DNA of 64,000 bases from Olivibacter jilunii (GTDB lineage Bacteria; Bacteroidota; Bacteroidia; Sphingobacteriales; Sphingobacteriaceae): positions 682,001 to 746,000 of the forward strand of contig NZ_LR027849.1 of NCBI RefSeq assembly GCF_900607235.1, written 5' to 3'. The notes below the pieces were generated by a model. The model worked only from the letters and a program-made list of their open reading frames with translations, was not told the origin of the DNA and ran no database searches. The position numbers and the translations under genes are program-made. This document shows positions 1 through 64,000 of the stretch, in pieces; the first letter of the stretch is position 1, and each line of letters begins with the position of its first letter.

Positions 1-2
1 GT

Positions 3-371
3 TTAGCCTTGCAAAAGATCTTTCCTTGGCAGTGTATCTTGAAAATTGGAATGTTGCTCGCCGACCACACGCAATTGGCTGAGGTTTGTATAGTTTCGCA
101 TATGAATTCGAAGCGGTATATTGTTACCCTGTCCGAGTTGGTTGGATAACCACCCAATGCAGAAATATGGTTCTTTAATTGATGACTTATGACATGCCAT
201 CGCTCGAATGAGGTTCGGATTAAATTCGTTTTCCTCCTTAGCTATGGTGCAGGATAGATTTTTATGCAGCATTTCATCATAGCCATCCGGAATATCAAAG
301 GGATTCGTTGATTTCTTCCAGGGACATTTTGCGCATTGTACTACATGCTTCAATTTTCTTTCTCCCTTCAT
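3..371 (-). CDS. Small Cys-rich protein with CxxCPW motif (DUF6283-like)
   Basis: A complete 122-residue protein; the stop codon lies at the very start of the window. Near the N-terminus is a CAKCPW motif (residues about 13-18), followed by further cysteines at about 41, 59 and 71, an arrangement suggesting a small metal- or cluster-binding fold. This resembles the DUF6283 family seen in phages and mobile regions, an assignment made from the motif only. No signal peptide or membrane segment is visible. It sits alone at the edge of an accessory-looking region. Function unknown. Confidence 0.6.
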   Translation of the reverse strand: MKGERKLKHVVQCAKCPWKKSTNPFDIPDGYDEMLHKNLSCTIAKEENEFNPNLIRAMACHKSSIKEPYFCIGWLSNQLGQGNNIPLRIHMRNYTNLSQLRVVGEQHSNFQDTLPRKDLLQG

Positions 372-496
372 TTTTGGAAAGTATTAATACCGGCAATTTA
401 AATCAATTTAAACAAATAGTGTTCATTGTCTGCAAGCCTAAACGGTAAATATTTATATTCAAGAAAACTTTTGTTTTAAGAGTATTTTATTGTTTA

Positions 497-504
497 TACA
501 TTTG
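497..504 (+). promoter_or_regulatory. Bacteroidota -7 promoter element (TACATTTG)
   Basis: TACATTTG matches the TAnnTTTG -7 consensus of the Bacteroidota housekeeping sigma factor. It lies 8 nt before the ATG of the 72-residue protein, so the leader would be very short. A TTTTG sits 23 nt upstream, slightly farther than the usual 19-21. Confidence 0.45.
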
Positions 505-512
505 CGACAGCT

Positions 513-731
513 ATGACACTTGCAGAGTTAAAGGATTATTTCGATAAAAACCCACCTCCCCTGGAGGTTAATTGGAAACCCTGGGCAAAGATTATTAATA
601 GTAGAGTATTCCTGGAGAATGCCTATATGTGCATTGAAAATTTTAATGGAAATTATGAAAGGTGTCCGGAATATTGGCATTTAAAAGAACTATATGAGGA
701 TATAATAGCGGATAAAATCCAGCCTCTTTAG
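513..731 (+). CDS. Small acidic protein, DUF6965-like
   Basis: A 72-residue soluble protein starting at ATG 513, directly after a good -7 element. The pattern of an N-terminal ELKDYF helix, a proline-rich turn (NPPPLEVNW), and a C-terminal helix containing a YWHLKELYEDI stretch resembles the short DUF6965 proteins common in Bacteroidota. That family link is a recollection, not a search result. No catalytic motif is visible and function is unknown. It is convergent with the CoiA-like gene that follows. Confidence 0.5.
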   Translation: MTLAELKDYFDKNPPPLEVNWKPWAKIINSRVFLENAYMCIENFNGNYERCPEYWHLKELYEDIIADKIQPL

Positions 732-801
732 AGTTAATGCAAAGATCTTGATAATAGAAAGACATTTTAAATGGCACTCGGGGAGCCGCATTTTCTGCAT
801 T

Positions 802-1626
802 TCAGAATCTTCTCCGTTTAACCTCCGATCGGCGCTGGAATTTAAGGTTAGACTGGATGCTTCCCGGATGACTATTTTGCCGTCGACGGTGAAATATCAC
901 AGTTCGGTTTACCGATTCTTTGTTGAATTGATTTATACTATTATTGGTATTCTGGGCCCAACGTAGCCAACTCCCGTTTTGGGCGCCCTTTATGAAAAAT
1001 TCGCGTGGTATTATTGCAAGTACGGCGTAGTTTCCAATGCGTTTAGGGAACACGCAATAAAGATGGTTTCGCATATCCTTGGGGTCATTTATTGATTCAG
1101 TGCCCCGGAAGTCAAAAATTATCGGTACAGTACTATATGACCAAGCAGTAGGAAAGTGTTCGTCCGGAAAGGCTACACAAAATACTGCCTCTTTTATTTC
1201 TTGAAAATCATCTTTCCGACTGAAAAATCTCGTATAATCATTTTTTAGTCGTGTGCCATCAACAACCCAGACCATTTTTTTGTAAAAGGCCTCACGCAAA
1301 TTTCGCTCTTGGGGAACAATATGCGAATGTTGGAATTCAATTACCAGTTTATGCAGGGTGTAAATGTCGGCAATATGCTTTTCTCCCGTTTGTTCATCGC
1401 ATAAAGAGGTTTCCTGCCACTCTTCAGGGAAGTTGTTTTTCCATGAGCGATGCCATTCTGTTTCGTTTTCCCACCACGGATCACAATTGCGGATTTTTTT
1501 ATGTGCCCAGTGGCTTATTTTGATCTCACCGCATTTAGCAATTAACTCTGCACTGCAAATTGGACAGACACCCACAGCACCTTTGGTCGCTTCGGTCTTT
1601 TTACTATCAACCAATGCAAATTTCAT
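802..1626 (-). CDS. CoiA-like competence/nuclease family protein
   Basis: 274 residues. The N-terminus has a zinc-finger-like CPIC...C segment (residues about 21-33) followed by HWAH, as in CoiA-type proteins that examine or cleave DNA. The middle carries a PD-(D/E)xK-type signature: an Asp in HIADI near residue 85, then IEFQHS near residue 96, then WVVDGT, the usual CoiA-like nuclease core. The last 30 residues are Arg/Ser-rich and do not look like part of a fold. In Firmicutes CoiA takes part in transformation; in Bacteroidota such genes are often isolated in mobile DNA. A nuclease role is inferred from the motif only. Confidence 0.7.
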   Translation of the reverse strand: MKFALVDSKKTEATKGAVGVCPICSAELIAKCGEIKISHWAHKKIRNCDPWWENETEWHRSWKNNFPEEWQETSLCDEQTGEKHIADIYTLHKLVIEFQHSHIVPQERNLREAFYKKMVWVVDGTRLKNDYTRFFSRKDDFQEIKEAVFCVAFPDEHFPTAWSYSTVPIIFDFRGTESINDPKDMRNHLYCVFPKRIGNYAVLAIIPREFFIKGAQNGSWLRWAQNTNNSINQFNKESVNRTVIFHRRRQNSHPGSIQSNLKFQRRSEVKRRRF

Positions 1627-1752
1627 TTATGGGTAGTTTTGTACTCTTTTTGATTGTGACTAGGTAAATATAATGAATTCATTATGTTATTGGTGGTATT
1701 TGCAGGTAAATTTACAGGAAAAATAATACGCAGGATGTCATTAACTATGCGC

Positions 1753-2520
1753 TTAATCCCGAAAATTTTCTGGGTATAGCGTATCCATGGAATCGGATTG
1801 CCAAAATTCTTTACTTTCAACATCCATAATGGTCAATCTGCCCGAATGACCGGCTCCCGTATCAAGGTTTGTAATGTTCAGGATTGTAGATGGCTTGTCG
1901 CAACCCCAATGAGTCAACGGGGTATGTCCAATGAAGATATCGCTGAAGTTTGTCCTTATTTTGAAGTCGTTCTCACCTCCATTACTTTCTTTCCATGCCA
2001 CAGCATCCAACCATAAGTTTCTGTCCCAGCAATAGACATTGGCTTCCTGCTTACGGAATGGTAGGCTTCGATCAAATCCACCGTGAACGAAGCATCTTTT
2101 ATTTCTGTCGATGAAAAAAGGCCTCTGCTTTCTGAAGAATTTCTTGTGCGAAGCTGGGATATCAGAAGAAGTTAAAGAGGTCTTGAAACCGGTATTGGTT
2201 GGAAAATAAACTCCATTTTTCTGCGTGTGCTTAAGGTATGATATAATTGTTCCTTTACCACCATAATTCCAAAATCCGGGATGAAAATCTGTTTGAAGAA
2301 ACTCATTGAACCATTCATCATGGTTGCCTTTTATGGCTATAAGATTCTTAATTTTCAATAGCTCTTCCACACATTCAAAAACCTCACCGTAACCATCTAC
2401 AACATCACCAAGTTGAATAACTGTGTCATTTTTATAGTCTATATCGGCTCTTTGCAGACATTGATTAAGAGCTTTGAAACCTCCATGAATATCCCCAATG
2501 ACATAAGTACGTGAACTCAT
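1753..2520 (-). CDS. Calcineurin-like metallophosphoesterase (PrpE/ApaH-type serine/threonine phosphatase)
   Basis: 255 residues with the metallophosphatase blocks in order: GDIHG (residues about 8-12), GDVVDGY (about 38-44), GNHD (about 65-68), then HGG (about 146-148) and GHTPL (about 198-202). These supply the two-metal site of PPP-type phosphatases such as lambda phosphatase, PrpE and ApaH. The likely activity is dephosphorylation of proteins or dinucleotide polyphosphates; the substrate cannot be told. It follows the CoiA-like gene's strand with a gap of about 125 nt. No signal peptide, so cytoplasmic. Confidence 0.85.
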   Translation of the reverse strand: MSSRTYVIGDIHGGFKALNQCLQRADIDYKNDTVIQLGDVVDGYGEVFECVEELLKIKNLIAIKGNHDEWFNEFLQTDFHPGFWNYGGKGTIISYLKHTQKNGVYFPTNTGFKTSLTSSDIPASHKKFFRKQRPFFIDRNKRCFVHGGFDRSLPFRKQEANVYCWDRNLWLDAVAWKESNGGENDFKIRTNFSDIFIGHTPLTHWGCDKPSTILNITNLDTGAGHSGRLTIMDVESKEFWQSDSMDTLYPENFRD

Positions 2521-2700
2521 TTTTCCTTTCTTAAATTATGTACAGTGAATACCGATCTTTAGCCGATGTTAGAATGCCTCATATTTAGGACTTCACGTAT
2601 TTTATTGTTGTTAGGTTCCATGAAGCGTTTGAATTTAATGTATCAATTAATCTTCAGTGCGAGGCCTGTTAATGCCTATTTGATTTATCCGTATAGAGAA

Positions 2701-2952
2701 TCAAAGATCAAAGGTGTCCTCGGAATCGCCTTCAGGATCGCGGTATACAAGTCTCCCGTGTTTTTCAAAGTCTTCAAGTGCTTTGGATATTGTAAATGGC
2801 ATTTCCCATCCATTCATCTGAACATAAACAGTAGTTTCAACGTCAGTTATCAGCTCTCCGCTCAAAGCTTCGATTTCCGCTTTCAAAAGGTTATTTATTT
2901 CCTTCGATTGTGCCGCTAAGGTTAACAGTTTGGAAAGTTCCATTAGGTTCAA
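2701..2952 (-). CDS. Small hypothetical protein
   Basis: 83 residues, helical N-terminus rich in Leu/Glu, then a short stretch with VYVQMNGWEMPF and an acidic tail. No recognised motif, signal or membrane segment. It is on the same strand as the phosphatase downstream and the double-glycine peptide upstream. It could be an immunity or accessory protein for that peptide, but nothing in the sequence shows this. The flanks on both sides (2521-2700 and 2953-3229) hold no other convincing gene. Confidence 0.45.
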   Translation of the reverse strand: MNLMELSKLLTLAAQSKEINNLLKAEIEALSGELITDVETTVYVQMNGWEMPFTISKALEDFEKHGRLVYRDPEGDSEDTFDL

Positions 2953-3229
2953 TGATAAATTGCTAATTTACAAAATGCAACACGAATATTCGAAGGTTAA
3001 ATGAATTTTTCCGATATTTTAAAGTTTCACTTTCCCGTTTCCGGAATGGACCGGAAAGCAAAAATGGGGAGGAGAAACTGAGGTGAAATTATCGGTTTTT
3101 AAATTTGTTTCCTATGCAAAAAATTCATGCCATTCTGCTCAAAATATTCCCTTACTTTTCGGCTTCAGCTATTTATTTCCACTATCCACTTTTTCTGCCC
3201 TGGAATTACATCAATTCTAACGTATTCGT

Positions 3230-3472
3230 TTATATCAGAATACGGCCTAATCCAATCAATATATTCTGTAAAGAGGGGGGAAGATTAAGCTGTTGTACAG
3301 TCATGTATAGAAAAGTCGAAGCATAATTCGAAAGGAAATCCGATAACCCGCTACCGGGAAGGACAGTTGAGATCACATCTGTGATAAGACCTCCCCCATT
3401 GATCGCCTGGAATTCGGTAGGACTCAATTCAATAAAATCTAATTCTTTAAGATTTAATTCGCTCTTTTTCAT
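3230..3472 (-). CDS. Orphan double-glycine leader peptide (bacteriocin-like precursor)
   Basis: An 80-residue precursor. Residues 1-27 form a leader ending in INGG, with acidic and hydrophobic positions (ELSPTEF before the GG) as in peptides cleaved by C39 peptidase exporters. The remaining 53 residues are Gly-, Ser- and Leu-rich with only a few charged residues, typical of a secreted membrane-active peptide. The leader logic matches the two peptides at 51.9-52.7 kb, which lie next to a C39 exporter; no exporter lies near this one. Export in trans by that transporter is plausible but inferred. A candidate TAnnTTTG lies upstream on the minus strand. Confidence 0.6.
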   Translation of the reverse strand: MKKSELNLKELDFIELSPTEFQAINGGGLITDVISTVLPGSGLSDFLSNYASTFLYMTVQQLNLPPSLQNILIGLGRILI

Positions 3473-3780
3473 TATACTTTATATTGTACTTATTTTCACA
3501 AAAATAATTTACTTGTTATCACAAAATAAAGCAAAGCCTCCTGTTCACTTTGTTCATTATCATGCATCTGTTATCGGTTCATATTATTCCCAAAAAACTT
3601 TTCACTTGCTGTGGAGGAAGCCTTTTCTATCCGTTATGTAAGCTGAAATAATTCAACATGGGTAGAATAGGTTGATTTTCGATTGAAAGATTAAGCAGTT
3701 TAGAAGAGTGGACATTTGTTGCTCCGCAAGTTCTTGAATGACGGTCTGTGGAGAAGATAAAGAGCTTCCAATAATGGTGG
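3473..3780. other. Intergenic stretch without a recognised gene
   Basis: A divergent, AT-rich gap between the double-glycine peptide (minus) and the hipB operator region (plus). Its peptide-proximal end should hold the peptide promoter (TATTTTTG on the minus strand). Short open frames on both strands have no coding character. Nothing else recognised. Confidence 0.5.
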
Positions 3781-3817
3781 ATATTTTCTCCAAAAATTCT
3801 AATATTGGTGATAATAT
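3781..3817. promoter_or_regulatory. Upstream HipB operator (imperfect inverted repeat)
   Basis: An imperfect inverted repeat with 17-nt arms (13 of 17 positions pair) around a 3-nt centre. It carries TTTTCTCC, then 15 nt, then GGTGATAA: the same half-sites and the same 15-nt spacing as the nearly perfect repeat at 3872-3918. It lies about 105-140 nt before hipB. Probably a second HipB binding site allowing cooperative repression. Confidence 0.6.
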
Positions 3818-3871
3818 TCCTCAAATTCGTTTATTTATCACTTCTTGTACCTTTATTTATTTTGTGGAAAT

Positions 3872-3918
3872 GCTGTATATTTTCCCCAAAAATTGTATTT
3901 TTGGTGAAAATATACAGC
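3872..3918. promoter_or_regulatory. Main HipB operator (47-bp near-perfect palindrome)
   Basis: Two 21-nt arms (3872-3892 and 3898-3918) with a single mismatch around a 5-nt centre, ending 3 nt before the chosen hipB ATG at 3922. Core half-sites are TTTTCCCC and GGTGAAAA, 15 nt apart. As HipB family antitoxins repress their own operons by binding palindromes near the promoter, this is the likely autoregulatory site. The position next to the start codon also supports 3922 rather than the upstream in-frame ATG at 3805. Confidence 0.75.
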
Positions 3919-3921
3919 AAG

Positions 3922-4221
3922 ATGAAACGAAAAAAGCATATAGTTTTCCCGAAGCAACAGGTTTTGCTTGAGGGATTGGGGGAAAGGATCAGCCTTGCTA
4001 GGAAAAGAAGGAAATTTACCGCAACTCAGGTTGCGGAACGGGCAGGGATTGATAGAGGTACTCTACGTGCGGTAGAGCAAGGAAGTGCTTCTGTTTCTAT
4101 AGGTGCTTACCTGAATGTGCTCCGTGTAATCGGCCTTCAGGACGAGATCAAAAAAGTGCTGGAAGAAGATCCGTATGGTAGAAAATTACAGGATTTACGA
4201 TTACAGACAAGAGAAAAATAA
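3922..4221 (+). CDS. hipB: HipB-like antitoxin, XRE-family DNA-binding protein
   Basis: 99 residues from ATG 3922; an open frame reaches back to 3805, but that part crosses both operators and has no coding character. An XRE helix-turn-helix spans residues about 18-70 (ERISLARKRR, then ATQVAERAGIDRGTLRAVEQG). The protein neutralises the HipA kinase and represses the operon through the palindromes just upstream. The stop overlaps the hipA start by one base (TAATG), implying translational coupling. The small helix-rich C-terminus is typical of HipB proteins. Confidence 0.85.
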   Translation: MKRKKHIVFPKQQVLLEGLGERISLARKRRKFTATQVAERAGIDRGTLRAVEQGSASVSIGAYLNVLRVIGLQDEIKKVLEEDPYGRKLQDLRLQTREK

Positions 4222-5468
4222 TGGCGAAGACAGATATTTGGATATATGCACATTGGAAGGGTATGGATGAACCTAAATGCATCGGTATACTTTCTGCCCA
4301 TCAGGCAAAAGGAAATAAGATTTTCAGTTTTGAGTATAACAGGGCATGGCTTGAATCGAAGGAACAATTTCTTTTGGACCCGGATATCGCTTGGTATACC
4401 GGACCTCAATATCCAAATCAAAAGGATAATTTCGGTGTGTTCATGGATTCCATGCCGGATACCTGGGGGAAACGTCTGATGCAGAGAAAAGCAGCTCTAC
4501 AAGCCATGGAGGAGGGGGTAAAACCCCGTTCACTTACAGAACTCGATTATTTGTTGCAGGTTCACGATTTCACACGGATGGGCGCGCTACGGTTCAAGCT
4601 TGATCCCGAAGGGCCGTTTTTGGATGATGACGGGGAAAGGCCGACGCCCCCTTGGGCCCACATTAGAGAGCTCCAGCAGAGTGCCGAAGCTTTTGAATCG
4701 GATGATGGCCATGATAAGGAATGGTTGGACCTATTGATTGCTCCGGGTTCTTCATTGGGTGGGGCAAGGCCCAAGGCAAATATTCTGGATGAGAAAGGAC
4801 ATTTATGGATCGCAAAGTTCCCTGCTAAAAATGATATGGTTGATAAAGCGGCTTGGGAATATGTCACCCACCTGTTGGCCGTAAAAGCCGGTATTACCAT
4901 GTCCGACTGTAAATTGGAGTACATCCACGGTGATTTTGGTACTTTCTTCACGAAACGCTTTGACAGGGATGGTCAGGCACGGATACATTTCAGCTCAGCC
5001 ATGACCATGTGCGGGCATAGTGAGGAATTGATTCGGGATAAAACCCCAAGTTACCTGGAAATAGCCGAATTCATCCAATATAATGGATGTGCCATAGAAG
5101 AGGATCTTCATCAGTTATGGCGAAGGATCGTTTTCAACATGTCCGTATCCAACACGGATGACCATCTCCGCAATCATGGATTTCTGCTTAGTGATGAAGG
5201 ATGGCGGCTCTCGCCTGCCTATGATCTGAATCCTTCAACAGACAAAGGTGGACTTGGGTTGAATGTCGATTTATACAACAATGCACTGGATTATAGGCTG
5301 GCATATAGTGTTGGGGATTTTTTTCAACTCAGTAAGAGCGAGATGGACGAAATAGTCTCCGAAGTAACCGCTTCGGTTGAAACGTGGGAAAAGCTTGCTG
5401 AAGAGCATGGTATATCCAGGAGAGAAAGAGAGCTGATGGCTCCGGCATTTCTTCGGATGGGATATTAA
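4221..5468 (+). CDS. hipA: HipA-family serine/threonine kinase toxin
   Basis: 415 residues, the usual HipA length. An N-terminal HipA_N domain is followed by SMPDTWGKRL (about 78-87), the Gly-rich loop GSSLGGARPKA (about 176-186), the ATP-contact lysine in IAKFP (about 193-197), and the catalytic block NTDDHLRN at residues 311-318, then the Mg-binding SPAYDLNP. All catalytic residues are present, so the kinase should be active. HipA in E. coli phosphorylates GltX and halts translation, giving persistence; HipA relatives can have other targets. Coupled to hipB by a one-base overlap. Confidence 0.92.
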   Translation: MAKTDIWIYAHWKGMDEPKCIGILSAHQAKGNKIFSFEYNRAWLESKEQFLLDPDIAWYTGPQYPNQKDNFGVFMDSMPDTWGKRLMQRKAALQAMEEGVKPRSLTELDYLLQVHDFTRMGALRFKLDPEGPFLDDDGERPTPPWAHIRELQQSAEAFESDDGHDKEWLDLLIAPGSSLGGARPKANILDEKGHLWIAKFPAKNDMVDKAAWEYVTHLLAVKAGITMSDCKLEYIHGDFGTFFTKRFDRDGQARIHFSSAMTMCGHSEELIRDKTPSYLEIAEFIQYNGCAIEEDLHQLWRRIVFNMSVSNTDDHLRNHGFLLSDEGWRLSPAYDLNPSTDKGGLGLNVDLYNNALDYRLAYSVGDFFQLSKSEMDEIVSEVTASVETWEKLAEEHGISRRERELMAPAFLRMGY

Positions 5469-5595
5469 ATAAAATTATGCATCGAGAATGATATGCTTAG
5501 CTCGTTTCCAACACATACATAATCTATCAGATTTTTCGCAATTTCATTAAATTGCTGAATAAACGCTAAAATTTGTAAGTATATAATTGAATAAA

Positions 5596-5910
5596 ATGAA
5601 TCCAGATTCTATAGTGGAAAGGTTTTTTGATGGTACGGAGTATTTAGTTAGAGGAAAGCAATATCATTCTCCAATACCAGAAGAGCTAAGGCCGTGGTAT
5701 TGTTATACAACGGATGGCGGCCATTCAATCCTAGCCTTGATTGAAAGTCATTTTGACCCGGAAAACGAAGAACTTTTGGATGAAATGTGTCCTTGTCCGG
5801 TAAAGTCGGTTCTAAGGAAGTACCGTATTTTTAAAGGGTATCCAGTGGTACCTTTAGAATACAATGATGATATAGGATTAGTAACAGATACTGAAGACGA
5901 TGAGTTTTGA
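5596..5910 (+). CDS. Hypothetical acidic protein
   Basis: 104 residues from ATG 5596; an in-frame TTG lies three codons upstream. Acidic C-terminus (DTEDDEF), a CPCP motif near residue 75, and no signal peptide or membrane segment. It follows hipA by about 130 nt on the same strand and lies just before the hipA fragment. It is not a HipS-like part by any motif I can see. Function unknown. Confidence 0.4.
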   Translation: MNPDSIVERFFDGTEYLVRGKQYHSPIPEELRPWYCYTTDGGHSILALIESHFDPENEELLDEMCPCPVKSVLRKYRIFKGYPVVPLEYNDDIGLVTDTEDDEF

Positions 5911-5982
5911 TCAAAAGGCAATTGATTCATGGTTATAGGCATTCTCAACATGCGGATTTTTTTGAGTACTGTTGAGGTGCAA

Positions 5983-6106
5983 ATGGCTTGAATCGAAGGA
6001 ACAATTTCTTTTGGACCCGGATATCGCTTGGTATACCGGACCTCAATATCCAAATCAATAGGATATTTTCGGTGTGTTCATGGATTCCATGCCGGATACT
6101 TAGGGA
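5983..6106 (+). pseudogene. Truncated duplicate of an internal hipA segment
   Basis: Positions 5983-6099 match hipA 4346-4462 almost base for base (offset 1637). Two A-to-T changes occur in the body, one of which makes an in-frame TAG, and identity then breaks down with a second stop. It covers roughly hipA codons 42-81 only, with no start and no catalytic part. It is the scar of a partial duplication or of a recombined second hipA copy, and cannot encode a kinase. Confidence 0.85.
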
Positions 6107-6596
6107 ATTGCAACCGCTCATAAGCATGCAGGAAATGTATCATTGAGTTGAAAGGTCGTGATCGCCAGATAGGAATTTTTCAAAGTATGGGTTGAATTAT
6201 TTTTATTGGACGTATGGCCTATGCCTACATCACGATACAGAACATAGCCATACTGCTTATTTAAAAGGAATAGTTTTTTGAAAACGGTTGGGGATATAAT
6301 AGGGGAGGTAATATTTTATTATAACATAACTGTACCATTTAAATGTAGCATCGTAGCGCAACTTCCGATGTTACAAGAAAGGTCGTAGCTTTGTAAAAAA
6401 AATGTCATAAAACGCTCTTGGGGCAGTAAAATGACCCGAAGTTTCATGTTTACGAGTGTTTACGGTTTCTACTGGATTTTCTGTTACTTACTTGTTACTC
6501 ATAAAAATGAACGTTAACATAAACTATTGAATAATAGATAGATACAGTCTTTTGTTAAGTTTTGCATTGGCAAGTAAGTGCCGTAAATAGAAACAC
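6107..6596. other. Intergenic stretch after the hipA fragment, no gene recognised
   Basis: About 490 nt, AT-rich, with a TAGCTTTG element near 6387 but no open frame with coding character. No integrase, tRNA or direct repeats typical of an attachment site were recognised. It may be the junction between the accessory left part and the conserved chromosome, which is inference. Confidence 0.35.
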
Positions 6597-6629
6597 AAAA
6601 ACCACCTATCGCGCTGATAGATGGTTTTT
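6597..6629. terminator. Bidirectional intrinsic terminator
   Basis: A stem of 13 nt with one mismatch (arms AAAACCACCTATC and GATAGATGGTTTT, 5-nt loop), flanked by T runs on both strands. It terminates the minus-strand lipoprotein gene starting at 7029 and would also stop plus-strand transcripts. Confidence 0.7.
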
Positions 6630-6651
6630 ATCTAGAAAGTATAGCACGTAA

Positions 6652-7029
6652 CTAACGTGTACAATCGGCTGTCCACGTACCATTATCGTTTGATACCAGC
6701 ATTTTCAAGGTATTCGCGGTTATGGTAATGCCGGTAAGTCCATCACCTATACTAACGTAAGTGTTGTCCCCCTGTTGCTGGAACTTAACGCCATTAATGT
6801 TGGGGATGCTACTACCAAAATCGAAGGTATACGAATCATCGACTTTGACAACAGTTACACGGCCATCGTCATCCGCAATGGTCTCGCTTCCGTTGCTGAA
6901 GGTGATGGTTCCGTTGTATGTCCCTACAAAGAAATCGTTGTCTGCCGGATCGTCGTCTTTACTACACCCCACAGTAAACAAGAGCATGGCAATGGCCAAC
7001 ATGCCTAAAAATTTAATTTTGCTTTTCAT
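6652..7029 (-). CDS. Small lipoprotein of unknown function
   Basis: 125 residues from the ATG at 7029; a longer frame upstream lacks signal character. A type II signal peptide (KIKFLGMLAIAMLLFTVGC) gives a lipidated Cys followed by SKDDDPAD, a Ser/Asp-rich start common in Bacteroidota surface lipoproteins. The mature part has FFVGTYNGTITFSNG and further beta-strand-rich sequence, consistent with a small beta-barrel or lipocalin-like fold. No catalytic motif. Single-gene unit ending at the terminator at 6597-6629. Confidence 0.7.
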   Translation of the reverse strand: MKSKIKFLGMLAIAMLLFTVGCSKDDDPADNDFFVGTYNGTITFSNGSETIADDDGRVTVVKVDDSYTFDFGSSIPNINGVKFQQQGDNTYVSIGDGLTGITITANTLKMLVSNDNGTWTADCTR

Positions 7030-7176
7030 AGTAATATAGATATTTAGCACTAGATAAGGCAAGCACCATGCCAAATGCAGTTGATGCAAATTTAAATGGC
7101 AAGAAGCTGTATTCGATTATCAAAGCCTCGGTTTTTCTAGGGAATCGTTTGGTGACTGATCCGGGATAATGAACCG

Positions 7177-7779
7177 TCATCCATGTATATGTTCTCTTTT
7201 TCCGTAAGATTGAATGAGCTTACCTTCAAATTCCAACCATTCTTTCCAGCGTTTATCCACATCTACATCGAGGGTGTATTTACGTGCAAAATTTAAAAAA
7301 GTAGTATAATGATTGGCTTCTGAGACCATGAGGTCATAATAAAATTTGGCCAATTCTTCGTCCGCTATATTTTGGGATAGCACGCGAAAACGCTCGCAAC
7401 TGCGAGCCTCAATCATGGCTGCAAAGAGTAATCGATCAATAAAAGCGGTGTTTCGGCTGCCGTCTTTTTTAGAGAATCGCATCAGCTGGTTTACATAGTC
7501 GTCCTTCCGCTCTCTGCCGAGTGTATAACCTCGTTTTTTGATGATATCAATTACCATTTGGAAATGTTGCATTTCTTCAATAGCAATCGCCGTTAATTCG
7601 TGCACTAAATCTTCGTGTTCGGAATTGTTGGTAATTAACGAAATGGCGTTAGAGGCTGCTTTCTGCTCGCACCAAGCATGGTCTGTTAAGATCTCTTCCA
7701 AATTTGTTTGCGCAATATTCGCCCAACGGGGGTCTGTCAGTAGTTTTAATCCAAGCATAGCAAAGTCTTTTCCATGCAA
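7177..7779 (-). CDS. miaE: tRNA-(ms2io6A)-hydroxylase MiaE
   Basis: 200 residues, the family's usual size. It is a ferritin-like di-iron monooxygenase that hydroxylates the isopentenyl group of ms2i6A37 in tRNAs reading UNN codons. Iron ligands are visible: Glu in DHAWCEQKAASNA, EEMQHF (ExxH), EARSCERF, and EANHYTTF (ExxH). An ATG seven codons downstream (MLGLKLL) is an alternative start. The neighbouring lipoproteins seem unrelated. A tandem repeat tract lies in its upstream flank. Confidence 0.9.
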   Translation of the reverse strand: MHGKDFAMLGLKLLTDPRWANIAQTNLEEILTDHAWCEQKAASNAISLITNNSEHEDLVHELTAIAIEEMQHFQMVIDIIKKRGYTLGRERKDDYVNQLMRFSKKDGSRNTAFIDRLLFAAMIEARSCERFRVLSQNIADEELAKFYYDLMVSEANHYTTFLNFARKYTLDVDVDKRWKEWLEFEGKLIQSYGKREHIHG

Positions 7780-7820
7780 ACTTAGGGAAAAGCTTTTAAT
7801 TTAGAAGGGACGATTGAATC

Positions 7821-8022
7821 GTTAAGTGGTTGAGTAGTTAAGTGGTTGAGTAGTTGAGTGGTTGAGTAGTTGAGTGGTTGAGTAGTTGAGTGGTTGAGTA
7901 GTTAAGTGGTTGAGTAGTTAAGTGGTTGAGTAGTTAAGTGGTTAAGTGGTTGAGTGGTTGAGTAGTTAAGTAGTTAAATGGTTAAGTGGTTAAGTAGTTA
8001 AGTAGTTGAGTGGTTAAGTAGG
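7821..8022. repeat. Simple tandem repeat tract (GTTGAGTAGTTAAGTG-type)
   Basis: About 200 nt made of degenerate units of 8 and 10 nt such as GTTGAGTG, GTTAAGTG and GTTGAGTAGT. No open frame. The reverse complement of the same unit recurs near 19105, 19215 and 39490-39850. It lies in the upstream flank of miaE and is followed at 8084 by a conserved element shared with the 19-kb locus. Confidence 0.85.
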
Positions 8023-8083
8023 AAATAGCCGATTATTCGTAAGTGTTTGCTTTTTTTGGTACTCATGAGCTCCCTACGGTCGG

Positions 8084-8123
8084 TTAGCCAATGTGATATA
8101 GGTGGTCTGGGCAAGCCTAATGC
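8084..8123 (+). repeat. Dispersed 40-bp element, copy 1
   Basis: Begins TTAGCCAATGTGATA and ends AAGCCTAATGC. It matches the reverse complement of 19168-19206 at most positions, differing by small gaps and a few substitutions. Both copies adjoin the same simple repeat type, so tract and element belong to one compound repeat. Confidence 0.7.
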
Positions 8124-8198
8124 TTACTGCTTATAGCTTATTGCTTATTGCCTATCGCCTAAAGCCTTTAATAAAATATGTCCGGATTATTGTAACAT

Positions 8199-8232
8199 CC
8201 CTGCCTATCGTGAAGATTCTCGATAGGCAGGG
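8199..8232. repeat. Perfect 12-bp inverted repeat hairpin
   Basis: CCCTGCCTATCG and its exact reverse complement separated by 10 nt, about 40 nt beyond the stop of the minus-strand lipoprotein gene 8273-8725. No T run follows on the minus strand, so it is either a weak terminator or a REP-like palindrome. Confidence 0.5.
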
Positions 8233-8272
8233 GGGGAATATTAAACAATACGTTTAACTGATGGTATCCCGC

Positions 8273-8725
8273 TTAATACTTGTATTGTTGATTATACTGT
8301 GTACCGGAACCTGCAATTGTTTGCGAGTCTTCTTTGACTACTTTTCCATCAACTTCTGCTTTATAGCTGAATTTAATTGGAACCTCGTCGAAGTTTTGGC
8401 AGGAAATGACGACTGCGGCTTGAGCCAGTGGAATGTTTGACTCAATTACGTAAGTACGTTTGCTTGGAAAATCTTCTATTCTTACGGATGGTTCGTTGGT
8501 TCTAACCTGACCATCCACTTTCCAAAGAGTTGATTCTTGATAGTTTGTAGGTACACCGCCAAAAGAAAAACTTGCAGTTTCATCTTCGCCCAACCCTTCC
8601 GCCGTAACCGTGAATTTGTATTTATGGGTGTCAAAATCCTGCGGTTGTGGATCATCGTCGTCCGAGCAGGCGTTCATGGCCAATACACTGGCCGCTAAAA
8701 AACAGGATAGAAAAAATCGTTTCAT
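8273..8725 (-). CDS. Lipoprotein of unknown function
   Basis: 150 residues. Type II signal peptide with lipobox LAMNAC, then SDDDDPQPQD, a Bacteroidota lipoprotein export-type start. The mature part is beta-rich with a YKFTVTAEG start and an IPIKFSYKAEVDG-like strand, suggesting an Ig-like or beta-sandwich domain; that is inference. No enzymatic motif. Independent of the 6652-7029 lipoprotein in sequence. Confidence 0.7.
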   Translation of the reverse strand: MKRFFLSCFLAASVLAMNACSDDDDPQPQDFDTHKYKFTVTAEGLGEDETASFSFGGVPTNYQESTLWKVDGQVRTNEPSVRIEDFPSKRTYVIESNIPLAQAAVVISCQNFDEVPIKFSYKAEVDGKVVKEDSQTIAGSGTQYNQQYKY

Positions 8726-9034
8726 AAGTGTAATTAATATGTTTTAAACTTTTGTTCTTAATTATCGAGGGATATAACTTCTTTATAAAGGCCCGAAATA
8801 ATTTTCCCAAAGGTATACAGCTGAGAAAAGCTGAGCAATTCCGGTTTATGGGTGTTTTTTTCTACTGGTTTTCCGGTAGCGATCCACATCAGCAGTCTTT
8901 CACATTGAAGCGGAAATTTTTGAAAGGCGAGTATAAGGTCAACGAAATGTAATTCAATCCACTTATTATCAATGTTTCGTCATTTGCATCTCTATCAATA
9001 GGGATATCGGGAAAAGTCGATATATATTTGCTGC
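8726..9034. other. Intergenic region between divergent genes
   Basis: 309 nt between the lipoprotein (minus) and arsR-type gene (plus). A 66-codon open frame on the plus strand has no coding character. The right end carries the arsR promoter; no other element recognised. Confidence 0.4.
9023..9030 (+). promoter_or_regulatory. -7 promoter element of the ArsR-OYE unit
   Basis: TATATTTG, an exact TAnnTTTG, ends 4 nt before the ATG at 9035. Transcription would begin at or next to the start codon, implying a leaderless mRNA. No clear TTG -33 element is seen at the expected distance. Confidence 0.6.
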
Positions 9035-9337
9035 ATGGATCAATTGGCGATTTTCAAAGCACTCTCTAATAAGACCCGGTTGGATATCCTCCAATGGCTT
9101 AAAGACCCTGAGCGGCATTTTCCTCCACAGGAGCATGCCGACTTCATGGAAGTTGGGGTTTGTGTAGGAAAGATACAGGAGAAGTGCGGCATGACACAGT
9201 CCACGGTGTCAGAATACTTGGCCCTGTTATTAAAGGCCGGTCTACTGGAAGCAACAAGAATAGGACAGTGGACCTACTATAAACGTAATGAGAAGGCCTT
9301 TGAATTGTTAGGAGACTTTGTAAAATCGGCGCTATAA
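9035..9337 (+). CDS. ArsR-family winged-helix regulator
   Basis: 100 residues. It starts with FKALSNKTRLDIL, the classical ArsR N-terminal helix, and has a recognition helix in MTQSTVSEYLALL (about 57-69) and a wing near QWTYYKRN. Cysteines at about 46 and 54 (VCVGKIQEKC) sit where metal- or redox-sensing residues occur in the family. It lies 50 nt before an Old Yellow Enzyme gene on the same strand, so it probably controls that gene and itself in response to an electrophile or oxidant. Effector not determinable. Confidence 0.85.
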   Translation: MDQLAIFKALSNKTRLDILQWLKDPERHFPPQEHADFMEVGVCVGKIQEKCGMTQSTVSEYLALLLKAGLLEATRIGQWTYYKRNEKAFELLGDFVKSAL

Positions 9338-9387
9338 ATTAAAAGTAAAAAGCTTGCCTCCCGTAGGGAGGGTAAAAATTCAAAAGA

Positions 9388-10488
9388 ATGAGTACCACAA
9401 AATTGTTTGAGCCTTTTCAACTGAAGTCGTTGAATTTAAAGAATAGAATCGTTATGGCGCCTATGACACGGTCATTCTCGCCGAATGGTGTGCCCACAGA
9501 TGCAGTGGCTGCATATTATAGCAAGCGGGCTGCAAGTGATGTAGGGTTAATTTTATCAGAAGGTACGGTGATTGACCGCGTATCCTCTTCGAACGACCCA
9601 AATATCCCGCATTTCTATGGCGAATCGGCCTTGGCCGGCTGGCAGCAGGTGATTAAGAGTGTACAGGCAGCAAGAGGCAGCATGGGGCCGCAGATATGGC
9701 ACATGGGTATTATGGAAAATCACCATTCCGGTTGGGTTCCTGCAGCACCTTTTGAAGGGCCTTCAGATTTGGCAAGGCCGGGGTTTTCCAATGGGAGAGC
9801 CATGAGTGAAAAAGACATTGAAGACACCATACGAGCTTTTGGTAGCGCGGCAGCAGACGCAAAGCGTTTAGGCTTTGATTGTGTTGAGATACACGGGGCA
9901 CATGGTTATTTAATCGATCAATTTTTCTGGGAAGCCACCAATAACCGAACAGATATTTATGGGGGCAAAACCTTATCCGAACGTTCACGTTTTGCCATAG
10001 AAGTCATCAAAGAGGTTAGAAAACAGGTTGGGGAACATTTTACCATTATTTTACGCCTATCGCAATGGAAAGGGAGCGATTATAGCTATAAACATGCAAA
10101 AACACCTGCTGAGATGGAAGCATGGTTGCAGCCCTTAGCCGACGCAGGTGTTGATATTTTTCATTGTTCACAACGTCGTTTTTGGGAAGCAGAGTTTGAG
10201 GAATCTGACTTAAACTTTGCGGGTTGGGCGAAAAAGTTGACAGGAAAGGCTACCATTACGGTTGGGTCTGTTGGCTTGTCCGGTGAGTTTTTAGCCGCGT
10301 TTAGAGGTGAAAGTTCCAACCCTAGTTCGTTGGATGAGCTTATCCGCCGATTGGATAGGGGGGATTTCGATCTTGTGGCTGTAGGACGTGCACTTTTAGC
10401 GGATCCACTCTGGGTTACGAAAATACGAGATAATCGTTCGGATGAATTAAAGGGTTTTACCCGAGAAGCCCTGGTTGAGTTGATTTAA
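9388..10488 (+). CDS. Old Yellow Enzyme family NADH:flavin oxidoreductase
   Basis: 366 residues, a full-length FMN TIM barrel. It begins with the FMN-binding KNRIVMAPMTR, has the substrate-activating pair HGAHGYLIDQF (about 168-178), and the phosphate-binding end VGRALLADP. Such ene-reductases reduce activated C=C bonds, quinones or nitro-compounds. It forms an apparent two-gene unit with the ArsR regulator, suggesting inducible detoxification of electrophiles. A hairpin GCATTA-N8-TAATGC at 10549-10568 follows the gene but lacks a T run. Confidence 0.9.
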   Translation: MSTTKLFEPFQLKSLNLKNRIVMAPMTRSFSPNGVPTDAVAAYYSKRAASDVGLILSEGTVIDRVSSSNDPNIPHFYGESALAGWQQVIKSVQAARGSMGPQIWHMGIMENHHSGWVPAAPFEGPSDLARPGFSNGRAMSEKDIEDTIRAFGSAAADAKRLGFDCVEIHGAHGYLIDQFFWEATNNRTDIYGGKTLSERSRFAIEVIKEVRKQVGEHFTIILRLSQWKGSDYSYKHAKTPAEMEAWLQPLADAGVDIFHCSQRRFWEAEFEESDLNFAGWAKKLTGKATITVGSVGLSGEFLAAFRGESSNPSSLDELIRRLDRGDFDLVAVGRALLADPLWVTKIRDNRSDELKGFTREALVELI

Positions 10489-10927
10489 TTTAATCATGCT
10501 TTCTGATAAGAGACCTGCCGGTAGCGATTTTGTAATGACATCTGCGGTGCATTAGACATTGTTAATGCCGACGGGTCCTTCTATTTATAAACCTCGCCGT
10601 ATCTCAGGCAACACCCAAAATTTCTCAAAAAGGGAGCAAAAGATTCAAATATTATATTGAACTAACAAAAGTGTTGCCATAAATGCAATAATTTTCCGTC
10701 CTTTACAATAACATTATGCCACGGGAAGAAAGTTCTTTGTGGTTGAGAAGAGATAGATGAAAGGCCAGCTTTCATGAATACCTTATAAAATAAACGTGGA
10801 TGGCTAATCGCTTTTATGTGCTAAAAGGCATTATACGTAAAAGCGTTGCTCGCTTGTTCTATTTTGTATGTCAGATTCACGATGGATAGGCTAATTATCA
10901 AAGTTTATATAATCAGAATAAAACCAC
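10489..10927. other. Intergenic region before cysE
   Basis: 439 nt with no convincing gene. It contains the hairpin noted after the OYE gene (10549-10568) and a longer imperfect stem near 10810-10850 (CGCTTTTA pairing with TAAAAGCG) upstream of cysE. The latter may be a leader structure. No known riboswitch was recognised. Confidence 0.4.
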
Positions 10928-11764
10928 ATGAGCGAAGATTTTCTTCAACACATTTATGAGAAACAGCATCGGGTAGAAGTAGTTCCCTCCAATAAAGTAA
11001 TAGCGGAATGGGCCTTTAATTTATTGGATTTAATTTATCCGGAACGACTTACTTCTCCTAAGCAGAGTTTAACGGGGATACGGGAACGTTTTTTAAGTTT
11101 GCAAAGCGATTTGGTGAAACTTTTGGACGCAACAAAAGCTTGCAAAGACTGTAATAATCAAGCGGTAGCAGCAATTTTTTTTGAGCGCGTTCCTGACTTG
11201 TATCGTGTAATGAATACCGATGTGGAAGCTATTTTAAATGGTGATCCGGCTTCGCGGAGTAAGTTTGAAATTATTCGTACCTATCCGGGGTTTTTGGCAA
11301 TTTCTCTCTATCGTATTGCTCACGCTTTGTTCAAATTGGAGGTGCCATTAATACCTCGGATATTAACAGAGCATGCACATTCGCTTACGGGGATCGATAT
11401 TCATCCGGGTGCGGAAATCGGCGAGTATTTATATATCGACCATGGTACAGGGATCGTAATTGGAGAAACTACGGTTATCGGTAATCATGTTAAACTTTAC
11501 CAGGGGGTAACTTTGGGCGCGTTAAGCGTGGAAAAGTTTATGGCTAATACGAAACGACATCCGACCATTGAAGATTATGTAATAATTTATGCAGGAGCTA
11601 CGATTCTGGGAGGAGATACGGTGGTAGGAACACACTCGACAATCGGCGGTAATGTTTGGCTTACGAAAAGTGTTCCTGCGGGATCTACGGTGTATCATCA
11701 ATCGACTATCAAGGTAGTGGAAGCGGGTATAGGAAGTACCATCGTTGACCCTGGAAAGAAATAG
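10928..11764 (+). CDS. cysE: Serine O-acetyltransferase
   Basis: 278 residues. Helical N-terminal half, then left-handed beta-helix hexapeptide repeats (IDIHPGAEIGEY, DHGTGIVIGET, GVTLGALS, ILGGDTVVG, VPAGSTV). The His in DHGTG and in the RHPTI segment match catalytic positions of CysE/EpsC. It makes O-acetylserine from serine and acetyl-CoA, the first step of cysteine synthesis. The next gene, 44 nt downstream, is cysteine synthase, giving a complete two-step operon. Confidence 0.93.
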   Translation: MSEDFLQHIYEKQHRVEVVPSNKVIAEWAFNLLDLIYPERLTSPKQSLTGIRERFLSLQSDLVKLLDATKACKDCNNQAVAAIFFERVPDLYRVMNTDVEAILNGDPASRSKFEIIRTYPGFLAISLYRIAHALFKLEVPLIPRILTEHAHSLTGIDIHPGAEIGEYLYIDHGTGIVIGETTVIGNHVKLYQGVTLGALSVEKFMANTKRHPTIEDYVIIYAGATILGGDTVVGTHSTIGGNVWLTKSVPAGSTVYHQSTIKVVEAGIGSTIVDPGKK

Positions 11765-11808
11765 GTATTTAAATCAAACAATGGGGTTAAGAGCATTAGT
11801 TTATTGAA

Positions 11809-12678
11809 ATGGACATTATAGAAAGTATAGGTAATACACCGCTGGTTGAAATCAAGCGTTTAAATAAAAATCCAAAGGTAAAGTTATTCGCTAAGTTAGA
11901 GGGGAATAATCCGGGTGGAAGCGTGAAAGACAGAGCTGCCTTGAATATGATTCGCAGTGCGATGGAACGAGGTGAAATTAAAGCAGGTACCCGTCTTATT
12001 GAGGCTACTAGCGGAAATACAGGTATTGCTCTTGCCATGATTGCGGCGATCTATGGACTGGAAATTGAACTGGTCATGCCGTCTAATTCTACGAGAGAGC
12101 GTGCACTTACGATGGAAGCATATGGGGCAAAAGTTACTTTACTTGAATCAATAGAGGTTTGCCGGGATTATGCCGAGGAAAAAGCAGCAAATGAGAATTT
12201 TTTTATCCTAAATCAATTTGCTAATCCCGATAACTATATGGCCCATTATAAAACTACAGGACCGGAGATCTGGAACGACACGGCAGGAGCCATTACCCAT
12301 TTTGTAAGTTCAATGGGTACTACGGGTAGTATCATGGGCAATTCTATGTATCTGAAAGAGAAAAGTAAGGATATACAGATTGTAGGTTGTCAACCTACTG
12401 AAGAATCGTCTATACCGGGCATAAGGCGTTGGCCGGTGGAATACTTACCGAAAATATTCGACCCTTCGCGGGTAGACCGAATTATTGACGTGTCTCAGCA
12501 GGATGCTACACTTCGTGCAAGACAAATGGCCAAAGGGGAAGGCATTTTTGTAGGAATGAGTTCCGGTGGTGCGCTGCAGGCAGCACTTCAGGTGGCGGAT
12601 GAGCTAGAACATGGGGTTGTTGTCTTTATAGCTTGTGATCGGGGTGACCGTTATTTGAGCAGCGATTTGTTTGGGTAG
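11809..12678 (+). CDS. cysM: Cysteine synthase (O-acetylserine sulfhydrylase, CysM type)
   Basis: 289 residues, a fold-type II PLP enzyme. The PLP lysine lies in NPGGSVKDRA (about residue 41); SGNTGIA binds the substrate carboxylate and GTTGSIMG the phosphate. KLEGNNPGGSVKDR-type wording favours CysM over CysK. It condenses O-acetylserine with sulfide (or thiosulfate) to give cysteine. It is co-directional with cysE at a 44-nt gap, so the two are almost certainly co-transcribed. Confidence 0.93.
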   Translation: MDIIESIGNTPLVEIKRLNKNPKVKLFAKLEGNNPGGSVKDRAALNMIRSAMERGEIKAGTRLIEATSGNTGIALAMIAAIYGLEIELVMPSNSTRERALTMEAYGAKVTLLESIEVCRDYAEEKAANENFFILNQFANPDNYMAHYKTTGPEIWNDTAGAITHFVSSMGTTGSIMGNSMYLKEKSKDIQIVGCQPTEESSIPGIRRWPVEYLPKIFDPSRVDRIIDVSQQDATLRARQMAKGEGIFVGMSSGGALQAALQVADELEHGVVVFIACDRGDRYLSSDLFG

Positions 12679-12771
12679 GGAGAGGGTATGACCTCCATTA
12701 AATGAAAATAAAATTGTAAATGCGATTTTATTTTTGTTAACTTTATATAACCAATTAGAAAGGAGGTTATT

Positions 12772-13218
12772 ATGAACCTAATCCACAGAATCGAACATTG
12801 GGGTGATGCACATCACCCTCGCTGGATGGATGCTGTTAGAATTGTATTGGGTGTTGTTATTTTTGCTAAGGGTGTAAGCTTTATAGCTGATACGGATTCG
12901 GTAGCGCGTTTACTGGAAAATACCCATTTCCAATTATCCATTTGGTCGGCTGTGCATTATATTGCTTTTGCGCATTTGGTTGGCGGGATTTTTATCGCGC
13001 TGGGATTAGTAACGCGAGTGGCCATTGCCTTTCAGCTGCCAATTTTATTCGGTGCAGTGTTTTTTGTAAACATTACCAACGGTTTTAGTTTCTTAAACTC
13101 AGAATTCTGGTTCTCGCTAGTGGTTTTGCTATTATTAATCGTTTTCTTCATTGTCGGTTCAGGACGGTATTCGCTTGATCATGAAATGAGAAGGCCAGGT
13201 AATAAAAGATGGTTTTAG
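12772..13218 (+). CDS. DoxX family membrane protein
   Basis: 148 residues with four predicted membrane helices (about 20-40, 58-80, 84-104, 114-132). It fits the DoxX/DoxD-like family, whose members are often linked to redox or thiol stress. GAGG-type ribosome site AAAGGAGG precedes the ATG, unusually strong for this phylum. It follows the cysteine operon by about 90 nt, but a functional link is only suggested by position. An intrinsic terminator-like stem lies about 110 nt after the stop. Confidence 0.8.
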   Translation: MNLIHRIEHWGDAHHPRWMDAVRIVLGVVIFAKGVSFIADTDSVARLLENTHFQLSIWSAVHYIAFAHLVGGIFIALGLVTRVAIAFQLPILFGAVFFVNITNGFSFLNSEFWFSLVVLLLLIVFFIVGSGRYSLDHEMRRPGNKRWF

Positions 13219-13224
13219 AAAATT

Positions 13225-13238
13225 ACCTGAAAACAGGT
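13225..13238. promoter_or_regulatory. Palindromic activator-like box ACCTGAAAACAGGT
   Basis: ACCTG-AAAA-CAGGT, with extra pairing outside (AATT..GTATT). It ends 24 nt before the TAGCTTTG element at 13263, the same distance as the related box at 24449-24462. The centre would lie near -43 from the transcription start, the position of a class II activator. Confidence 0.6.
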
Positions 13239-13262
13239 ATTTCGAGACCGAACAGCTTCTTT

Positions 13263-13353
13263 TAGCTTTGCTGTATAAACAAAGCTGTCTACATGTATTA
13301 TATCAAATTTCATAACATTGATTAAGCTACCTTCTTAAGGAGGTAGTTTTTTT
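13263..13353 (+). ncRNA. Candidate small RNA with own promoter and terminator
   Basis: TAGCTTTG (13263-13270) acts as -7 element; the transcript would start near 13276 and end at the terminator at 13327-13353, giving about 75-80 nt. An alternating inverted repeat AGCTTTG/CAAAGCT follows the promoter. A tiny frame (MYYIKFHNID) lies inside, probably chance. It could also be a leader for the macroglobulin gene at 13453, with the stem as an attenuator. Confidence 0.45.
13327..13353 (+). terminator. Intrinsic terminator
   Basis: CTACCT and AGGTAG arms extended by CTTAAG in the centre, followed by seven T. It ends the candidate small RNA and could also stop read-through from doxX. Confidence 0.75.
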
Positions 13354-13452
13354 ATTGTCTGTATTTAAATGGCTATCAAAAACCTTATATGTATCTTCCG
13401 GAACTGTTACTAATATCCGATCAGACGCATTATGGTTTTCACAATTTGCTCT

Positions 13453-16400
13453 ATGAAGAAAAAATACCTATTCATTTATTTTCTTTTCCTCTTGGTTGCC
13501 TGCGCAAAAAAAAACGGAAAAGATTTCAATTCTGACTTTTCATTATATAAAGATTATATCACCGAATTTACGTCAGGCATTATATCGGCGAAGTCAACGA
13601 TTCGTATCGTGCTCAATTTCAACAGAAAGGAATGGATGCCGAATCAGGAATTGGAATCCAATCTCTTTGAGATTACACCAAAGGTTGAAGGGAAGGTTAT
13701 TGCTTTATCGCAAAATACGCTGATGTTTAAACCGAGTAAACGATTAAAGCAGGATACGGAATATCAAATTTCATTTAAGTTGAAGGAGTTGATTGATGTG
13801 CCTAAAGAACTGAAAGAGTTCAATTTCACAATAAAAACGATTAAGCAAGATTTTGTGGTGCTTAGCAGAGAATTGCAATCCTACAGTTCGGAATATCAAT
13901 TTCAACATGCCGTTTTGCGGACAAGCGATGAGATGGACGTACAATCAGCGGCAAAATTGATATATGCCAAACAAGGAACGGGCAAGTTGCCTATTCGCTT
14001 TGATCAGATCAAGTCGGGGACTGAATTCCGCTTTATCGTAGATAGCATCAAAAGACCGGAAAAGGATGGATCGATTCAGTTAATGTGGGACGGAAGCGAC
14101 TTGGATATCGATCAAAAAGGGGAGGAAGAAATAGAAATAGCCGCAAAAGGCCATTTTAAGGTGATGAAGGCTACAGTGGCTGAGGAGAATAATCAACTGC
14201 TTTTGATTAATTTTTCAGATCCACTCAAAAAAAGTCAAGACTTTGAAGGCTTGGTGACGATTGACTCAGCAAAAAGTTTGACGTATACTGTAGACGGGAA
14301 TGTGCTCAAAGTGTTTTTGAGCGAGCCCCTTAAAGGGGAGCGACTCTTAGAGGTTTTCCAGGGCGTGGAAAGTGCACAAGGGACGAAGCTTAAAAAGGGT
14401 TATACAAAAAAAGTATACTTTGAACAAACAAAACCCGGTGTGCGACTGCTTAAAAATGGGACCTTACTTCCAAGCTCGAATAACCTAAAGTTGAATTTTG
14501 AAGCGGCTAACCTAAAGGCTGTAGATGTAAAAATTTACAAGATTTATCAAGATAATATTTTGCAGTTTTTGCAGGATAATGATCTAAATGGCAGTTACAA
14601 TCTGCGAAAAGTTGCTTTGCCTATTGCGAAGAAGAAAATTGAACTGACGCAAAACCGATTATATAACAATGGGAAGTGGAATGTTTTTGCCTTAGATCTC
14701 GCTTCACTGATTAAGCCGGATCCAGGTGCGATTTATCATGTCGAATTTAGCTATAAAAAAGCCTACTCTATTTATCCATGTAGTAGCCAACCGGAAGAAA
14801 ACCGAGAGGAGCCGGAAGAACAAAGCTTGGAAGACGAGCAAGCGTCTTTTAGAAGCAATGAGTCTGAAGACTATCCTTACTACGACGACTATAATTGGCA
14901 AGAGAGAGAAGATCCATGTGCTAATTCATATTATTATTACGACAACAAAGTGTCAACCAACGTCTTGGCTACCGACTTGGGTGTGATTGCTAAAATGGGT
15001 AAAAACGGCTCTTATTTTTTTGCCGTGAATAACATTGTAACAACCGAAGTGGTACCGGGAGCACATATCGAACTTTATGACTATCAACAACAGAAAGTTG
15101 CTGAGGCTACTACGAACGACGAAGGAATAGCGCACTTAGACCATACAAAAAGAGGATATTTTGTTATCGTAAAGAAAGATAATAGTAGTACCTATGTAAA
15201 ACTTGAAGAAGGGCTTTCTTTATCATTAAGCAATTTCGATGTCGCCGGTAACGAGCTTGAGAAAGGTTTGAAGGGGTACATTTATGGAGAACGGGGTGTT
15301 TGGCGTCCCGGAGATACTTTGTTTCTTTCGTTTATGTTAAATGATCAGGCTAATAAGCTACCGGCAAATCATCCTATAAAGCTGCGGCTAACCGATCCTA
15401 ACGGAAAGTTGTTTACCCAGCTAGTACAACGATACAATGAGCGTAATTTATACCGATTTGTTATTGCTACAAAAGATGAAGCTCCTACAGGAAATTGGGA
15501 AGCTGTTGTGAGTGTTGGTGGTGCCCGGTTTTATAAAAGTATCAAAATAGAAACCATTAAACCCAACCGTTTAAAGATAAAGAACAACCTGGCCGGTCGG
15601 GTGCTACAAGCAAATAGTGCAACAACTGATGAAATTTCGGTAATCTGGTTGCATGGAGCTGTGGCTAAGAATCTGAAAGCAGAAATGCAAGCCAAGTTTT
15701 ATCAAATGAAAACTACATTTAAAGGCTTGGCTAACTATGTTTTTGATGATCCGGCACGCAGCTTTAGCACCGAAGAGGTGAACGTGTTCTCCGGAAATGT
15801 TGATGAAAACGGAAAAGCAACGATTGGTATCAAACCGCAGTTACATGGGCAAGCGCCCGGTATGTTGAAGGCTTCCTTCATTACAAAGGTATATGAAAAT
15901 GGTGGCGATTTTAGCACGGATGTAGCAACAGCTACTTATTCGCCTTATCAAACCTATGTGGGTTTAAAATCGCCCGAACCGAATAAATACGGTATGTTGG
16001 AAACAGGTAAAAGCAATCGATTTGATATTGTAACGGTTGATGAAAAGGGAAGACCGAAGGCAGTAGCCAACTTGGAAGTGAAAATATATAAAGTGGATTG
16101 GCGATGGTGGTGGGATGCTTCGAACGATAACCTATCAAGCTATAGTGCTTCTTCCAGCAAAACACCTTTTAAAAGTTATCGTATCAGCGCCGGTACGAGT
16201 GGTAAAACGAGCGTGCAGTTTGTTGTGAACGATGAGGACTGGGGTAGATATTTTATACGTGTAACCGACTTGGACGGGGGGCACGCAAGCGGTGAGACGG
16301 TATTGATCGACTGGCCTTACTGGTCGGCTAAGACTAAAAATACCGATGGGACAAATGCAAATATGTTGGTGTTTTCTACCGATAAGCCAAAATACAATGT

Positions 16401-18957
16401 AGGGGAAAAGATGAAGATTTCCTTTCCTTCAAGTGAAGGGAGCCGAGCCTTGGTATCAATTGAAAGTGGCGCGAAGATTGTAAACACGTATTGGGTAAAA
16501 ACAAAAAAGGGTGAGACGCAGCTAGAAGTACCTGTTACTTCTGAAATGGCACCCAATATCTATCTTTTTGTGACACTCTTACAACCACATGCTTCTACGC
16601 TGAACGACGCGCCTATTCGTTTGTATGGTGTGGTGCCTGTAGAGGTGTTGGATAAAGAAACCATTTTACAGCCCGTTCTTTCCATGCCGGATGTATTACG
16701 CCCCGAGCAAGCGGTTAGTCTGCAGGTGAAAGAGAAAAATGGAAGGGCTATGAGTTATACGATCGCTATTGTGGACGAAGGCTTACTGGATCTTACTCGT
16801 TTCAAGACGCCAAATGCTTGGGACAAGTATTATGCGAGAGAAGCCTTAGGTGTTAAAACATGGGATGTATATAATGACGTTATAGGCGCTTATGGTGGCA
16901 AGATCAATCAGGTATTCAGCATAGGCGGTGACGAGGATATTGGAGGTGGCGAAAATAAACATGCAGATCGCTTCAAACCGGTTGTGATTTATCTGGGCCC
17001 CTTCCATCTGTCGAAAAATGAAAGCAAAACCCATCGTGTCAAATTGCCGAACTATATAGGATCGGTTCGTACGATGGTGGTTGCCGGTGATGCTAAAACG
17101 AGCGCTTATGGAAGTACAGAAAAGGCGACACCCGTTAGAAGCCCATTAATGGTATTAGCATCGCTGCCTCGGAAGATTTCTCCAGGGGAAAAAGTAACCT
17201 TACCAGTGACCGTTTTCGCTATGGAAAATCAGATAAAGAATGCACGGGTCCAGGTAAAGGTAAGCAAAGGAATAAAAGTGCTGGGGTCGAGTGCCAAATC
17301 GCTTAGCTTTAGTGGTCTGGACGAGAAGATGGTGTACTTCGATTTGGAAGTAGGTGCGTTAACCGGAATGGCAAAAGTGGAAGTCGTGGCAAGCTCGGGT
17401 AATGAAAGGGCATCATATCCGGTGGAGATCGATGTCAAAAATCCGAATCCGATAACCCACGATTATAAAGAACTGGTATTGAAAGCCAACGAAGAGCAGA
17501 CACTCACTTGGGAGCCTTTTGGTGTAGATGGTAGTAACAAAGCGCGTATAGAGCTTTCCTCTTTTCCTTCTATAGACCTTAATGCCCGGTTGAATTATTT
17601 GATTCAATATCCTCACGGTTGTTTAGAACAGACAACATCCAGTGTTTTTCCGCAATTGTACCTTGGCGATATTGTTGATTTAGAAGCTGCCAAGCGCGAA
17701 GCTATTCAACGAAATGTAGTTGAAGGTATCAGCAAACTCGCCGGGTTTCAATTACCGGACGGGGGATTTGTTTATTGGCCCGGCTTATCGTCAGCCGACG
17801 ATTGGAGTACGTCCTATGCGGGGCACTTTTTGTTAGAGGCGGAGACAAAAGGATATGTTTTGCCGATTGATTTTAAAAACAAATGGATAAGCTATCAACA
17901 GCGAGCGGCAAGACAATGGCGTATGGAGACACATCCCGGTAGCGATTTCGCGCAGGCTTATCGATTGTATACCTTGGCATTAGCAGGTGCTCCTGATTTG
18001 GCCTCGATGAACCGTTTAAGGGAAACGGTAGGTATTTCTAATGAAGCTCGTTTACGTCTTGCTGCCGCCTATGTATTGGCGGGACAAAAGCACGCCGGTA
18101 ATGAATTACTGAAAATTAGCAGTATCAATAACGTTAATAATGCTTATAGCTATTATTATTACGGTTCGCCGGAACGCAATCGAGCAATGGTGCTGGAAAC
18201 TCTGTTATTGTTGAACCGAACGGTCGATGCATTTGCGCTTGCTACGAAAATAGCAAAAGACCTGTCGTCCGGTGCATGGATGAGTACCCAAACCACTGCT
18301 TACAGCTTATATTCGATCGCTAAATTTGCAAAATTGAATGGCAAAAACGGTGTTAATGCTCGTTTTAGTTACCATGGGCAAAGTGCGGATGTCAAAACTA
18401 CAAAATCGTTTATAGACAAGGGCTTACAAATAAATAAGGGACTGAATAGTATCAAAATTAGAAACAATGATAAAAATACTTTGTATGTTAAACTCTTAAA
18501 CAGTGGTGTTTTACCGGTTGGCCGAGAACAGGTAATTCAGCGAAATTTAACCGTGCAGGTTGAATTCGTAGATAGGGCAGGTAAGGCATTAGACATACAT
18601 ACCCTTAAGCAAGGTACGGAATTTGTTGCCTTGGTAGCCGTTAAGAACCAAAGCTTGGATCGTGTGGAGAATTTGGCATTGACGCAGATTTTACCTTCCG
18701 GTTGGGAAATTGTAAATACTCGATATACTGATTATGGGGCTTTTGGACAGAATAAAGCGGATTATATTGATATACGGGATGATCGAAGTTCTTTTTATTT
18801 TTCGTTAAACGGCAACGAGAGCCGCACGTTTAAGATTTTATTAAATGCATCTTATCTTGGCAGATATTATTTACCGGGGGTGCAGTGTGAGGGAATGTAT
18901 GATCATTCTTTCTTAACGCGAACAAAAGGAACTTGGATAGAAGTTGTTGATTATTAG
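13453..18957 (+). CDS. yfhM: Bacterial alpha-2-macroglobulin lipoprotein
   Basis: 1834 residues from ATG 13453, chosen because it directly starts a type II signal peptide with lipobox LVAC; an in-frame ATG seven codons upstream spoils it. The order is MG domains, MG2-like region with GVWRPGDTL (about residue 615), and the thioester motif HGCLEQ at about residues 1388-1393 (Cys at 1390), followed by an alpha-helical TED region and a C-terminal receptor-like domain. An intact CLEQ implies a covalent protease trap anchored in the periplasm. An Asp/Glu/Tyr-rich insert spans roughly 445-500. It precedes pbpC, as in E. coli yfhM-pbpC. Confidence 0.9.
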   Translation: MKKKYLFIYFLFLLVACAKKNGKDFNSDFSLYKDYITEFTSGIISAKSTIRIVLNFNRKEWMPNQELESNLFEITPKVEGKVIALSQNTLMFKPSKRLKQDTEYQISFKLKELIDVPKELKEFNFTIKTIKQDFVVLSRELQSYSSEYQFQHAVLRTSDEMDVQSAAKLIYAKQGTGKLPIRFDQIKSGTEFRFIVDSIKRPEKDGSIQLMWDGSDLDIDQKGEEEIEIAAKGHFKVMKATVAEENNQLLLINFSDPLKKSQDFEGLVTIDSAKSLTYTVDGNVLKVFLSEPLKGERLLEVFQGVESAQGTKLKKGYTKKVYFEQTKPGVRLLKNGTLLPSSNNLKLNFEAANLKAVDVKIYKIYQDNILQFLQDNDLNGSYNLRKVALPIAKKKIELTQNRLYNNGKWNVFALDLASLIKPDPGAIYHVEFSYKKAYSIYPCSSQPEENREEPEEQSLEDEQASFRSNESEDYPYYDDYNWQEREDPCANSYYYYDNKVSTNVLATDLGVIAKMGKNGSYFFAVNNIVTTEVVPGAHIELYDYQQQKVAEATTNDEGIAHLDHTKRGYFVIVKKDNSSTYVKLEEGLSLSLSNFDVAGNELEKGLKGYIYGERGVWRPGDTLFLSFMLNDQANKLPANHPIKLRLTDPNGKLFTQLVQRYNERNLYRFVIATKDEAPTGNWEAVVSVGGARFYKSIKIETIKPNRLKIKNNLAGRVLQANSATTDEISVIWLHGAVAKNLKAEMQAKFYQMKTTFKGLANYVFDDPARSFSTEEVNVFSGNVDENGKATIGIKPQLHGQAPGMLKASFITKVYENGGDFSTDVATATYSPYQTYVGLKSPEPNKYGMLETGKSNRFDIVTVDEKGRPKAVANLEVKIYKVDWRWWWDASNDNLSSYSASSSKTPFKSYRISAGTSGKTSVQFVVNDEDWGRYFIRVTDLDGGHASGETVLIDWPYWSAKTKNTDGTNANMLVFSTDKPKYNVGEKMKISFPSSEGSRALVSIESGAKIVNTYWVKTKKGETQLEVPVTSEMAPNIYLFVTLLQPHASTLNDAPIRLYGVVPVEVLDKETILQPVLSMPDVLRPEQAVSLQVKEKNGRAMSYTIAIVDEGLLDLTRFKTPNAWDKYYAREALGVKTWDVYNDVIGAYGGKINQVFSIGGDEDIGGGENKHADRFKPVVIYLGPFHLSKNESKTHRVKLPNYIGSVRTMVVAGDAKTSAYGSTEKATPVRSPLMVLASLPRKISPGEKVTLPVTVFAMENQIKNARVQVKVSKGIKVLGSSAKSLSFSGLDEKMVYFDLEVGALTGMAKVEVVASSGNERASYPVEIDVKNPNPITHDYKELVLKANEEQTLTWEPFGVDGSNKARIELSSFPSIDLNARLNYLIQYPHGCLEQTTSSVFPQLYLGDIVDLEAAKREAIQRNVVEGISKLAGFQLPDGGFVYWPGLSSADDWSTSYAGHFLLEAETKGYVLPIDFKNKWISYQQRAARQWRMETHPGSDFAQAYRLYTLALAGAPDLASMNRLRETVGISNEARLRLAAAYVLAGQKHAGNELLKISSINNVNNAYSYYYYGSPERNRAMVLETLLLLNRTVDAFALATKIAKDLSSGAWMSTQTTAYSLYSIAKFAKLNGKNGVNARFSYHGQSADVKTTKSFIDKGLQINKGLNSIKIRNNDKNTLYVKLLNSGVLPVGREQVIQRNLTVQVEFVDRAGKALDIHTLKQGTEFVALVAVKNQSLDRVENLALTQILPSGWEIVNTRYTDYGAFGQNKADYIDIRDDRSSFYFSLNGNESRTFKILLNASYLGRYYLPGVQCEGMYDHSFLTRTKGTWIEVVDY

Positions 18958-19240
18958 TTATTAGGTGTTAGCGGTTAGGTGTTAGGGTTTAGTTATTGGT
19001 TGTTAGTTATTGGTTGTTGGTTATTAGTTATTAGTTATTGGTTGTTAGTTATTAGTTGTTAGTTATTGGTTATTAGTGATCGGAATTTAGTTGCTGGTTA
19101 TTGAACGACTTAACTACTCAACCACTCAACTTAATTCAGGCATAAAATAATAGTATGGAGACAATAGGCGTTAGGCTTACAGACCGCCTATTATCACATT
19201 GGCTAATTACGCACTCAACTACGCAAGCATTTAACTACTT
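18958..19240. repeat. Simple repeat tracts between the macroglobulin and PBP1C genes
   Basis: Positions 18958-19090 consist of degenerate TTAGTTATTGGTTG units. Positions 19105-19130 and 19207-19240 hold CTTAACTACTCAACCACTCAAC-type units, the reverse complement of the 7.8-kb tract. The dispersed element at 19168-19206 lies between them. No gene is present in these 300 nt. Confidence 0.8.
19168..19206 (-). repeat. Dispersed 40-bp element, copy 2 (reverse orientation)
   Basis: Read on the minus strand it begins TTAGCCAATGTGATAATAGG and ends AAGCCTAACGC, matching 8084-8123 with few differences. As at 8 kb it follows a tract of GTTAAGTAGTT-type units on the same strand. Confidence 0.7.
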
Positions 19241-19260
19241 AACGTAAAATAAAAATTGAA

Positions 19261-21627
19261 TTGTTGAAAAAAAAGTTACTACTTGTTAAGCATTGGATTG
19301 GGCAAAATAAAAAGAAGAGTATAGCTATTTTATTCATCCTGTTGGTTTATTATTTTTCGTTGCCCCGAAAGCTTTTTGACGATCCGTATGTGACCGTAAT
19401 TGAGGATACACAGGGACAGCTCCTCGGAGCGAAGATTGCATCTGATGGACAATGGCGTTTTCCTGAGCGGGATTCGCTTCCTGAAAAGTTTAAACAGTGC
19501 ATTGTCAATTATGAAGATCAGCATTTTTATTACCATCCGGGCTTCAATCCAGTGGCCATGTTCAAGGCACTGGTTCAGAATACTAGAGCCAAATCCATTG
19601 TACGTGGAGGGAGTACGCTTACACAACAGGTAATCAGGCTTTCAAGGAACGGAAAGCGCCGTACTTATTGGGAAAAACTAATTGAGCTGTTTCTAGCCAC
19701 CCGACTTGAGCTAAGGTATAGTAAAGATAAAATCCTGAATTTATATGGTGCGCATGCCCCCTTTGGAGGTAATGTAGTTGGACTTGAAATGGCTTCCTGG
19801 CGTTACTTTGGAACAGACCCAAACCAGCTTTCGTGGGCAGAGGCCGCTACATTAGCGGTCCTTCCCAATGCTCCCGGTCTTATTTACCCGGGAAAAAATC
19901 AACAGCTATTGCTCAAGAAAAGAAACCATCTTTTACATAAGCTCTATCATGAAAAACTGATTGACTCGCTTACTTATACGCTTTCTCTTGCGGAACCACT
20001 GCCTCAAAAACCGTATGATCTACCGCAAATTGCTCCACATTTACTGGCTAAATTAACCAAAACAGACCGTGGAAGACGGATAAGGACAAGCCTGCAATTA
20101 GGTCTTCAACAACGTGTTAATCAACTGGCTAAACAATATTATCTCCAATATAAACAAAATGAAATTTACAATCTGGCAGTTTTAGTGGTTGATGTCAGGA
20201 GCAGAAACATATTGGCTTATGTGGGAAATGCGCCGACTGATAAATGGCATCAAAAGGACGTCGATATCATAGAAGCACCAAGAAGTACCGGGAGTATATT
20301 GAAACCGCTACTTTATGCCGCAATGCTCAATGATGGCAAGCTACTGCCAAATACCTTGGTGGCTGACGTACCAACCCAGATAGCTGGATATAGTCCCGAA
20401 AATTTTAATAGAACTTACGATGGAGCTGTACCAGCCCATAGTGCTTTGGCGAGATCGCTAAATATTCCTGCGGTATTAATGCTTCAACAGTATGGTATCT
20501 ATAAATTTTATGAAGAATTACAGAAGTTCAAGTTAAAAAATATCAATAAGCATCCCGATCACTATGGTCTTTCTTTAATTCTAGGTGGAGCCGAATCCAA
20601 CCTGTGGGATTTATGTCGCACTTATGCTAACTTATCCTCTACCTTGAATTATTACAATATCGGTAGCAAATATCGTGAAGATGAATTTGCGGAATTGAAT
20701 TTGTATGCGAATAATCAGGTGATGTTTGGTAAAGAAACCAGGCAGGAACCGGTTTTGGATGCAGGCTCTATTTGGCTGACTTATAATGCGATGAAGGAAG
20801 TGAATAGGCCCAGTGGCGACGAAGCTTGGAAATTTTATGATTCGGCTTTGGAAATTGCTTGGAAAACAGGCACCAGTTTTGGAAATAAGGATGCATGGGC
20901 TATTGGTACCACCAAAAACTATGTGGTGGGCGTATGGGTAGGGAATGCAACGGGGGAAGGGCGACCGCTTCTAACGGGAGTTGGAAGTGCAGCTCCTTTA
21001 TTATTTGATGTCTTTCGGCTCCTGCCCAGAACAACTTGGTTTACCGGTCCGGTCGATAACTTAATAGCAGAGGAAGTGTGCACTGTAAGCGGTTATTTGG
21101 CAACCGACCATTGTCCAAAACAAAAGGCTTATATTCCGATTAATGGTATACGAACAAAAACCTGTCCGTATCATCAATTGATTCACCTCGACCGTACCAG
21201 CCGATTTCGCGTGAACAGTAGTTGCGAAGCTGTTGACCAGCTAGTTACCCAAAGTTGGTTTGTTTTACCACCGGTTATGGCGTGGTACTATAAAAGTAAA
21301 CACGCAGATTATAAAGTGCTTCCGCCCTTCCGAGCCGATTGCCTGGGAGCACAGATAACACGTATGGATTTCATTTATCCGAAGGATTATGCTAGTAAAA
21401 TCTATTTAACAAAAGATTTTAACGGAATTGTGCAACCTGTAATTCTGAAAGTAGCGCACGCCTTGGATCATACGAAACTCTTTTGGTATGCGAATAAGGA
21501 GTTTCTGGGAACTACCGAGACCTTTCATGAGATGCCGTTAAATTTAAAATCAGGCAACTATTTTATCACTGTAACTGATGAAAATGGTATGGAGATAAAT
21601 AGGAAAATTGAGTTAATTAATGAATAG
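19261..21627 (+). CDS. pbpC: Penicillin-binding protein 1C
   Basis: 788 residues, starting at TTG 19261 (a second TTG follows; no ATG fits). One N-terminal membrane anchor (about 20-36). The GT51 transglycosylase has EDQHFYYHPGF (about 83-93) and GGSTLTQQ (about 119-126). The transpeptidase has the active Ser in STGSILK (about 344-350), SLN, and KTGTSFG. The C-terminal 90 residues form the BiPBP_C domain typical of PBP1C. It polymerises and perhaps crosslinks peptidoglycan. Pairing with the alpha-2-macroglobulin upstream is a known arrangement; the two may guard and repair the wall after attack. Confidence 0.93.
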   Translation: MLKKKLLLVKHWIGQNKKKSIAILFILLVYYFSLPRKLFDDPYVTVIEDTQGQLLGAKIASDGQWRFPERDSLPEKFKQCIVNYEDQHFYYHPGFNPVAMFKALVQNTRAKSIVRGGSTLTQQVIRLSRNGKRRTYWEKLIELFLATRLELRYSKDKILNLYGAHAPFGGNVVGLEMASWRYFGTDPNQLSWAEAATLAVLPNAPGLIYPGKNQQLLLKKRNHLLHKLYHEKLIDSLTYTLSLAEPLPQKPYDLPQIAPHLLAKLTKTDRGRRIRTSLQLGLQQRVNQLAKQYYLQYKQNEIYNLAVLVVDVRSRNILAYVGNAPTDKWHQKDVDIIEAPRSTGSILKPLLYAAMLNDGKLLPNTLVADVPTQIAGYSPENFNRTYDGAVPAHSALARSLNIPAVLMLQQYGIYKFYEELQKFKLKNINKHPDHYGLSLILGGAESNLWDLCRTYANLSSTLNYYNIGSKYREDEFAELNLYANNQVMFGKETRQEPVLDAGSIWLTYNAMKEVNRPSGDEAWKFYDSALEIAWKTGTSFGNKDAWAIGTTKNYVVGVWVGNATGEGRPLLTGVGSAAPLLFDVFRLLPRTTWFTGPVDNLIAEEVCTVSGYLATDHCPKQKAYIPINGIRTKTCPYHQLIHLDRTSRFRVNSSCEAVDQLVTQSWFVLPPVMAWYYKSKHADYKVLPPFRADCLGAQITRMDFIYPKDYASKIYLTKDFNGIVQPVILKVAHALDHTKLFWYANKEFLGTTETFHEMPLNLKSGNYFITVTDENGMEINRKIELINE

Positions 21628-21703
21628 CTTAGCCCTAAGGTGCTAAGCTTTATGCAAAAAACTATTTCCCTATTTAACAAGCAAGGAAAAAACGCTCAAG
21701 TAA

Positions 21704-22327
21704 TTACAGCAAACGATAATCAGTTGCTAATTTTATGACGGAAATAATATTGTTTACTTCAAATTTTTCCATCAATTTTTTTCTGTGACTCTCTACGGTA
21801 TGTGGACTGATAAAAAGTTGATCAGCAACTTGCTGCGTTGTCAGACCTTTACCGATAAGCTGTAAGACTTCCTTCTCCCGTCGGGTTATCAGTGGAACCG
21901 TTATGTGTTGATCGGCTTCGGCATTGGCCATTGTCGTACGCGTAGCAGAGCATAAATACTTTTGTCCCCGCGCAACTGTTCGTATCGCTTCCAGAATTTC
22001 GTCGCCAGGGGCATTCTTGATAACATAACCTAAGGCACCATTCTGCAGCATGCTCCGAATTACTGCATGTTCGTTGTGTAAACTTAATGCTATTATTTTT
22101 AAACCGGGATGGTTTCGCTTTAAATCACTGCATAAGTTAATTCCGTTCATATCAGGTAGGTTGATGTCTAAAAGAATGACGTCTACGTCCATTCCTTTCA
22201 ATGCATCTATGGCCTCTTTTCCTAATTTGTACGACTCAATCAGGGAAATATCTTCATGTGTGAAGAACAAATTCTTTAAACCGTCAATTACGATGGGATG
22301 ATCGTCTATTATAATAACCTTTATCAT
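21704..22327 (-). CDS. NarL/LuxR-family response regulator
   Basis: 207 residues. Receiver domain with DDHP (about 8-11), phosphoacceptor Asp in LLDINLPDMNG (about 56), and Lys in YVIKN (about 106). C-terminal LuxR-type HTH with RREKEVLQLIGKGLTTQQVA and SPHTVESHRKKL. Its start overlaps the kinase stop by 4 nt, so they are coupled. Targets unknown; LuxR-type domains bind inverted half-sites, and an ACCTG-type box lies in the region upstream of its kinase gene. Confidence 0.93.
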   Translation of the reverse strand: MIKVIIIDDHPIVIDGLKNLFFTHEDISLIESYKLGKEAIDALKGMDVDVILLDINLPDMNGINLCSDLKRNHPGLKIIALSLHNEHAVIRSMLQNGALGYVIKNAPGDEILEAIRTVARGQKYLCSATRTTMANAEADQHITVPLITRREKEVLQLIGKGLTTQQVADQLFISPHTVESHRKKLMEKFEVNNIISVIKLATDYRLL

Positions 22328-24306
22328 GATTTAATATTACATTCTATAGTGAAAGTGGTGCCATTGCCGATTTGCGAGTGAACATCGAGCTCGCCGTGAA
22401 TATATTCGATGCGGGAAAGTATATTGGTAAGGCCGTTGCCCGCTCTGTTTTTAACCAATAGTGTTTTATCAAAGCCGATCCCATTATCTTCTACAGTTAA
22501 CGTTACCTTGTCTTCGCTTTTCAAGAGTTGGACAAAAATGGTACTGGCCTTTGCATGACGAATGGCATTCGTTACCAATTCTTGCATGATTCGATATAAG
22601 ATCAATTCCTTTTCCTGTGTTAGTTCATTATTATAGTGAAATATCTGACAGATGAGTTGTATTCCCTTGTTTCGCATACGTGAGCAATACGACTTAATGG
22701 CCTCGCCAAGACCGTATTTTAAGAGCGTCTCAGGCATCAAGTTCTGCGAGATGAATCGTAGCTCATCTACGGCATAGTCAATTTTTTTTAAAGGGTCGGT
22801 AAGCTTGGTATATTTATTTTCCTTTTTTAAAGCACTGGACAGTTCGATTTTTAATGCTGATAACAAGCCTCCCAGACCATCGTGAAGATCACGTGCGATT
22901 CGTGTTCGCTCGGACTCTTGCCCGTTTAACATCGCTGATAACAAGGATATCTGGTTGTGCTGACTGATCTTATCCATCTCCAGCTGATGTAGCTTTTTAT
23001 GTTGTATTAACTGCTTCTTATGATGACGATTGGATTGAAAATACAAGACAGCTAAGGTCAATAATAAAAGAGATGTGGCCGTCAATAAGCCGGTATAAAG
23101 GCGATTTTTTTGCAAGGCAAAAGATTTAACTTCGTTTTCATGTTGTAATTGTAAAATTTGTTTTTGCTTATTTGCGTTTTGGAATTTCTCCTCAATTTCA
23201 TTCAGGTTCGCCTTTTTTTCCGATTCATTTAGGCTGTCGGCGAGGTGCGCATATAAGGATTTAGCTTCGTATGCATGCTTATAATCACCAATTTTTTCAT
23301 AGATGTCAGCTAAATCATCCAATGCACCTAACTGGCTGCCTTTTAAATTTAGGCGAACGTTCTCCTGTGCATAGGCTAAAGCTCGTTGATTATCACCCAT
23401 GGCCTGCTTCAGCTTTACCAAAGTTCCTAAGATATTGCTCTGGGCAAGCGCATCGGTCTCTTTTTTTGCGATGGAAAGCCCCTTTAGTAAGTCTTTCTCC
23501 GCCGGTTGATATTGCTTCTTTTCGAAGGCGTACAGTCCGCGATAGTTGTAATACCAGCTCCACACTTCCTGACGATCATTGGCCTTTAATAAATAATTTT
23601 TGGCTTCGTCCAGGTACGGTTTCATCTCGTCAATTCGATCGCTTCTATAATAACAAGCGGCTAAGTTTACGTAGGAATAAGCGAATCGCGCATATTGTTT
23701 GCGTTCAACTATTTTTACGGCTACGCTTTTCTTAAAATACTGTATCGCTTTCTCATATTGGCTGATATTCATAAACCAGACTCCGATATTATTATATAGA
23801 TTTCCCAAGGTGACCTGATCACCTACTTTGTAAGCCAGTGGCACGAGAGAAAGCGCTTCGTTGAGGGCTTTATCCGGTTCCTTACTGATTTTTAACGTAA
23901 GGTGATTCTGCTTAATAAAGAGCAGTAGCTTCTGATTTCGGACATTGGAATACTTCAGCAATAAATGCTCGGCCTTTTGATAATAGCTTTCAGCGCTATC
24001 TTGCAAATAATAAATTTGAAAGAATCTTGCCAACGATGCATACGCGTTGGCAATGTAGTAGTCTTCTCCGCTTGATAAGGCAAGACTTAACCCTTTTTTT
24101 AGGGCTTGAAAACCACCTGAACTATCGGACGAGGCTAAATGACTGCCAATACCAACATATAAACGTGCTTTTAAAGTATCGGAATGAGCATTTTTGAGTT
24201 CTCTTTTTAAGCTGTCAATTAATGGGGATTGCTGTTTACCGCGCAAGGGCAAAACAATCGTCATAATCAACAAGCTAAAAAGCGTATATCTAACCGTGGA
24301 CCTCAT
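22324..24306 (-). CDS. TPR-containing sensor histidine kinase (HisKA_3 type)
   Basis: 660 residues. N-terminal signal/anchor, tetratricopeptide repeats over about residues 60-380 in the periplasm, a short coiled coil, one membrane helix near 400-420, then HisKA_3 with RIARDLHDGLGG (phospho-His near 475) and HATPase_c (NAIRHA, EDNGIGFD, GNGLTNI). It phosphorylates the overlapping downstream regulator. TPR-sensor kinases of this kind are common in Bacteroidota; the stimulus is not known. Divergent from the candidate small RNA at 24.5 kb. Confidence 0.9.
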   Translation of the reverse strand: MRSTVRYTLFSLLIMTIVLPLRGKQQSPLIDSLKRELKNAHSDTLKARLYVGIGSHLASSDSSGGFQALKKGLSLALSSGEDYYIANAYASLARFFQIYYLQDSAESYYQKAEHLLLKYSNVRNQKLLLFIKQNHLTLKISKEPDKALNEALSLVPLAYKVGDQVTLGNLYNNIGVWFMNISQYEKAIQYFKKSVAVKIVERKQYARFAYSYVNLAACYYRSDRIDEMKPYLDEAKNYLLKANDRQEVWSWYYNYRGLYAFEKKQYQPAEKDLLKGLSIAKKETDALAQSNILGTLVKLKQAMGDNQRALAYAQENVRLNLKGSQLGALDDLADIYEKIGDYKHAYEAKSLYAHLADSLNESEKKANLNEIEEKFQNANKQKQILQLQHENEVKSFALQKNRLYTGLLTATSLLLLTLAVLYFQSNRHHKKQLIQHKKLHQLEMDKISQHNQISLLSAMLNGQESERTRIARDLHDGLGGLLSALKIELSSALKKENKYTKLTDPLKKIDYAVDELRFISQNLMPETLLKYGLGEAIKSYCSRMRNKGIQLICQIFHYNNELTQEKELILYRIMQELVTNAIRHAKASTIFVQLLKSEDKVTLTVEDNGIGFDKTLLVKNRAGNGLTNILSRIEYIHGELDVHSQIGNGTTFTIECNIKS

Positions 24307-24448
24307 ATTTTTGGCAAGTTAGTTTTTTTGACGAAGTGGAACAAAGCAAATAGTAAAACCCCGATTTTCAGGGAGCTTATAAAAATACATGATTTCTGCT
24401 AGTTTTTTTAGTCTGTGACATGGGCTCATTTGTACGAATGAGGAAAAT

Positions 24449-24462
24449 ACCTGAAAACAACT
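24449..24462. promoter_or_regulatory. Activator-like box, degenerate copy (ACCTGAAAACAACT)
   Basis: Matches the perfect box at 13225-13238 except in the right arm (CAACT for CAGGT), with outer AAATA/TATTT also pairing. It ends exactly 24 nt before TATCTTTG at 24487. Lies in the upstream region of the TPR kinase gene. Confidence 0.5.
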
Positions 24463-24486
24463 ATTTTATGTATGCATAATAAATTA

Positions 24487-24562
24487 TATCTTTGCAAGGT
24501 TGAATCGAGATTAGATTAAACACACATGAAAAACCAGGCAAGTGGCTTCACTTGCCTTTTTT
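24487..24562 (+). ncRNA. Candidate small RNA with own promoter and terminator
   Basis: TATCTTTG (24487-24494) followed by about 40 nt and a strong terminator at 24536-24562, so the RNA would be about 60 nt. A frame MKNQASGF... runs through the terminator stem and is open for 24 codons to 24600; it may be chance or a leader peptide. It is about 130 nt ahead of the gene at 24694, which has its own promoter, favouring an independent RNA over a leader. Confidence 0.5.
24536..24562 (+). terminator. Intrinsic terminator
   Basis: Perfect 9-bp stem (AGGCAAGTG / CACTTGCCT) with a GCTT tetraloop and six T. Strong, plus-strand directed; end of the candidate small RNA. Confidence 0.85.
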
Positions 24563-24641
24563 GTAGTCTGCACATTTGCTTCGAAGACACTCGTTTGTGA
24601 AATCCCGATTTTCAGCTATTTTGCTACGCTCGCTAAAACCT

Positions 24642-24674
24642 TACTTTTGTGCAAGTGACAACATCCGTTGTCAC
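24642..24674 (+). promoter_or_regulatory. Promoter with 5'-end hairpin upstream of the 24694 gene
   Basis: TACTTTTG (24642-24649) fits TAnnTTTG. Directly after the expected start site is a perfect 8-bp hairpin GTGACAAC-ATCC-GTTGTCAC (24655-24674) and then ATTCTTTT. The hairpin would cap the mRNA 5' end or act as a weak attenuator. Confidence 0.5.
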
Positions 24675-24693
24675 ATTCTTTTAAGTGCAAATA

Positions 24694-25554
24694 ATGAGAA
24701 GTAAATTAACGATCTTGCTGACGCTAACACTGGGAATGGCTTACGGACAAAGCCCCTTTATCGGTAGTTACAATGGATCACAAAGAGAGGCTGCCTTAGA
24801 GCTATACATCTTGCCGCAACATCATTTTGTTTTTGCTATGAGCTATGGTGCAATAGATCGAACAATTGTTGGAAAATGGGAGCAGAAAGGCGAAAAGATT
24901 TTCTTCCAAGAAACAAAGAGCGCCGATCGTGATGCGTTTATAGTCTATGAAGGAATTGATAAAGAACTTTTAGCGGAAAGTGAATTTGTCTTCAAAAATT
25001 TTAGCCAAAATACCGGCACAGCATTTCGGATACTTCCTGAGTTTCATCCCGATAGTATGAAGCTAATACATCTAAGAGATGAAAATACATTTAGTATGAC
25101 CAATAGGCTAAGTGTTACACCCAAAGCGCATTCTTCGTTCTTCCTGAGCGCCCCCAACAATAGTGTGGAAAATGACGTGTATGAATTTAAGTCGGCAACC
25201 ACTTCAAATACCCTGTATTTGTATTATAATCACGACACGAATTACGATACCTTTCAAATGGAGGCCTATCTAAAAGGGGATAGTCTTTACATGAACGACG
25301 GTGCGGGGGAAAGATTCTTTGCTGTGAAAGGTACGCTAAATTCCGACTATGAAGCATTGTTATCCGATGCTACAGAAAATCAGCGCATTCCGCTGCAACT
25401 TGAGGTAGAAGGACTTAATGGCAAAAGAATAATCCTTCAACGTTTAAGGCCCGTAAAACAGTTTAAGTGTTTACTCCATCTAGATGAAAATTCAGCCTAT
25501 TTTTCCGATCACGAGAACGGAGCAGCTCCTACATCGCCTCCGATATTACACTAA
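24694..25554 (+). CDS. Exported protein of unknown function
   Basis: 286 residues from ATG 24694 (a GTG three codons upstream is possible). A type I signal peptide ends near AYGQ, common in this phylum. The mature protein has no recognised catalytic motif; sequences such as GKWEQKGEKIFFQE and YEFKSATTSNTLYLYYNHD suggest a beta-rich fold. It has its own promoter and is followed by a small membrane protein after 92 nt. Function unknown. Confidence 0.6.
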   Translation: MRSKLTILLTLTLGMAYGQSPFIGSYNGSQREAALELYILPQHHFVFAMSYGAIDRTIVGKWEQKGEKIFFQETKSADRDAFIVYEGIDKELLAESEFVFKNFSQNTGTAFRILPEFHPDSMKLIHLRDENTFSMTNRLSVTPKAHSSFFLSAPNNSVENDVYEFKSATTSNTLYLYYNHDTNYDTFQMEAYLKGDSLYMNDGAGERFFAVKGTLNSDYEALLSDATENQRIPLQLEVEGLNGKRIILQRLRPVKQFKCLLHLDENSAYFSDHENGAAPTSPPILH

Positions 25555-25646
25555 CTTGCTATGCATTTGCAGTTGGGCGGTATACTAACTGCAAAAGCTC
25601 AGAAATTATCTGCTTCTGAGATAGAGAATATCGCAACACAATTAAT

Positions 25647-25946
25647 ATGCCTTACGTTAACAATCAGTTGAAGTCAATATACCGTGCCAAAAGGCTGGCG
25701 AATATATCGTTGACACTGTCGGCCTTCGCAGCGCTGTGGTTTTTTCTCTTATTTGTTGTTGAAAATACAAATTTGTGGGTATATGGTGTATTATTACCTG
25801 CACCAATTGCTTTGGTCTCAGCCATTGCATCGTTAATGATTAAAAAAAGCGACAGAGCCTGGTGGGCATTAATTGTGGCTTTAGGTTATAGCGGAATTTT
25901 AATTTTTATCGCGTACCTGCTTAACCATATGTGTGTGATTTGCTAA
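25647..25946 (+). CDS. Small integral membrane protein
   Basis: 99 residues with three predicted membrane helices (about 20-40, 46-64, 73-92). No known motif. Its stop overlaps the stop of the convergent ferredoxin-reductase gene by 4 nt. Possibly co-transcribed with the preceding exported protein. Function unknown. Confidence 0.55.
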   Translation: MPYVNNQLKSIYRAKRLANISLTLSAFAALWFFLLFVVENTNLWVYGVLLPAPIALVSAIASLMIKKSDRAWWALIVALGYSGILIFIAYLLNHMCVIC

Positions 25947-26986
25947 ATAGTTAATTCCACAGGGCCGCCAATGGGATAGCCCGTGCAAGTTAATACGTAA
26001 CCTTCAGCAAGCGCATGCTCTCCTAAAACCTCGTTATAGCGCATCCACACGTTACCGGTAGAGCAGATTGCAGCGCAGGTACCGCATTGTCCGGTTTCGC
26101 AGCTATAGGGTAAGGCTTTGCCATGTTTTTTAGCGGTTTCTAAGATGGATATAGGATATTTAACCTGAATGGTGAAAGTTTCTCCCTTATAATGTATGGT
26201 AACAGGATACGCCTTCCTTTCAGGTGGTTCCGGCAGTTGATAGAGCGGAGCGTCCACAATAAAAAGTTCTTTTTTTATGTGGTCGGACCGCACACCTTCA
26301 GCACGTAACTTAATATTGATCATGCGCATATAAGCGTTCGGTCCACATAGATAAAAAAGAATATGATCATCCTTATAAAGGTTGTACTTTTGCGCCAGTT
26401 GATCCAAAACGCCTTGGCTCAGCCTACCCTCTGTTAACGGAGCTGATTCGCTAAAAAGTAATTCGAGCATAAAACGCTCTTTAAACACGTCTTTCAATCG
26501 CAAAATTTCGTTCAAAAATATGGTTGAAAACGCGTTCTTATTACTATAAATTAAAATGACACTGTTTTCTGATCCGTAAAGAATAGATTTAATCTGGGAA
26601 AATATGGGCGTAATACCACTGCCGGCAGCTAAAAAACAAAAAAGCAGATGACGGTCATAAGAATCCGGTAGAACAAAAAGGCCGCTGGCACCGATGCTAT
26701 TAAGTAGATCCCCCTCTTTCGCATGGTCTACCAGCTTTCGAGAGAATTCGCCATTTGGTATTTTTTTTACCGTTATCGTGAGCGGTTCGCTCAAAAGAGG
26801 GGATGAGCTGATTGAATAACTTCTCCTTACTTCTTCACCATTGTTGTGCTTAAATAATAATGTCAAAAATTGGCCTGATTTATAAACAAGCGGCTTACTT
26901 TCCACTGATTCCAAAACGAAGGACTTCGTATCAGGCGCTTCTGTTTTAATAGATTTTATGCGTAAAACGATCGAAAGATTGTCCAT
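25943..26986 (-). CDS. Ferredoxin-NADP reductase-like protein with C-terminal 2Fe-2S domain (PaaE/Hcr type)
   Basis: 347 residues from ATG 26986; a TTG at 27031 would add 15 residues. FAD site RRSYSISSSP (about 55-64), nucleotide-binding AAGSGITP (about 122-129), CGPNAYM (about 215-221), then a plant-type 2Fe-2S ferredoxin with Cys-x4-Cys-x2-Cys in CETGQCGTC and a later Cys in LTCTG. It passes electrons from NAD(P)H via FAD to its cluster and then to a partner oxygenase or haem protein that is not visible. Last gene of a minus-strand cluster after the ATP-grasp gene. Confidence 0.88.
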   Translation of the reverse strand: MDNLSIVLRIKSIKTEAPDTKSFVLESVESKPLVYKSGQFLTLLFKHNNGEEVRRSYSISSSPLLSEPLTITVKKIPNGEFSRKLVDHAKEGDLLNSIGASGLFVLPDSYDRHLLFCFLAAGSGITPIFSQIKSILYGSENSVILIYSNKNAFSTIFLNEILRLKDVFKERFMLELLFSESAPLTEGRLSQGVLDQLAQKYNLYKDDHILFYLCGPNAYMRMINIKLRAEGVRSDHIKKELFIVDAPLYQLPEPPERKAYPVTIHYKGETFTIQVKYPISILETAKKHGKALPYSCETGQCGTCAAICSTGNVWMRYNEVLGEHALAEGYVLTCTGYPIGGPVELTI

Positions 26987-27033
26987 AACCTTCTTATCCA
27001 CCCAAGATAGCAAATCCTTTCTGTTGAACAAAA

Positions 27034-28035
27034 CTATTCCTTTCGAATCCTAACTTTATCCTCGATGGCCTTTATGACGGGAGTATAGAAGTCGGCATCA
27101 TACAATTCACAAGCATGCACTAAACCGCCGGGGCTAAAGACATTTACTTCCATTAGCTTATCGCCCACCACATCCAAACCGGTTAGGAACATGCCGTCCT
27201 TTTTAAGCTTGGGCCCTACCAGTTCTACAATTTCTTTAATTCTCTTTGTCATCCTCGCTTTACCTGCGGTACCGCCCTGATGTATGTTACTTCTGATTTC
27301 GCCTTTTTTTTGTTGACGATGAATGGCGGCGTAGTGGCCATTTACTACAATTGGGTCACCGTCCAGCAAAAACAAACGGATATCGCCGTTTTTTGCTGCG
27401 GGAAGATATTCTTGCGCAACAACAAATCCGTCGCGACAAATGGCATCGACAATTTGATTTAAGTTTTTCACTTCTTGTTTATTGATAAGAAACACGTTCC
27501 TCCCTCCGGATCCTTGAAGTGGTTTTAGAATAATTTTATTACCGTTGGCCTTATAAAATGCCTCGATATCCGCTACACTTCTGGTTATAATAGTTTCCGG
27601 ACGCACTTCCCTTGGAAAATACTGGAAGTACATTTTGTTGGATGCCTGTGACAAGCTAGTGGGGTCATTTAAGACCAAAACGCCTTGCTTTTGCGCTAAT
27701 TGGCCAAATACTATGCCCGCGTTTTGTGCCCAGGGACGTTTGTCGATATCAGCGGAAGGATCATTTCTTAATAGTAGCACGTCAAGATCAGCTGCTTTTA
27801 TCTGAATTTTCTCGCTCTCTTTAATGGCTTGTAAGAAGGTGTCAGGCGAACGAAATTGTTTAGAGGGTACCTTCCGCGCAAGTCCACCCATTTGCTCGTC
27901 GCTAAAATAAGCAAGATCACCCACGCCCAGATAATAAACTTCGTGCCCCATTTTATGGGCTTGTAAGGCCAATCTTGTTGTTGTGTATACAGCAGTTTCC
28001 TTCATTAGTTGGTTCACAATAAATGCGATTTTCAT
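27034..28035 (-). CDS. Glutathione synthetase-like ATP-grasp ligase
   Basis: 333 residues with a GshB-like layout: N-terminal Rossmann-like part (MKIAFIVNQL), a central ATP-grasp with ILKPLQGSGGRNVF (about 164-177), AQEYLPA, RLFLLDG, and the Mg-binding EVNVFSPGG (about 305-313). It ligates an amino acid to a peptide-like carboxylate. No gamma-glutamylcysteine ligase is nearby, and the neighbours suggest a dedicated small-peptide pathway rather than plain glutathione synthesis. Same strand as QEGLA and N-formylglutamate amidohydrolase genes. Confidence 0.8.
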   Translation of the reverse strand: MKIAFIVNQLMKETAVYTTTRLALQAHKMGHEVYYLGVGDLAYFSDEQMGGLARKVPSKQFRSPDTFLQAIKESEKIQIKAADLDVLLLRNDPSADIDKRPWAQNAGIVFGQLAQKQGVLVLNDPTSLSQASNKMYFQYFPREVRPETIITRSVADIEAFYKANGNKIILKPLQGSGGRNVFLINKQEVKNLNQIVDAICRDGFVVAQEYLPAAKNGDIRLFLLDGDPIVVNGHYAAIHRQQKKGEIRSNIHQGGTAGKARMTKRIKEIVELVGPKLKKDGMFLTGLDVVGDKLMEVNVFSPGGLVHACELYDADFYTPVIKAIEDKVRIRKE

Positions 28036-28086
28036 CAGTAATAGTTTTAAGGCATTGATTTTTTAAGATAACAGGAATGATGTTCT

Positions 28087-29931
28087 TTAGTTTAGCATGG
28101 TGAAAATATTTCCCCCTTTTTTAATTGTCTCAATATGCTTTAGATACGGACGACTCAAGTAGCGAGGTTTGATCGGTATTTTTGATAATAAACCTCTAAA
28201 TGTCAATTCGTTAATAACGGGTATGTAATCCTGGCGAATTTTGCCAATGAGCAAAGGTGCAATGTCATTACCTTGTTTGATATACTCGATTAGATTAAGC
28301 AACCCTTTTAAATAGACGGCGTCTTTAGTGAGCCCGCCGCCGCGATATACACGCATCGTAATATGAAAAGCGGCCTCAGGAGTAAAAAGATATTTGTCGG
28401 TTAACAGAAAAAAGGTATCAACAAACGAATTCCCTGTTATCATGGAATTGACAGCTACTACGCGAGCTGCAAGAATACGCATGCGTTGATTGGTTAATCC
28501 GCCACACAAGTATTCTGAAAAGACGGCCAATCCTTCTTGCAGCTGTTCATAACCCGGCACGCCTATATAGAAGAGTTTGAGTGGTTGCGCTTTGCCGTTA
28601 TAATATGTGACCACATGTGTTCCAATTTCATGCTGAATGAGGGCAAAGGCCCGTTGCTTCGAAATTTGGTAACTTTTATTGATGTTCAGTATGCCACGTG
28701 AGACCATGACTCCATCAACATCGTCGCGTACGCGTACGGCGGTTAAGATGGATGCGTCCTGTTTTTTAAGCCATATTAATTCATTTTCAGCCATTTGTGC
28801 GAATTCCCAGGCGTTTAATAAATCTTGATTTTCTTGTTCGTAATTTGGCTCGGCGGCAACAAGGATGGCGCGAGCAACATCCAAAAGATGTTCGTCTATA
28901 TTGCCGAATATTTGTAAGCTACTGTGCATAAAATCCGGTTTTTCCCGCTCTAACATCATATTCAGCATCCGATCTATCTCTTTTCGTTTATCCCGGAAAA
29001 GGAAGGCGATAGTGGGATCAGAAATATCCTCAATAGGTAAGTTGTATATTTTACGCTTGATCAACTCAGGCTCTATCGGCATCGGTCGATAATGAAAAAC
29101 GGGTGCTTTCAGATACTTATTTTCTGCAAAATTTTTCCATGCATCCATGGTGTTAATAGGCGTTACTAGCAGAAGAAAATCAAAAAGATTACTGTATTCT
29201 GCCAACTCATTATCAATTTCCCAAACTTTGTCGTCTAACACTGTGGTGCCGAGCATTTCAAAGTGAGTTGCATTATATGAGGTATTTGTGCGAACGAACT
29301 CAAATAGGCTTTTGCGTAGCGATTTACCAAAAGCGGCTCGTAATTCGCGCATAAACAAGGGATAGGGCTTACCGGTTTTAACATCGTTGTAAACAGGTGC
29401 TATTTCCACACCGACTAATACAATTTCAGATTGTTTAGCTACATTTTTGTCAATGAGTGGCGAACGTCCCGGGGGAGCAACAGCCGTTTTTTGTTTATTG
29501 AGTGACGCCGTGATTTTTTGATTACCTATTCGTAGTGCATTCAGTTCTTCAGTCAATTTTGTCGCCATACTCAACGTCCCTTTTTGGTTGACCTTTATTG
29601 TAAAGGCTTTATCGTCCAGTTTGGCTTGATGCCAGATTTCTACCAGCATGAAACCACCGAATTGGTCTGCTAAATATGCAGAGATGAGTTTCAAGAGCTC
29701 AGTCAGACCGCTTCCTTCATAGTCGGACGTAATTAAATAGGATGATTCGGTTTTAGCAAGGTTATAAGCAAAGTTGTCTTTGCCCTTTTTAGGAACACGG
29801 TATACCAGGAGAAAAGGAACGGGTTTGTCTATCTTGAGTATGCCTTTGTCCGGTAAGGAAAGTCTAATCGGTTCACCTTTTTTCAACTTGTCCTGAATCT
29901 GATTCAAAACCTTTTCTTGCTTTTTCTCCAT
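28087..29931 (-). CDS. QEGLA-motif metalloprotein (DUF1704, flavohemoglobin expression-modulating family)
   Basis: 614 residues. The zinc-peptidase-like core has QHEIGTH (HExxTH-type, about residue 445) and QEGLAVFSEY (about 475-484), the motif that names the family. DUF1704 proteins are related to tyrosine carboxypeptidases of the MATCAP group, so a peptidase acting on a small peptide is likely; the substrate is unknown. It starts 4 nt after the amidohydrolase gene and lies 51 nt before the ATP-grasp gene, a grouping that recurs in other bacteria as far as I recall. Confidence 0.85.
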   Translation of the reverse strand: MEKKQEKVLNQIQDKLKKGEPIRLSLPDKGILKIDKPVPFLLVYRVPKKGKDNFAYNLAKTESSYLITSDYEGSGLTELLKLISAYLADQFGGFMLVEIWHQAKLDDKAFTIKVNQKGTLSMATKLTEELNALRIGNQKITASLNKQKTAVAPPGRSPLIDKNVAKQSEIVLVGVEIAPVYNDVKTGKPYPLFMRELRAAFGKSLRKSLFEFVRTNTSYNATHFEMLGTTVLDDKVWEIDNELAEYSNLFDFLLLVTPINTMDAWKNFAENKYLKAPVFHYRPMPIEPELIKRKIYNLPIEDISDPTIAFLFRDKRKEIDRMLNMMLEREKPDFMHSSLQIFGNIDEHLLDVARAILVAAEPNYEQENQDLLNAWEFAQMAENELIWLKKQDASILTAVRVRDDVDGVMVSRGILNINKSYQISKQRAFALIQHEIGTHVVTYYNGKAQPLKLFYIGVPGYEQLQEGLAVFSEYLCGGLTNQRMRILAARVVAVNSMITGNSFVDTFFLLTDKYLFTPEAAFHITMRVYRGGGLTKDAVYLKGLLNLIEYIKQGNDIAPLLIGKIRQDYIPVINELTFRGLLSKIPIKPRYLSRPYLKHIETIKKGGNIFTMLN

Positions 29932-29935
29932 ATGA

Positions 29936-30733
29936 TCATTTATCTGTTGAGGCTGTTTGGTATAACTTCTTTAGTTCGGTTTCCAGAGGCAGGATGCTGG
30001 CTTGTAAAGCGCGTTGTATGTCCATCAAATGGCTTATGTTGACTCGACCTGTCCACTCGTCCATGAAAGTCTTTTTAAACTCCACGGATAGTACACAGCC
30101 AAATTTGCTATATTGAGAGCATATCCAGTTGGAAAATGTGCCACCTTTAAACTTTATGTTCTCTCTAACGTCCGGAAAATGGTCATCAATTGTTGTTTTT
30201 GAAAGGGAATCAATAAATGTGTCTATTATCGGCCTCCATTTAGAAATGTTGTTGGCCGTTCCAATATTTATTTCCGGATTTTCGCTGGATATAGCTTCTA
30301 TATAAGGATCTTTTCTTCTGTGGTTGTAGCTATGAACGTCTAGAACAATGAAATATCCGTAGCTTTGAATAAGATCAAGCAGTACCTTCTTTACCTCTAA
30401 ATAAAATGTATCGTAAAAAGTTAATATTTCCTCTTCCTGTTCTTGTGTAAGCTTCGTTGCCCATACAGCTAGCCCCCAGGCATCATTAGGTGAGCGGTAG
30501 ATGGCACGGTCCCTCGGCCTATTCAGGTCCACCATAAAGCGTGAATTGTCAACAACGATTCGATTAACCGGAAAATTTATCATCTCTGCGGTATAGGGGT
30601 CTTCTTCGCGCATACGTTCGTGTTCAGATAAAAGCATATTAGACCGGAGCGACGGCGCTATACTATGCCCGTCATGAATGGCTGCGGCAATGATCGGACT
30701 TTTAGCTCTGTATATATGAATTTTAGACTCCAT
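29936..30733 (-). CDS. N-formylglutamate amidohydrolase-like protein
   Basis: 265 residues of the HutG/FGase family: AAIHDGHSIAP with metal-binding HDG (about 20-22), EEDPYT (about 43-48), VDLNRPRD (about 69-76), and LDVHSYNHRR (about 129-138). It would hydrolyse an N-acyl amino acid or similar amide. No histidine-degradation genes are present, so it probably serves the QEGLA/ATP-grasp pathway. First gene of the minus-strand cluster; the promoter must lie in the 135-nt divergent gap with nagA. Confidence 0.82.
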   Translation of the reverse strand: MESKIHIYRAKSPIIAAAIHDGHSIAPSLRSNMLLSEHERMREEDPYTAEMINFPVNRIVVDNSRFMVDLNRPRDRAIYRSPNDAWGLAVWATKLTQEQEEEILTFYDTFYLEVKKVLLDLIQSYGYFIVLDVHSYNHRRKDPYIEAISSENPEINIGTANNISKWRPIIDTFIDSLSKTTIDDHFPDVRENIKFKGGTFSNWICSQYSKFGCVLSVEFKKTFMDEWTGRVNISHLMDIQRALQASILPLETELKKLYQTASTDK

Positions 30734-30868
30734 AATAATTTAGGGAAATAACAGGTAAAAGAAAGCATTGTTTCACTTTGCTTTCTTATCGTTTAAAACC
30801 ATTACCTTTAGCCTATTCCTTTAGGAACTATAGGTTGTATAAGATCCATAAAAAAGAGAAATCATTAT

Positions 30869-31972
30869 ATGAAAATATTTGCGAATCGAGTCTATACAGG
30901 TGAAACGGTATTGACGGATCAACTGATTACTTGCGAAAAAGGTTTAATTGTAGGAATAAATCGAGGAAATGCCGGCAATGCGGACGAAAGGGTAGCGCAT
31001 ATAGCTCCGGGATTTTTTGATATTCAGGTAAATGGAGGGGCGAGCTACCATTTTACAGCTCATCCGAATGAGCAGTGTTTATCAGATATTGAAGAGGCGT
31101 GTTTGACTGATGGTACGGCGTTTGTGTTGCCAACCCTTATTACTTCTTCCATCGATAACATCTTAGCAGGCATTGACGCTGTTAGAAAATACATAGAAAA
31201 GCATCCACAATCCGCCATTTTGGGAATGCATTTGGAAGGCCCTTTTATTAATCCGATAAAGAGAGGTGCACACCTGTTGAAATATATTAAAAAACCCGAA
31301 AGAGCGATGGTTGAGGAAATAGTGAGATATGGAAAAGGCATTATCTTACAGATGACGATTGCACCGGAAATGTTTGACGACCATCTACTCGCTCTCTTGC
31401 AGGATTCTGGAATTGCATTGGCTTTGGGGCATAGTAATGCCTCATTTGAAGAAGCAAGAAACGCTTTTAATCTGGGAATTACCCAGGTGACGCATTTGTT
31501 TAACGCAATGTCCCCTTTCCAGCATCGGAACCCCGGACTGGTAGGAGCTGTCTTATCCGATGAACGCATCTATGCTCCCCTTGTGCTGGATGGAAAACAT
31601 GTTGACTTTTCAGCAGCCGCAATCGCTTATAAATTAAAGCGAGATAAACTCTTTTTGATTTCGGATGCCTTATTCCTTGGAAAAAAGAAAGCCCGTTTTC
31701 AGTGGGAAGAATTTGATGCAACATTAATTAATGGAGAATATGTAAATAGTGAAGGAAATCTTGCAGGAGCTAATATATCTCTCATGGATGCAGTCCAAAA
31801 TGCAATTAAAGAGCTGGGTGTATCTGTACAAGAAGCTATTGAAATGGCAAGCCGTCGCCCTGCGGAAGCTATAGGCCTTCATGATCGTATTGGAAAAATA
31901 GCGCTCGGTTACCCTGCTCGATTTACGTATTTTGATGCTGAATTAAAAAATACCCGGGTTTTAAAAGGCTAA
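30869..31972 (+). CDS. nagA: N-acetylglucosamine-6-phosphate deacetylase
   Basis: 367 residues. Amidohydrolase with LEGPFINP (about 120-127), LGHSNA (about 189-194), THLFNAM (about 208-214), LVLDGKHVD and LISDA (catalytic Asp near 266). It converts GlcNAc-6-P to GlcN-6-P and acetate in amino-sugar use and wall recycling. No nagB is adjacent. Divergent from the amidohydrolase cluster. Confidence 0.92.
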   Translation: MKIFANRVYTGETVLTDQLITCEKGLIVGINRGNAGNADERVAHIAPGFFDIQVNGGASYHFTAHPNEQCLSDIEEACLTDGTAFVLPTLITSSIDNILAGIDAVRKYIEKHPQSAILGMHLEGPFINPIKRGAHLLKYIKKPERAMVEEIVRYGKGIILQMTIAPEMFDDHLLALLQDSGIALALGHSNASFEEARNAFNLGITQVTHLFNAMSPFQHRNPGLVGAVLSDERIYAPLVLDGKHVDFSAAAIAYKLKRDKLFLISDALFLGKKKARFQWEEFDATLINGEYVNSEGNLAGANISLMDAVQNAIKELGVSVQEAIEMASRRPAEAIGLHDRIGKIALGYPARFTYFDAELKNTRVLKG

Positions 31973-32054
31973 AATTCGGGGAACCAAGATATTTTATAGA
32001 TATTATTTTTAAGAAATCTAAATAACATTATCTTTGAGCTCTTAATCAATTAAA

Positions 32055-33368
32055 ATGAGCACAAAGGTAAGGAAATCCGCATCACGATCACTTTTTTACA
32101 GAATAGCAGCCTGGCTTCATCTTTGGTTAGGGCTTATCACGGGTATTGTGATGATAATTGTATGCCTAACCGGTTGCATTTGGGTTTTCCAGGATGAGAT
32201 AACGGCTTATATCCTTGAACCCGAAACGCGCGTTACTCACCAAGCAGCTCCTGTGCTGACTCCGTCTCAGATTCAACGCATAGCCACAGCAAAGTTTCCG
32301 GATAAAAGGGTCTCCTATGCAACTTATCAGCAAGGCCGAGCCATTTATGTAGGGATGGGAGAGGGGCGTCGCGGGGGTACGTCGCTGCGTTTGAACCCTT
32401 ATACCGGTAAAATTATCAGCGTAAGTGAAAGAAAAGAGGGGGAAGTTGATTTCTTTCGATTTATATTAAATGGTCACCGCTTTTTGTGGTTACCTTATGA
32501 AATTGGTCGCCCAATTGTGAATTACAGTACATTGGTATTCGTTATTACTCTTATAACGGGGATGGTACTTTGGTGGCCGGCGAAATGGACAAAGAGCACA
32601 CGAGCGAAGAGCTTTTTTATTAAATGGAAAGGTTCGTTTAAACGGGTTAACTATGATTTACACAATGTACTGGGCTTTTATTCATTGTTAATTGTTTTCG
32701 CAATCGCTTGTACCGGCATGGTGTACGGTATACAATGGTTTAGCAAAGGCTTGTATTGGACAACTTCAGGAGGAAATTCGTTACCCGATTTTGCGCGTCT
32801 TGAGTCGGACTCGCTTCAGATGGGGAAACATTTTACAGTCAAAAATGCAATGGATATTGTATGGAGCAAAGTGATTAGTGAACATTCGCGAGCGGAAGGA
32901 TTTTATTATAGCTTTCCGGATTCAACAAAACCTAAATCTACCATTAATGTGACTATTTATCCGAGTGCAGGGCAGTACTATAACCATATTGCCTATAGCT
33001 TTGACCAGCACACATTAAAACAGCTTCCCCGGCATGAGGTATACGGAGCAAACTTCGCTACGGCCTCGTTTGGCGTAAAACTTCGCAAAATGAATTATGA
33101 TATCCATGTCGGCTCTATTTTGGGATTGACAGGAAAAGTCATTGCCTTCTTTGCATCCCTGATCGGCGCTAGTCTGCCAATTACAGGCTTTATCATTTGG
33201 TGGGGAAAGCGAAAAAAGAAAACGAAGAAGCGAATACCGCGTGAAATACAGAGGTCTATTTCAAGCATCGAACTAAGTGAGAAGCTTATGCCCGAACGGG
33301 GTCAAAAGCGACCTATTCCCAGACCTTATAAGCCGGCGTTGAATATCAATAAAGGATCTAAATACTGA
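32055..33368 (+). CDS. PepSY-associated transmembrane protein (PiuB-like)
   Basis: 437 residues. Four membrane helices with an N-terminal one bearing HLWLGLITG (about 20-28) and later NYDLHNVLGFYSLL (about 199-212) and IHVGSILGLTG (about 353-363). The conserved His residues in helices are typical of PepSY-TM ferric reductase-like proteins; the loops hold PepSY domains. Such proteins usually act in iron acquisition next to TonB receptors; none is nearby here. A basic C-terminal tail follows the last helix. Confidence 0.88.
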   Translation: MSTKVRKSASRSLFYRIAAWLHLWLGLITGIVMIIVCLTGCIWVFQDEITAYILEPETRVTHQAAPVLTPSQIQRIATAKFPDKRVSYATYQQGRAIYVGMGEGRRGGTSLRLNPYTGKIISVSERKEGEVDFFRFILNGHRFLWLPYEIGRPIVNYSTLVFVITLITGMVLWWPAKWTKSTRAKSFFIKWKGSFKRVNYDLHNVLGFYSLLIVFAIACTGMVYGIQWFSKGLYWTTSGGNSLPDFARLESDSLQMGKHFTVKNAMDIVWSKVISEHSRAEGFYYSFPDSTKPKSTINVTIYPSAGQYYNHIAYSFDQHTLKQLPRHEVYGANFATASFGVKLRKMNYDIHVGSILGLTGKVIAFFASLIGASLPITGFIIWWGKRKKKTKKRIPREIQRSISSIELSEKLMPERGQKRPIPRPYKPALNINKGSKY

Positions 33369-33533
33369 GGTACGTTATTGATTAGCGGGAAAATAAATTT
33401 TCGTCACTGCACAACTTTTACTAAAAAATTAATGGAGTTTTTAAAACACTGATACTAAAGCATTTGTTGCTAGGAAAGCAATGAAGAAAAAAATGGGTAT
33501 AAATCGCTAATCGTTATTTTATATCCATATGTG

Positions 33534-33541
33534 TATATTTG
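33534..33541 (+). promoter_or_regulatory. -7 promoter element of the desaturase gene
   Basis: TATATTTG, an exact TAnnTTTG, lies inside the longest open frame of the desaturase gene, so translation must start after it, at ATG 33550 or 33562. It decides against the upstream ATG at 33529. Confidence 0.5.
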
Positions 33542-33549
33542 TTTTCTAT

Positions 33550-34551
33550 ATGGAAAATACCATGCAACCGATACACGAGGGATCGAGAAAAGAAGTAATG
33601 ACCTATCTTGAGCCGTTTATGCTCAACGAAATGAGTGAATATTTGAAGCCCGTTGAGGAAATGTGGCAGCCGGCTGATTTTTTACCCGACGCATCGCGAG
33701 ATACTTTTTTTCAAGAAGTTAAGGATCTACAAGATAGCGCAAAGGAATTACCTTATGATTTAGTTGCCGTTTTAATTGGTGATACAGTTACAGAGGAGGC
33801 TTTGCCAACCTACGAATCATGGTTGACTATGGTGGAAGATGTTGAAAAACACGAGCAGGGTGGGTGGATGAAATGGGTTCGGGCATGGACAGCAGAGGAA
33901 AACAGACATGGGGATCTCCTGAACAAATATATATACTTATCCGGAAGAGTCGACATGAAACAATTCGAGATTTCGGTTCAATATCTGTTACAGGATGGCT
34001 TTGATATTGGTACTGGTCGGGATCCTTATAGAAACTTTATTTATACCTCGTTTCAGGAGCTGGCCACCAACGTCTCGCATCGAAGAGTGGCCGGTTTAGC
34101 GAAACAAGCAGGCGATAAACTACTGGCAAAGATGTGTGGTGTTATTGCTTCGGACGAGGCGCGCCATGCAAAAGCTTATATGTCATTTATTTCCAAAGCA
34201 GCTGAGGTTGATGCCAGTGAAGTATTGGTTGCATTTGAAGATATGATGAAAAAGAAAATTGTGATGCCGGCGCATTTCCTAAGAGAGGCGGGGGAGCCAC
34301 AAGGAGAACTTTTTTCGCATTTTTCCGATGCAGCACAGCGTTTGGGAGTCTACACAGCGATTGATTATGTTGATATTTTAAAAGACCTGTTGAACGAGTG
34401 GAAAGTAGATGCGATGACCAATTTGAATGAAGCCGGCGAAAAAGCTCGGGATTACCTTATGCGTTTACCCGATCGATTGCTTCGTATTGCCGAACGGATG
34501 AAAAATCCGGTGAAACAATACAATTTTAAGTGGATTCATGGCGATAGGTAA
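33550..34551 (+). CDS. Acyl-ACP desaturase-like protein (stearoyl-ACP 9-desaturase family)
   Basis: 333 residues from ATG 33550; ATG 33562 is equally possible and would leave a short leader after the TATATTTG promoter. Ferritin-like di-iron protein with iron ligands in AEENRHGD (about 115-122) and SDEARHA (about 204-210), a Glu in ESWLTMVED and in FQELATN. It introduces a double bond into acyl-ACP using O2 and reduced ferredoxin, changing membrane fluidity. The family is widespread in Bacteroidota and plants. No partner reductase next to it. Confidence 0.88.
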   Translation: MENTMQPIHEGSRKEVMTYLEPFMLNEMSEYLKPVEEMWQPADFLPDASRDTFFQEVKDLQDSAKELPYDLVAVLIGDTVTEEALPTYESWLTMVEDVEKHEQGGWMKWVRAWTAEENRHGDLLNKYIYLSGRVDMKQFEISVQYLLQDGFDIGTGRDPYRNFIYTSFQELATNVSHRRVAGLAKQAGDKLLAKMCGVIASDEARHAKAYMSFISKAAEVDASEVLVAFEDMMKKKIVMPAHFLREAGEPQGELFSHFSDAAQRLGVYTAIDYVDILKDLLNEWKVDAMTNLNEAGEKARDYLMRLPDRLLRIAERMKNPVKQYNFKWIHGDR

Positions 34552-34715
34552 ATGAAAGAGTAAAATATGGGATGGGGATCTAAGAAGTGATACTTTTAGA
34601 TCCCTTTTATTTGTTGAAATTGGGCAATCGATTGCGTTTATTTTTGGTATTTATAAACTTTGTTTGTTAATATTAAAACATTAGTTTAGTCGTTCGAATT
34701 ATATAAAATATTCAG

Positions 34716-35600
34716 ATGAAGAAACTAATCATTTTAACGCATCTATTGTTCTCTGTATTTGCGCTGAATGCGCAAGTGAAACAAGCCAAACATATTATTC
34801 TTATCGGATGTGATGGATTTGGAGCATATGCCCTACCGGAAGCAGATATGCCGAATCTTAAAAAGCTCATGGAAACAGGAGCTTGGACATTAAAAGCCAG
34901 GTCAGTATTGCCTTCTTCGAGCGCGGTCAATTGGGCTTCTATGTTAATGGGAGCAGGGCCAACATTACATGGCTATACGGAGTGGGGAAGCAAAACACCG
35001 GAAATCCCTTCAATTTATACCACACGCTATAAACTATTCCCAAGTATTTTCAGCATCATTCGAGATCAACGGCCTAATGAATATACCGCTGCTGTATATA
35101 GCTGGCCGGGAATTGGTTATTTGATTGAAAAGGCTGCCATAAGCAAGGCGTTTCCTGCGAACGACGACGAAGAACTTTGTTTGAAAGAAGCCGTAAAGAC
35201 AATTACGGAAAACAAGCCCCTATTTACCTTTATTCATTTTGACGAACCGGATCACACGGGACATAATATAGGCCATCGCACACCGGCTTATTACAAAGCG
35301 CTTCATAAGGTAGATGAGCGAATAGGAGCTATTGTAACGGCGGTACAGAAAGCTGGTATTGCTGATGAAACGATTATAATAGTTTCTGCAGACCACGGCG
35401 GTAAAGATAAGGGACATGGTGGAAAATCATTGGATGAGGTTCAAATACCTTGGATCATTCATGGTGTAGGCGTTAAAAAAGGACACGAGTTATCTAGTCC
35501 CATCATAACCTACGACACGGCCTCAACCATAGCCTGGATACTTGGACTGGAGGAGCCTGCTGTTTGGCGTGGGAAAGCCGTCAAGGAAGCATTTGACTAG
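34716..35600 (+). CDS. Exported alkaline phosphatase superfamily phosphodiesterase (NPP type)
   Basis: 294 residues with a type I signal peptide ending near ALNAQ. Metal and nucleophile positions: IGCDGFGAY (about 29-37), the nucleophile Ser/Thr region SSSAVNWASML, DEPDHTGHNIGH (about 169-180) and SADHGGKDKGHG (about 223-234). This is the nucleotide pyrophosphatase/phosphodiesterase layout with two zinc ions, acting in the periplasm on phosphodiesters. Substrate unknown. Overlaps the convergent YeeZ-like gene by 4 nt at the stop. Confidence 0.87.
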   Translation: MKKLIILTHLLFSVFALNAQVKQAKHIILIGCDGFGAYALPEADMPNLKKLMETGAWTLKARSVLPSSSAVNWASMLMGAGPTLHGYTEWGSKTPEIPSIYTTRYKLFPSIFSIIRDQRPNEYTAAVYSWPGIGYLIEKAAISKAFPANDDEELCLKEAVKTITENKPLFTFIHFDEPDHTGHNIGHRTPAYYKALHKVDERIGAIVTAVQKAGIADETIIIVSADHGGKDKGHGGKSLDEVQIPWIIHGVGVKKGHELSSPIITYDTASTIAWILGLEEPAVWRGKAVKEAFD

Positions 35601-36406
35601 TAGTCCAACGGGTTTTCGTATATAAATTGGTAGTTTAAATCAGAGATTAATTTTGCGGGAGAAATGACCTTTTTATCAAATGAAACGTTTTCGAACGAAC
35701 TCGGAGGTGCGAAGCCATATTTCTCCGCCATTTGTAGTGTGATTTCTTTTTTACTTGGATGGAGTGGTGAGACTGCATTAAAGAGTTGGCCTTCGATACG
35801 TTGATGATACAAGCATAAAATGATTGCCATGATATCATCTAGGTGGATATAATTTGCAAATTGATTGCCAACTTCGCATACTTTAGCGCTGAAGTGTTTG
35901 CCGGGAATGCGGTTATCGCCAAATATACCGCCTAGGCGCAAAATATTCAGCTTATTAACCCGCATCGCGAGCGTCTGCTCTGTTTGGAACAATTTGAGAT
36001 CGAGTGATGAATTTGGAATATTTGTCTCATTGATGAGATAAGGTGCACTCGGATAAATACCAACAGAGCTTAAATAAATGATCGATTTTGCTTGGATCTT
36101 TTGAAGAAACTTAGCCAGGCGCTCAAATTTCATTAGACAGGTCTGCTGATGCTCACGTTTTTTAGCGGGCACACTTACGAGTACAAGATCATAATGTAGA
36201 CTACTAATAACAGCTACTGTTTCTGAATCAGTTTCGAAATTAAAATCTAGCAGTAGGGGGGAAATACCTTCAGCCTCCAACGCATTTATTTTGTGCTCAG
36301 AGGTTGTGGTGGCGGTTACTTCAAAATTTAATGTCAGTAGCTTTTGGGCAAACCGAAATCCAACCCATCCACAACCGATGATGAGCGCTTTCTTTCTTCG
36401 GAACAT
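35597..36406 (-). CDS. YeeZ-like NAD(P)-binding epimerase-family protein
   Basis: 269 residues. Rossmann-fold start with IIGCGWVGFRFA (about 9-20), then LSSVGIYPS (about 112-120) as in atypical SDR proteins, and RLGGIFGDNR (about 153-162). Members of this YeeZ group lack a clear YxxxK catalytic pair and are poorly characterised. No signal peptide. The start follows a short gap from the small protein gene on the same strand. Confidence 0.75.
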   Translation of the reverse strand: MFRRKKALIIGCGWVGFRFAQKLLTLNFEVTATTTSEHKINALEAEGISPLLLDFNFETDSETVAVISSLHYDLVLVSVPAKKREHQQTCLMKFERLAKFLQKIQAKSIIYLSSVGIYPSAPYLINETNIPNSSLDLKLFQTEQTLAMRVNKLNILRLGGIFGDNRIPGKHFSAKVCEVGNQFANYIHLDDIMAIILCLYHQRIEGQLFNAVSPLHPSKKEITLQMAEKYGFAPPSSFENVSFDKKVISPAKLISDLNYQFIYENPLDY

Positions 36407-36493
36407 ATAACGTATTTGAAACTTTATTAATACCTTGTCGGTAAAAGTAAAAATAAAGGTTCAAAGTAATGATCTTATCGAATCATATCGTTG

Positions 36494-36667
36494 TCAGTTC
36501 TTGTTTTTCTCATTATCCGTTCGGGCGCCTGAATCGGCCGAGCGGGCGCCTGCGTTTGGCAAGCCTTGATGACGTTTTAATACTTTTTGATCTTTGAAAG
36601 ACTTGTCAGCTGTTGTCGTTCCTACAAATGGGGTCTTTTGCGTGGCTGATTTTTGTCCTGACTTCAT
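36494..36667 (-). CDS. Small basic protein, 57 residues
   Basis: Reads MKSGQKSATQKTPFVG... to ...NEKNKN, highly charged, Lys/Gln/Thr-rich, probably unstructured. Support for translation is a strong ribosome site (AAAGGAG, 8 nt before ATG), rare in this phylum. Ends about 90 nt before the YeeZ-like gene start on the same strand. No family recognised. Confidence 0.45.
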   Translation of the reverse strand: MKSGQKSATQKTPFVGTTTADKSFKDQKVLKRHQGLPNAGARSADSGARTDNEKNKN

Positions 36668-36855
36668 GTTAAGCTCCTTTCTTTTGACGTTTAACCTGAT
36701 TTGTTTTTAAGTAACAGGCAGCCGGTATAATTGTTTATTACAAAGTGAAATATCCGAGAAAGGCTGCCCCGTATTATGAAAAGCTTAGATTGTTGACATT
36801 TCCTTTCCAGGATCGAGGTCTGATAGAAAAACGATTTATTTACACATGAAATAAC

Positions 36856-36863
36856 TACCTTTG
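36856..36863 (+). promoter_or_regulatory. -7 promoter element before the radical SAM gene
   Basis: TACCTTTG matches TAnnTTTG and ends 8 nt before the ATG at 36872, predicting a very short or absent leader. Confidence 0.5.
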
Positions 36864-36871
36864 CGTTTATT

Positions 36872-37843
36872 ATGGGAACTCTATTAGATTCGGGAATAAA
36901 GCCTTACAATCATTATGGCGCATATCTTAAAAAGAAATATGATGATAAGCGCGTTTTTAAAATTATCGTCGACGGTAATTTTACTTGCCCTAATCGTGAT
37001 GGGAGTAAAGGATTTGGTGGTTGTTCTTATTGCAATGTTGATTCCTTTACCCCGGAAAGCGCCCGAAAGATGCCGACAATTCGTGAGCAGGTAGAACAAG
37101 GGATTGAACGAGCCATCAAGGGTTACGGCGCTGAGAAATTTGTCATTTATTTTCAGCCGAATACAAATACCTACGCCCCTGTTCATTATTTGAAAGCCAT
37201 GTATGATGAAGCTTTGAGTATTGCACCGGAAAATGTAGTAGGATTATCGGTAGGTACGCGGCCGGATTGCATAGATTTTGAGAAGGTTGCATTGTTGGAA
37301 AGTTATACCGATAGGTTTGATGTGGATTTAGAGATGGGCATGGAATCAATCTATAATGATACATTAAACCGAATCAATCGGGGATGTTCGCATGAAGAGC
37401 TCGAAGTGGCACTCAATCTGGTACAAAATAGCCCACTTGATATTTGCGTTCACACCATCTTTGGTTTTCCCTGGGAATCAAAAGAGATGATGCTAAAGTA
37501 TGCTGACGAAATTAACCGGTTTCCGCAAATCAAATTTGTGAAATTACATCACCTGCACATTGTGGAAGGATCCATTATGGGTGTTCAGTATAAACGCAAA
37601 CCCTTTCCACTCTTTAGCTTGGAATCTTATACCGATTTTCTCTGTGAATTTATTCCGCTATTGCGTCCTGATATTATTATACAGCGCCTTTTTGGGCTGG
37701 CTGATCAAGAGCTGCTTATTGCGCCTAATTGGGGACTTGGTAAATCAAGTATCCAGACCTACATCGACAAACAGCTGGAAAAAAGGGAGGCGGTACAGGG
37801 ATCTCGATTCATACCTGTTCAAAACACTGCTAATACGTTTTAA
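36872..37843 (+). CDS. TIGR01212-family radical SAM protein (YhcC-like)
   Basis: 323 residues. The iron-sulfur motif is the family's unusual Cys-x11-Cys-x2-Cys (from FTCPNRD to GCSYC, about residues 36-51). Then comes GLSVGTRPDC (about 121-130), EMGMES and CVHTIFGFPWE. Radical SAM enzymes of this clade are widespread but their substrate is not settled; tRNA or cofactor modification is a common suggestion. Own promoter. Confidence 0.88.
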   Translation: MGTLLDSGIKPYNHYGAYLKKKYDDKRVFKIIVDGNFTCPNRDGSKGFGGCSYCNVDSFTPESARKMPTIREQVEQGIERAIKGYGAEKFVIYFQPNTNTYAPVHYLKAMYDEALSIAPENVVGLSVGTRPDCIDFEKVALLESYTDRFDVDLEMGMESIYNDTLNRINRGCSHEELEVALNLVQNSPLDICVHTIFGFPWESKEMMLKYADEINRFPQIKFVKLHHLHIVEGSIMGVQYKRKPFPLFSLESYTDFLCEFIPLLRPDIIIQRLFGLADQELLIAPNWGLGKSSIQTYIDKQLEKREAVQGSRFIPVQNTANTF

Positions 37844-37948
37844 ATCGATTTATTCGCATTAATTCAATTGTTTTTAAAATCCAAAAATGTATATTCGTAG
37901 CATACTTTCAATGCGTATTGGAAAAAAACTATATTAAACGTACTATTC

Positions 37949-39373
37949 ATGAGTAATATCCAAACCCCTTCCTCCGGCCAGCGCTATGTGGTGCCACTGA
38001 TTACATTAACGATATTATTTTTTATGTGGGGATTTATAACCTGCATGAATGATATCTTAATACCCTATTTAAAGCAGTTGTTTAGCTTGAGTTTTTTTGA
38101 ATCCATGCTTGTGCAATTCTGTTTTTTTGGCGCTTATTTTATTGGGTCATTGATTTATTTTGTCGTGTCTTCCAAGTGGGGTGATCCGGTGAACAAAATC
38201 GGTTATAAAAAATCTATTATCGCCGGCATTATCTTGTCTGCGGTAGGCTGTGTATTGTTTTGGCCAGCAGCTACTACCTCGTTATATGGATTGTTTTTAA
38301 CGGCGCTCTTTGTATTGGGTTTGGGTTTTACTATATTACAGATTACCGCGAATGCGTATGTTTCTTTGTTAGGCCCCGAAGATGGTGCTTCTAGCAGACT
38401 CAATATGACACAGGCTTTTAATGCGCTGGGGACTACCATTGCCCCTGTATTAGGAGGACATCTTATATTTGAGTTTTTTGCAGATGGTGACTCCATTAGT
38501 CCGCAAGCTACTCGTATTCCTTACCTTATTTTCGCTATAATTTTATTATTGGTAGCCGTCTTTATCTCGACCGTTAAGCTGCCTTCTTTTGAGTCAAGTG
38601 ATGAAGAAAAAGATGTTAAAGGATTAGGTGCATTAAAATTTACACATTTGCGTTTAGGTGTCCTCGGAATTTTTTGTTATGTAGGTGCGGAGGTAGCCAT
38701 CGGCAGTTTTATCATCAGTTTCCTTGAGCAAGAGCAGATTATGGGCTTTACCGAATCTATAAGTAAAAACTATCTTTCACTTTATTGGGGAGGGGCAATG
38801 ATTGGCCGATTCTTAGGCGCTATCTATCTTAACCACAATATCGATTTCGGCAAGAAACTTATTTATATGGTAGGAATGGCAACGCTTGTATTTCTGTTAA
38901 TTTTTAGTTTAGTCGATCTGACCTTTTCGCAAGTAAGCTTCTTCCTAGTATTCATAGTGTTGAATTTGCTTGGTTTTTTAATTGGAAAGGCAGCGCCGGC
39001 ACGTACTTTAGCTATATTCGCCGGCATTAATGTTTTGTTGCTGATTTCCAGTATTGTAAATACAGGCGCTTATGCGATGTATTCGATTTTAGGAATTGGT
39101 ATATTCAATTCGATCATGTTCTCTAATATATATACCTTATCAATCGCGGGCCTTGGTAAATATACAAGCCAAGGGTCTTCGCTATTGGTTATGGCTATTT
39201 TAGGTGGTGCCATTGTTCCTGTAATTCAAGGCGCATTAGCAGACCAATTAGGTGTTCAACTTTCATTGATTTTACCGGTCGTTTGTTATGTTTACATTTT
39301 TGGTTTCGGTATCTACTGTTCAAAAAAGCTTAAGCATGTTGAGCAAACAGGGCCTGTGGCAGGTGGGCATTAA
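37949..39373 (+). CDS. FucP-type MFS sugar transporter (fucose/glucose/galactose permease)
   Basis: 474 residues, twelve predicted membrane helices. N-terminus has LFFMWGFITCMNDILIPYLK (about 17-36), a hallmark of the FucP/GluP family, and NAYVSLLG and GTTIAPVLGG in helices 4-5. It imports a hexose with protons. The sugar cannot be told from the sequence; no catabolic genes adjoin. A repeat-rich gap follows it. Confidence 0.9.
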   Translation: MSNIQTPSSGQRYVVPLITLTILFFMWGFITCMNDILIPYLKQLFSLSFFESMLVQFCFFGAYFIGSLIYFVVSSKWGDPVNKIGYKKSIIAGIILSAVGCVLFWPAATTSLYGLFLTALFVLGLGFTILQITANAYVSLLGPEDGASSRLNMTQAFNALGTTIAPVLGGHLIFEFFADGDSISPQATRIPYLIFAIILLLVAVFISTVKLPSFESSDEEKDVKGLGALKFTHLRLGVLGIFCYVGAEVAIGSFIISFLEQEQIMGFTESISKNYLSLYWGGAMIGRFLGAIYLNHNIDFGKKLIYMVGMATLVFLLIFSLVDLTFSQVSFFLVFIVLNLLGFLIGKAAPARTLAIFAGINVLLLISSIVNTGAYAMYSILGIGIFNSIMFSNIYTLSIAGLGKYTSQGSSLLVMAILGGAIVPVIQGALADQLGVQLSLILPVVCYVYIFGFGIYCSKKLKHVEQTGPVAGGH

Positions 39374-39869
39374 CCGATTGAATCGTCTAATAAAGTCGTT
39401 GAGTAGGGGAGTAGTTGAGTAGTGAATTAGTAGCAGCAGCGGTACAGGCCTAGTTGAATGGTCATGATCTTAATGTCTGACCATTTAACTACTTAACGTA
39501 TTACCGACTTTATGATGACGTCCTTATGGCAAGAAGAAACGACGAGTAGTCTTTAATTTCTCAACTACCTGACTATTTAACTACTTAACTACTTAACTAC
39601 TTAACTTCTCAACAACCTGACTATTTAACTACTTAACGTATTACCGACTTTATGATGACGTCCTTACGGCAAGAAGAAACGACGAGTAGTCTTTAATTTC
39701 TCAACTACCTGACTATTTAACTACTTAACTACTTAACGTATTATCGACTTTACGATGACGTTCCTACGTCCTTATGGCAAGAAGAAACGACGAGTAGTCT
39801 TTAACTTCTCAACAACCTGACTATTTAACTACTTAACGTATTACCGACTTAACTTACTCACAAATCGGT
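39374..39869. repeat. Higher-order tandem repeat region (100-140 bp units)
   Basis: Units start at 39493, 39633 and 39733 with a partial at 39833. Each has TTAACGTATTACCGACTT, a GATGACGTCC segment, AAGAAGAAACGACGAGTAGT, then CTCAACTACCTGACTATTTAACTACTTAAC. Unit length changes by the number of TTAACTAC steps. The left end (39384-39440) carries GTTGAGTAG-like steps in the other orientation. No gene in this gap. Confidence 0.85.
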
Positions 39870-40322
39870 TTATTGTTCATCGTTAATTTCTATCCAATGC
39901 CCGTCCGGATCCTGAAAATATATCTGATGGATACCATCTACCCTCGTTGTAACTTTGCCTTTGTTTCCGGGCCAGTCGAAATAACTGATTTGATGACTTT
40001 CCAGGTTGCGAATAAATTTGTCTATATCATTTGTACTAAAACATAGGTGATCATTCTTTTCTCGTTCCACGCCTCCTTTAGCACCTTGAATAAGATGTAA
40101 ACTTCCGGCTTGGCCTAAGGTAAACCAAGTATGTAGGCCATCATGGAAGGGTTCAGGAATCTCGGTAAGTTGCAAGACATTTTTATAGAAAGCAGTACTC
40201 TTTTGTAGGTTCTCTACGTATACCGCGATATGATTCAACTTTAGCGTGTTCTTTTCTTGGGCTTGCAACATACCTGTCCCAAAAAACAAAAAGCTTGTCA
40301 ATAGAATTCCAGTAATTTTCAT
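39870..40322 (-). CDS. Exported VOC/glyoxalase-fold protein
   Basis: 150 residues. A type I signal peptide (GILLTSFLFFGTGMLQAQ) precedes one VOC domain: LNHIAVYVENLQKSTAFYKNV (His near 31), LHLIQG, HLCFST (His near 93), and YFQDPDGHWIEIN with the metal Glu near 146. Most VOC enzymes are cytoplasmic; a periplasmic one is unusual. It may be a dioxygenase, glyoxalase-like or resistance protein; the reaction is unknown. Confidence 0.75.
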   Translation of the reverse strand: MKITGILLTSFLFFGTGMLQAQEKNTLKLNHIAVYVENLQKSTAFYKNVLQLTEIPEPFHDGLHTWFTLGQAGSLHLIQGAKGGVEREKNDHLCFSTNDIDKFIRNLESHQISYFDWPGNKGKVTTRVDGIHQIYFQDPDGHWIEINDEQ

Positions 40323-40614
40323 GTTAATTTTCTAAATGCAAGGCCAAAAATTCGTTAGTAAATAGCCTTCAATGTATAGCGAGTCGGACCCCGCTCACTC
40401 ATCGAAGGTAATTAGCATAAATTCATTTTATTGCCTTGCGGTAATTACATTATAAAGTGGTTTGTCGATCTATCGTTATAACCGGGCGGCAATATAAGGA
40501 AATTTATGCAAACTGGTTTCTATGTTTTCGTTCAATCAGATGTTTCGCAAAAAAAATAATTACTGTTGTTGTTTGCTATTTTTTTTAGTAAATTGCCTGC
40601 TGAAAGAATTTGAT

Positions 40615-41820
40615 ATGAGAGGAGGACAGGCAGATTTGCCCTTACATTATGGGCATGTTCCCAAATGGTTAGCGCAACGGATGAGTCTTTTAGGCGGTGC
40701 GATTGTGGACGCCATTGTAGTGGAATACGGACGAGATATGTTTCTTCGTAAATTGAGTGACCCCTGTTGGTTTCAATCGCTGGGTTGTGTATTGGGGATG
40801 GACTGGCACTCTTCCGGCATTACGACTTCCGTTATGGGAGCATTAAAAGCTTCTATAAACAAAAGAGCACATGAGTTAGGCATCTACATCTGTGGTGGGA
40901 GAGGCAAACATTCTTTGAAAACGCCCGATGAGCTTCTCCGCATTGCGTCTGCAACGGGTTTGGATGGCAACAAGCTTGTACAGCATAGCAAGCTTGCTGC
41001 AAAGGTCGACAATACAGCCATTCAAGACGGCTTTCAGCTGTATTTACATTCTTTTGTACTAAGTATTGATGGAAGCTGGGCAATTGTTCAGCAAGGAATG
41101 AATACCGAAACTCGATTGGCTCGGCGTTATCATTGGCATGCTCCGCAGGTTCATTCTTTTATCGAGGAGCCGCATACTTTCATTTATGGAGATAACCAAG
41201 GTCAAATATTAAATCTGACCGACCGAAATGCCGCATTGACAAGGGAAGCAATACTGGCGATTACAAAGGAGCGCCCGAGTTATATTCTACAGGAGGCTAG
41301 AAAAATTATCATGCCTTCTCATCATGATGTAAGGAAAGAAGATGTAAACCTAAAGCGTCTAGGTACTGTGCTGGCATTGGCTGAGGAGCAAGCCGTGCAG
41401 ACGATGGAAGAGTTGCTTTTGTTGGAAGGACTCGGGCCCAGAACACTGCAATCGCTCACATTAATCAGTGAAGTTATTCATGGTACAGCTAGTCGTTTTG
41501 AAGACCCGGCACGTTTTTCTTTCGCTCATGGTGGTAAAGATGGGCATCCTTTTCCTGTACCGACAAAAATATACGACGAATCCATAGCCATTCTTCAACA
41601 GGCATTGGAGAAGGCAAAAATCGGATTCAAAGCGCGTTCAGAAGCCATTAAGAATTTGTCGAAAGTAGCCTTGCAAAAAGAAAAAGACTTTATACCTAAC
41701 CATCAATTGGATCAGCTAGTAGCTAAAGAGAAGGCTGTTTCTTGGCAATATGACGGACGAACCGTTTATGGAAGAGAACAGAAACCAAAACAAACAAAGA
41801 TTCAGTTAAGTCTGTTTTAG
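40615..41820 (+). CDS. DUF763 domain-containing protein
   Basis: 401 residues from ATG 40615, where the family sequence begins (MRGGQADLPLHYGHVPKWL); an upstream ATG at 40522 adds unrelated hydrophobic sequence. The family is conserved in bacteria and archaea with no established role. It has a helix-hairpin-helix-like segment EELLLLEGLGPRTLQSL (about 270-286). Six nt separate it from endonuclease V, so a DNA repair role is plausible but inferred. Confidence 0.85.
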   Translation: MRGGQADLPLHYGHVPKWLAQRMSLLGGAIVDAIVVEYGRDMFLRKLSDPCWFQSLGCVLGMDWHSSGITTSVMGALKASINKRAHELGIYICGGRGKHSLKTPDELLRIASATGLDGNKLVQHSKLAAKVDNTAIQDGFQLYLHSFVLSIDGSWAIVQQGMNTETRLARRYHWHAPQVHSFIEEPHTFIYGDNQGQILNLTDRNAALTREAILAITKERPSYILQEARKIIMPSHHDVRKEDVNLKRLGTVLALAEEQAVQTMEELLLLEGLGPRTLQSLTLISEVIHGTASRFEDPARFSFAHGGKDGHPFPVPTKIYDESIAILQQALEKAKIGFKARSEAIKNLSKVALQKEKDFIPNHQLDQLVAKEKAVSWQYDGRTVYGREQKPKQTKIQLSLF

Positions 41821-41826
41821 ATACCT

Positions 41827-42546
41827 ATGAATAACAAACAATTGGATTATACCAACATAACCATATCCGAAGCAACTGCCATGCAAAAGGAATTACAGAA
41901 TTCCTTGGTACATTCACCCTTGGAGCAGGAGATAAAAACGATTGCCGGTGCTGACATATCACTTAACCGCTTCAGTGATATTATTTATGCAGGAATTGTC
42001 ACGCTTGATTTTAACACGTTAAAGCCTTTAGCTTACTCGTTGGTAAAGAGCAAAACTTCGTTTCCTTATGTTCCCGGTTTTCTGGCCTTTAGGGAGGTTC
42101 CTGCTTTAGTGGAGGCTTTTCTTCAAATGACCGTGAAGCCTGATGTCATCATGGTGGACGGTCATGGCATTGCCCATCCCAGAAGATTGGGCATTGCAGC
42201 GCATTTAGGCGCTTTAATTAACATTCCCACGCTTGGTTGTGCCAAGAAGAAACTATATGGAAATTTCGAGGAGCCCTCGGCCGTGAAGTATAGCTTTAGT
42301 CCACTTAAGCATAAGGAGGAACTGTTGGGGTATGTATTAAGAACCAAAAACTACGTTAAACCGGTGTATATTTCGCCGGGTAACCATCTCAGTATAGAAG
42401 ACAGCTTGCACATTGCCATGCATTGTATAGGCACTTATCGACTTCCTGAACCAACAAGGAAAGCGCATGAATTTGTCAACTTATTTAGAACGGGTCAATT
42501 GAAAGAAGGATTCTTTCAATTGACGACAAATGACACTTTATTTTAA
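41827..42546 (+). CDS. nfi: Endonuclease V (deoxyinosine 3' endonuclease)
   Basis: 239 residues. Catalytic Asp in AGADISL (about 40), PYVPGFLAFREVP (about 79-91) with the wedge residues, MVDGHGIAHPRRLGIA (Asp near 114), and KKLYG near residue 143. It nicks DNA one base 3' of deoxyinosine. It is 6 nt after the DUF763 gene, evidently co-transcribed. Confidence 0.93.
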   Translation: MNNKQLDYTNITISEATAMQKELQNSLVHSPLEQEIKTIAGADISLNRFSDIIYAGIVTLDFNTLKPLAYSLVKSKTSFPYVPGFLAFREVPALVEAFLQMTVKPDVIMVDGHGIAHPRRLGIAAHLGALINIPTLGCAKKKLYGNFEEPSAVKYSFSPLKHKEELLGYVLRTKNYVKPVYISPGNHLSIEDSLHIAMHCIGTYRLPEPTRKAHEFVNLFRTGQLKEGFFQLTTNDTLF

Positions 42547-42549
42547 AAG

Positions 42550-42987
42550 TTATGAAGGCAGTTTAAAGGCCTGTCTGGCAAATAACTTCCAATTTCCACT
42601 TTGCTTCTGAAAAACCAGTAATACGCCGATTCTTACGGTGCCGGGTTTACCGCCGTCGTTCGTTTCTCCGCTCAAGATGTGGTGAACGGTAGCCACGTCC
42701 CCTGATATATTGATTGTTTGTTCGCTTAAATTAATGCTTAAAAAATCCGATTTTCCTGATGTGAGACTCTCTATAAAAGCCGCCTTATCTTCATGTTTGC
42801 CGCTTGAATGCCAATAATTTAGCTTGTCGGCAGCTATCGCGTCGAGCGCCTGCCGGTTACCACTGATCATGGCTAAACGAAGATCTTCTACGGCTTTTAA
42901 AAGCTGTTTTTCCTCGGCAGTTTGACCATAGGCCAATGTACCTGATACAATCATAGTTAAGAATAGGAGAATTTTTGGTCTTAGCAT
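42550..42987 (-). CDS. Exported NTF2-like (DUF4440/SnoaL-like) protein
   Basis: 145 residues from ATG 42987; an in-frame ATG at 43008 is an alternative. Signal peptide ending near LAYGQ. The mature part has the NTF2-like pattern: KAVEDLRLAMISGNRQALDAI, LNYWHSSGKHEDKAAF, NISGDVATVHH, and NWKLFARQAFKLP. Such domains bind small ligands or act as enzymes; role unknown. Convergent with nfi at a 3-nt gap. Confidence 0.75.
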   Translation of the reverse strand: MLRPKILLFLTMIVSGTLAYGQTAEEKQLLKAVEDLRLAMISGNRQALDAIAADKLNYWHSSGKHEDKAAFIESLTSGKSDFLSINLSEQTINISGDVATVHHILSGETNDGGKPGTVRIGVLLVFQKQSGNWKLFARQAFKLPS

Positions 42988-43054
42988 AAGTGCTTGTTTT
43001 TTTAACAAACATATGCAATTTTACTTTTTTATTCAACCTAAAATATGGCCATCG

Positions 43055-43255
43055 CTATTTAGCAAGCCCGGGATGATCCTCTCGAAGTATGTCGGGTCTG
43101 ACAGCCGAACCTGCGGGATTAGCACCTGTAATGTCATCTTCCAGGTTGTGTCCGGTAATAGCGGAGCGATTGGTTTCTGGCGGATTTCTTTTTTCTTGCC
43201 GCTTTTTGTGCGCTTTTTGTTGTTTACTCACCTTTCTTTTATTCAAATTGTCCAT
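43055..43255 (-). CDS. Small charged protein of unknown function
   Basis: 66 residues from ATG 43255 (MDNLNKRKVSKQ...); the open frame extends to 43291. Lys/Arg-rich first half, then NLEDDITGANPAGSAVRPD. It looks disordered, with composition like small conserved Sphingobacteriaceae proteins, but I know no family. On the same strand as, and about 70 nt upstream of, the NTF2-like gene. Confidence 0.45.
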   Translation of the reverse strand: MDNLNKRKVSKQQKAHKKRQEKRNPPETNRSAITGHNLEDDITGANPAGSAVRPDILREDHPGLAK

Positions 43256-43358
43256 ATTACAAAGTATTATGCCTGTCTTTACTAGTAACATAATTATATC
43301 TCCCCGGTTTGTTCTTTTATCATTATTTCTTCCATTGGCAGAAATAGGAAGATAAGCA

Positions 43359-43481
43359 ATGCCTGTTCGTAGAGAAAATTATCCTGTTGGTAGAAAAGAC
43401 CATAAAAAACGAGAAATTCCTGCAACGTTTCTACATCAAAAGCGTCTTATATACAAAAAGCGTAACAGCTTAGAGGGGTGA
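43359..43481 (+). CDS. Possible small basic peptide, 40 residues
   Basis: An open frame MPVRRENYPVGRK... to ...RNSLEG, very rich in Arg and Lys, with an AGGAAG ribosome-site-like sequence 8 nt before the ATG. It occupies the otherwise empty 336-nt gap 43256-43591. It could be chance; no homolog known to me. Confidence 0.25.
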   Translation: MPVRRENYPVGRKDHKKREIPATFLHQKRLIYKKRNSLEG

Positions 43482-43591
43482 TAAAGATTATTAAAACGCT
43501 TAATATGCCCGGCCGGCAAATATATTTTACCATTAAATAACAGGAATGAAAATCGTTCGGTCATGAACGTTAAAAAATTAAAATCAGTAAA

Positions 43592-44203
43592 ATGAAAACA
43601 TTATTAATCGTAGCGCTATTGGGTACTTCTGTACTGAGCGCGCAGGCCAGTGCTTTAGTTTTAAGCGATGTATCGCATGTCGGTAAAATCGAAGAAAAAA
43701 AGAGTGAAGCAGAAGAACTGAAGCAAAAAGTGGAAGTACAACTTTATAACCTAAATATGCTGAATAAACAATTTAAAATGGCACAGGAAGCCATTAAGAA
43801 TTCAAAAGGAAGCCATAAAGATATCGATAAAGATTTTGAGTATTTTCACAGTTTATTATTGGAAGATTCAAAAACACAGGATAACGCAAAGGAGATCGAT
43901 GAATCCGTGCAACGCCTTAAGAAAGAATATGCACGCAAACATAAAAATAGAGCCGCGTATGAACTTAAAGAACAAAAGAGCTTAGCTACGAGCATGCAAA
44001 AAGAATTGAATAGCCATATTCGTGAATGCAAATCTTTGAAGGCCAAGTACAAAAAGTACTTAGATGGAAATGTAAGCCCTGAATTGCGAGACCTGGAAAC
44101 TAAGCTGGAAGAGACGGAAAAGATACTAAAGGAGAGCACCGAAAGTAATATTCAAAATGCGACATACTATGATCGGAAGCTTGAAGATATCAAGAAGGTG
44201 TAA
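43592..44203 (+). CDS. Exported coiled-coil protein
   Basis: 203 residues. Signal peptide ending near LSAQAS, then almost entirely charged helix with heptad character (about 35-195), rich in Lys and Glu. No enzymatic motif. Probably a periplasmic structural or adaptor protein. A weak hairpin (AAAAAGG / CCTTTTT) follows at about 44218-44252. Confidence 0.55.
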   Translation: MKTLLIVALLGTSVLSAQASALVLSDVSHVGKIEEKKSEAEELKQKVEVQLYNLNMLNKQFKMAQEAIKNSKGSHKDIDKDFEYFHSLLLEDSKTQDNAKEIDESVQRLKKEYARKHKNRAAYELKEQKSLATSMQKELNSHIRECKSLKAKYKKYLDGNVSPELRDLETKLEETEKILKESTESNIQNATYYDRKLEDIKKV

Positions 44204-44288
44204 TGTGTTAAAAACTCAAAAAAGGAAATCACAGCGGCTCCCTTTTTGTAACAATAGTCACCTTTCTACATCTAACTAGAAAAAAGCC

Positions 44289-44609
44289 ATGCTAATAACA
44301 ACAACACCTAATGTAGAAGGTAAAAAAATAGTAAAATATATCGGCTTGGTAAGTGGCGAAACCATTATAGGTGCTAACTTTTTTAGGGATATATTTGCGG
44401 GAATAAGGGATTTTGTAGGAGGCAGATCCAATTCATATGAAAAAGTGTTAAGGGAAGCAAAAGATACCGCAGTTTTTGAAATGCAACAGTACGCCGCATC
44501 CATTGGAGCAAACGCAATCGTAGGTGTGGATCTTGACTATGAAACGGTGGGAAACGGAGGAAGTATGCTTATGGTTACTGCGAGCGGAACAGCTGTTGTA
44601 ATAGAATAA
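44289..44609 (+). CDS. UPF0145 (YbjQ-like) heavy-metal-binding domain protein
   Basis: 106 residues, family length. It starts [21 protein letters not shown] and has [25 protein letters not shown] and [12 protein letters not shown], clear YbjQ/UPF0145 blocks. The family forms pentamers and has been called putative heavy-metal binding, without a firm function. Cytoplasmic. Confidence 0.88.
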
Positions 44610-44675
44610 GAAGCAAAAAAATGTTAAAATTTTGTTAAAGTCGCAAGGCTTTTTGTCATCGTGTCCAAAATCGGT

Positions 44676-44757
44676 TATCTTTGTATCATCATAATTTAGG
44701 TTTATAATTGGTTAATGAAAGTCCTTAATCTCCCCGGTTAAGGACTTTTCTTTTTGA
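44676..44757 (+). ncRNA. Candidate small RNA with consensus promoter and terminator
   Basis: TTTTTG at 44650-44655, then exactly 20 nt, then TATCTTTG at 44676-44683: a full Bacteroidota promoter. The terminator at 44718-44757 follows about 35 nt later, so the RNA would be about 65-70 nt. It contains an 8-codon frame (MKVLNLPG). The next gene is convergent, so this is not a leader. It may be an independent small RNA. Confidence 0.55.
44718..44757 (+). terminator. Intrinsic terminator
   Basis: Perfect 11-bp stem (AAAGTCCTTAA / TTAAGGACTTT), 9-nt loop, then TTCTTTTT. Ends the candidate small RNA; its reverse strand may also serve the convergent ATPase gene. Confidence 0.8.
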
Positions 44758-44788
44758 ATACAATACGGGCCGGAATCGCATCATTCGT

Positions 44789-45355
44789 TTATGTTTGCTG
44801 ATTTTTGATATGCTGTAGTAGGATATTCGCCCGATTTTCGACGCTAAGTTTTGGTATAGTAATAAGTTTATAACCGCATGAGGTATAGATACTTCGCATC
44901 ATGCGATACGTTTCCATTGCTAATGAAAAGCTCTGCTTTCGCTCAGCATCTTGATGATAGATGGCCCGCCAGGGGGGGAGGATAAATACAAAGGCATTAT
45001 ATCGAAAGGAATTAACACTCTGTTCTAAACAAGGAAAGGGATCTAAGTGACATAGTTTAACATAGCCCAGGATATCCGGTATTCCACGATCAAAAATGAC
45101 GGGTGCTTGTGTTGGTAGATTTTCTCGATAATTTTTCATATCAATTTCCAGCATTTTTTTAGCGAAGTGTAATTTATTCTTCCAAGGCAGTGCATCGCCG
45201 TCTATTTTTTTCTGTTCCTGAATGATGCGTCTACCGGATTCGTTTATAGTTAGAAACCCCTCTTTATGTAGCTGCTGTATTAATGACGTTTTGCCCGAAC
45301 CAGGGCCACCTGTTAAGACAAAGAAGTTCGTCTTGTTATATATTAATGGTTTCAT
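44789..45355 (-). CDS. P-loop AAA_28-type ATPase/kinase
   Basis: 188 residues. Walker A GGPGSGKTSL (about 16-25), then INESGRRIIQEQ (about 37-48), FDRGIPDILGY (about 86-96, DRG motif) and a C-terminal MRSIYTSCGYKLITIPK. This matches the AAA_28 group related to NadR/Ttd14 nucleotide kinases. The substrate is unknown. Single gene. Confidence 0.8.
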   Translation of the reverse strand: MKPLIYNKTNFFVLTGGPGSGKTSLIQQLHKEGFLTINESGRRIIQEQKKIDGDALPWKNKLHFAKKMLEIDMKNYRENLPTQAPVIFDRGIPDILGYVKLCHLDPFPCLEQSVNSFRYNAFVFILPPWRAIYHQDAERKQSFSLAMETYRMMRSIYTSCGYKLITIPKLSVENRANILLQHIKNQQT

Positions 45356-45620
45356 TTAATAGTTTATTGAATTTAACATTATGTTCAGCAGGGATAGCCT
45401 TCATAAGCCGATCTTTGCCAAGTACTTTAAAACTAGGGGAGGGATTAATTTGTGCAGGTAAAATTAGGCACGATAGAAGAGATATGGGCTATAATAAAAA
45501 AGAGAGGTTAATGAGGTAAAGGTTCACTTATTAAGTCCAACTGGGATGATTATACCAAAGACTCCGCAAGATACAAATTTTTCTATTTTTGTTATGTTTT
45601 AGGCGACTGAAAAAGAATAT

Positions 45621-46151
45621 TTACAGGGTGTCCTCGGTGCTTGCTGCGCTATTTAGAATGATTTTAGCGGTTACCAATGCTTGTCCGACATGACGTTGCG
45701 CATGCTCTGCTGCGTGAAAAAGCAAACCGATGAGTGTGGTTGGGATTTTTTTTCTTCCAATACCCCTTGCTTCTGTTAGTGAGGCAGGATCTATCTTTCT
45801 CAGCTCCTGAATAGCATTTGAAATGCGATTATCAAGTTGCTTCAATAATTGATGGGTATCAATCGATTCTTTTTTTTGCCCTTCGTTTTGGAGGTAAACA
45901 AATTGTTCGTCTGATAAGGCCCACTGTTGCGCGTAAGTGAACATACGATCAATTACTCCCGTAATGTGTTGTAAATGAAAGGCAACAGAAGCGATGTTTG
46001 CGGGTCTTTCCCAAAGTTTTTCTCTGGGAAAATCAGCTAGCAAGCTTGTCAATTCTTCCTTTACCTGAAGCAATGCATGTGCTACCGGTTGCAATAAAGG
46101 AGGAACACCGTCAATGGGGCCCCGCATCCAAACCTCTAACGTTGATTCCAT
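45621..46151 (-). CDS. DinB-family protein
   Basis: 176 residues, four-helix bundle with HLQHITGVIDRM (metal His about 69-72) and HAAEHAQRHVGQAL (about 145-158). The three His ligands of DinB/YfiT metal-dependent thiol transferase-like proteins are present. Its start overlaps the end of the patatin gene by 16 nt, so the two are co-transcribed. Possible bacillithiol-type or stress role is inferred. Confidence 0.82.
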   Translation of the reverse strand: MESTLEVWMRGPIDGVPPLLQPVAHALLQVKEELTSLLADFPREKLWERPANIASVAFHLQHITGVIDRMFTYAQQWALSDEQFVYLQNEGQKKESIDTHQLLKQLDNRISNAIQELRKIDPASLTEARGIGRKKIPTTLIGLLFHAAEHAQRHVGQALVTAKIILNSAASTEDTL

Positions 46152-46993
46152 TTTATGTTATTGTTACTATGTTTGACGTTTTTGGGCACACCTTCTGTGC
46201 TTACCTGACAAAAATCATGTAAAGCTGCCAACGTTCTTTGCCTTCCTATTTCGATAAGATAATCCGCCTTATGGTAATCCCAAACACCTACTACATTCCG
46301 AGGTATATGAACGACAATATCCGGTTTATATAGGTCAATGGAAAGTTCTGTAATCTTTCCAAGCATGGTCAATATTGCTTTTTGTGTAATAGTAAGGTAG
46401 CCACCGTATTTACTATTAGCCTTTGCCAATGAAAAAGTTGTTTCTTCCGGCGCATTTAGGTTTATGGCTACCACCAGCGCGTCTCCCTGATTAGGAAGAT
46501 GATTGAGTGGTAATGGATTTATCAAGCCCCCATCTACAAGGATATTGTCCATATGATTAACCGGCGTAAAAACACCTGGGATAGCGATAGAGGCTCTTAC
46601 GGCGTCAAAGAAGCTCCCTTGTGTAAAGGTTATTTCTTTTTGATGAAGTATATCAGTAGATACAGCAATGAAAGGAATGGGCATGTCTTCAATATACATA
46701 TCGGGAATAAAGCTCTTAATTTTGTTAAAAACGCGTTCCCCTTTCATGACACCTGAACTACTCCACGTGAAATCCATTAAGTTAAAGACATCCCGTCGCT
46801 TTAATGTTTTTAGCCATGAGGTGAAATCGTCCAATCTGCCCATGGCGTATAATCCGCCAATAAGGCTGCCAATAGATGAGCCTGCAATGGATTTTACGGT
46901 GAACCCTTGTTCTTCTAATACCTTAATTGCTCCAATTTGAGCTATGCCGCGCGCTCCACCGCTAGATAATACCAATGAGATTGAAGTTTTCAT
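46136..46993 (-). CDS. Patatin-like phospholipase
   Basis: 285 residues. Oxyanion GGARGI (about 12-17), nucleophile GSSIG (about 38-42), catalytic Asp in DGGLINPLP (about 153-161). No signal peptide, so cytoplasmic RssA-like. Acts as a lipid acyl hydrolase. Overlaps the DinB gene by 16 nt. Confidence 0.9.
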   Translation of the reverse strand: MKTSISLVLSSGGARGIAQIGAIKVLEEQGFTVKSIAGSSIGSLIGGLYAMGRLDDFTSWLKTLKRRDVFNLMDFTWSSSGVMKGERVFNKIKSFIPDMYIEDMPIPFIAVSTDILHQKEITFTQGSFFDAVRASIAIPGVFTPVNHMDNILVDGGLINPLPLNHLPNQGDALVVAINLNAPEETTFSLAKANSKYGGYLTITQKAILTMLGKITELSIDLYKPDIVVHIPRNVVGVWDYHKADYLIEIGRQRTLAALHDFCQVSTEGVPKNVKHSNNNIKWNQR

Positions 46994-47136
46994 TCAAAGC
47001 TAATATATAGATAATGTTTAAAAGACAGGAAGAAATTACATAACTTAATGTATAGAAAAAATATTTACGAGTGGAAATTTTTGATCGATTGGTAATTTGT
47101 TCTATATTGCGGCTAACTGACTAATAACTAACACTA

Positions 47137-48312
47137 ATGACTTATTGGAAGAAATTAATAGACGCTGATAACCAGCGTTTAGCGGGGCTTGATCATTTGC
47201 GGGCGCTTGCTATTGTTCTGGTTTTTTTATGTCATTACCGAGCTTATGTCAGACCCGAATGGGTTGACCTCATCGGGAGTTTTGGTTGGACAGGTGTTGA
47301 CCTTTTTTTTGTGCTGAGTGGTTTTTTGATAGGAAACCAATTAATTCGTCAAATGATATCTCTTGGACGTATAAACTTTCAGGAGTTTTACATTAGCAGA
47401 AGTTTTCGGATCTTACCTGTTTATTTCTTCGTTGTCTCGTTATATTTTTTGTTTCCTATGATTCGCGAACGCGAAGGAATCGCTCCTTGGTGGCAGTTTC
47501 TCACGTTTACGCAGAATTTTGATTTGGATTTCGGTACGGAAGGTAGCTTTTCGCATGCCTGGTCTTTATGTATCGAAGAGCAGTTCTATTTGGCACTCCC
47601 TTTCTATATAAGTGCTTTTTGGGATGAGACGCGCCCCGGTAAAGCTTTTTGGCTGTTACTGGGATTTTTTTTGCTCAGCGTTTTATTGAGGGCCCTGAAC
47701 TGGTTTTATTTTGTGGAACCGTTTTATGCAAATAATATAACTGATGGAAGATTTGTAGCTTATAATAAATGGGTGTATTATCCCACTTATAATCGTTTCG
47801 ACGGTTTGCTGGTAGGAGTGGGGATTGCGGCCCTGGTAAACTTTTTCCCAACATGGATAAAACGAATTGAAAAGCATGCAAATGCCTTATTCATAATAGG
47901 TGCATTGTTGATTTCCGTTGCCTATTTACTGTTAAAAGAGGATCGGCTCGATTTTTGGCCTACTGTTCTCGGTTTTCCGTTGATTTCTGTTGCCTTTGGT
48001 TTTATGGTGTTAAGTGCCATTTTGCCTGCAAGTTTTTTATATCGGTTTAAATGGCGGATTAGCGCGTTAATCGCTACTTTATCGTATAGTATTTATTTGT
48101 GCCACAAGTTTGTTAATCATCTACTTCAGGCTCCTCTTAACGCATTAGATATCCCAATTGATAGCAACTGGCGTGTTGCTGTCTGCGCCTTAATGTGTAT
48201 ACTGATTGCCCTTCTTTTAAATCGGGTTATTGAGTATCCATTTATGAAACTAAAGAGCACGATCCTAAAAAAGCGGCGACAAAGGACCAAGAACCCTTTG
48301 TTAGTCACTTAA
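47137..48312 (+). CDS. Acyltransferase 3 family membrane protein (OafA-like)
   Basis: 391 residues with about ten membrane helices. N-terminal LDHLRALAIVLVFLCHY (catalytic His near 33), FFVLSGFLIG (about 58-67), SRSFRILPVYF, and HAWSLCIEEQFYLALP (about 147-162). It transfers an acyl group to a sugar of a surface glycan. No polysaccharide cluster adjoins. Convergent with the peptide exporter. Confidence 0.9.
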   Translation: MTYWKKLIDADNQRLAGLDHLRALAIVLVFLCHYRAYVRPEWVDLIGSFGWTGVDLFFVLSGFLIGNQLIRQMISLGRINFQEFYISRSFRILPVYFFVVSLYFLFPMIREREGIAPWWQFLTFTQNFDLDFGTEGSFSHAWSLCIEEQFYLALPFYISAFWDETRPGKAFWLLLGFFLLSVLLRALNWFYFVEPFYANNITDGRFVAYNKWVYYPTYNRFDGLLVGVGIAALVNFFPTWIKRIEKHANALFIIGALLISVAYLLLKEDRLDFWPTVLGFPLISVAFGFMVLSAILPASFLYRFKWRISALIATLSYSIYLCHKFVNHLLQAPLNALDIPIDSNWRVAVCALMCILIALLLNRVIEYPFMKLKSTILKKRRQRTKNPLLVT

Positions 48313-48335
48313 ACGCAGCGTGTATATACCACCAA

Positions 48336-50501
48336 TTAGTTTTTCAGAATAAGCTGTTGGGATTGCATTTTCCATAAATGTGCATAAAGCGAATCCGTGC
48401 TTAGTAGTAATTCTTGATGTGTTCCCTGTTCGATGACCTTACCTTTATCGAGGACGATGATTTTGTCGGCACTATAAAGTGTGCTTAGGCGATGTGCTAT
48501 GACAATAATGGTTTTATTTTCTTTTTTCAGATGTTCGATGGTGTTCAATACAAATTTCTCTGAAGCGGAGTCGAGTGAAGATGTTGCTTCATCAAGGATT
48601 AAAATCTCCGGATTTCGATATAAGGCTCGGGCTATAGCGATCCGTTGGCGTTGCCCACCGGAAAGTGACAAACCATTTTCCCCTATAGAGGTGTAGAAGC
48701 CTTGGGGTAACGATTCAATAAAATCTATAATTCCGAGCTGAGTGGTAATATCGATGATCCGCTGCATATCGGGGGTATAGTCTCCCAGCGCAATATTACT
48801 TACTACATTGCCCGAAAACAAATCAATATGTTGAGGTACAACAGAAATCGTTTGGCGAAGAGAGGTGTTTTTTATGTGCTTTAAATCGTATTTGCCAATG
48901 GTAATAGTTCCACTTTGAACGGGATAAAGATTTTGCAAGATGGAAATGAGGGTCGACTTGCCGGATCCACTTTCACCAACGATGGCGGTAAACTTCGCCT
49001 TGGGAATTGTTAAGCTTAATTCGTCAAAGACGTTATCTCGTGTTCCATACCTAAAGGATACGTTCTTAATTTGGATGTCGCCTATATTTTCTTTCGTTAA
49101 TTCGAGGTCACTGCTGTCTTTTTCGCGCTCCAAATCGAGTATTTCAAAAAGACGGTCGGTAGCGATCATGGCATCCTGGACTGTTTTGTTCATGGTGATT
49201 AGCGACGTGACCGGCCCTGTAAAATAACCGATGAGCGCATAAAATGAAAGGAGTTCGCCCGGCGTAATTTGGTTGCTCAAGACATACGTGGCTCCTACCC
49301 ATAAAAGAACAATTGTAATCAGTCTTGAAATCAATTCCGAGGAGGTAGTAGAAAACACCCCATTCAAATTGGAACGGTATCCTGTTTTCAACAACTTTAC
49401 GAATCTTGTTTCGGTTTTTTCATTGGCGTAGCTTTCGGCGCCGAACTGTTTAATGGTCCGAATAGAATTTAGGCTCTCAACAAGTTGAGATTCGAGTTCA
49501 GCAGAATCCTCCATTAATGTTCTTTGGGCCTTTTTATTCAGTTTATTACTTATAAAATAGACTACTAGATACATTGGAATCACGGTAAGTATAAGTAAGC
49601 CCAGTTTCCAGTAGTAGGTAAACATCATTAAAAAAGAAAAAGTTACAATGAAAATGTTTACCAAAAAGTTAACGCTTACTTCATTGAGAAATATCCTGAT
49701 TTTTACAGCATCATTGATTCTTGAAATAACCTCACCGACTCGCATGGTGTCAAAGAATTTTTGAGGCAATGTTAACAGGTGCTTATAGTAACCAAGTATA
49801 AGTTGAGCATCAATAATCTGTCCCATTTTTAGTGTGAAAATGGTTTTTGTGGCACCAATAAATAGTTGAAATCCGAGCAAAACCAGCATCATTGTACTCA
49901 TGAGATTCAACAGGTTGACATTTCTGTCAACCAAAACAAAATCTACGATTTTCTGTACAAATATGGCCGTAGATAACCCCAAAACAGTATATACGAGGGC
50001 TCCCATCAATATTTGGATCAGCGTTCCGGTTTGTGGCTTTACAAGATTCCAGAAACGGTAAGAGGCACTGGCTGTTTTCCTGCCTTTTTCGAATGATTCC
50101 GAAGGAATCAATAAGACAAGGGCACCGGTCCATATCTTTTTAAAGTCTTCGTGCGATTTCTTATGAAATTGGCCATCCAGTGGATCCATGACCTCAATCC
50201 AGTGCTTCGTCACTTTATATATGACAACATAGTGCTGCAGCACTCCCTCCACTACGATATGAGCAATGGCCGGTTTTGGAATTTTAAAAAGGCTTTCAAA
50301 GGGTCCCCTAACTCCTTTTGCCTCAAAGCCTAACAATTGGGCCGCTTCTAAGATGCCGAGTACCGTGGTTCCTTTTTTATCCGTCCCTGCCATCTGCCTT
50401 ACATTCGCTACGGAAATTGCCAATTTATAGTGAGCGGCAACAGATGCAATACAAGCAGCTCCACAGTCGGTTATATCACGTTGTTTTACTCTCTTGGTCA
50501 T
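48336..50501 (-). CDS. C39-peptidase-containing peptide ABC exporter
   Basis: 721 residues from ATG 50501 (MTKRVKQRD), where family sequence begins. N-terminal C39 peptidase: catalytic Cys13 in DITDCGAAC, His in LQHYVVIY (about 90), Asp in MDPLDG. Six membrane helices (about 160-430). ATPase with GESGSGKST (about 511-519), LSGGQRQRIAIARAL and ILDEATSSLD. It cuts double-glycine leaders and exports the peptide. Both peptide genes lie upstream on the same strand, with the HlyD adaptor in between. An outer membrane TolC partner is not in the locus. Confidence 0.94.
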   Translation of the reverse strand: MTKRVKQRDITDCGAACIASVAAHYKLAISVANVRQMAGTDKKGTTVLGILEAAQLLGFEAKGVRGPFESLFKIPKPAIAHIVVEGVLQHYVVIYKVTKHWIEVMDPLDGQFHKKSHEDFKKIWTGALVLLIPSESFEKGRKTASASYRFWNLVKPQTGTLIQILMGALVYTVLGLSTAIFVQKIVDFVLVDRNVNLLNLMSTMMLVLLGFQLFIGATKTIFTLKMGQIIDAQLILGYYKHLLTLPQKFFDTMRVGEVISRINDAVKIRIFLNEVSVNFLVNIFIVTFSFLMMFTYYWKLGLLILTVIPMYLVVYFISNKLNKKAQRTLMEDSAELESQLVESLNSIRTIKQFGAESYANEKTETRFVKLLKTGYRSNLNGVFSTTSSELISRLITIVLLWVGATYVLSNQITPGELLSFYALIGYFTGPVTSLITMNKTVQDAMIATDRLFEILDLEREKDSSDLELTKENIGDIQIKNVSFRYGTRDNVFDELSLTIPKAKFTAIVGESGSGKSTLISILQNLYPVQSGTITIGKYDLKHIKNTSLRQTISVVPQHIDLFSGNVVSNIALGDYTPDMQRIIDITTQLGIIDFIESLPQGFYTSIGENGLSLSGGQRQRIAIARALYRNPEILILDEATSSLDSASEKFVLNTIEHLKKENKTIIVIAHRLSTLYSADKIIVLDKGKVIEQGTHQELLLSTDSLYAHLWKMQSQQLILKN

Positions 50502-50548
50502 AAACTTCTTTCTAATTTGCGATCTCGTACACGGCACTTTGCTACATG

Positions 50549-51721
50549 CTACGATGCCGCCTTTATATTGGGATTTAACCAGTTGTCCACTTTATCATAT
50601 AGTAATTGAAACAGCGTTCTTTCGGTAACAGAAAATCTTGCCGTAAAACTCATGCCCTTCTTTACGTAGCCTTTATAGCCGTTTTTCAATGTAAGATGAT
50701 CATTATTCAAAGCGCAACGCACCTTAAAAACCGGTTGTTTGTCGTTCAACATGACGATGTCGTCAGAAATATCAATTACCCGCCCTGTTAACAGCCCCCA
50801 TTGATTATAATTGAAAGCATCTATTTGAAAGCGAACTTCTTGTTCTTTTTTTATTAAACCAATATCGGAAGGATTTATATAGCAGAAAGCCAGTAGGGTG
50901 GTGTCGGGAGAAATTTCAGCTACCTTTTGGTTTGCGAAAACATAAGTTCCCTTCTGCATGCCCACTAAATTTTGCACCGAACCGTCAATAGGGGCCGTTA
51001 CCACAAACTGTTTTCTTTGTTCATTGATATCAATTTGCTGACTTAATAATTGACGCAGTTCGTTTTGTAATTGATTGACCTCTGTTTGCCACTGAGCCTT
51101 ATATTTTCTTGAAACCATTGCTAAAGCAGCAGACGCTTGCTTATACTCAAAATCGTATTTGTCATATTCTGCTGAAGATAGCATCTTCTTTTTATATAGC
51201 TTACTATAGCGATTAAATGTGTTTTCCGCTTGCTCTTTGGCAATTCGGGCGTTTTCAACTTCTTGTATATATTGTTGCCAGATGGCAAAGTATTGTCCTG
51301 ATTGAAGATTGGGAGGGCTGAAATCTTCGGCATTAGCCTGCCTGATTAAGGTATGAAGATCTTTAACAAATAAAGAGATTTCTTGTTGCCTTCCCTTTAC
51401 CAAGAGGTCTTGTTTATTGGACGAGCTTCCGTCGATGATCAACAGTGTGTCGCCTAATGTCATTTTTTGATTGTCTTTTAAATTGAAATATACCAATCTG
51501 CCGTTAACAGGAATGCTAACGTCTGTTTTTTCAATTGAAGACTGCAATAGGCCGCTGCCCTTTACGCTTATATTTATTGTTACTAATGGGAGGGAAGCAA
51601 ATGCCAATATAAATAATAATAAAATGCCGAGATAAATAATCTGTGTTGTTTTTTTGACACGTGCAGTATAAACAATGGATGTATTACTGATTGTTTCTAC
51701 TGAATAGATAGGCATTGACAT
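50549..51721 (-). CDS. HlyD-family membrane fusion protein of the peptide exporter
   Basis: 390 residues from ATG 51721 (MSMPIYSVETISN); the open frame runs up to a TTG at 51778, and ATG 51763 is also possible. One N-terminal membrane helix, then a lipoyl-like half (GRLVYFNLKDNQKMTLGDTLLIID), a long coiled-coil hairpin (about 120-250) and a second lipoyl half with VTAPIDGSVQNL. It bridges the C39 exporter to an outer membrane channel. It ends 47 nt before the exporter start. A terminator separates it from the peptide genes. Confidence 0.9.
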   Translation of the reverse strand: MSMPIYSVETISNTSIVYTARVKKTTQIIYLGILLLFILAFASLPLVTINISVKGSGLLQSSIEKTDVSIPVNGRLVYFNLKDNQKMTLGDTLLIIDGSSSNKQDLLVKGRQQEISLFVKDLHTLIRQANAEDFSPPNLQSGQYFAIWQQYIQEVENARIAKEQAENTFNRYSKLYKKKMLSSAEYDKYDFEYKQASAALAMVSRKYKAQWQTEVNQLQNELRQLLSQQIDINEQRKQFVVTAPIDGSVQNLVGMQKGTYVFANQKVAEISPDTTLLAFCYINPSDIGLIKKEQEVRFQIDAFNYNQWGLLTGRVIDISDDIVMLNDKQPVFKVRCALNNDHLTLKNGYKGYVKKGMSFTARFSVTERTLFQLLYDKVDNWLNPNIKAAS

Positions 51722-51833
51722 AATCCTGATGACTTGGTTGTTGATTGCTCGCTTACCGATCATCCCAAATTGCGCCAAAACATAAATGAGTTGAGGAGCT
51801 TTGGGCTACCGATAATATTTGCCGGACTGGTTA

Positions 51834-51874
51834 AACATTAACAGTCGCCTTCGTTAAAGGCTACCGTTAATGTT
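51834..51874 (-). terminator. Hairpin between peptide 1 and the HlyD gene
   Basis: 18-nt arms with 16 pairs, starting AACATTAAC and ending GTTAATGTT, about 20 nt after the stop of peptide 1. On the minus strand no long T run follows, so it may be a partial terminator or an mRNA stabiliser that lets peptide mRNA exceed exporter mRNA. Confidence 0.55.
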
Positions 51875-51892
51875 TGTTATTAGAACTGTAAT

Positions 51893-52087
51893 CTATAGAG
51901 AGAAAATAGTCTGAAGAAGGGTTGTTGCAGTTTTGCCTACATACTCAAAAGTATCTTTAAGGATTGTACGAGTACCGCCTACAACAATACCTAATAAGTC
52001 ATTAACAGGACCTCCTCCTTCTACAGTTCTTAATTCAGAAGCGTTCATTTCTTCAACACCAAAGTTGTTCAAATTTAAATTTTTCAT
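51893..52087 (-). CDS. Double-glycine leader peptide 1
   Basis: 64 residues from ATG 52087; an upstream in-frame ATG crosses the promoter palindrome and is rejected because the paralog's conserved sequence starts here. Leader 1-25 (MKNLNLNNFGVEEMNAS..., ending VEGG), mature 39 residues with GPVNDLL, GIVVGG, and an amphipathic helix ending LLQTIFSL, with no Cys. Secreted bacteriocin- or pheromone-like peptide. About 60-70% identical to peptide 2, whose gene lies 400 nt upstream. Confidence 0.82.
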   Translation of the reverse strand: MKNLNLNNFGVEEMNASELRTVEGGGPVNDLLGIVVGGTRTILKDTFEYVGKTATTLLQTIFSL

Positions 52088-52145
52088 AACAAAGAGATTT
52101 TTGCTTATTGTCCTTACTCTTTTAAGGCCTTTCAGGATACGCCTA

Positions 52146-52171
52146 TGCTGGCCAGCATGTAACAAATATAT
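52146..52171 (-). promoter_or_regulatory. Promoter and start-site palindrome of peptide 1
   Basis: TATATTTG on the minus strand (52164-52171) is followed 4 nt later by the perfect 14-bp palindrome ATGCTGGCCAGCAT (52146-52159), which would cover the transcription start. The same layout occurs before peptide 2. No TTG -33 element is seen. Likely operator or 5' hairpin. Confidence 0.6.
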
Positions 52172-52440
52172 ATAATTAATAAGCTAATAGGAGCTGCGGT
52201 TGGAAGGGTGGCCCGTTTAGGATTATTAAGTTGTCAGTGCTAAAACACGTAGTTTTCTTGCTGAAATATAATGCGTTAGCCGTTTTTTTTATCTGAAGGT
52301 TGTTGATTAAATGATCCTTGCCTTTTTGTTCAGTTTTTTTTAAGCATGAACTTGCGCCTGTTGTATAAAATGATTTCATAGTTAACAGTTGCCACTAAAG
52401 GAGGAAAGGGTTGAGGCGGACGTGCCGCCATGTTATAAGC
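52172..52440. other. Intergenic stretch between the peptide genes
   Basis: About 270 nt that separates the two peptide units. It holds a small GGCGG-ACGTG-CCGCC stem near 52415-52430 and otherwise no coding frame of note. No immunity gene is visible here. Confidence 0.4.
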
Positions 52441-52472
52441 CTAACAGTTATCCTTTTGGGGATAACTGTTAG
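52441..52472. terminator. Strong hairpin after peptide 2
   Basis: Perfect 13-bp stem (CTAACAGTTATCC / GGATAACTGTTAG, 6-nt loop), with GGCTTTTT on the plus-strand side and weaker T content on the minus side. It lies about 20 nt after the stop of peptide 2 and should end that transcript. Confidence 0.65.
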
Positions 52473-52493
52473 TGGCTTTTTAAACACTTTGTC

Positions 52494-52688
52494 TTATAAT
52501 GAAGAAAGTGTTTGGAAAATAGTCACCAATGTTTTGTTTACGAATTTGAATGTATCGTTAAGGACTGTGCCAACACCGCCTACAAGAATATTCAATAAAT
52601 CGTTAACAGGACCGCCACCTTCTACGGTTCTTAATTCGGTAGCGTTCATTTCTTCTACGCCTAGGTTGTTTAAATCTAATTTTTTCAT
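52494..52688 (-). CDS. Double-glycine leader peptide 2
   Basis: 64 residues: leader MKKLDLNNLGVEEMNAT..., ending VEGG at 24-25, with only a few leader positions differing from peptide 1. Mature 39 residues with GPVNDLLNILVGG and a helix ending IFQTLSSL. Lacks Cys, so no disulfide or lanthionine. Two similar peptides encoded in tandem suggest a two-component peptide or a recent duplication. Confidence 0.82.
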   Translation of the reverse strand: MKKLDLNNLGVEEMNATELRTVEGGGPVNDLLNILVGGVGTVLNDTFKFVNKTLVTIFQTLSSL

Positions 52689-52746
52689 AACAAAGAGATT
52701 TTTGTCGTTGCCCTTACTCTATCACGGCTTTTCAGGATACGCCTGC

Positions 52747-52770
52747 GCTGGCCAGCACGTAACAAATATA
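52747..52770 (-). promoter_or_regulatory. Promoter and start-site palindrome of peptide 2
   Basis: TATATTTG on the minus strand (52763-52770) and the core palindrome GCTGGCCAGC (52747-52756) 6 nt downstream, the same spacing as in the peptide 1 promoter. About 95 nt of upstream DNA is similar between the two genes, so the duplication included the promoter. Confidence 0.6.
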
Positions 52771-53135
52771 TATAATTAAGTAAATTAGGGCTTCACCGAA
52801 GCAATGAAAGCAGAACAACGCTTAATCCTTATTCACTCATGAAAAAAGTGGATTTTCACTTAATTGAAGGCATTTTTAATCTGTTTTTTTTAAAAATCTA
52901 TGTCTTATTAAGTGTTTGGTCTTTTTGTTCATTTTTTATAATGTGATTTATCGGCTTTTAATGGAGTAACAGCAGTAGTTTTGATTTAGTTACAAAAGAA
53001 GAACAAACAACTTCGGGAAACAGTATGTAAAGAGGCAGGAAGAAAATACTAGAGAAAATTAAGCTTCTCTATACCAACTTTAGAAAAATACTATTTAAAA
53101 TTGCCATTTTTAAAGATCAAAAAATACAAGGAAAC
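52771..53135. other. Intergenic region, possible 35-residue hydrophobic peptide
   Basis: Divergent gap of about 365 nt. A 35-codon frame at 52839-52946 (plus strand, MKKVDFHLIEG...) encodes a hydrophobic peptide that could be membrane-inserted, for example an immunity peptide. The region is AT-rich and the frame may be chance. No ribosome site. Nothing else recognised. Confidence 0.3.
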
Positions 53136-53981
53136 ATGAAGGTAAGAAAATACTCGGGGGAATTAGTTGATTTTGATTTACAGCGATTGAAAGGTTCGTT
53201 GACAAAATCCGGGGCTTCGAATGAGACCGTTGAACTCGTTTGGGAAAAGATGAACAAAACGATATTTGATGGTATGTCTACTAAACAGTTATATCGGTTA
53301 GCTTTTCAACTATTAAAGCAGCAGCGAAATTCGTTAGCTGCTCGTTACAGCCTTAAGAAGGCACTTCGTGACCTAGGGCCCACAGGCTATCTTTTTGAAA
53401 AATGGGTGGCAAGATTATTTGAACATACAAATCATCACACGTTGACGAGTCTCATACTTGAAGGAAATGCGGTAAGTCATGAAGTTGATGTAATTGCCCA
53501 AAAAGATAATGATTTATTATTGATCGAATGTAAATTCAGAAATACGGTTGATGCGAAGGTTAGCGTTACAAACCCCATGTATTTTCTCTCACGATTTGTT
53601 GATCTCAGCGATAAAGAATTCAACTTCTTTGATCGCCCCATTAAATTTACACAAGCCTGGCTTGTTACGAATGCGTATTTAACAAAAGATGCAATCGAAT
53701 TCGCAAATTATTATAAGCTGAATTTGCTCTCCTGGGATTATCCCAATGGTTTGAGCATAAAAAACCGAGTTGATAGCGCCGGCCTATATCCCTTAACTTG
53801 CCTGACTTCCATTAATACACAGGAGAAAGATAAGTTGCTTTCTTTAAATTATATGCTTGTGAAAGACATTCTGGATGAGCCTCGAATACTTGAACATTTA
53901 AATACCACCACCTATCGCAGAAAGAAAATTTACCAGGAAGCTAATGAGCTTGTATACGGTTTTCCCGTGAATCCGGAATAA
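53136..53981 (+). CDS. ATP-cone and PD-(D/E)xK nuclease fusion
   Basis: 281 residues. Residues 1-85 form an ATP-cone (KVRKYSGELVDFD, LARRY-like LAARYSLKKAL), as in NrdR and ribonucleotide reductases, a nucleotide sensor. Residues about 90-180 have GYLFEKWVARLF, EVDVIAQ and LIECKFR, the Glu/Asp...Asp...Glu-x-Lys site of Mrr/RecB-like nucleases. The combination suggests a nuclease controlled by (d)ATP level. The last 100 residues are unassigned. No methylase or restriction partner is adjacent. Confidence 0.8.
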   Translation: MKVRKYSGELVDFDLQRLKGSLTKSGASNETVELVWEKMNKTIFDGMSTKQLYRLAFQLLKQQRNSLAARYSLKKALRDLGPTGYLFEKWVARLFEHTNHHTLTSLILEGNAVSHEVDVIAQKDNDLLLIECKFRNTVDAKVSVTNPMYFLSRFVDLSDKEFNFFDRPIKFTQAWLVTNAYLTKDAIEFANYYKLNLLSWDYPNGLSIKNRVDSAGLYPLTCLTSINTQEKDKLLSLNYMLVKDILDEPRILEHLNTTTYRRKKIYQEANELVYGFPVNPE

Positions 53982-54175
53982 ATAAGGACAAAGGCTAGCT
54001 TGCTTTTGCGTTTTAAAAAATATTCGGTATCTTGCAATGAAGATAGATAATTCTTTAAATTAAGTGCCGTTAATGTTTGAAATTCTTGTTGTTAAGGTGT
54101 TCATTGGAGCGATTAACTAAGACGTTTCATTTATTTCAGTTTACCTTTTCATCCTTCTTCATAAAATCGAGAACT

Positions 54176-54964
54176 ATGGAAATAGGAGTGATTAAGTGGT
54201 TCAATAATTCGAAAGGTTTCGGTGTAGCAGATACAGTGAGCGGTCAGGTATTCGTTCATATTAAGAGTTTTAAGTTGAAACCGACCAATTTATCTTCAAG
54301 AGATGCCATTCTGTTTAAAAGACGTGTCGATCCAAAGAGCCACAACGCGGTAGCAATCCATTCACGTTTAGTTGGTGATGTGCACGACTGGGAATTGATC
54401 GCTTCGCTGGCGTTAAAGGGGAGTAATGCAACTAAAGAACTAAGCGAACGATCGACTATGCCAAAAAGCAATCACCTGTCACTTGCTGAATTGGCTGCTT
54501 ATCAATACCTCAATGGGAAATCACGCGAGCAAATTTTCCAAGAGGTTACCACATACTTTACAAGCAAGTTACCGGACGATAAATTTTTGTTTTATGGGGA
54601 GTTTCTTGAAAAAGTATTTACAAGAAGTATGGGATTGGAAAAGAGAAATGAGCTACTGACGCGAATTTTTAATTTCTTCGGAGAAAACGTCAACGCACGT
54701 AAGCTTTTTCTTGTGTGGAAGTCTACGAAATTTCGGTATATCGGACACGTTGAGGCTGACGATTTCGAAATTCCTGAAGATATTCTTGTACTTTTTGCTG
54801 ATGAATTAAGCGTTTCTGAACTGATGCGCATCCATACCTATAGCTACGGGAATATATTTTGCAATGAATTGATCGCCAAAAAGCTTGAAGATACCAACGA
54901 TCTTAGTACCGAAGAAATCAAAAAGTTGGAAATGATCAGCCATGTTAAATTTTTTAAAGAATAG
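54176..54964 (+). CDS. Cold-shock-domain protein with long unknown C-terminal region
   Basis: 262 residues from ATG 54176; an upstream open frame from 54077 is not family-like. Residues 1-65 are a cold-shock domain (GVIKWFNNSKGFGVA, then QVFVHIKSF) with the RNP1-like KGFGVA, though some aromatic residues of classical Csp are altered (VFVH). The remaining 195 residues are helical and unrecognised. Likely an RNA-binding regulator. Gap of about 195 nt after the ATP-cone gene. Confidence 0.75.
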   Translation: MEIGVIKWFNNSKGFGVADTVSGQVFVHIKSFKLKPTNLSSRDAILFKRRVDPKSHNAVAIHSRLVGDVHDWELIASLALKGSNATKELSERSTMPKSNHLSLAELAAYQYLNGKSREQIFQEVTTYFTSKLPDDKFLFYGEFLEKVFTRSMGLEKRNELLTRIFNFFGENVNARKLFLVWKSTKFRYIGHVEADDFEIPEDILVLFADELSVSELMRIHTYSYGNIFCNELIAKKLEDTNDLSTEEIKKLEMISHVKFFKE

Positions 54965-55103
54965 GTCTCATCCTAAACTACCTACATCTTATACTATAGT
55001 CCGCATTCTGCGTAATCTCTAAAAGACGTAAGCCATAATAGCTGTTATGGAATCAATTCGTTTTTGGCATCTAATATAAAAGTTACTACTAATCAATTAC
55101 GTC

Positions 55104-55619
55104 ATGGCGGAATTAATACGCGGTAAGATGCAACCAAGGGTTGACCTTACACCAATGGTGGATTTAGCCTTTTTGCTAATAACCTTCTTTATGTTAACAA
55201 CGAGCTTGGCCAAACCGAAGATGATGGACATTGCACTGCCGGATAAAGTAGATTTAGGGAACGCCACCGGTTTTTCTGACAAACGCACGATGACGATATT
55301 GCTTGGTGCCAATCATCAAGCAGCATGGTATTGGGGGCTTCAGAAAACTCCGATCGAAGGCCCAAAAGTAACTGATTTTGGAAGGAATGGAATAAGAGCG
55401 GAGCTAAAAGATAAGATGACAAAGATAAAGAGTCAGCAAGTCGGCTCCACCAAGCCTTTAATGGTTATTATTCGCCCAAGCAACCTGTCGAGTTATAGCG
55501 ATCTGGTGAATATACTCGATGAAATGAAAATTAATGGGATTACGCAATATGCTATTGGCGATATTGGCAGGGAGGAAGTTCAACTTCTCATAAAGTTGGG
55601 ACTTTACCGACGAATTTGA
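55104..55619 (+). CDS. ExbD/TolR-family biopolymer transport protein
   Basis: 171 residues. A single N-terminal membrane helix with the key Asp in VDLTPMVDLAFLLITFFML (residues 12-30), then a periplasmic domain. This is the proton-path Asp of ExbD. No ExbB or TonB is adjacent, so it is an orphan copy that must work with a motor encoded elsewhere. Possibly part of an extra ExbBDD set. Confidence 0.88.
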   Translation: MAELIRGKMQPRVDLTPMVDLAFLLITFFMLTTSLAKPKMMDIALPDKVDLGNATGFSDKRTMTILLGANHQAAWYWGLQKTPIEGPKVTDFGRNGIRAELKDKMTKIKSQQVGSTKPLMVIIRPSNLSSYSDLVNILDEMKINGITQYAIGDIGREEVQLLIKLGLYRRI

Positions 55620-55723
55620 TGAAGTAGCAAAAAAAAATAAAAAAAAATTAAAAGGATATAATAATCTCGATATCGTACCGTTATTTTATCAATAGGTTTA
55701 GGTTGATAAAAACGTATGTTTTT

Positions 55724-55751
55724 ACCCGGTATCCCAAATACCGGGTTTTTT
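55724..55751 (+). terminator. Intrinsic terminator between exbD and ydeI-like genes
   Basis: 9-bp perfect stem (ACCCGGTAT / ATACCGGGT), 5-nt loop, then TTTTT. It ends the exbD transcript and, on the reverse side, is close to the convergent ydeI-like stop. Confidence 0.8.
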
Positions 55752-55760
55752 ATTTACCGG

Positions 55761-56360
55761 CTACCCGCGATATTTATCGTGTAGCCCAACTCCCTTGATA
55801 ATCATCGGAATGATTTTTTCCAAACGACTTTTTTTAGTCGTTTCTTGTTTGGCCGATTCAATGTATTCCGTGAATTCCCGTTGCTGAGTCTTTTTCAGTT
55901 GATCAAAACACTCTTTTAGCTCGGGATTTTTGTCAAAAACGGAGTTCAGTTCTTGAGGCACTATAATTGGTTTGTTTCTATCCGCTTTGATTGCAATTCC
56001 CTTTTCCTGATTGCTCATCGCTTCCAGTACGTAAGTTCGTATAATGTCTAAATTGGCCTCTTCGAGCGTTGTGAAACGCATTTGGCGTAACGCTTTTGTA
56101 GTGCCGTTTTGAGCATTAATGAGTAAATGGTGCGGATCCTTCAAAAAGACACCCTGATAGAACCAGATACCAAAATAAGATTTAAATCCCGCTAAGCCTA
56201 CTATGTTCTTGCCGTTATGCGTATAAACGGGACCGCCCCATTTGAGTTCTTCTTTTAGACCCGTAGATACTATGAGCTTTCTTAATTCGTAGAGCTCGTC
56301 GCGCCATTGTTGCTGAGCCCTATAGAAATCGTCCGAACTTTTAAAACTTTCCATATTCAA
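55761..56360 (-). CDS. YdeI/OmpD-associated family protein with DUF1801 domain
   Basis: 199 residues. N-terminal DUF1801-type region (ELKWGGPVYTHNGKNIVGLAGFKSYFGIWFYQG, shown in part: LKWGGPVY and YFGIWF), then the YdeI C-terminal motif FDKNPELKECFDQLKKTQQ and YIESAKQETTKKSRLEKI. YdeI in Bacillus relates to resistance or iron-like roles; function here unknown. Confidence 0.82.
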   Translation of the reverse strand: MNMESFKSSDDFYRAQQQWRDELYELRKLIVSTGLKEELKWGGPVYTHNGKNIVGLAGFKSYFGIWFYQGVFLKDPHHLLINAQNGTTKALRQMRFTTLEEANLDIIRTYVLEAMSNQEKGIAIKADRNKPIIVPQELNSVFDKNPELKECFDQLKKTQQREFTEYIESAKQETTKKSRLEKIIPMIIKGVGLHDKYRG

Positions 56361-56501
56361 ATAATGAAGTAGTTCGAAGATACGACTATTTGTGAAAGCG
56401 GAATAGCGACAATATGAAATACAAGTTGGCGCTATAACCGGTGATTGCGTACTTTTTAAATAAATGATTAAATTTTGTTTTTAAATTGTTGTACTCCTCC
56501 T

Positions 56502-56509
56502 TACTTTTG
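56502..56509 (+). promoter_or_regulatory. -7 element of the tetR-type gene
   Basis: TACTTTTG fits TAnnTTTG and lies 22 nt before the ATG at 56532. Just upstream at 56463-56471 is AATGATTAA, a half-site of the TAATCAAATGATTA operators found before the exporter genes, hinting at autoregulation. Confidence 0.45.
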
Positions 56510-56531
56510 GCCTAAATTTAGATCGCATAAG

Positions 56532-57134
56532 ATGGTTAAGAAAGATAAAGATATTTCAACGGAAGAAAAAATAAAAGAAGCTGCAAGAATTGTTTTTACA
56601 AGAAAAGGGTTTGCAGCTACTCGTACAAGGGATATTGCAGATGAAGCTGGCTTGAATCTAGCTTTATTAAATTACTATTTTAGGAGTAAAGAGAAATTGT
56701 TCCACATCATTATGGAAGAGAAGTTTGAACAATTTTTTGGGATGATTGTGAGGCTTCTCAACGATGAAGACAGTTCATTGGAGCAAAAGGTGCAGGCAGT
56801 TGCGAATGATTATATTGATATGCTTCTACACAATCCGGATCTACCTATATTTGTATTGAGCGAGATAAAAAACAATCCCAAGTTGTTTAGTAGCCGAATA
56901 TCAGGGAAGCTGATGACTTCTAAATTTTATGAACAATTAAACGAGCTCCGTCCTGATATTAACGTGTTTCACTTAATCTTGAATTTATTGAGCATGATCA
57001 TTTTTCCTATACTTGCTCAACCCGTTATTACACAAACAGACGCATTTAGAAGCGGCGAGTTCAAAAAATTTATTCTAGAACGGAAAAAAATGATCCCGTT
57101 ATGGTTCAATAGCATTTTACGTACGGAAATATAA
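56532..57134 (+). CDS. TetR/AcrR-family repressor
   Basis: 200 residues from ATG 56532, chosen over an upstream non-ATG frame. N-terminal HTH: IKEAARIVFTRKGFAATRTRDIADEAGLNLALLNYYFRSKEKL in part (TRDIADEAGL, NYYFRSKE, about residues 15-55). The C-terminal helical ligand domain is divergent as usual. It stands just ahead of a TolC-HlyD-ABC exporter, as CecR (YbiH) does near ybhGFSR in E. coli, so it probably represses that operon. Confidence 0.88.
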   Translation: MVKKDKDISTEEKIKEAARIVFTRKGFAATRTRDIADEAGLNLALLNYYFRSKEKLFHIIMEEKFEQFFGMIVRLLNDEDSSLEQKVQAVANDYIDMLLHNPDLPIFVLSEIKNNPKLFSSRISGKLMTSKFYEQLNELRPDINVFHLILNLLSMIIFPILAQPVITQTDAFRSGEFKKFILERKKMIPLWFNSILRTEI

Positions 57135-57179
57135 ACACTGTCAATCAATTGGCGAAGAAACTTTTTTGATCTTTATTTT

Positions 57180-57193
57180 TAATCAAATGATTA
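57180..57193. promoter_or_regulatory. TetR operator candidate 1 (TAATCAAATGATTA)
   Basis: Inverted repeat TAATCA-AA-TGATTA, 30 nt upstream of the exporter -7 element. An identical 14-mer lies exactly 100 nt downstream. Confidence 0.6.
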
Positions 57194-57222
57194 GAAATAT
57201 TTTTTAAATAAAAAAATACCTC

Positions 57223-57230
57223 TACCTTTG
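57223..57230 (+). promoter_or_regulatory. -7 promoter element of the exporter operon
   Basis: TACCTTTG matches TAnnTTTG and lies between the two TAATCAAATGATTA sites. The mRNA leader before the TolC ATG would be about 155 nt. Confidence 0.5.
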
Positions 57231-57279
57231 CCGTGATTGAAGAATGTTAGTTGGAGAACAAATTTTTTTGGTTTGCAAC

Positions 57280-57293
57280 TAATCAAATGATTA
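57280..57293. promoter_or_regulatory. TetR operator candidate 2 (TAATCAAATGATTA)
   Basis: An exact second copy of the 14-bp palindrome, downstream of the promoter. Occupation would block elongation or allow looping with site 1. Confidence 0.6.
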
Positions 57294-57394
57294 AAAAGTA
57301 TGACCAATGTTATTACTTGAAGTATTTAGAATAATGACAATTAGAAAATCTTTTGTCACTATTAGCAGACGAAGATTAGAAAAAACAACAAGCA

Positions 57395-58663
57395 ATGAGA
57401 AGTAAGGCACTATGGATAGGGCTGATATTAATCGTATTCAGTCCAGAGCTTTATGGACAATTAAGTCTCACTTTAGATGATTGTCAAAATCAGGCACAAG
57501 TTAATTACCCGCTTATTAAGAAGCGCGACTTAGTGGAAAGAAGTAAGGCGTACGCCATTGAAAAGGCGGCAAAGGGTTATTTGCCTCAGTTTATTATTAA
57601 TGCACAAGCAACGTATCAGTCGGCCGTTACTGAAATTCCTATTCAAATGCAGGGTATTGAAATCCCGCAGTTGACCAAAGATCAGTATAAGTTCTATGGC
57701 GAGCTAAATCAAACGATTTATGACGGGGGAAACATTAAGCAAAAGATTGAGCTACACCGGTCTACATCGGCGATTGAAGAGCAAAGTCTTTCAGTAGCGC
57801 TTTATCAACTAAAGGACCGGATAAACCAGCTTTTTTTCAGCATCTTAATGATAGAAGAGCAATTAAACCAGAATCAACTGTTAATGAAGGATATCCAGCT
57901 AGGGCTGGATAAAGTCGAAGCGGCAGTTACCAATGGGACTGCCCTGGAGGCGGATCTTAACGTTTTGAAGGCCGAATTGTTAAAAGCAGCGCAGCACGCG
58001 GTTGATTTGAAGGCGAATCGAACGGCCTATTTGGAGGTGCTCGGTTTATTTCTTAATAAAACTTTAGATGCCAGTACAAAACTGATTAAGCCGGAATTAC
58101 CTATACTACCGAAGACGATTCAACGACCGGAACTTGCTTTGTATGATGATCAACTTACGAATATTGCGGTACAGGAAGAATTGATTAATGTGAGAAATAG
58201 GCCTCGACTTGATTTCTTTTTTCAGGGTGGTTACGGCAGGCCGGCTCTTAATATTCTAAAACCTCGTTTTGATGCTTATTACATCGGTGGCTTGCGCTTA
58301 AGTTGGAATTTGGGGGGGCTGTACACCCAAAAAAAGGAAAAAGCAATTTTGGAAATTAATCGATTGGCAATAGGAGTCGAAAAAGAAACATTTCTATTCA
58401 ATACACATTCGCAAGCCAAGCGGGAATCAGTGACAATACGACGCTACCAAGATTTATTGCAATCCGACAACGAGATTATCGCATTGCGCGAAAAAGTAAA
58501 AAAAACCGCGGTTACTCAATTAGAACATGGTGTAATCACCACAAATGACTATTTACGGGAAGTAAATGCAGAGGATCAGGCTAGATTAAATAAAATCATA
58601 CACGAGATTCAATTGCTTGCATCACAATACGATTATTTATACATAACAGGAGATACCTATTGA
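57395..58663 (+). CDS. TolC-family outer membrane efflux protein
   Basis: 422 residues with a signal peptide ending near LYGQ. Two OEP repeats with long helical stretches (DRINQLFFSILMIEEQLNQNQ and the corresponding C-terminal half) and ...LRLSWNLGGLYTQ. It forms the outer membrane duct for the exporter encoded downstream. First gene of a six-gene operon; ends 17 nt before the HlyD ATG. Confidence 0.9.
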   Translation: MRSKALWIGLILIVFSPELYGQLSLTLDDCQNQAQVNYPLIKKRDLVERSKAYAIEKAAKGYLPQFIINAQATYQSAVTEIPIQMQGIEIPQLTKDQYKFYGELNQTIYDGGNIKQKIELHRSTSAIEEQSLSVALYQLKDRINQLFFSILMIEEQLNQNQLLMKDIQLGLDKVEAAVTNGTALEADLNVLKAELLKAAQHAVDLKANRTAYLEVLGLFLNKTLDASTKLIKPELPILPKTIQRPELALYDDQLTNIAVQEELINVRNRPRLDFFFQGGYGRPALNILKPRFDAYYIGGLRLSWNLGGLYTQKKEKAILEINRLAIGVEKETFLFNTHSQAKRESVTIRRYQDLLQSDNEIIALREKVKKTAVTQLEHGVITTNDYLREVNAEDQARLNKIIHEIQLLASQYDYLYITGDTY

Positions 58664-58680
58664 TATACCAAAGAAGAAAA

Positions 58681-59598
58681 ATGAAAACAGTTATATTATA
58701 CACGAATTTGCTGGCTTTTTCCATCGTATCTTGTAAAACGAACGATATAAATTACGACGCATCGGGTGCTTTTGAAACCGTAGAGACCATCGTACCTGCG
58801 GAAGCAAACGGCATTATAAGGGAGCTTTTATTGGAAGAGGGGCAAACTATCCCCGCAGGGAAAGTAATTGGTTATATTGATACGCTTCAGCTGTTTCTCA
58901 AGAAGAAGCAATTAGAAGCACAAGCAGGTGCCATACTGAGTAAACGTCCTAATATCGCCACAGAGATTGCAGCTTTACAGGAAGAGCTTCGGTATGCTAA
59001 AAACGAGCAAGAACGGTTGACCAACCTGGTTAAGGCTGATGCGGCAACCCCAAAGGAATTGGATGCGGCAACCGCACAGGTAAATATCATTCGTAAACGT
59101 ATTGAAGGTCAACAATCATCATTAGGTATTGCATCGGTCAGTTTGCAAGAAGAGACAGCTCCGTTGCATGCACAGATTGAACAGTTGGACGACCAACTTC
59201 GGAAAAGCAAGATTGTCAATCCCGTTACAGGAACCGTTCTCGCTAAATATGTAGAGGCGAATGAAATGGCAACCATTGGAAAACCCCTATATCGTATAGC
59301 TAACACCAAAAAAATGATCCTGCGCGCTTATATTACCGGTGAAAAATTTGCGGATGTTAAAATAGGACAGCGCGTTCGGGTGCAGGTTGATAAAGGTAAG
59401 GCTGCATTCAAGGATTATCCCGGCGTGGTTGAGTGGATAAGTGATCAGGCGGAGTTTACACCAAAGACCATCCAAACAAAGGATGAAAGAGCTAATTTGG
59501 TATATGCAATGAAGGTTAAGGTGGAAAATGATGGATATTTAAAAATCGGGATGTACGGACAAGTGATTTTAGCAACGCAGAAAAATGGAAAAAGGTAG
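58681..59598 (+). CDS. HlyD-family periplasmic adaptor lipoprotein (YbhG-like)
   Basis: 305 residues from ATG 58681; lipobox IVSC gives a lipidated adaptor. Lipoyl halves (ANGIIRELLLEEGQTI, NPVTGTVLAKYVEANEMATIG) flank a coiled coil (about 80-165). It links the ABC permeases to the TolC partner. Stop is 1 nt before the next ATG at 59600. Confidence 0.9.
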   Translation: MKTVILYTNLLAFSIVSCKTNDINYDASGAFETVETIVPAEANGIIRELLLEEGQTIPAGKVIGYIDTLQLFLKKKQLEAQAGAILSKRPNIATEIAALQEELRYAKNEQERLTNLVKADAATPKELDAATAQVNIIRKRIEGQQSSLGIASVSLQEETAPLHAQIEQLDDQLRKSKIVNPVTGTVLAKYVEANEMATIGKPLYRIANTKKMILRAYITGEKFADVKIGQRVRVQVDKGKAAFKDYPGVVEWISDQAEFTPKTIQTKDERANLVYAMKVKVENDGYLKIGMYGQVILATQKNGKR

Positions 59599-59599
59599 A

Positions 59600-60541
59600 A
59601 TGGAAGCAGTAAAACTCCACCATATTTTCAAAAGCTATGATAAGGGAAGAGTTGTAGCTGTGAATGATGTATCCTTTTCTGTTGATGAAGGTGAATTGTT
59701 TGGATTGATTGGCCCGGATGGCGCGGGCAAAACATCCGTATTCCGTATACTAACTACGCTTCTACTTGCTGATCAGGGAACGGCAAGTGTTGTCGGTCTC
59801 GACGTAATAAAAGACTATAAGGCGATTCGTAATCTGGTTGGATATATGCCCGGGAAATTTTCACTGTATCAAGACTTAACTGTACTCGAGAACCTCCGTT
59901 TTTTTGCTACGGTATTCGGCACTAATATCCAACAGAATTATGGCCTCATAAAAGATATTTACGAGCAAATAAAACCGTTTAACCATCGGCGGGCCGGAAA
60001 GCTATCAGGCGGGATGAAACAAAAGTTAGCCTTATGTTGCGCACTGATCCATAAGCCCAAGGTTCTTTTACTAGATGAGCCAACCACAGGGGTGGACGTC
60101 GTTTCGCGACGCGAATTTTGGGATATGCTAAAAGCACTCAAACAACAGGGTATAACCATATTAGTCTCCACCCCTTATATGGATGAAGCTATTCTTTGCG
60201 ACCGGATTGCATTAATCCAGCAAGGGAAAATTTTAAGCGTCGATCCACCTGCAGATATAATCAAGCGATATCCAACAAAATTATATGCCGCTAAATCAGC
60301 CGATATTTATCGACTTTTAAAAGATTATAGACAAAACGAAGCGATAGAGAGCAGCTACGCTTTTGGTGAATACATCCATGTTACATTACGATATCCCGAA
60401 AGAGATGGATTATCTACGTTGCAAGATTTAGCCACGAACTTGGGGCACAGGGACATCATTGTAAAAGAGATTAAGCCAGGGATAGAAGATAGCTTTATTC
60501 GTTTAATGGAACGAATAGAATTTACGGGCCGTGTAGAATAA
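59600..60541 (+). CDS. ABC exporter ATPase 1 (YbhF N-half-like)
   Basis: 313 residues from ATG 59600; an ATG at 59585 would overlap the adaptor gene. Walker A GPDGAGKTS (about 37-45), signature LSGGMKQKLA (about 135-144), Walker B LLLDEPTTGVD. In E. coli the two nucleotide-binding domains are fused in YbhF; here they are separate genes. Powers drug or cation export. Confidence 0.92.
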   Translation: MEAVKLHHIFKSYDKGRVVAVNDVSFSVDEGELFGLIGPDGAGKTSVFRILTTLLLADQGTASVVGLDVIKDYKAIRNLVGYMPGKFSLYQDLTVLENLRFFATVFGTNIQQNYGLIKDIYEQIKPFNHRRAGKLSGGMKQKLALCCALIHKPKVLLLDEPTTGVDVVSRREFWDMLKALKQQGITILVSTPYMDEAILCDRIALIQQGKILSVDPPADIIKRYPTKLYAAKSADIYRLLKDYRQNEAIESSYAFGEYIHVTLRYPERDGLSTLQDLATNLGHRDIIVKEIKPGIEDSFIRLMERIEFTGRVE

Positions 60542-60546
60542 AGACG

Positions 60547-61287
60547 ATGGAAAAAGTAATAATGTGCCGCAATTTAACCAAACGATTTGGCGGTTTTGTG
60601 GCAGTTGACGGTATTTCCTTTGACGTTGCTAAAGGAGAAATTTTTGGATTTTTGGGTGCAAATGGCGCAGGCAAAACCACTGCGATGCGCATGCTCTGTG
60701 GTTTATCTTTTCCCTCATCCGGTGAAGCAGAGGTAGCAGGTTATGATGTTTATAAGCAACAGGAAAAAATAAAAAAGCATATCGGCTATATGAGCCAAAA
60801 GTTTTCTTTATATGAGAACCTGTCGGTTTCGGAGAATATTGAATTTTTTGGTGGCGTTTACGGTGTAAACAAAAAAGAGATCAATAAAAGAGGACAGGAA
60901 CTGATACGAGCTTTGGGCTTGACGCAAGAAGCGAATAAAATGGTCGGCGAGTTGCCCCTTGGATGGAAACAGAAATTGGCGTTCTCGGTTGCCATTTTTC
61001 ATCAACCAAAGATCGTCTTTTTGGATGAACCTACCGGAGGTGTAGATCCCGTAACCCGCCGACAGTTCTGGGATATGATTTACAGTGCGGCAAATGCCGG
61101 AATTACTGTTTTCGTCACGACTCATTATATGGATGAGGCAGAATATTGTAATAGAGTGTCTATCATGGTGGACGGCAAGGTAGTAGCACTTGATTCACCG
61201 ACTAACCTGAAATTAGCCTATAACGCTAACTCAATGGACGAAGTCTTTTATCAATTGGCAAGAGGAGCCAAACGAAACGACAATTAA
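60547..61287 (+). CDS. ABC exporter ATPase 2 (YbhF C-half-like)
   Basis: 246 residues. Walker A GANGAGKTT (about 36-44), Walker B VFLDEPTGGVDP. The signature is degenerate: LPLGWKQKLA in place of LSGGQ, as in the second domain of YbhF-type pumps, so one of the two ATP sites may be weak. Starts 5 nt after ATPase 1. Confidence 0.92.
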   Translation: MEKVIMCRNLTKRFGGFVAVDGISFDVAKGEIFGFLGANGAGKTTAMRMLCGLSFPSSGEAEVAGYDVYKQQEKIKKHIGYMSQKFSLYENLSVSENIEFFGGVYGVNKKEINKRGQELIRALGLTQEANKMVGELPLGWKQKLAFSVAIFHQPKIVFLDEPTGGVDPVTRRQFWDMIYSAANAGITVFVTTHYMDEAEYCNRVSIMVDGKVVALDSPTNLKLAYNANSMDEVFYQLARGAKRNDN

Positions 61288-61330
61288 CTCAGTATGGTCA
61301 AAGGTTTCGATCTCATCAAAATCATGAAAA

Positions 61331-62440
61331 ATGAAGCAGCTGTTAGTTTTTATTAGGAAAGAATTTTACCACGTCTTTAGAGATCGCCGGACCCTGTTGA
61401 TCATGTTCGGCTTACCCATTGTACAGATCATTTTATTTGGGTTCGCTCTATCGAGTGAGGTGAAGAATATTCGGATGATAGTGGCTGATTATGCGAAAGA
61501 TTTTCAAAGCCAAAGATTAATTGAAAAAATTAAGACATCAGATTATTTCGTTGTAGAGCAGGCAAATGTTCATTATAAACAGATTGAGGATGCGTTTAAA
61601 AAAGGAGACATAAAGGCCGCTCTTATTATTCCGTCTAATTTTAGCAGCGATCAACTGCATCTTGGCCAGTCACCGGTACAGCTTATTACCGACGGTTCTG
61701 ATCCTAATATTTCGAAAACCGTGACAAATTATTTGACGTCAATTTTTATGGATTTTGGGCGTGAATTTAACACACCATCGATCAATCCGTTGTTTTTACA
61801 AATACAACCGGAATTGAGAATGCTTTACAATGAAGAGGGGAATGGTTCCCTGAATTTTATTCCAGGGGTTATGGCGTTAATTTTGATGATTGTATGCACT
61901 GCTTTAACATCTGTTTCAGTTGTTAAAGAAAAGGAGATGGTAACCATGGAAATACTACTCGTATCTCCCTTTAAGCCCGTTTTCGTACTTATTGCAAAGG
62001 CAATTCCTTATTTATTGCTTTCGCTTGCAAATTTTACGTTGATTTTGTTGTTAACCGCCTTTGCTCTTGATGTCGAAATTCGAGGAAGCATCTTGTTGCT
62101 CTATTTTGAGAGTACGTTATTTATTGTTACTTGTCTTTCTTTAGGGTTACTAATATCAAATATAACCAATTCGCAGCAAACAGCTCTGTTAATATCGCTT
62201 ATGGGAATGATGTTGCCAACCTTGATTTTCACCGGTTTTATTATGCCATTGGAAAATATGCCTGGCTTTTTTCAAGTGCTCTCTCATATTGTTCCGTCCA
62301 GATGGTATTATCTTGCAGTTAAATCGGTTATGTTAAAGGGCTTGGGTTTGACCTATGTTTGGAAGGAGACACTGGTTCTGACTTTGATGACAATTATACT
62401 GCTCAGTTTAGCCTTGAGACGTTTTAAAGTAAGACTTTAA
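61331..62440 (+). CDS. ABC-2 exporter permease 1 (YbhS-like)
   Basis: 369 residues. N-terminal helix, a large periplasmic loop (about 40-175), then five membrane helices. FIPGVMALILMI, VKEKEMVTMEILLVSP and PTLIFTGFIMPLENMP are ABC2_membrane family blocks. Partner of the next gene. Confidence 0.9.
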   Translation: MKQLLVFIRKEFYHVFRDRRTLLIMFGLPIVQIILFGFALSSEVKNIRMIVADYAKDFQSQRLIEKIKTSDYFVVEQANVHYKQIEDAFKKGDIKAALIIPSNFSSDQLHLGQSPVQLITDGSDPNISKTVTNYLTSIFMDFGREFNTPSINPLFLQIQPELRMLYNEEGNGSLNFIPGVMALILMIVCTALTSVSVVKEKEMVTMEILLVSPFKPVFVLIAKAIPYLLLSLANFTLILLLTAFALDVEIRGSILLLYFESTLFIVTCLSLGLLISNITNSQQTALLISLMGMMLPTLIFTGFIMPLENMPGFFQVLSHIVPSRWYYLAVKSVMLKGLGLTYVWKETLVLTLMTIILLSLALRRFKVRL

Positions 62441-62468
62441 TAGTTTTCTAAACAATACGGCGCTAAAG

Positions 62469-63575
62469 ATGAAAATTTTAAGATTTATATTGCAAAAGGA
62501 GTTTCGTCAAATATTTCGGGATAAGTCTATCTTGGCTATGATGTTCGCTATGCCGATCGTTCAATTGGTTGTTTTACCGCTAGCCATGGACTTTAATGTA
62601 AAGCACATTAATCTTTCTGTTGTTGATAAGGACCACAGTTCTTTTTCACAGCGCCTAATTCACAAAATTTACGCTTCAGGGTATTTCATTCCTATTAGTT
62701 CTAACACCAGTTATAACGGTGCCATTCATCATATTGAAAAGGAAGAAGCGGACATAATTTTGGAAATCCCGCTAAATTTTGAACGAAATCTGATAAGAGA
62801 GGGGAAGCAGCGGGTAGGAGTTTATGCTGACGCTATTAACGGGACAAAATCAGGCATTGGTACAGCCTACTTGAATCGGATTATTTCAGATTTCAGTTCA
62901 GAATTGGAATGGAACGCGGAATCGAGGCCAAGGGGAAGTATTGAAATTCTACAAAGAAGCTGGTATAATCCCTTGGAGGCCTATAAATTTAATGTTGTTC
63001 CAGCGGTGTTGGTATTGCTGCTAACATTAATAGGTGGTTTTATGACTGCATTAAATATTGTAAAGGAAAAAGAAATTGGTACGATTGAGCAAATCAATGT
63101 AAGCCCGATTAAAAAGTGGCAGTTTATATTAGGTAAAATGATCCCGTTCTGGGTAATAGGGATTATTATTTTCACCTTAGGATTGATGATTTGTTTTTTT
63201 GTTTATGGAATTGCCTTACAAGGAAGTTTGTGGCTTTTATACTTATTTGCGGCCGTTTATTTGGTGGCCGTGTTGGGTTTCGGCTTGCTTATTTCTACCT
63301 ACAGCGATAATCAGGTGCAAGCCATGTTTATAGCCTTCTTTTTTATGATGATCTTTATGCTCATGAGCGGCTTTTTTACGTCTACCGATAGCATGCCGCG
63401 GTGGGCTCGAACCTTATCTGATCTAACGCCGGTAACTCACTTCGTAAAAGTAGTAAGAATGATTGTCTTAAAAGGCAGCGACTTTAGTGACGTACAATTG
63501 GAATTTTTATATTTAATTGTTTTTGCAATCATATTAAACGTCTGGGCCATTTGGAATTATCGGAAAACGAGCTAA
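62469..63575 (+). CDS. ABC-2 exporter permease 2 (YbhR-like)
   Basis: 368 residues, same layout as permease 1: an N-terminal helix, a large extracytoplasmic loop and a C-terminal five-helix bundle with VVPAVLVLLLTLIGG, VKEKEIGTIEQINVSP and MSGFFTSTDSMPRW. It forms a heterodimer with permease 1. Last gene of the exporter operon; convergent with the DUF4349 gene. Confidence 0.9.
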   Translation: MKILRFILQKEFRQIFRDKSILAMMFAMPIVQLVVLPLAMDFNVKHINLSVVDKDHSSFSQRLIHKIYASGYFIPISSNTSYNGAIHHIEKEEADIILEIPLNFERNLIREGKQRVGVYADAINGTKSGIGTAYLNRIISDFSSELEWNAESRPRGSIEILQRSWYNPLEAYKFNVVPAVLVLLLTLIGGFMTALNIVKEKEIGTIEQINVSPIKKWQFILGKMIPFWVIGIIIFTLGLMICFFVYGIALQGSLWLLYLFAAVYLVAVLGFGLLISTYSDNQVQAMFIAFFFMMIFMLMSGFFTSTDSMPRWARTLSDLTPVTHFVKVVRMIVLKGSDFSDVQLEFLYLIVFAIILNVWAIWNYRKTS

Positions 63576-63596
63576 TCGTTCGAATTACCAGCTTGT

Positions 63597-64000
63597 TTAA
63601 TTCGTTGATGCGTCCATTCGTTGTCTTGTTTTACGTTTGCGCCACCAACGTCGAGCAAAAAACATGGCTATTACTATCAGCAATAAAAATGGCCAAATAT
63701 TAATGAGGCCTACCGTAAACCATACGAAGTTTTGCCAACCGTTGGAAAGTCCCTGTTCGAACTTTTGACCAAAAGCAATTTGCTTAGGAGCAGCTTTATA
63801 ATAAGTAATCGACAAGGTAGAATAAGTCGATTGATTCGCCAGATATCGTAAACGCCCTTCAACCGATTCGATTTCGGCGCGAACTTCTGCTAATTGCTTT
63901 TCGATTTCGAGAATTTCAGTAACCTTAGCTGCAAGTTGGAGTAATGTGCGATAGCGTTGTTCCAGCTCTTTTTTTGTTTTTAACCTAGCCTGTATATCAA
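63597..64000 (-). CDS. DUF4349 domain-containing protein (5' end beyond the window)
   Basis: Partial, at least 133 residues; the frame stays open to the right edge. A coiled-coil segment (LEQRYRTLL... EIEKQLAEVRAEIESVEGRL) is followed by a beta-hairpin STYSTLSITYYKAA, one membrane helix (NIWPFLLLIVIAMFF) and a basic C-terminus. This is the typical end of DUF4349 membrane proteins. Role unknown. Confidence 0.85.
   Translation of the reverse strand, partial: DIQARLKTKKELEQRYRTLLQLAAKVTEILEIEKQLAEVRAEIESVEGRLRYLANQSTYSTLSITYYKAAPKQIAFGQKFEQGLSNGWQNFVWFTVGLINIWPFLLLIVIAMFFARRWWRKRKTRQRMDASTN

Follow-up and report, generated by a model that had tools for sequence, protein, structure and literature searches.

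The question raised by this locus is whether a short unit made of a degenerate box, a promoter and a terminator, lying next to the genes of a two-component system, encodes a small RNA, and if so, what switches that RNA on and what it acts upon. The window, that is, the whole stretch of 64,000 nucleotides that was analysed, corresponds to G000:C2:682001-746000 of a 6.7 Mb genome. It was compared within a genus sample of five genomes (G000 to G004) and with larger sets from the family, made up of 121 genomes for a covariance model, 399 for a 16-mer and 101 for a stricter box pattern. Judged by the neighbouring proteins, G003 is the closest relative (92-94% vs 80-87%).

The two-component operon lies on the minus strand and encodes a TPR sensor histidine kinase (22324-24306; Pfam HisKA_3, HATPase_c and TPR) and a response regulator (21704-22327; Response_reg and GerE). 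A receiver and a GerE (LuxR-type) HTH domain in the regulator, together with a HisKA_3 kinase encoded in the same operon, identify it as a NarL/FixJ-type system. Such TPR-kinase/NarL-type pairs are numerous in the genus: the kinase query matched 10 times in this genome and 4-10 times per relative, indicating many paralogous kinase/regulator pairs. Kinase orthologues were found among the other genus genomes only in G004 (70%) and G002 (63%), where the regulator is 86% and 77% identical, respectively, and six kinase peptide patterns searched against named genome contigs retrieved only two distant relatives, at 26-31%. In G004, there is also a locus (L019:10209-14949) with two tandem TPR kinases before a single regulator gene, the first of them about 40% identical to the window kinase. 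An open-access literature search returned no defined operator for pairs of this type in the genus, and we know of none. The present locus is a compact case, with three conserved candidate sites around one operon.

The first-pass annotation had described a second copy of a box-promoter-terminator unit here, and direct reading bears out its layout. The box, ACCTGAAAACAACT (24449-24462), is followed after a gap of 24 nt by the -7 element TATCTTTG (24487-24494, plus strand) and then by an RNA of about 65 nt, which ends, as described, at a 9-bp stem (24536-24544 with 24549-24557) and six T (24557-24562). The unit is indeed divergent from the kinase/regulator operon, both ORFs of which are on the minus strand. 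The -7 consensus has a T at -12 and a G at -5, according to the part of PMC6847099 consulted, which places the inferred start near 24499, the small RNA at 24499-24562 on the plus strand, and the centre of the box near -43.5. Extended by one base on either side, the box becomes a 16-bp NarL-like 7-2-7 site, TACCTGA-AA-ACAACTA (24448-24463, plus strand). A candidate -33 element, TTTT (24464-24467), lies 19 nt before the -7 element, a spacing taken from the TTTG/TAnnTTTG consensus in the available part of its source. Between the -33 and -7 positions is a second palindrome, TTATGTATGCATAA (24466-24479), a weak candidate for a second operator, whose half-sites are kept in G000, G004 and G003 (with a changed centre in G003) and lost in G002. 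The -7 element is also TATCTTTG in G004 and G003, and TAATTTTG in G002. In the RNA itself, a nearly invariant core, TTAAACACACATGAAAAACC (24516-24535 in the four-genome alignment), precedes the putative intrinsic terminator (24536-24562), and folding of 24499-24565 gives the 9-bp stem with a z of -3.2.

A BLAST search with 24400-24700 found the unit in three of the four other genus genomes (G004, 88%; G003, 84%; G002, 72%) and did not find it in G001. In the alignment, TTARACACACATGAAAAACC is nearly invariant and the hairpin stem is conserved, while the loop is variable and the flanks have diverged. A covariance model (R1) scored 83.5-87.9 bits in the four genus genomes and at best 39.3 in the other 117 of the 121 family genomes; six weaker loci that were inspected all lie at ORF 3' ends and are ordinary terminators. 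The 16-mer core ACACACATGAAAAACC occurs in 5 of 399 family genomes, four of which belong to the genus. The sole carrier outside it, G238, was rejected as a further copy, its 16-mer lying at an ORF start with the unit missing, as was a BLAST match in G005 that covers the spacer palindrome alone, before an unrelated gene. Rfam gave no match at gathering level in the window; below threshold, 24400-24680 matched two snoRNA models, both far short of their cut-offs. With a promoter and an intrinsic terminator of its own, recognised by sequence and conservation, 24499-24562 is very probably a real small RNA gene, which we infer to be transcribed.

A possible partner for this RNA, which had formed no part of the first-pass annotation and is new here, came from a search for the complement of its core. 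At up to two mismatches, the five genomes gave 45 matches vs 29 for the reversed pattern, four of the 45 being the gene itself. One match, CGTTTTTCATGTGTGA, recurs unchanged in G000, G004, G003 and G002; it is not among the matches listed for G001, which is also without the small RNA. It belongs to a nearly invariant noncoding element of 75 nt, present in the four genomes (G000:C3:276943-277017; L240:2044-2118), in which a linker at the 5' end is followed by a long hairpin. The neighbouring gene is glmS, identified by the TIGR01135 equivalog above cut-off in the two cases tested. In G000, G004 and G002, its stop is on the opposite strand, 90-116 nt from the element; in G003, the gene is inverted, and its start lies 342 nt downstream of the element on the same strand.

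The segment complementary to the element's 5' linker, 24 nt at 24511-24534 on the plus strand, would form a duplex with arms of 8 and 14 bp on either side of a 2x2 loop, and 22 of 22 positions form standard pairs in every one of the four genomes. The outermost pair, U-A elsewhere, has become A-U in G004, with both sides changed at two unlinked loci and with no other G004-only substitution in the element besides indels. This is the single double compensatory change seen; in G002, one A-U pair has become G-U. The compensatory evidence is suggestive only, as the pairing score was equalled by 165 of 500 column shuffles of an alignment that has only three distinct sequence rows. Duplex energy is uninformative for the element, because shuffled RNAs often reach similar values.

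The sequences of the two loci could also be alike for a different reason. Were the opposite strand of the element the one transcribed, as the 3' UTR of glmS in three genomes, there would be no pairing, and the two loci would share a motif in the same sense, for example a binding site or decoy. Read on its minus strand, the element shares 21 of 24 positions with the RNA, and glmS runs towards the element in the three genomes where its stop lies close by. Against this, the 8- and 14-bp arms deviate from identity only in ways that keep the pairs (U-G, G-U), the G004 change is present on both sides, and the plus strand of the element folds better in three of the four genomes, with a conserved AT-rich stretch on its 5' side. 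In G003, minus-strand read-through from glmS is excluded because the gene is inverted there. A shared sense motif is possible but less likely, and pairing between the RNA and the glmS-linked element is probably biologically real.

Other searches around this partner gave little. No terminator, T-run or full -7 element was found for the glmS-linked element, and Rfam at the glmS loci gave no relevant match beyond one chance miRNA. The element was not found in viral contigs (as an exact 26-mer) or in phages, and a 41-nt partial match to a plasmid was judged to be due to chance. At the start regions of glmS, strong pairing with the core of the RNA is not seen consistently. When duplexes between the core and the starts of genes in the syntenic regions were scored, no target ranked high in all four genomes. 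DoxX, first in G004 and G002, was rejected as a target since it falls outside the top ten in G000 and G003. The DoxX gene is preceded in the window (12760-12775) by AAGGAGG, a Shine-Dalgarno-like sequence that is unusual for the phylum. Upstream of glmS, all four genomes (L245, L246, L247, L248) have a palindrome, ACGCAATCGGTTGCGT (TTACGCAATCGGTTGCGT in G000, G002 and G003), which by eye resembles a LacI-type operator.

It had also been proposed that the regulator next door switches on the RNA. Two further sites bear on this proposal. Copy 1 of the box, TACCTGAAAACAGGTA, is a perfect inverted 7-2-7 palindrome (13224-13239, plus strand, with the 14-nt box at 13225-13238), and its counterparts are TACCTATTTTCAGGTA in G004 and TACCTGAATTCAGGTA in G002. 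The gap to the -7 element TAGCTTTG (13263-13270, plus strand) is 24 nt in all three genomes, and the half-sites are kept while the 4-nt centre varies between AAAA, TTTT and AATT. A second putative small RNA follows (13275-13355, plus strand), with a terminator hairpin at 13324-13349 and little sequence conservation between genomes, and behind it sit genes for an alpha-2-macroglobulin (A2M) and a PBP1C-type transglycosylase, assigned by Pfam. The -7 element of copy 1 carries a G at -10, which is said to be virtually absent in Flavobacterium (PMC6847099, in the part consulted). The other site, CCCTGAAAATCGGG (24360-24373, minus strand), is a putative autoregulatory palindrome before the kinase gene. 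With its counterparts CCCTGAAAATAGGG in G004 and CCCTGAAATCAGGG in G002, it lies 67-78 nt upstream of the kinase start in all three genomes that have the operon, each time followed by GTTTTA, and is about 38 nt, not 24, upstream of a weak -7 element.

By count alone, the box is unremarkable. Within the window, the box word has 9 matches at up to three mismatches, with a shuffle mean of 8.7; genome-wide, TACCTGAAAACAGGTA at up to two mismatches has 11, vs 7 for the reversed control pattern. The palindrome TTATGNNNNCATAA likewise occurs at chance frequency (5 in 1.65 Mb; 4 in C2, and 0-4 in five shuffles of C2). A pattern of the whole unit, with an exact box and TATCTTTG, gave no match, as expected since copy 1 has TAGCTTTG. 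The box unit nevertheless counts as above chance because the whole unit is conserved in three of the four other genus genomes and the 24-nt geometry is shared at copy 1 in three genomes. Compared with G002, the block at 24444-24467 is identical at 24 of 24 positions, the box letter for letter, and the 19-nt spacer that follows at 6 of 19 (Fisher p 7e-7). The block reads as a footprint in G002, the only relative divergent enough to reveal one; in G004, both block (22/24; extended site 14/16) and spacer (18/19) are conserved.

The proposal had come with a refuting outcome, loss of the box from near relatives in which the operon persists, and that outcome was not observed. Both other genomes that have the operon, G004 and G002, retain the box, and the kinase-side palindromes accompany it there. 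In G003, the stretch from DoxX to the ATP-grasp gene lacks A2M, PBP1C, regulator and kinase, the small RNA is retained, and the box has a 2-nt deletion and further changes (11/16 vs 82/96, p 0.14). This decay where the operon is missing is suggestive only and not significant alone. What weakens the proposal is that the copy 2 palindrome is imperfect, with a good left half-site and a degenerate right one (CAACT), that the kinase-side site stands at another spacing from its promoter, and that paralogues are many. The box may serve one of the paralogous NarL-type regulators, or a global factor, with the neighbouring operon a bystander to a real RNA. Recognition helices are identical in the three orthologous regulators and similar among the paralogues, similar boxes precede some of the paralogous kinases (L030, L139, L158, L123) as well as unrelated genes, including those for GG-leader peptides, and G003 has the RNA but not the operon. 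This reading is somewhat doubtful in view of the three conserved sites that cluster around the operon in all three genomes having it and of the damage to the box in G003.

It is less likely still that the RNA is constitutive and that the conserved upstream block is an extended -33 or UP-like part of the promoter rather than an activator site. The block does end at the -33 position and has AT-rich ends, and an imperfect palindrome at copy 2 would fit such a role. But copy 1 has retained both half-sites in three genomes while the centre changed, and G003 has retained the RNA despite the 2-nt deletion in the block. That the neighbouring regulator, rather than a paralogue, activates the small RNA is somewhat more likely than not; the link is supported but falls short of proof, and its genome-wide support is mixed.

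The gene that follows the unit differs in every genome. In the window it is an ORF of 289 aa and in G004 a gene of the small multidrug resistance family; in G002 it is an ORF of 113 aa, with 34% identity to the second gene downstream in the window, and in G003 an ATP-grasp gene in convergent orientation. The unit is therefore read as a free-standing small RNA. That it is instead the leader or attenuator of the next gene (ORF 24685, which follows on that strand), or a gene for a tiny peptide with a plausible start, ATG-AAA-AAC, at ATGAAAAACC, is highly improbable, since that next gene is not constant, being convergent in G003, and the frames after ATGAAAAACC diverge at once through a 1-nt insertion in G004 and an early stop in G002. 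From these comparisons, we conclude that this predicted small RNA gene stands alone and is restricted to the genus as far as searched.

Whether the box, the 24-nt gap and TAnnTTTG form a more general code was addressed with several patterns. YCCNGN4CNGGNATTKN20TANNTTTG at one mismatch had 10 matches vs 0 for its reverse in the five genus genomes, where an earlier, looser pattern had 17 vs 1, and a stricter related box had 9 vs 1 in 101 family genomes. Some matches lie inside ORFs, and others precede genes for secreted or GG-leader peptides. An unbiased profile of box-to--7 distances on contig C2 (1.25 Mb) had no clear peak at 24 (4 vs a mean of 1.7), and the slice of C1 that did have a 24-nt peak had been picked where matches were already known. 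Among kinase promoters, a box score of at least 8 was found in 8 of 51 vs 0 of 43 controls (p 0.006), two of the eight being orthologues of the window operon. The gaps there cluster at 22-24 nt, a profile that rests on four ORFs (L034, L123, L139, L158) with overlapping frames counted. Among 48 other kinase promoters, a general test found no significant excess of inverted repeats (7/48 vs 2/43, p 0.11), a strict motif filter on 24 kinases vs 68 controls gave nothing convincing, and in an unbiased motif enumeration on kinase promoters nothing survived 6232 tests. A family-wide operator code is a hypothesis.

Several individual sites of this form were observed along the way. Box-24-TAnnTTTG promoters precede GG-leader-like peptides at G002:C1:2428919 (L063) and G004:C10:468173 (L050), and at G000:C1:1353995-1354067 (L055), near an HlyD-type export gene, two opposed boxes are each 24 nt from a -7-like element. 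These three loci share a 5' UTR motif like GCCGAAAANCTTTAAT...GTAGGC. In another genus, G111:C2:407313 (L112) has ACCCGAAAACAGGT, 24 nt and TAACTTTG, followed by about 100 nt that appear to be free of ORFs and a hairpin; it lies between a glycosidase-like gene and miaA and may be another box-driven small RNA. In the window, a weak box at 24604-24649 (CCCGATTTTCAGCT, 24 nt, TACTTTTG) before ORF 24685 makes a third unit-like promoter, with none at the syntenic place in the relatives, and ACCCATAAACCGGA, 24 nt and TACCTTTG at 8853 on the minus strand are a further candidate.

In the best overall model, whose odds we put at about even, a small RNA under the control of a NarL-type two-component system pairs with a glmS-linked partner. 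It starts from what can be read in the DNA itself, namely the unit and the form of its promoter, its conservation and restriction to the genus, and the complementarity in four of four genomes. The TPR kinase and the NarL-type regulator (21704-24306) would sense a signal, and the phosphorylated regulator would bind the copy 2 site, its twin at 13224 and the site before its own operon. The twin would drive the second small RNA, before the alpha-2-macroglobulin/PBP1C pair, and copy 2 would act as a Bacteroidetes-type promoter (-7 TATCTTTG) with a NarL 7-2-7 activator site near -43.5. The single-stranded core of the RNA could then form 8 + 14 bp with the linker on the 5' side of the RNA-like element beside glmS, here supposed to be read from its plus strand and to function as an RNA, and thereby change the activity of that RNA or of glmS.

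GlmS catalyses the first step of cell-wall sugar synthesis and feeds the cell envelope. Since it does so, and since A2M and PBP1C genes lie behind copy 1, an envelope-related signal is a natural guess. A bolder and quite tentative extension is that the TPR-kinase/NarL system controls envelope building through the 22-bp pairing with a regulatory RNA on the glmS side, as an independent counterpart of the enteric QseEF-GlmY-GlmZ-glmS circuit, and that this class of regulator uses, across the family, TACC/GGTA-type boxes 24 nt upstream of TAnnTTTG as its operator code. If the pairing is real, two-component control of an RNA circuit connected to glmS would have arisen independently of enteric GlmY/GlmZ, which would be unexpected.

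Several known systems invite comparison. GacA is a NarL/FixJ-type regulator, and GGA motifs in single-stranded loops are the hallmark of the CsrA/RsmA sponges. In the GacS/GacA system, a palindromic upstream activating sequence, a potential GacA site, lies before several small RNA genes, as described in the portion of PMC2375449 consulted. The Pseudomonas GacS/GacA-RsmX/Y/Z system is thus alike in having a palindromic site upstream of small RNA genes, but the box is different, and the window RNA (24499-24562) is without a GGA motif. Enterobacteria, for their part, have the GlmY-GlmZ-glmS pathway. The GlmY gene there adjoins the QseEF (GlrKR) two-component genes and has regulator sites in its promoter (PMC8745638, in the part at hand). 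Both circuits, that of the window as proposed here, place a small RNA beside a two-component system and link it to glmS; however, QseF-type regulators and sigma-54 act in the enterobacterial one, whereas the regulator here is NarL-type, there is no Rfam match, and the RNA would have as its partner a distinct element next to glmS to which it is directly complementary. The wiring proposed for the window resembles the gut-bacterial circuit but is unrelated to it, and the unit belongs to neither the RsmX/Y/Z nor the GlmY/GlmZ family, as it has no GGA motifs and no Rfam match.

The NarL operators of E. coli are inverted heptamers 2 bp apart, exemplified by the engineered site TACCCCTAAAGGGGTA, and 7-2-7 sites lie at -40 to -49 in napF and -38 to -47 in yeaR, in the sections of PMC4549865 consulted. 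The candidate site in the window, its right heptamer degenerate at copy 2, fits this pattern, has its centre at a similar distance, near -43.5, and at copy 1 has TACC...GGTA ends, but differs in its inner bases (TGA/ACA vs CCT/AGG) and in its Bacteroidetes promoter. Within the Bacteroidetes, GibS of Bacteroides thetaiotaomicron is an intergenic small RNA of 145 nt with a conserved single-stranded 5' seed and a terminator; it is induced by N-acetylglucosamine, and the consulted part of the source names no two-component control (PMC7366714). The window RNA is likewise intergenic, with a conserved single-stranded segment and a terminator, and is unlike GibS in sequence, in the latter's length of 145 nt and in its induction by N-acetylglucosamine. 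The closest parallels are, for the switch, GacA with RsmY/Z and, for the way the genes are arranged, GlmY next to QseEF.
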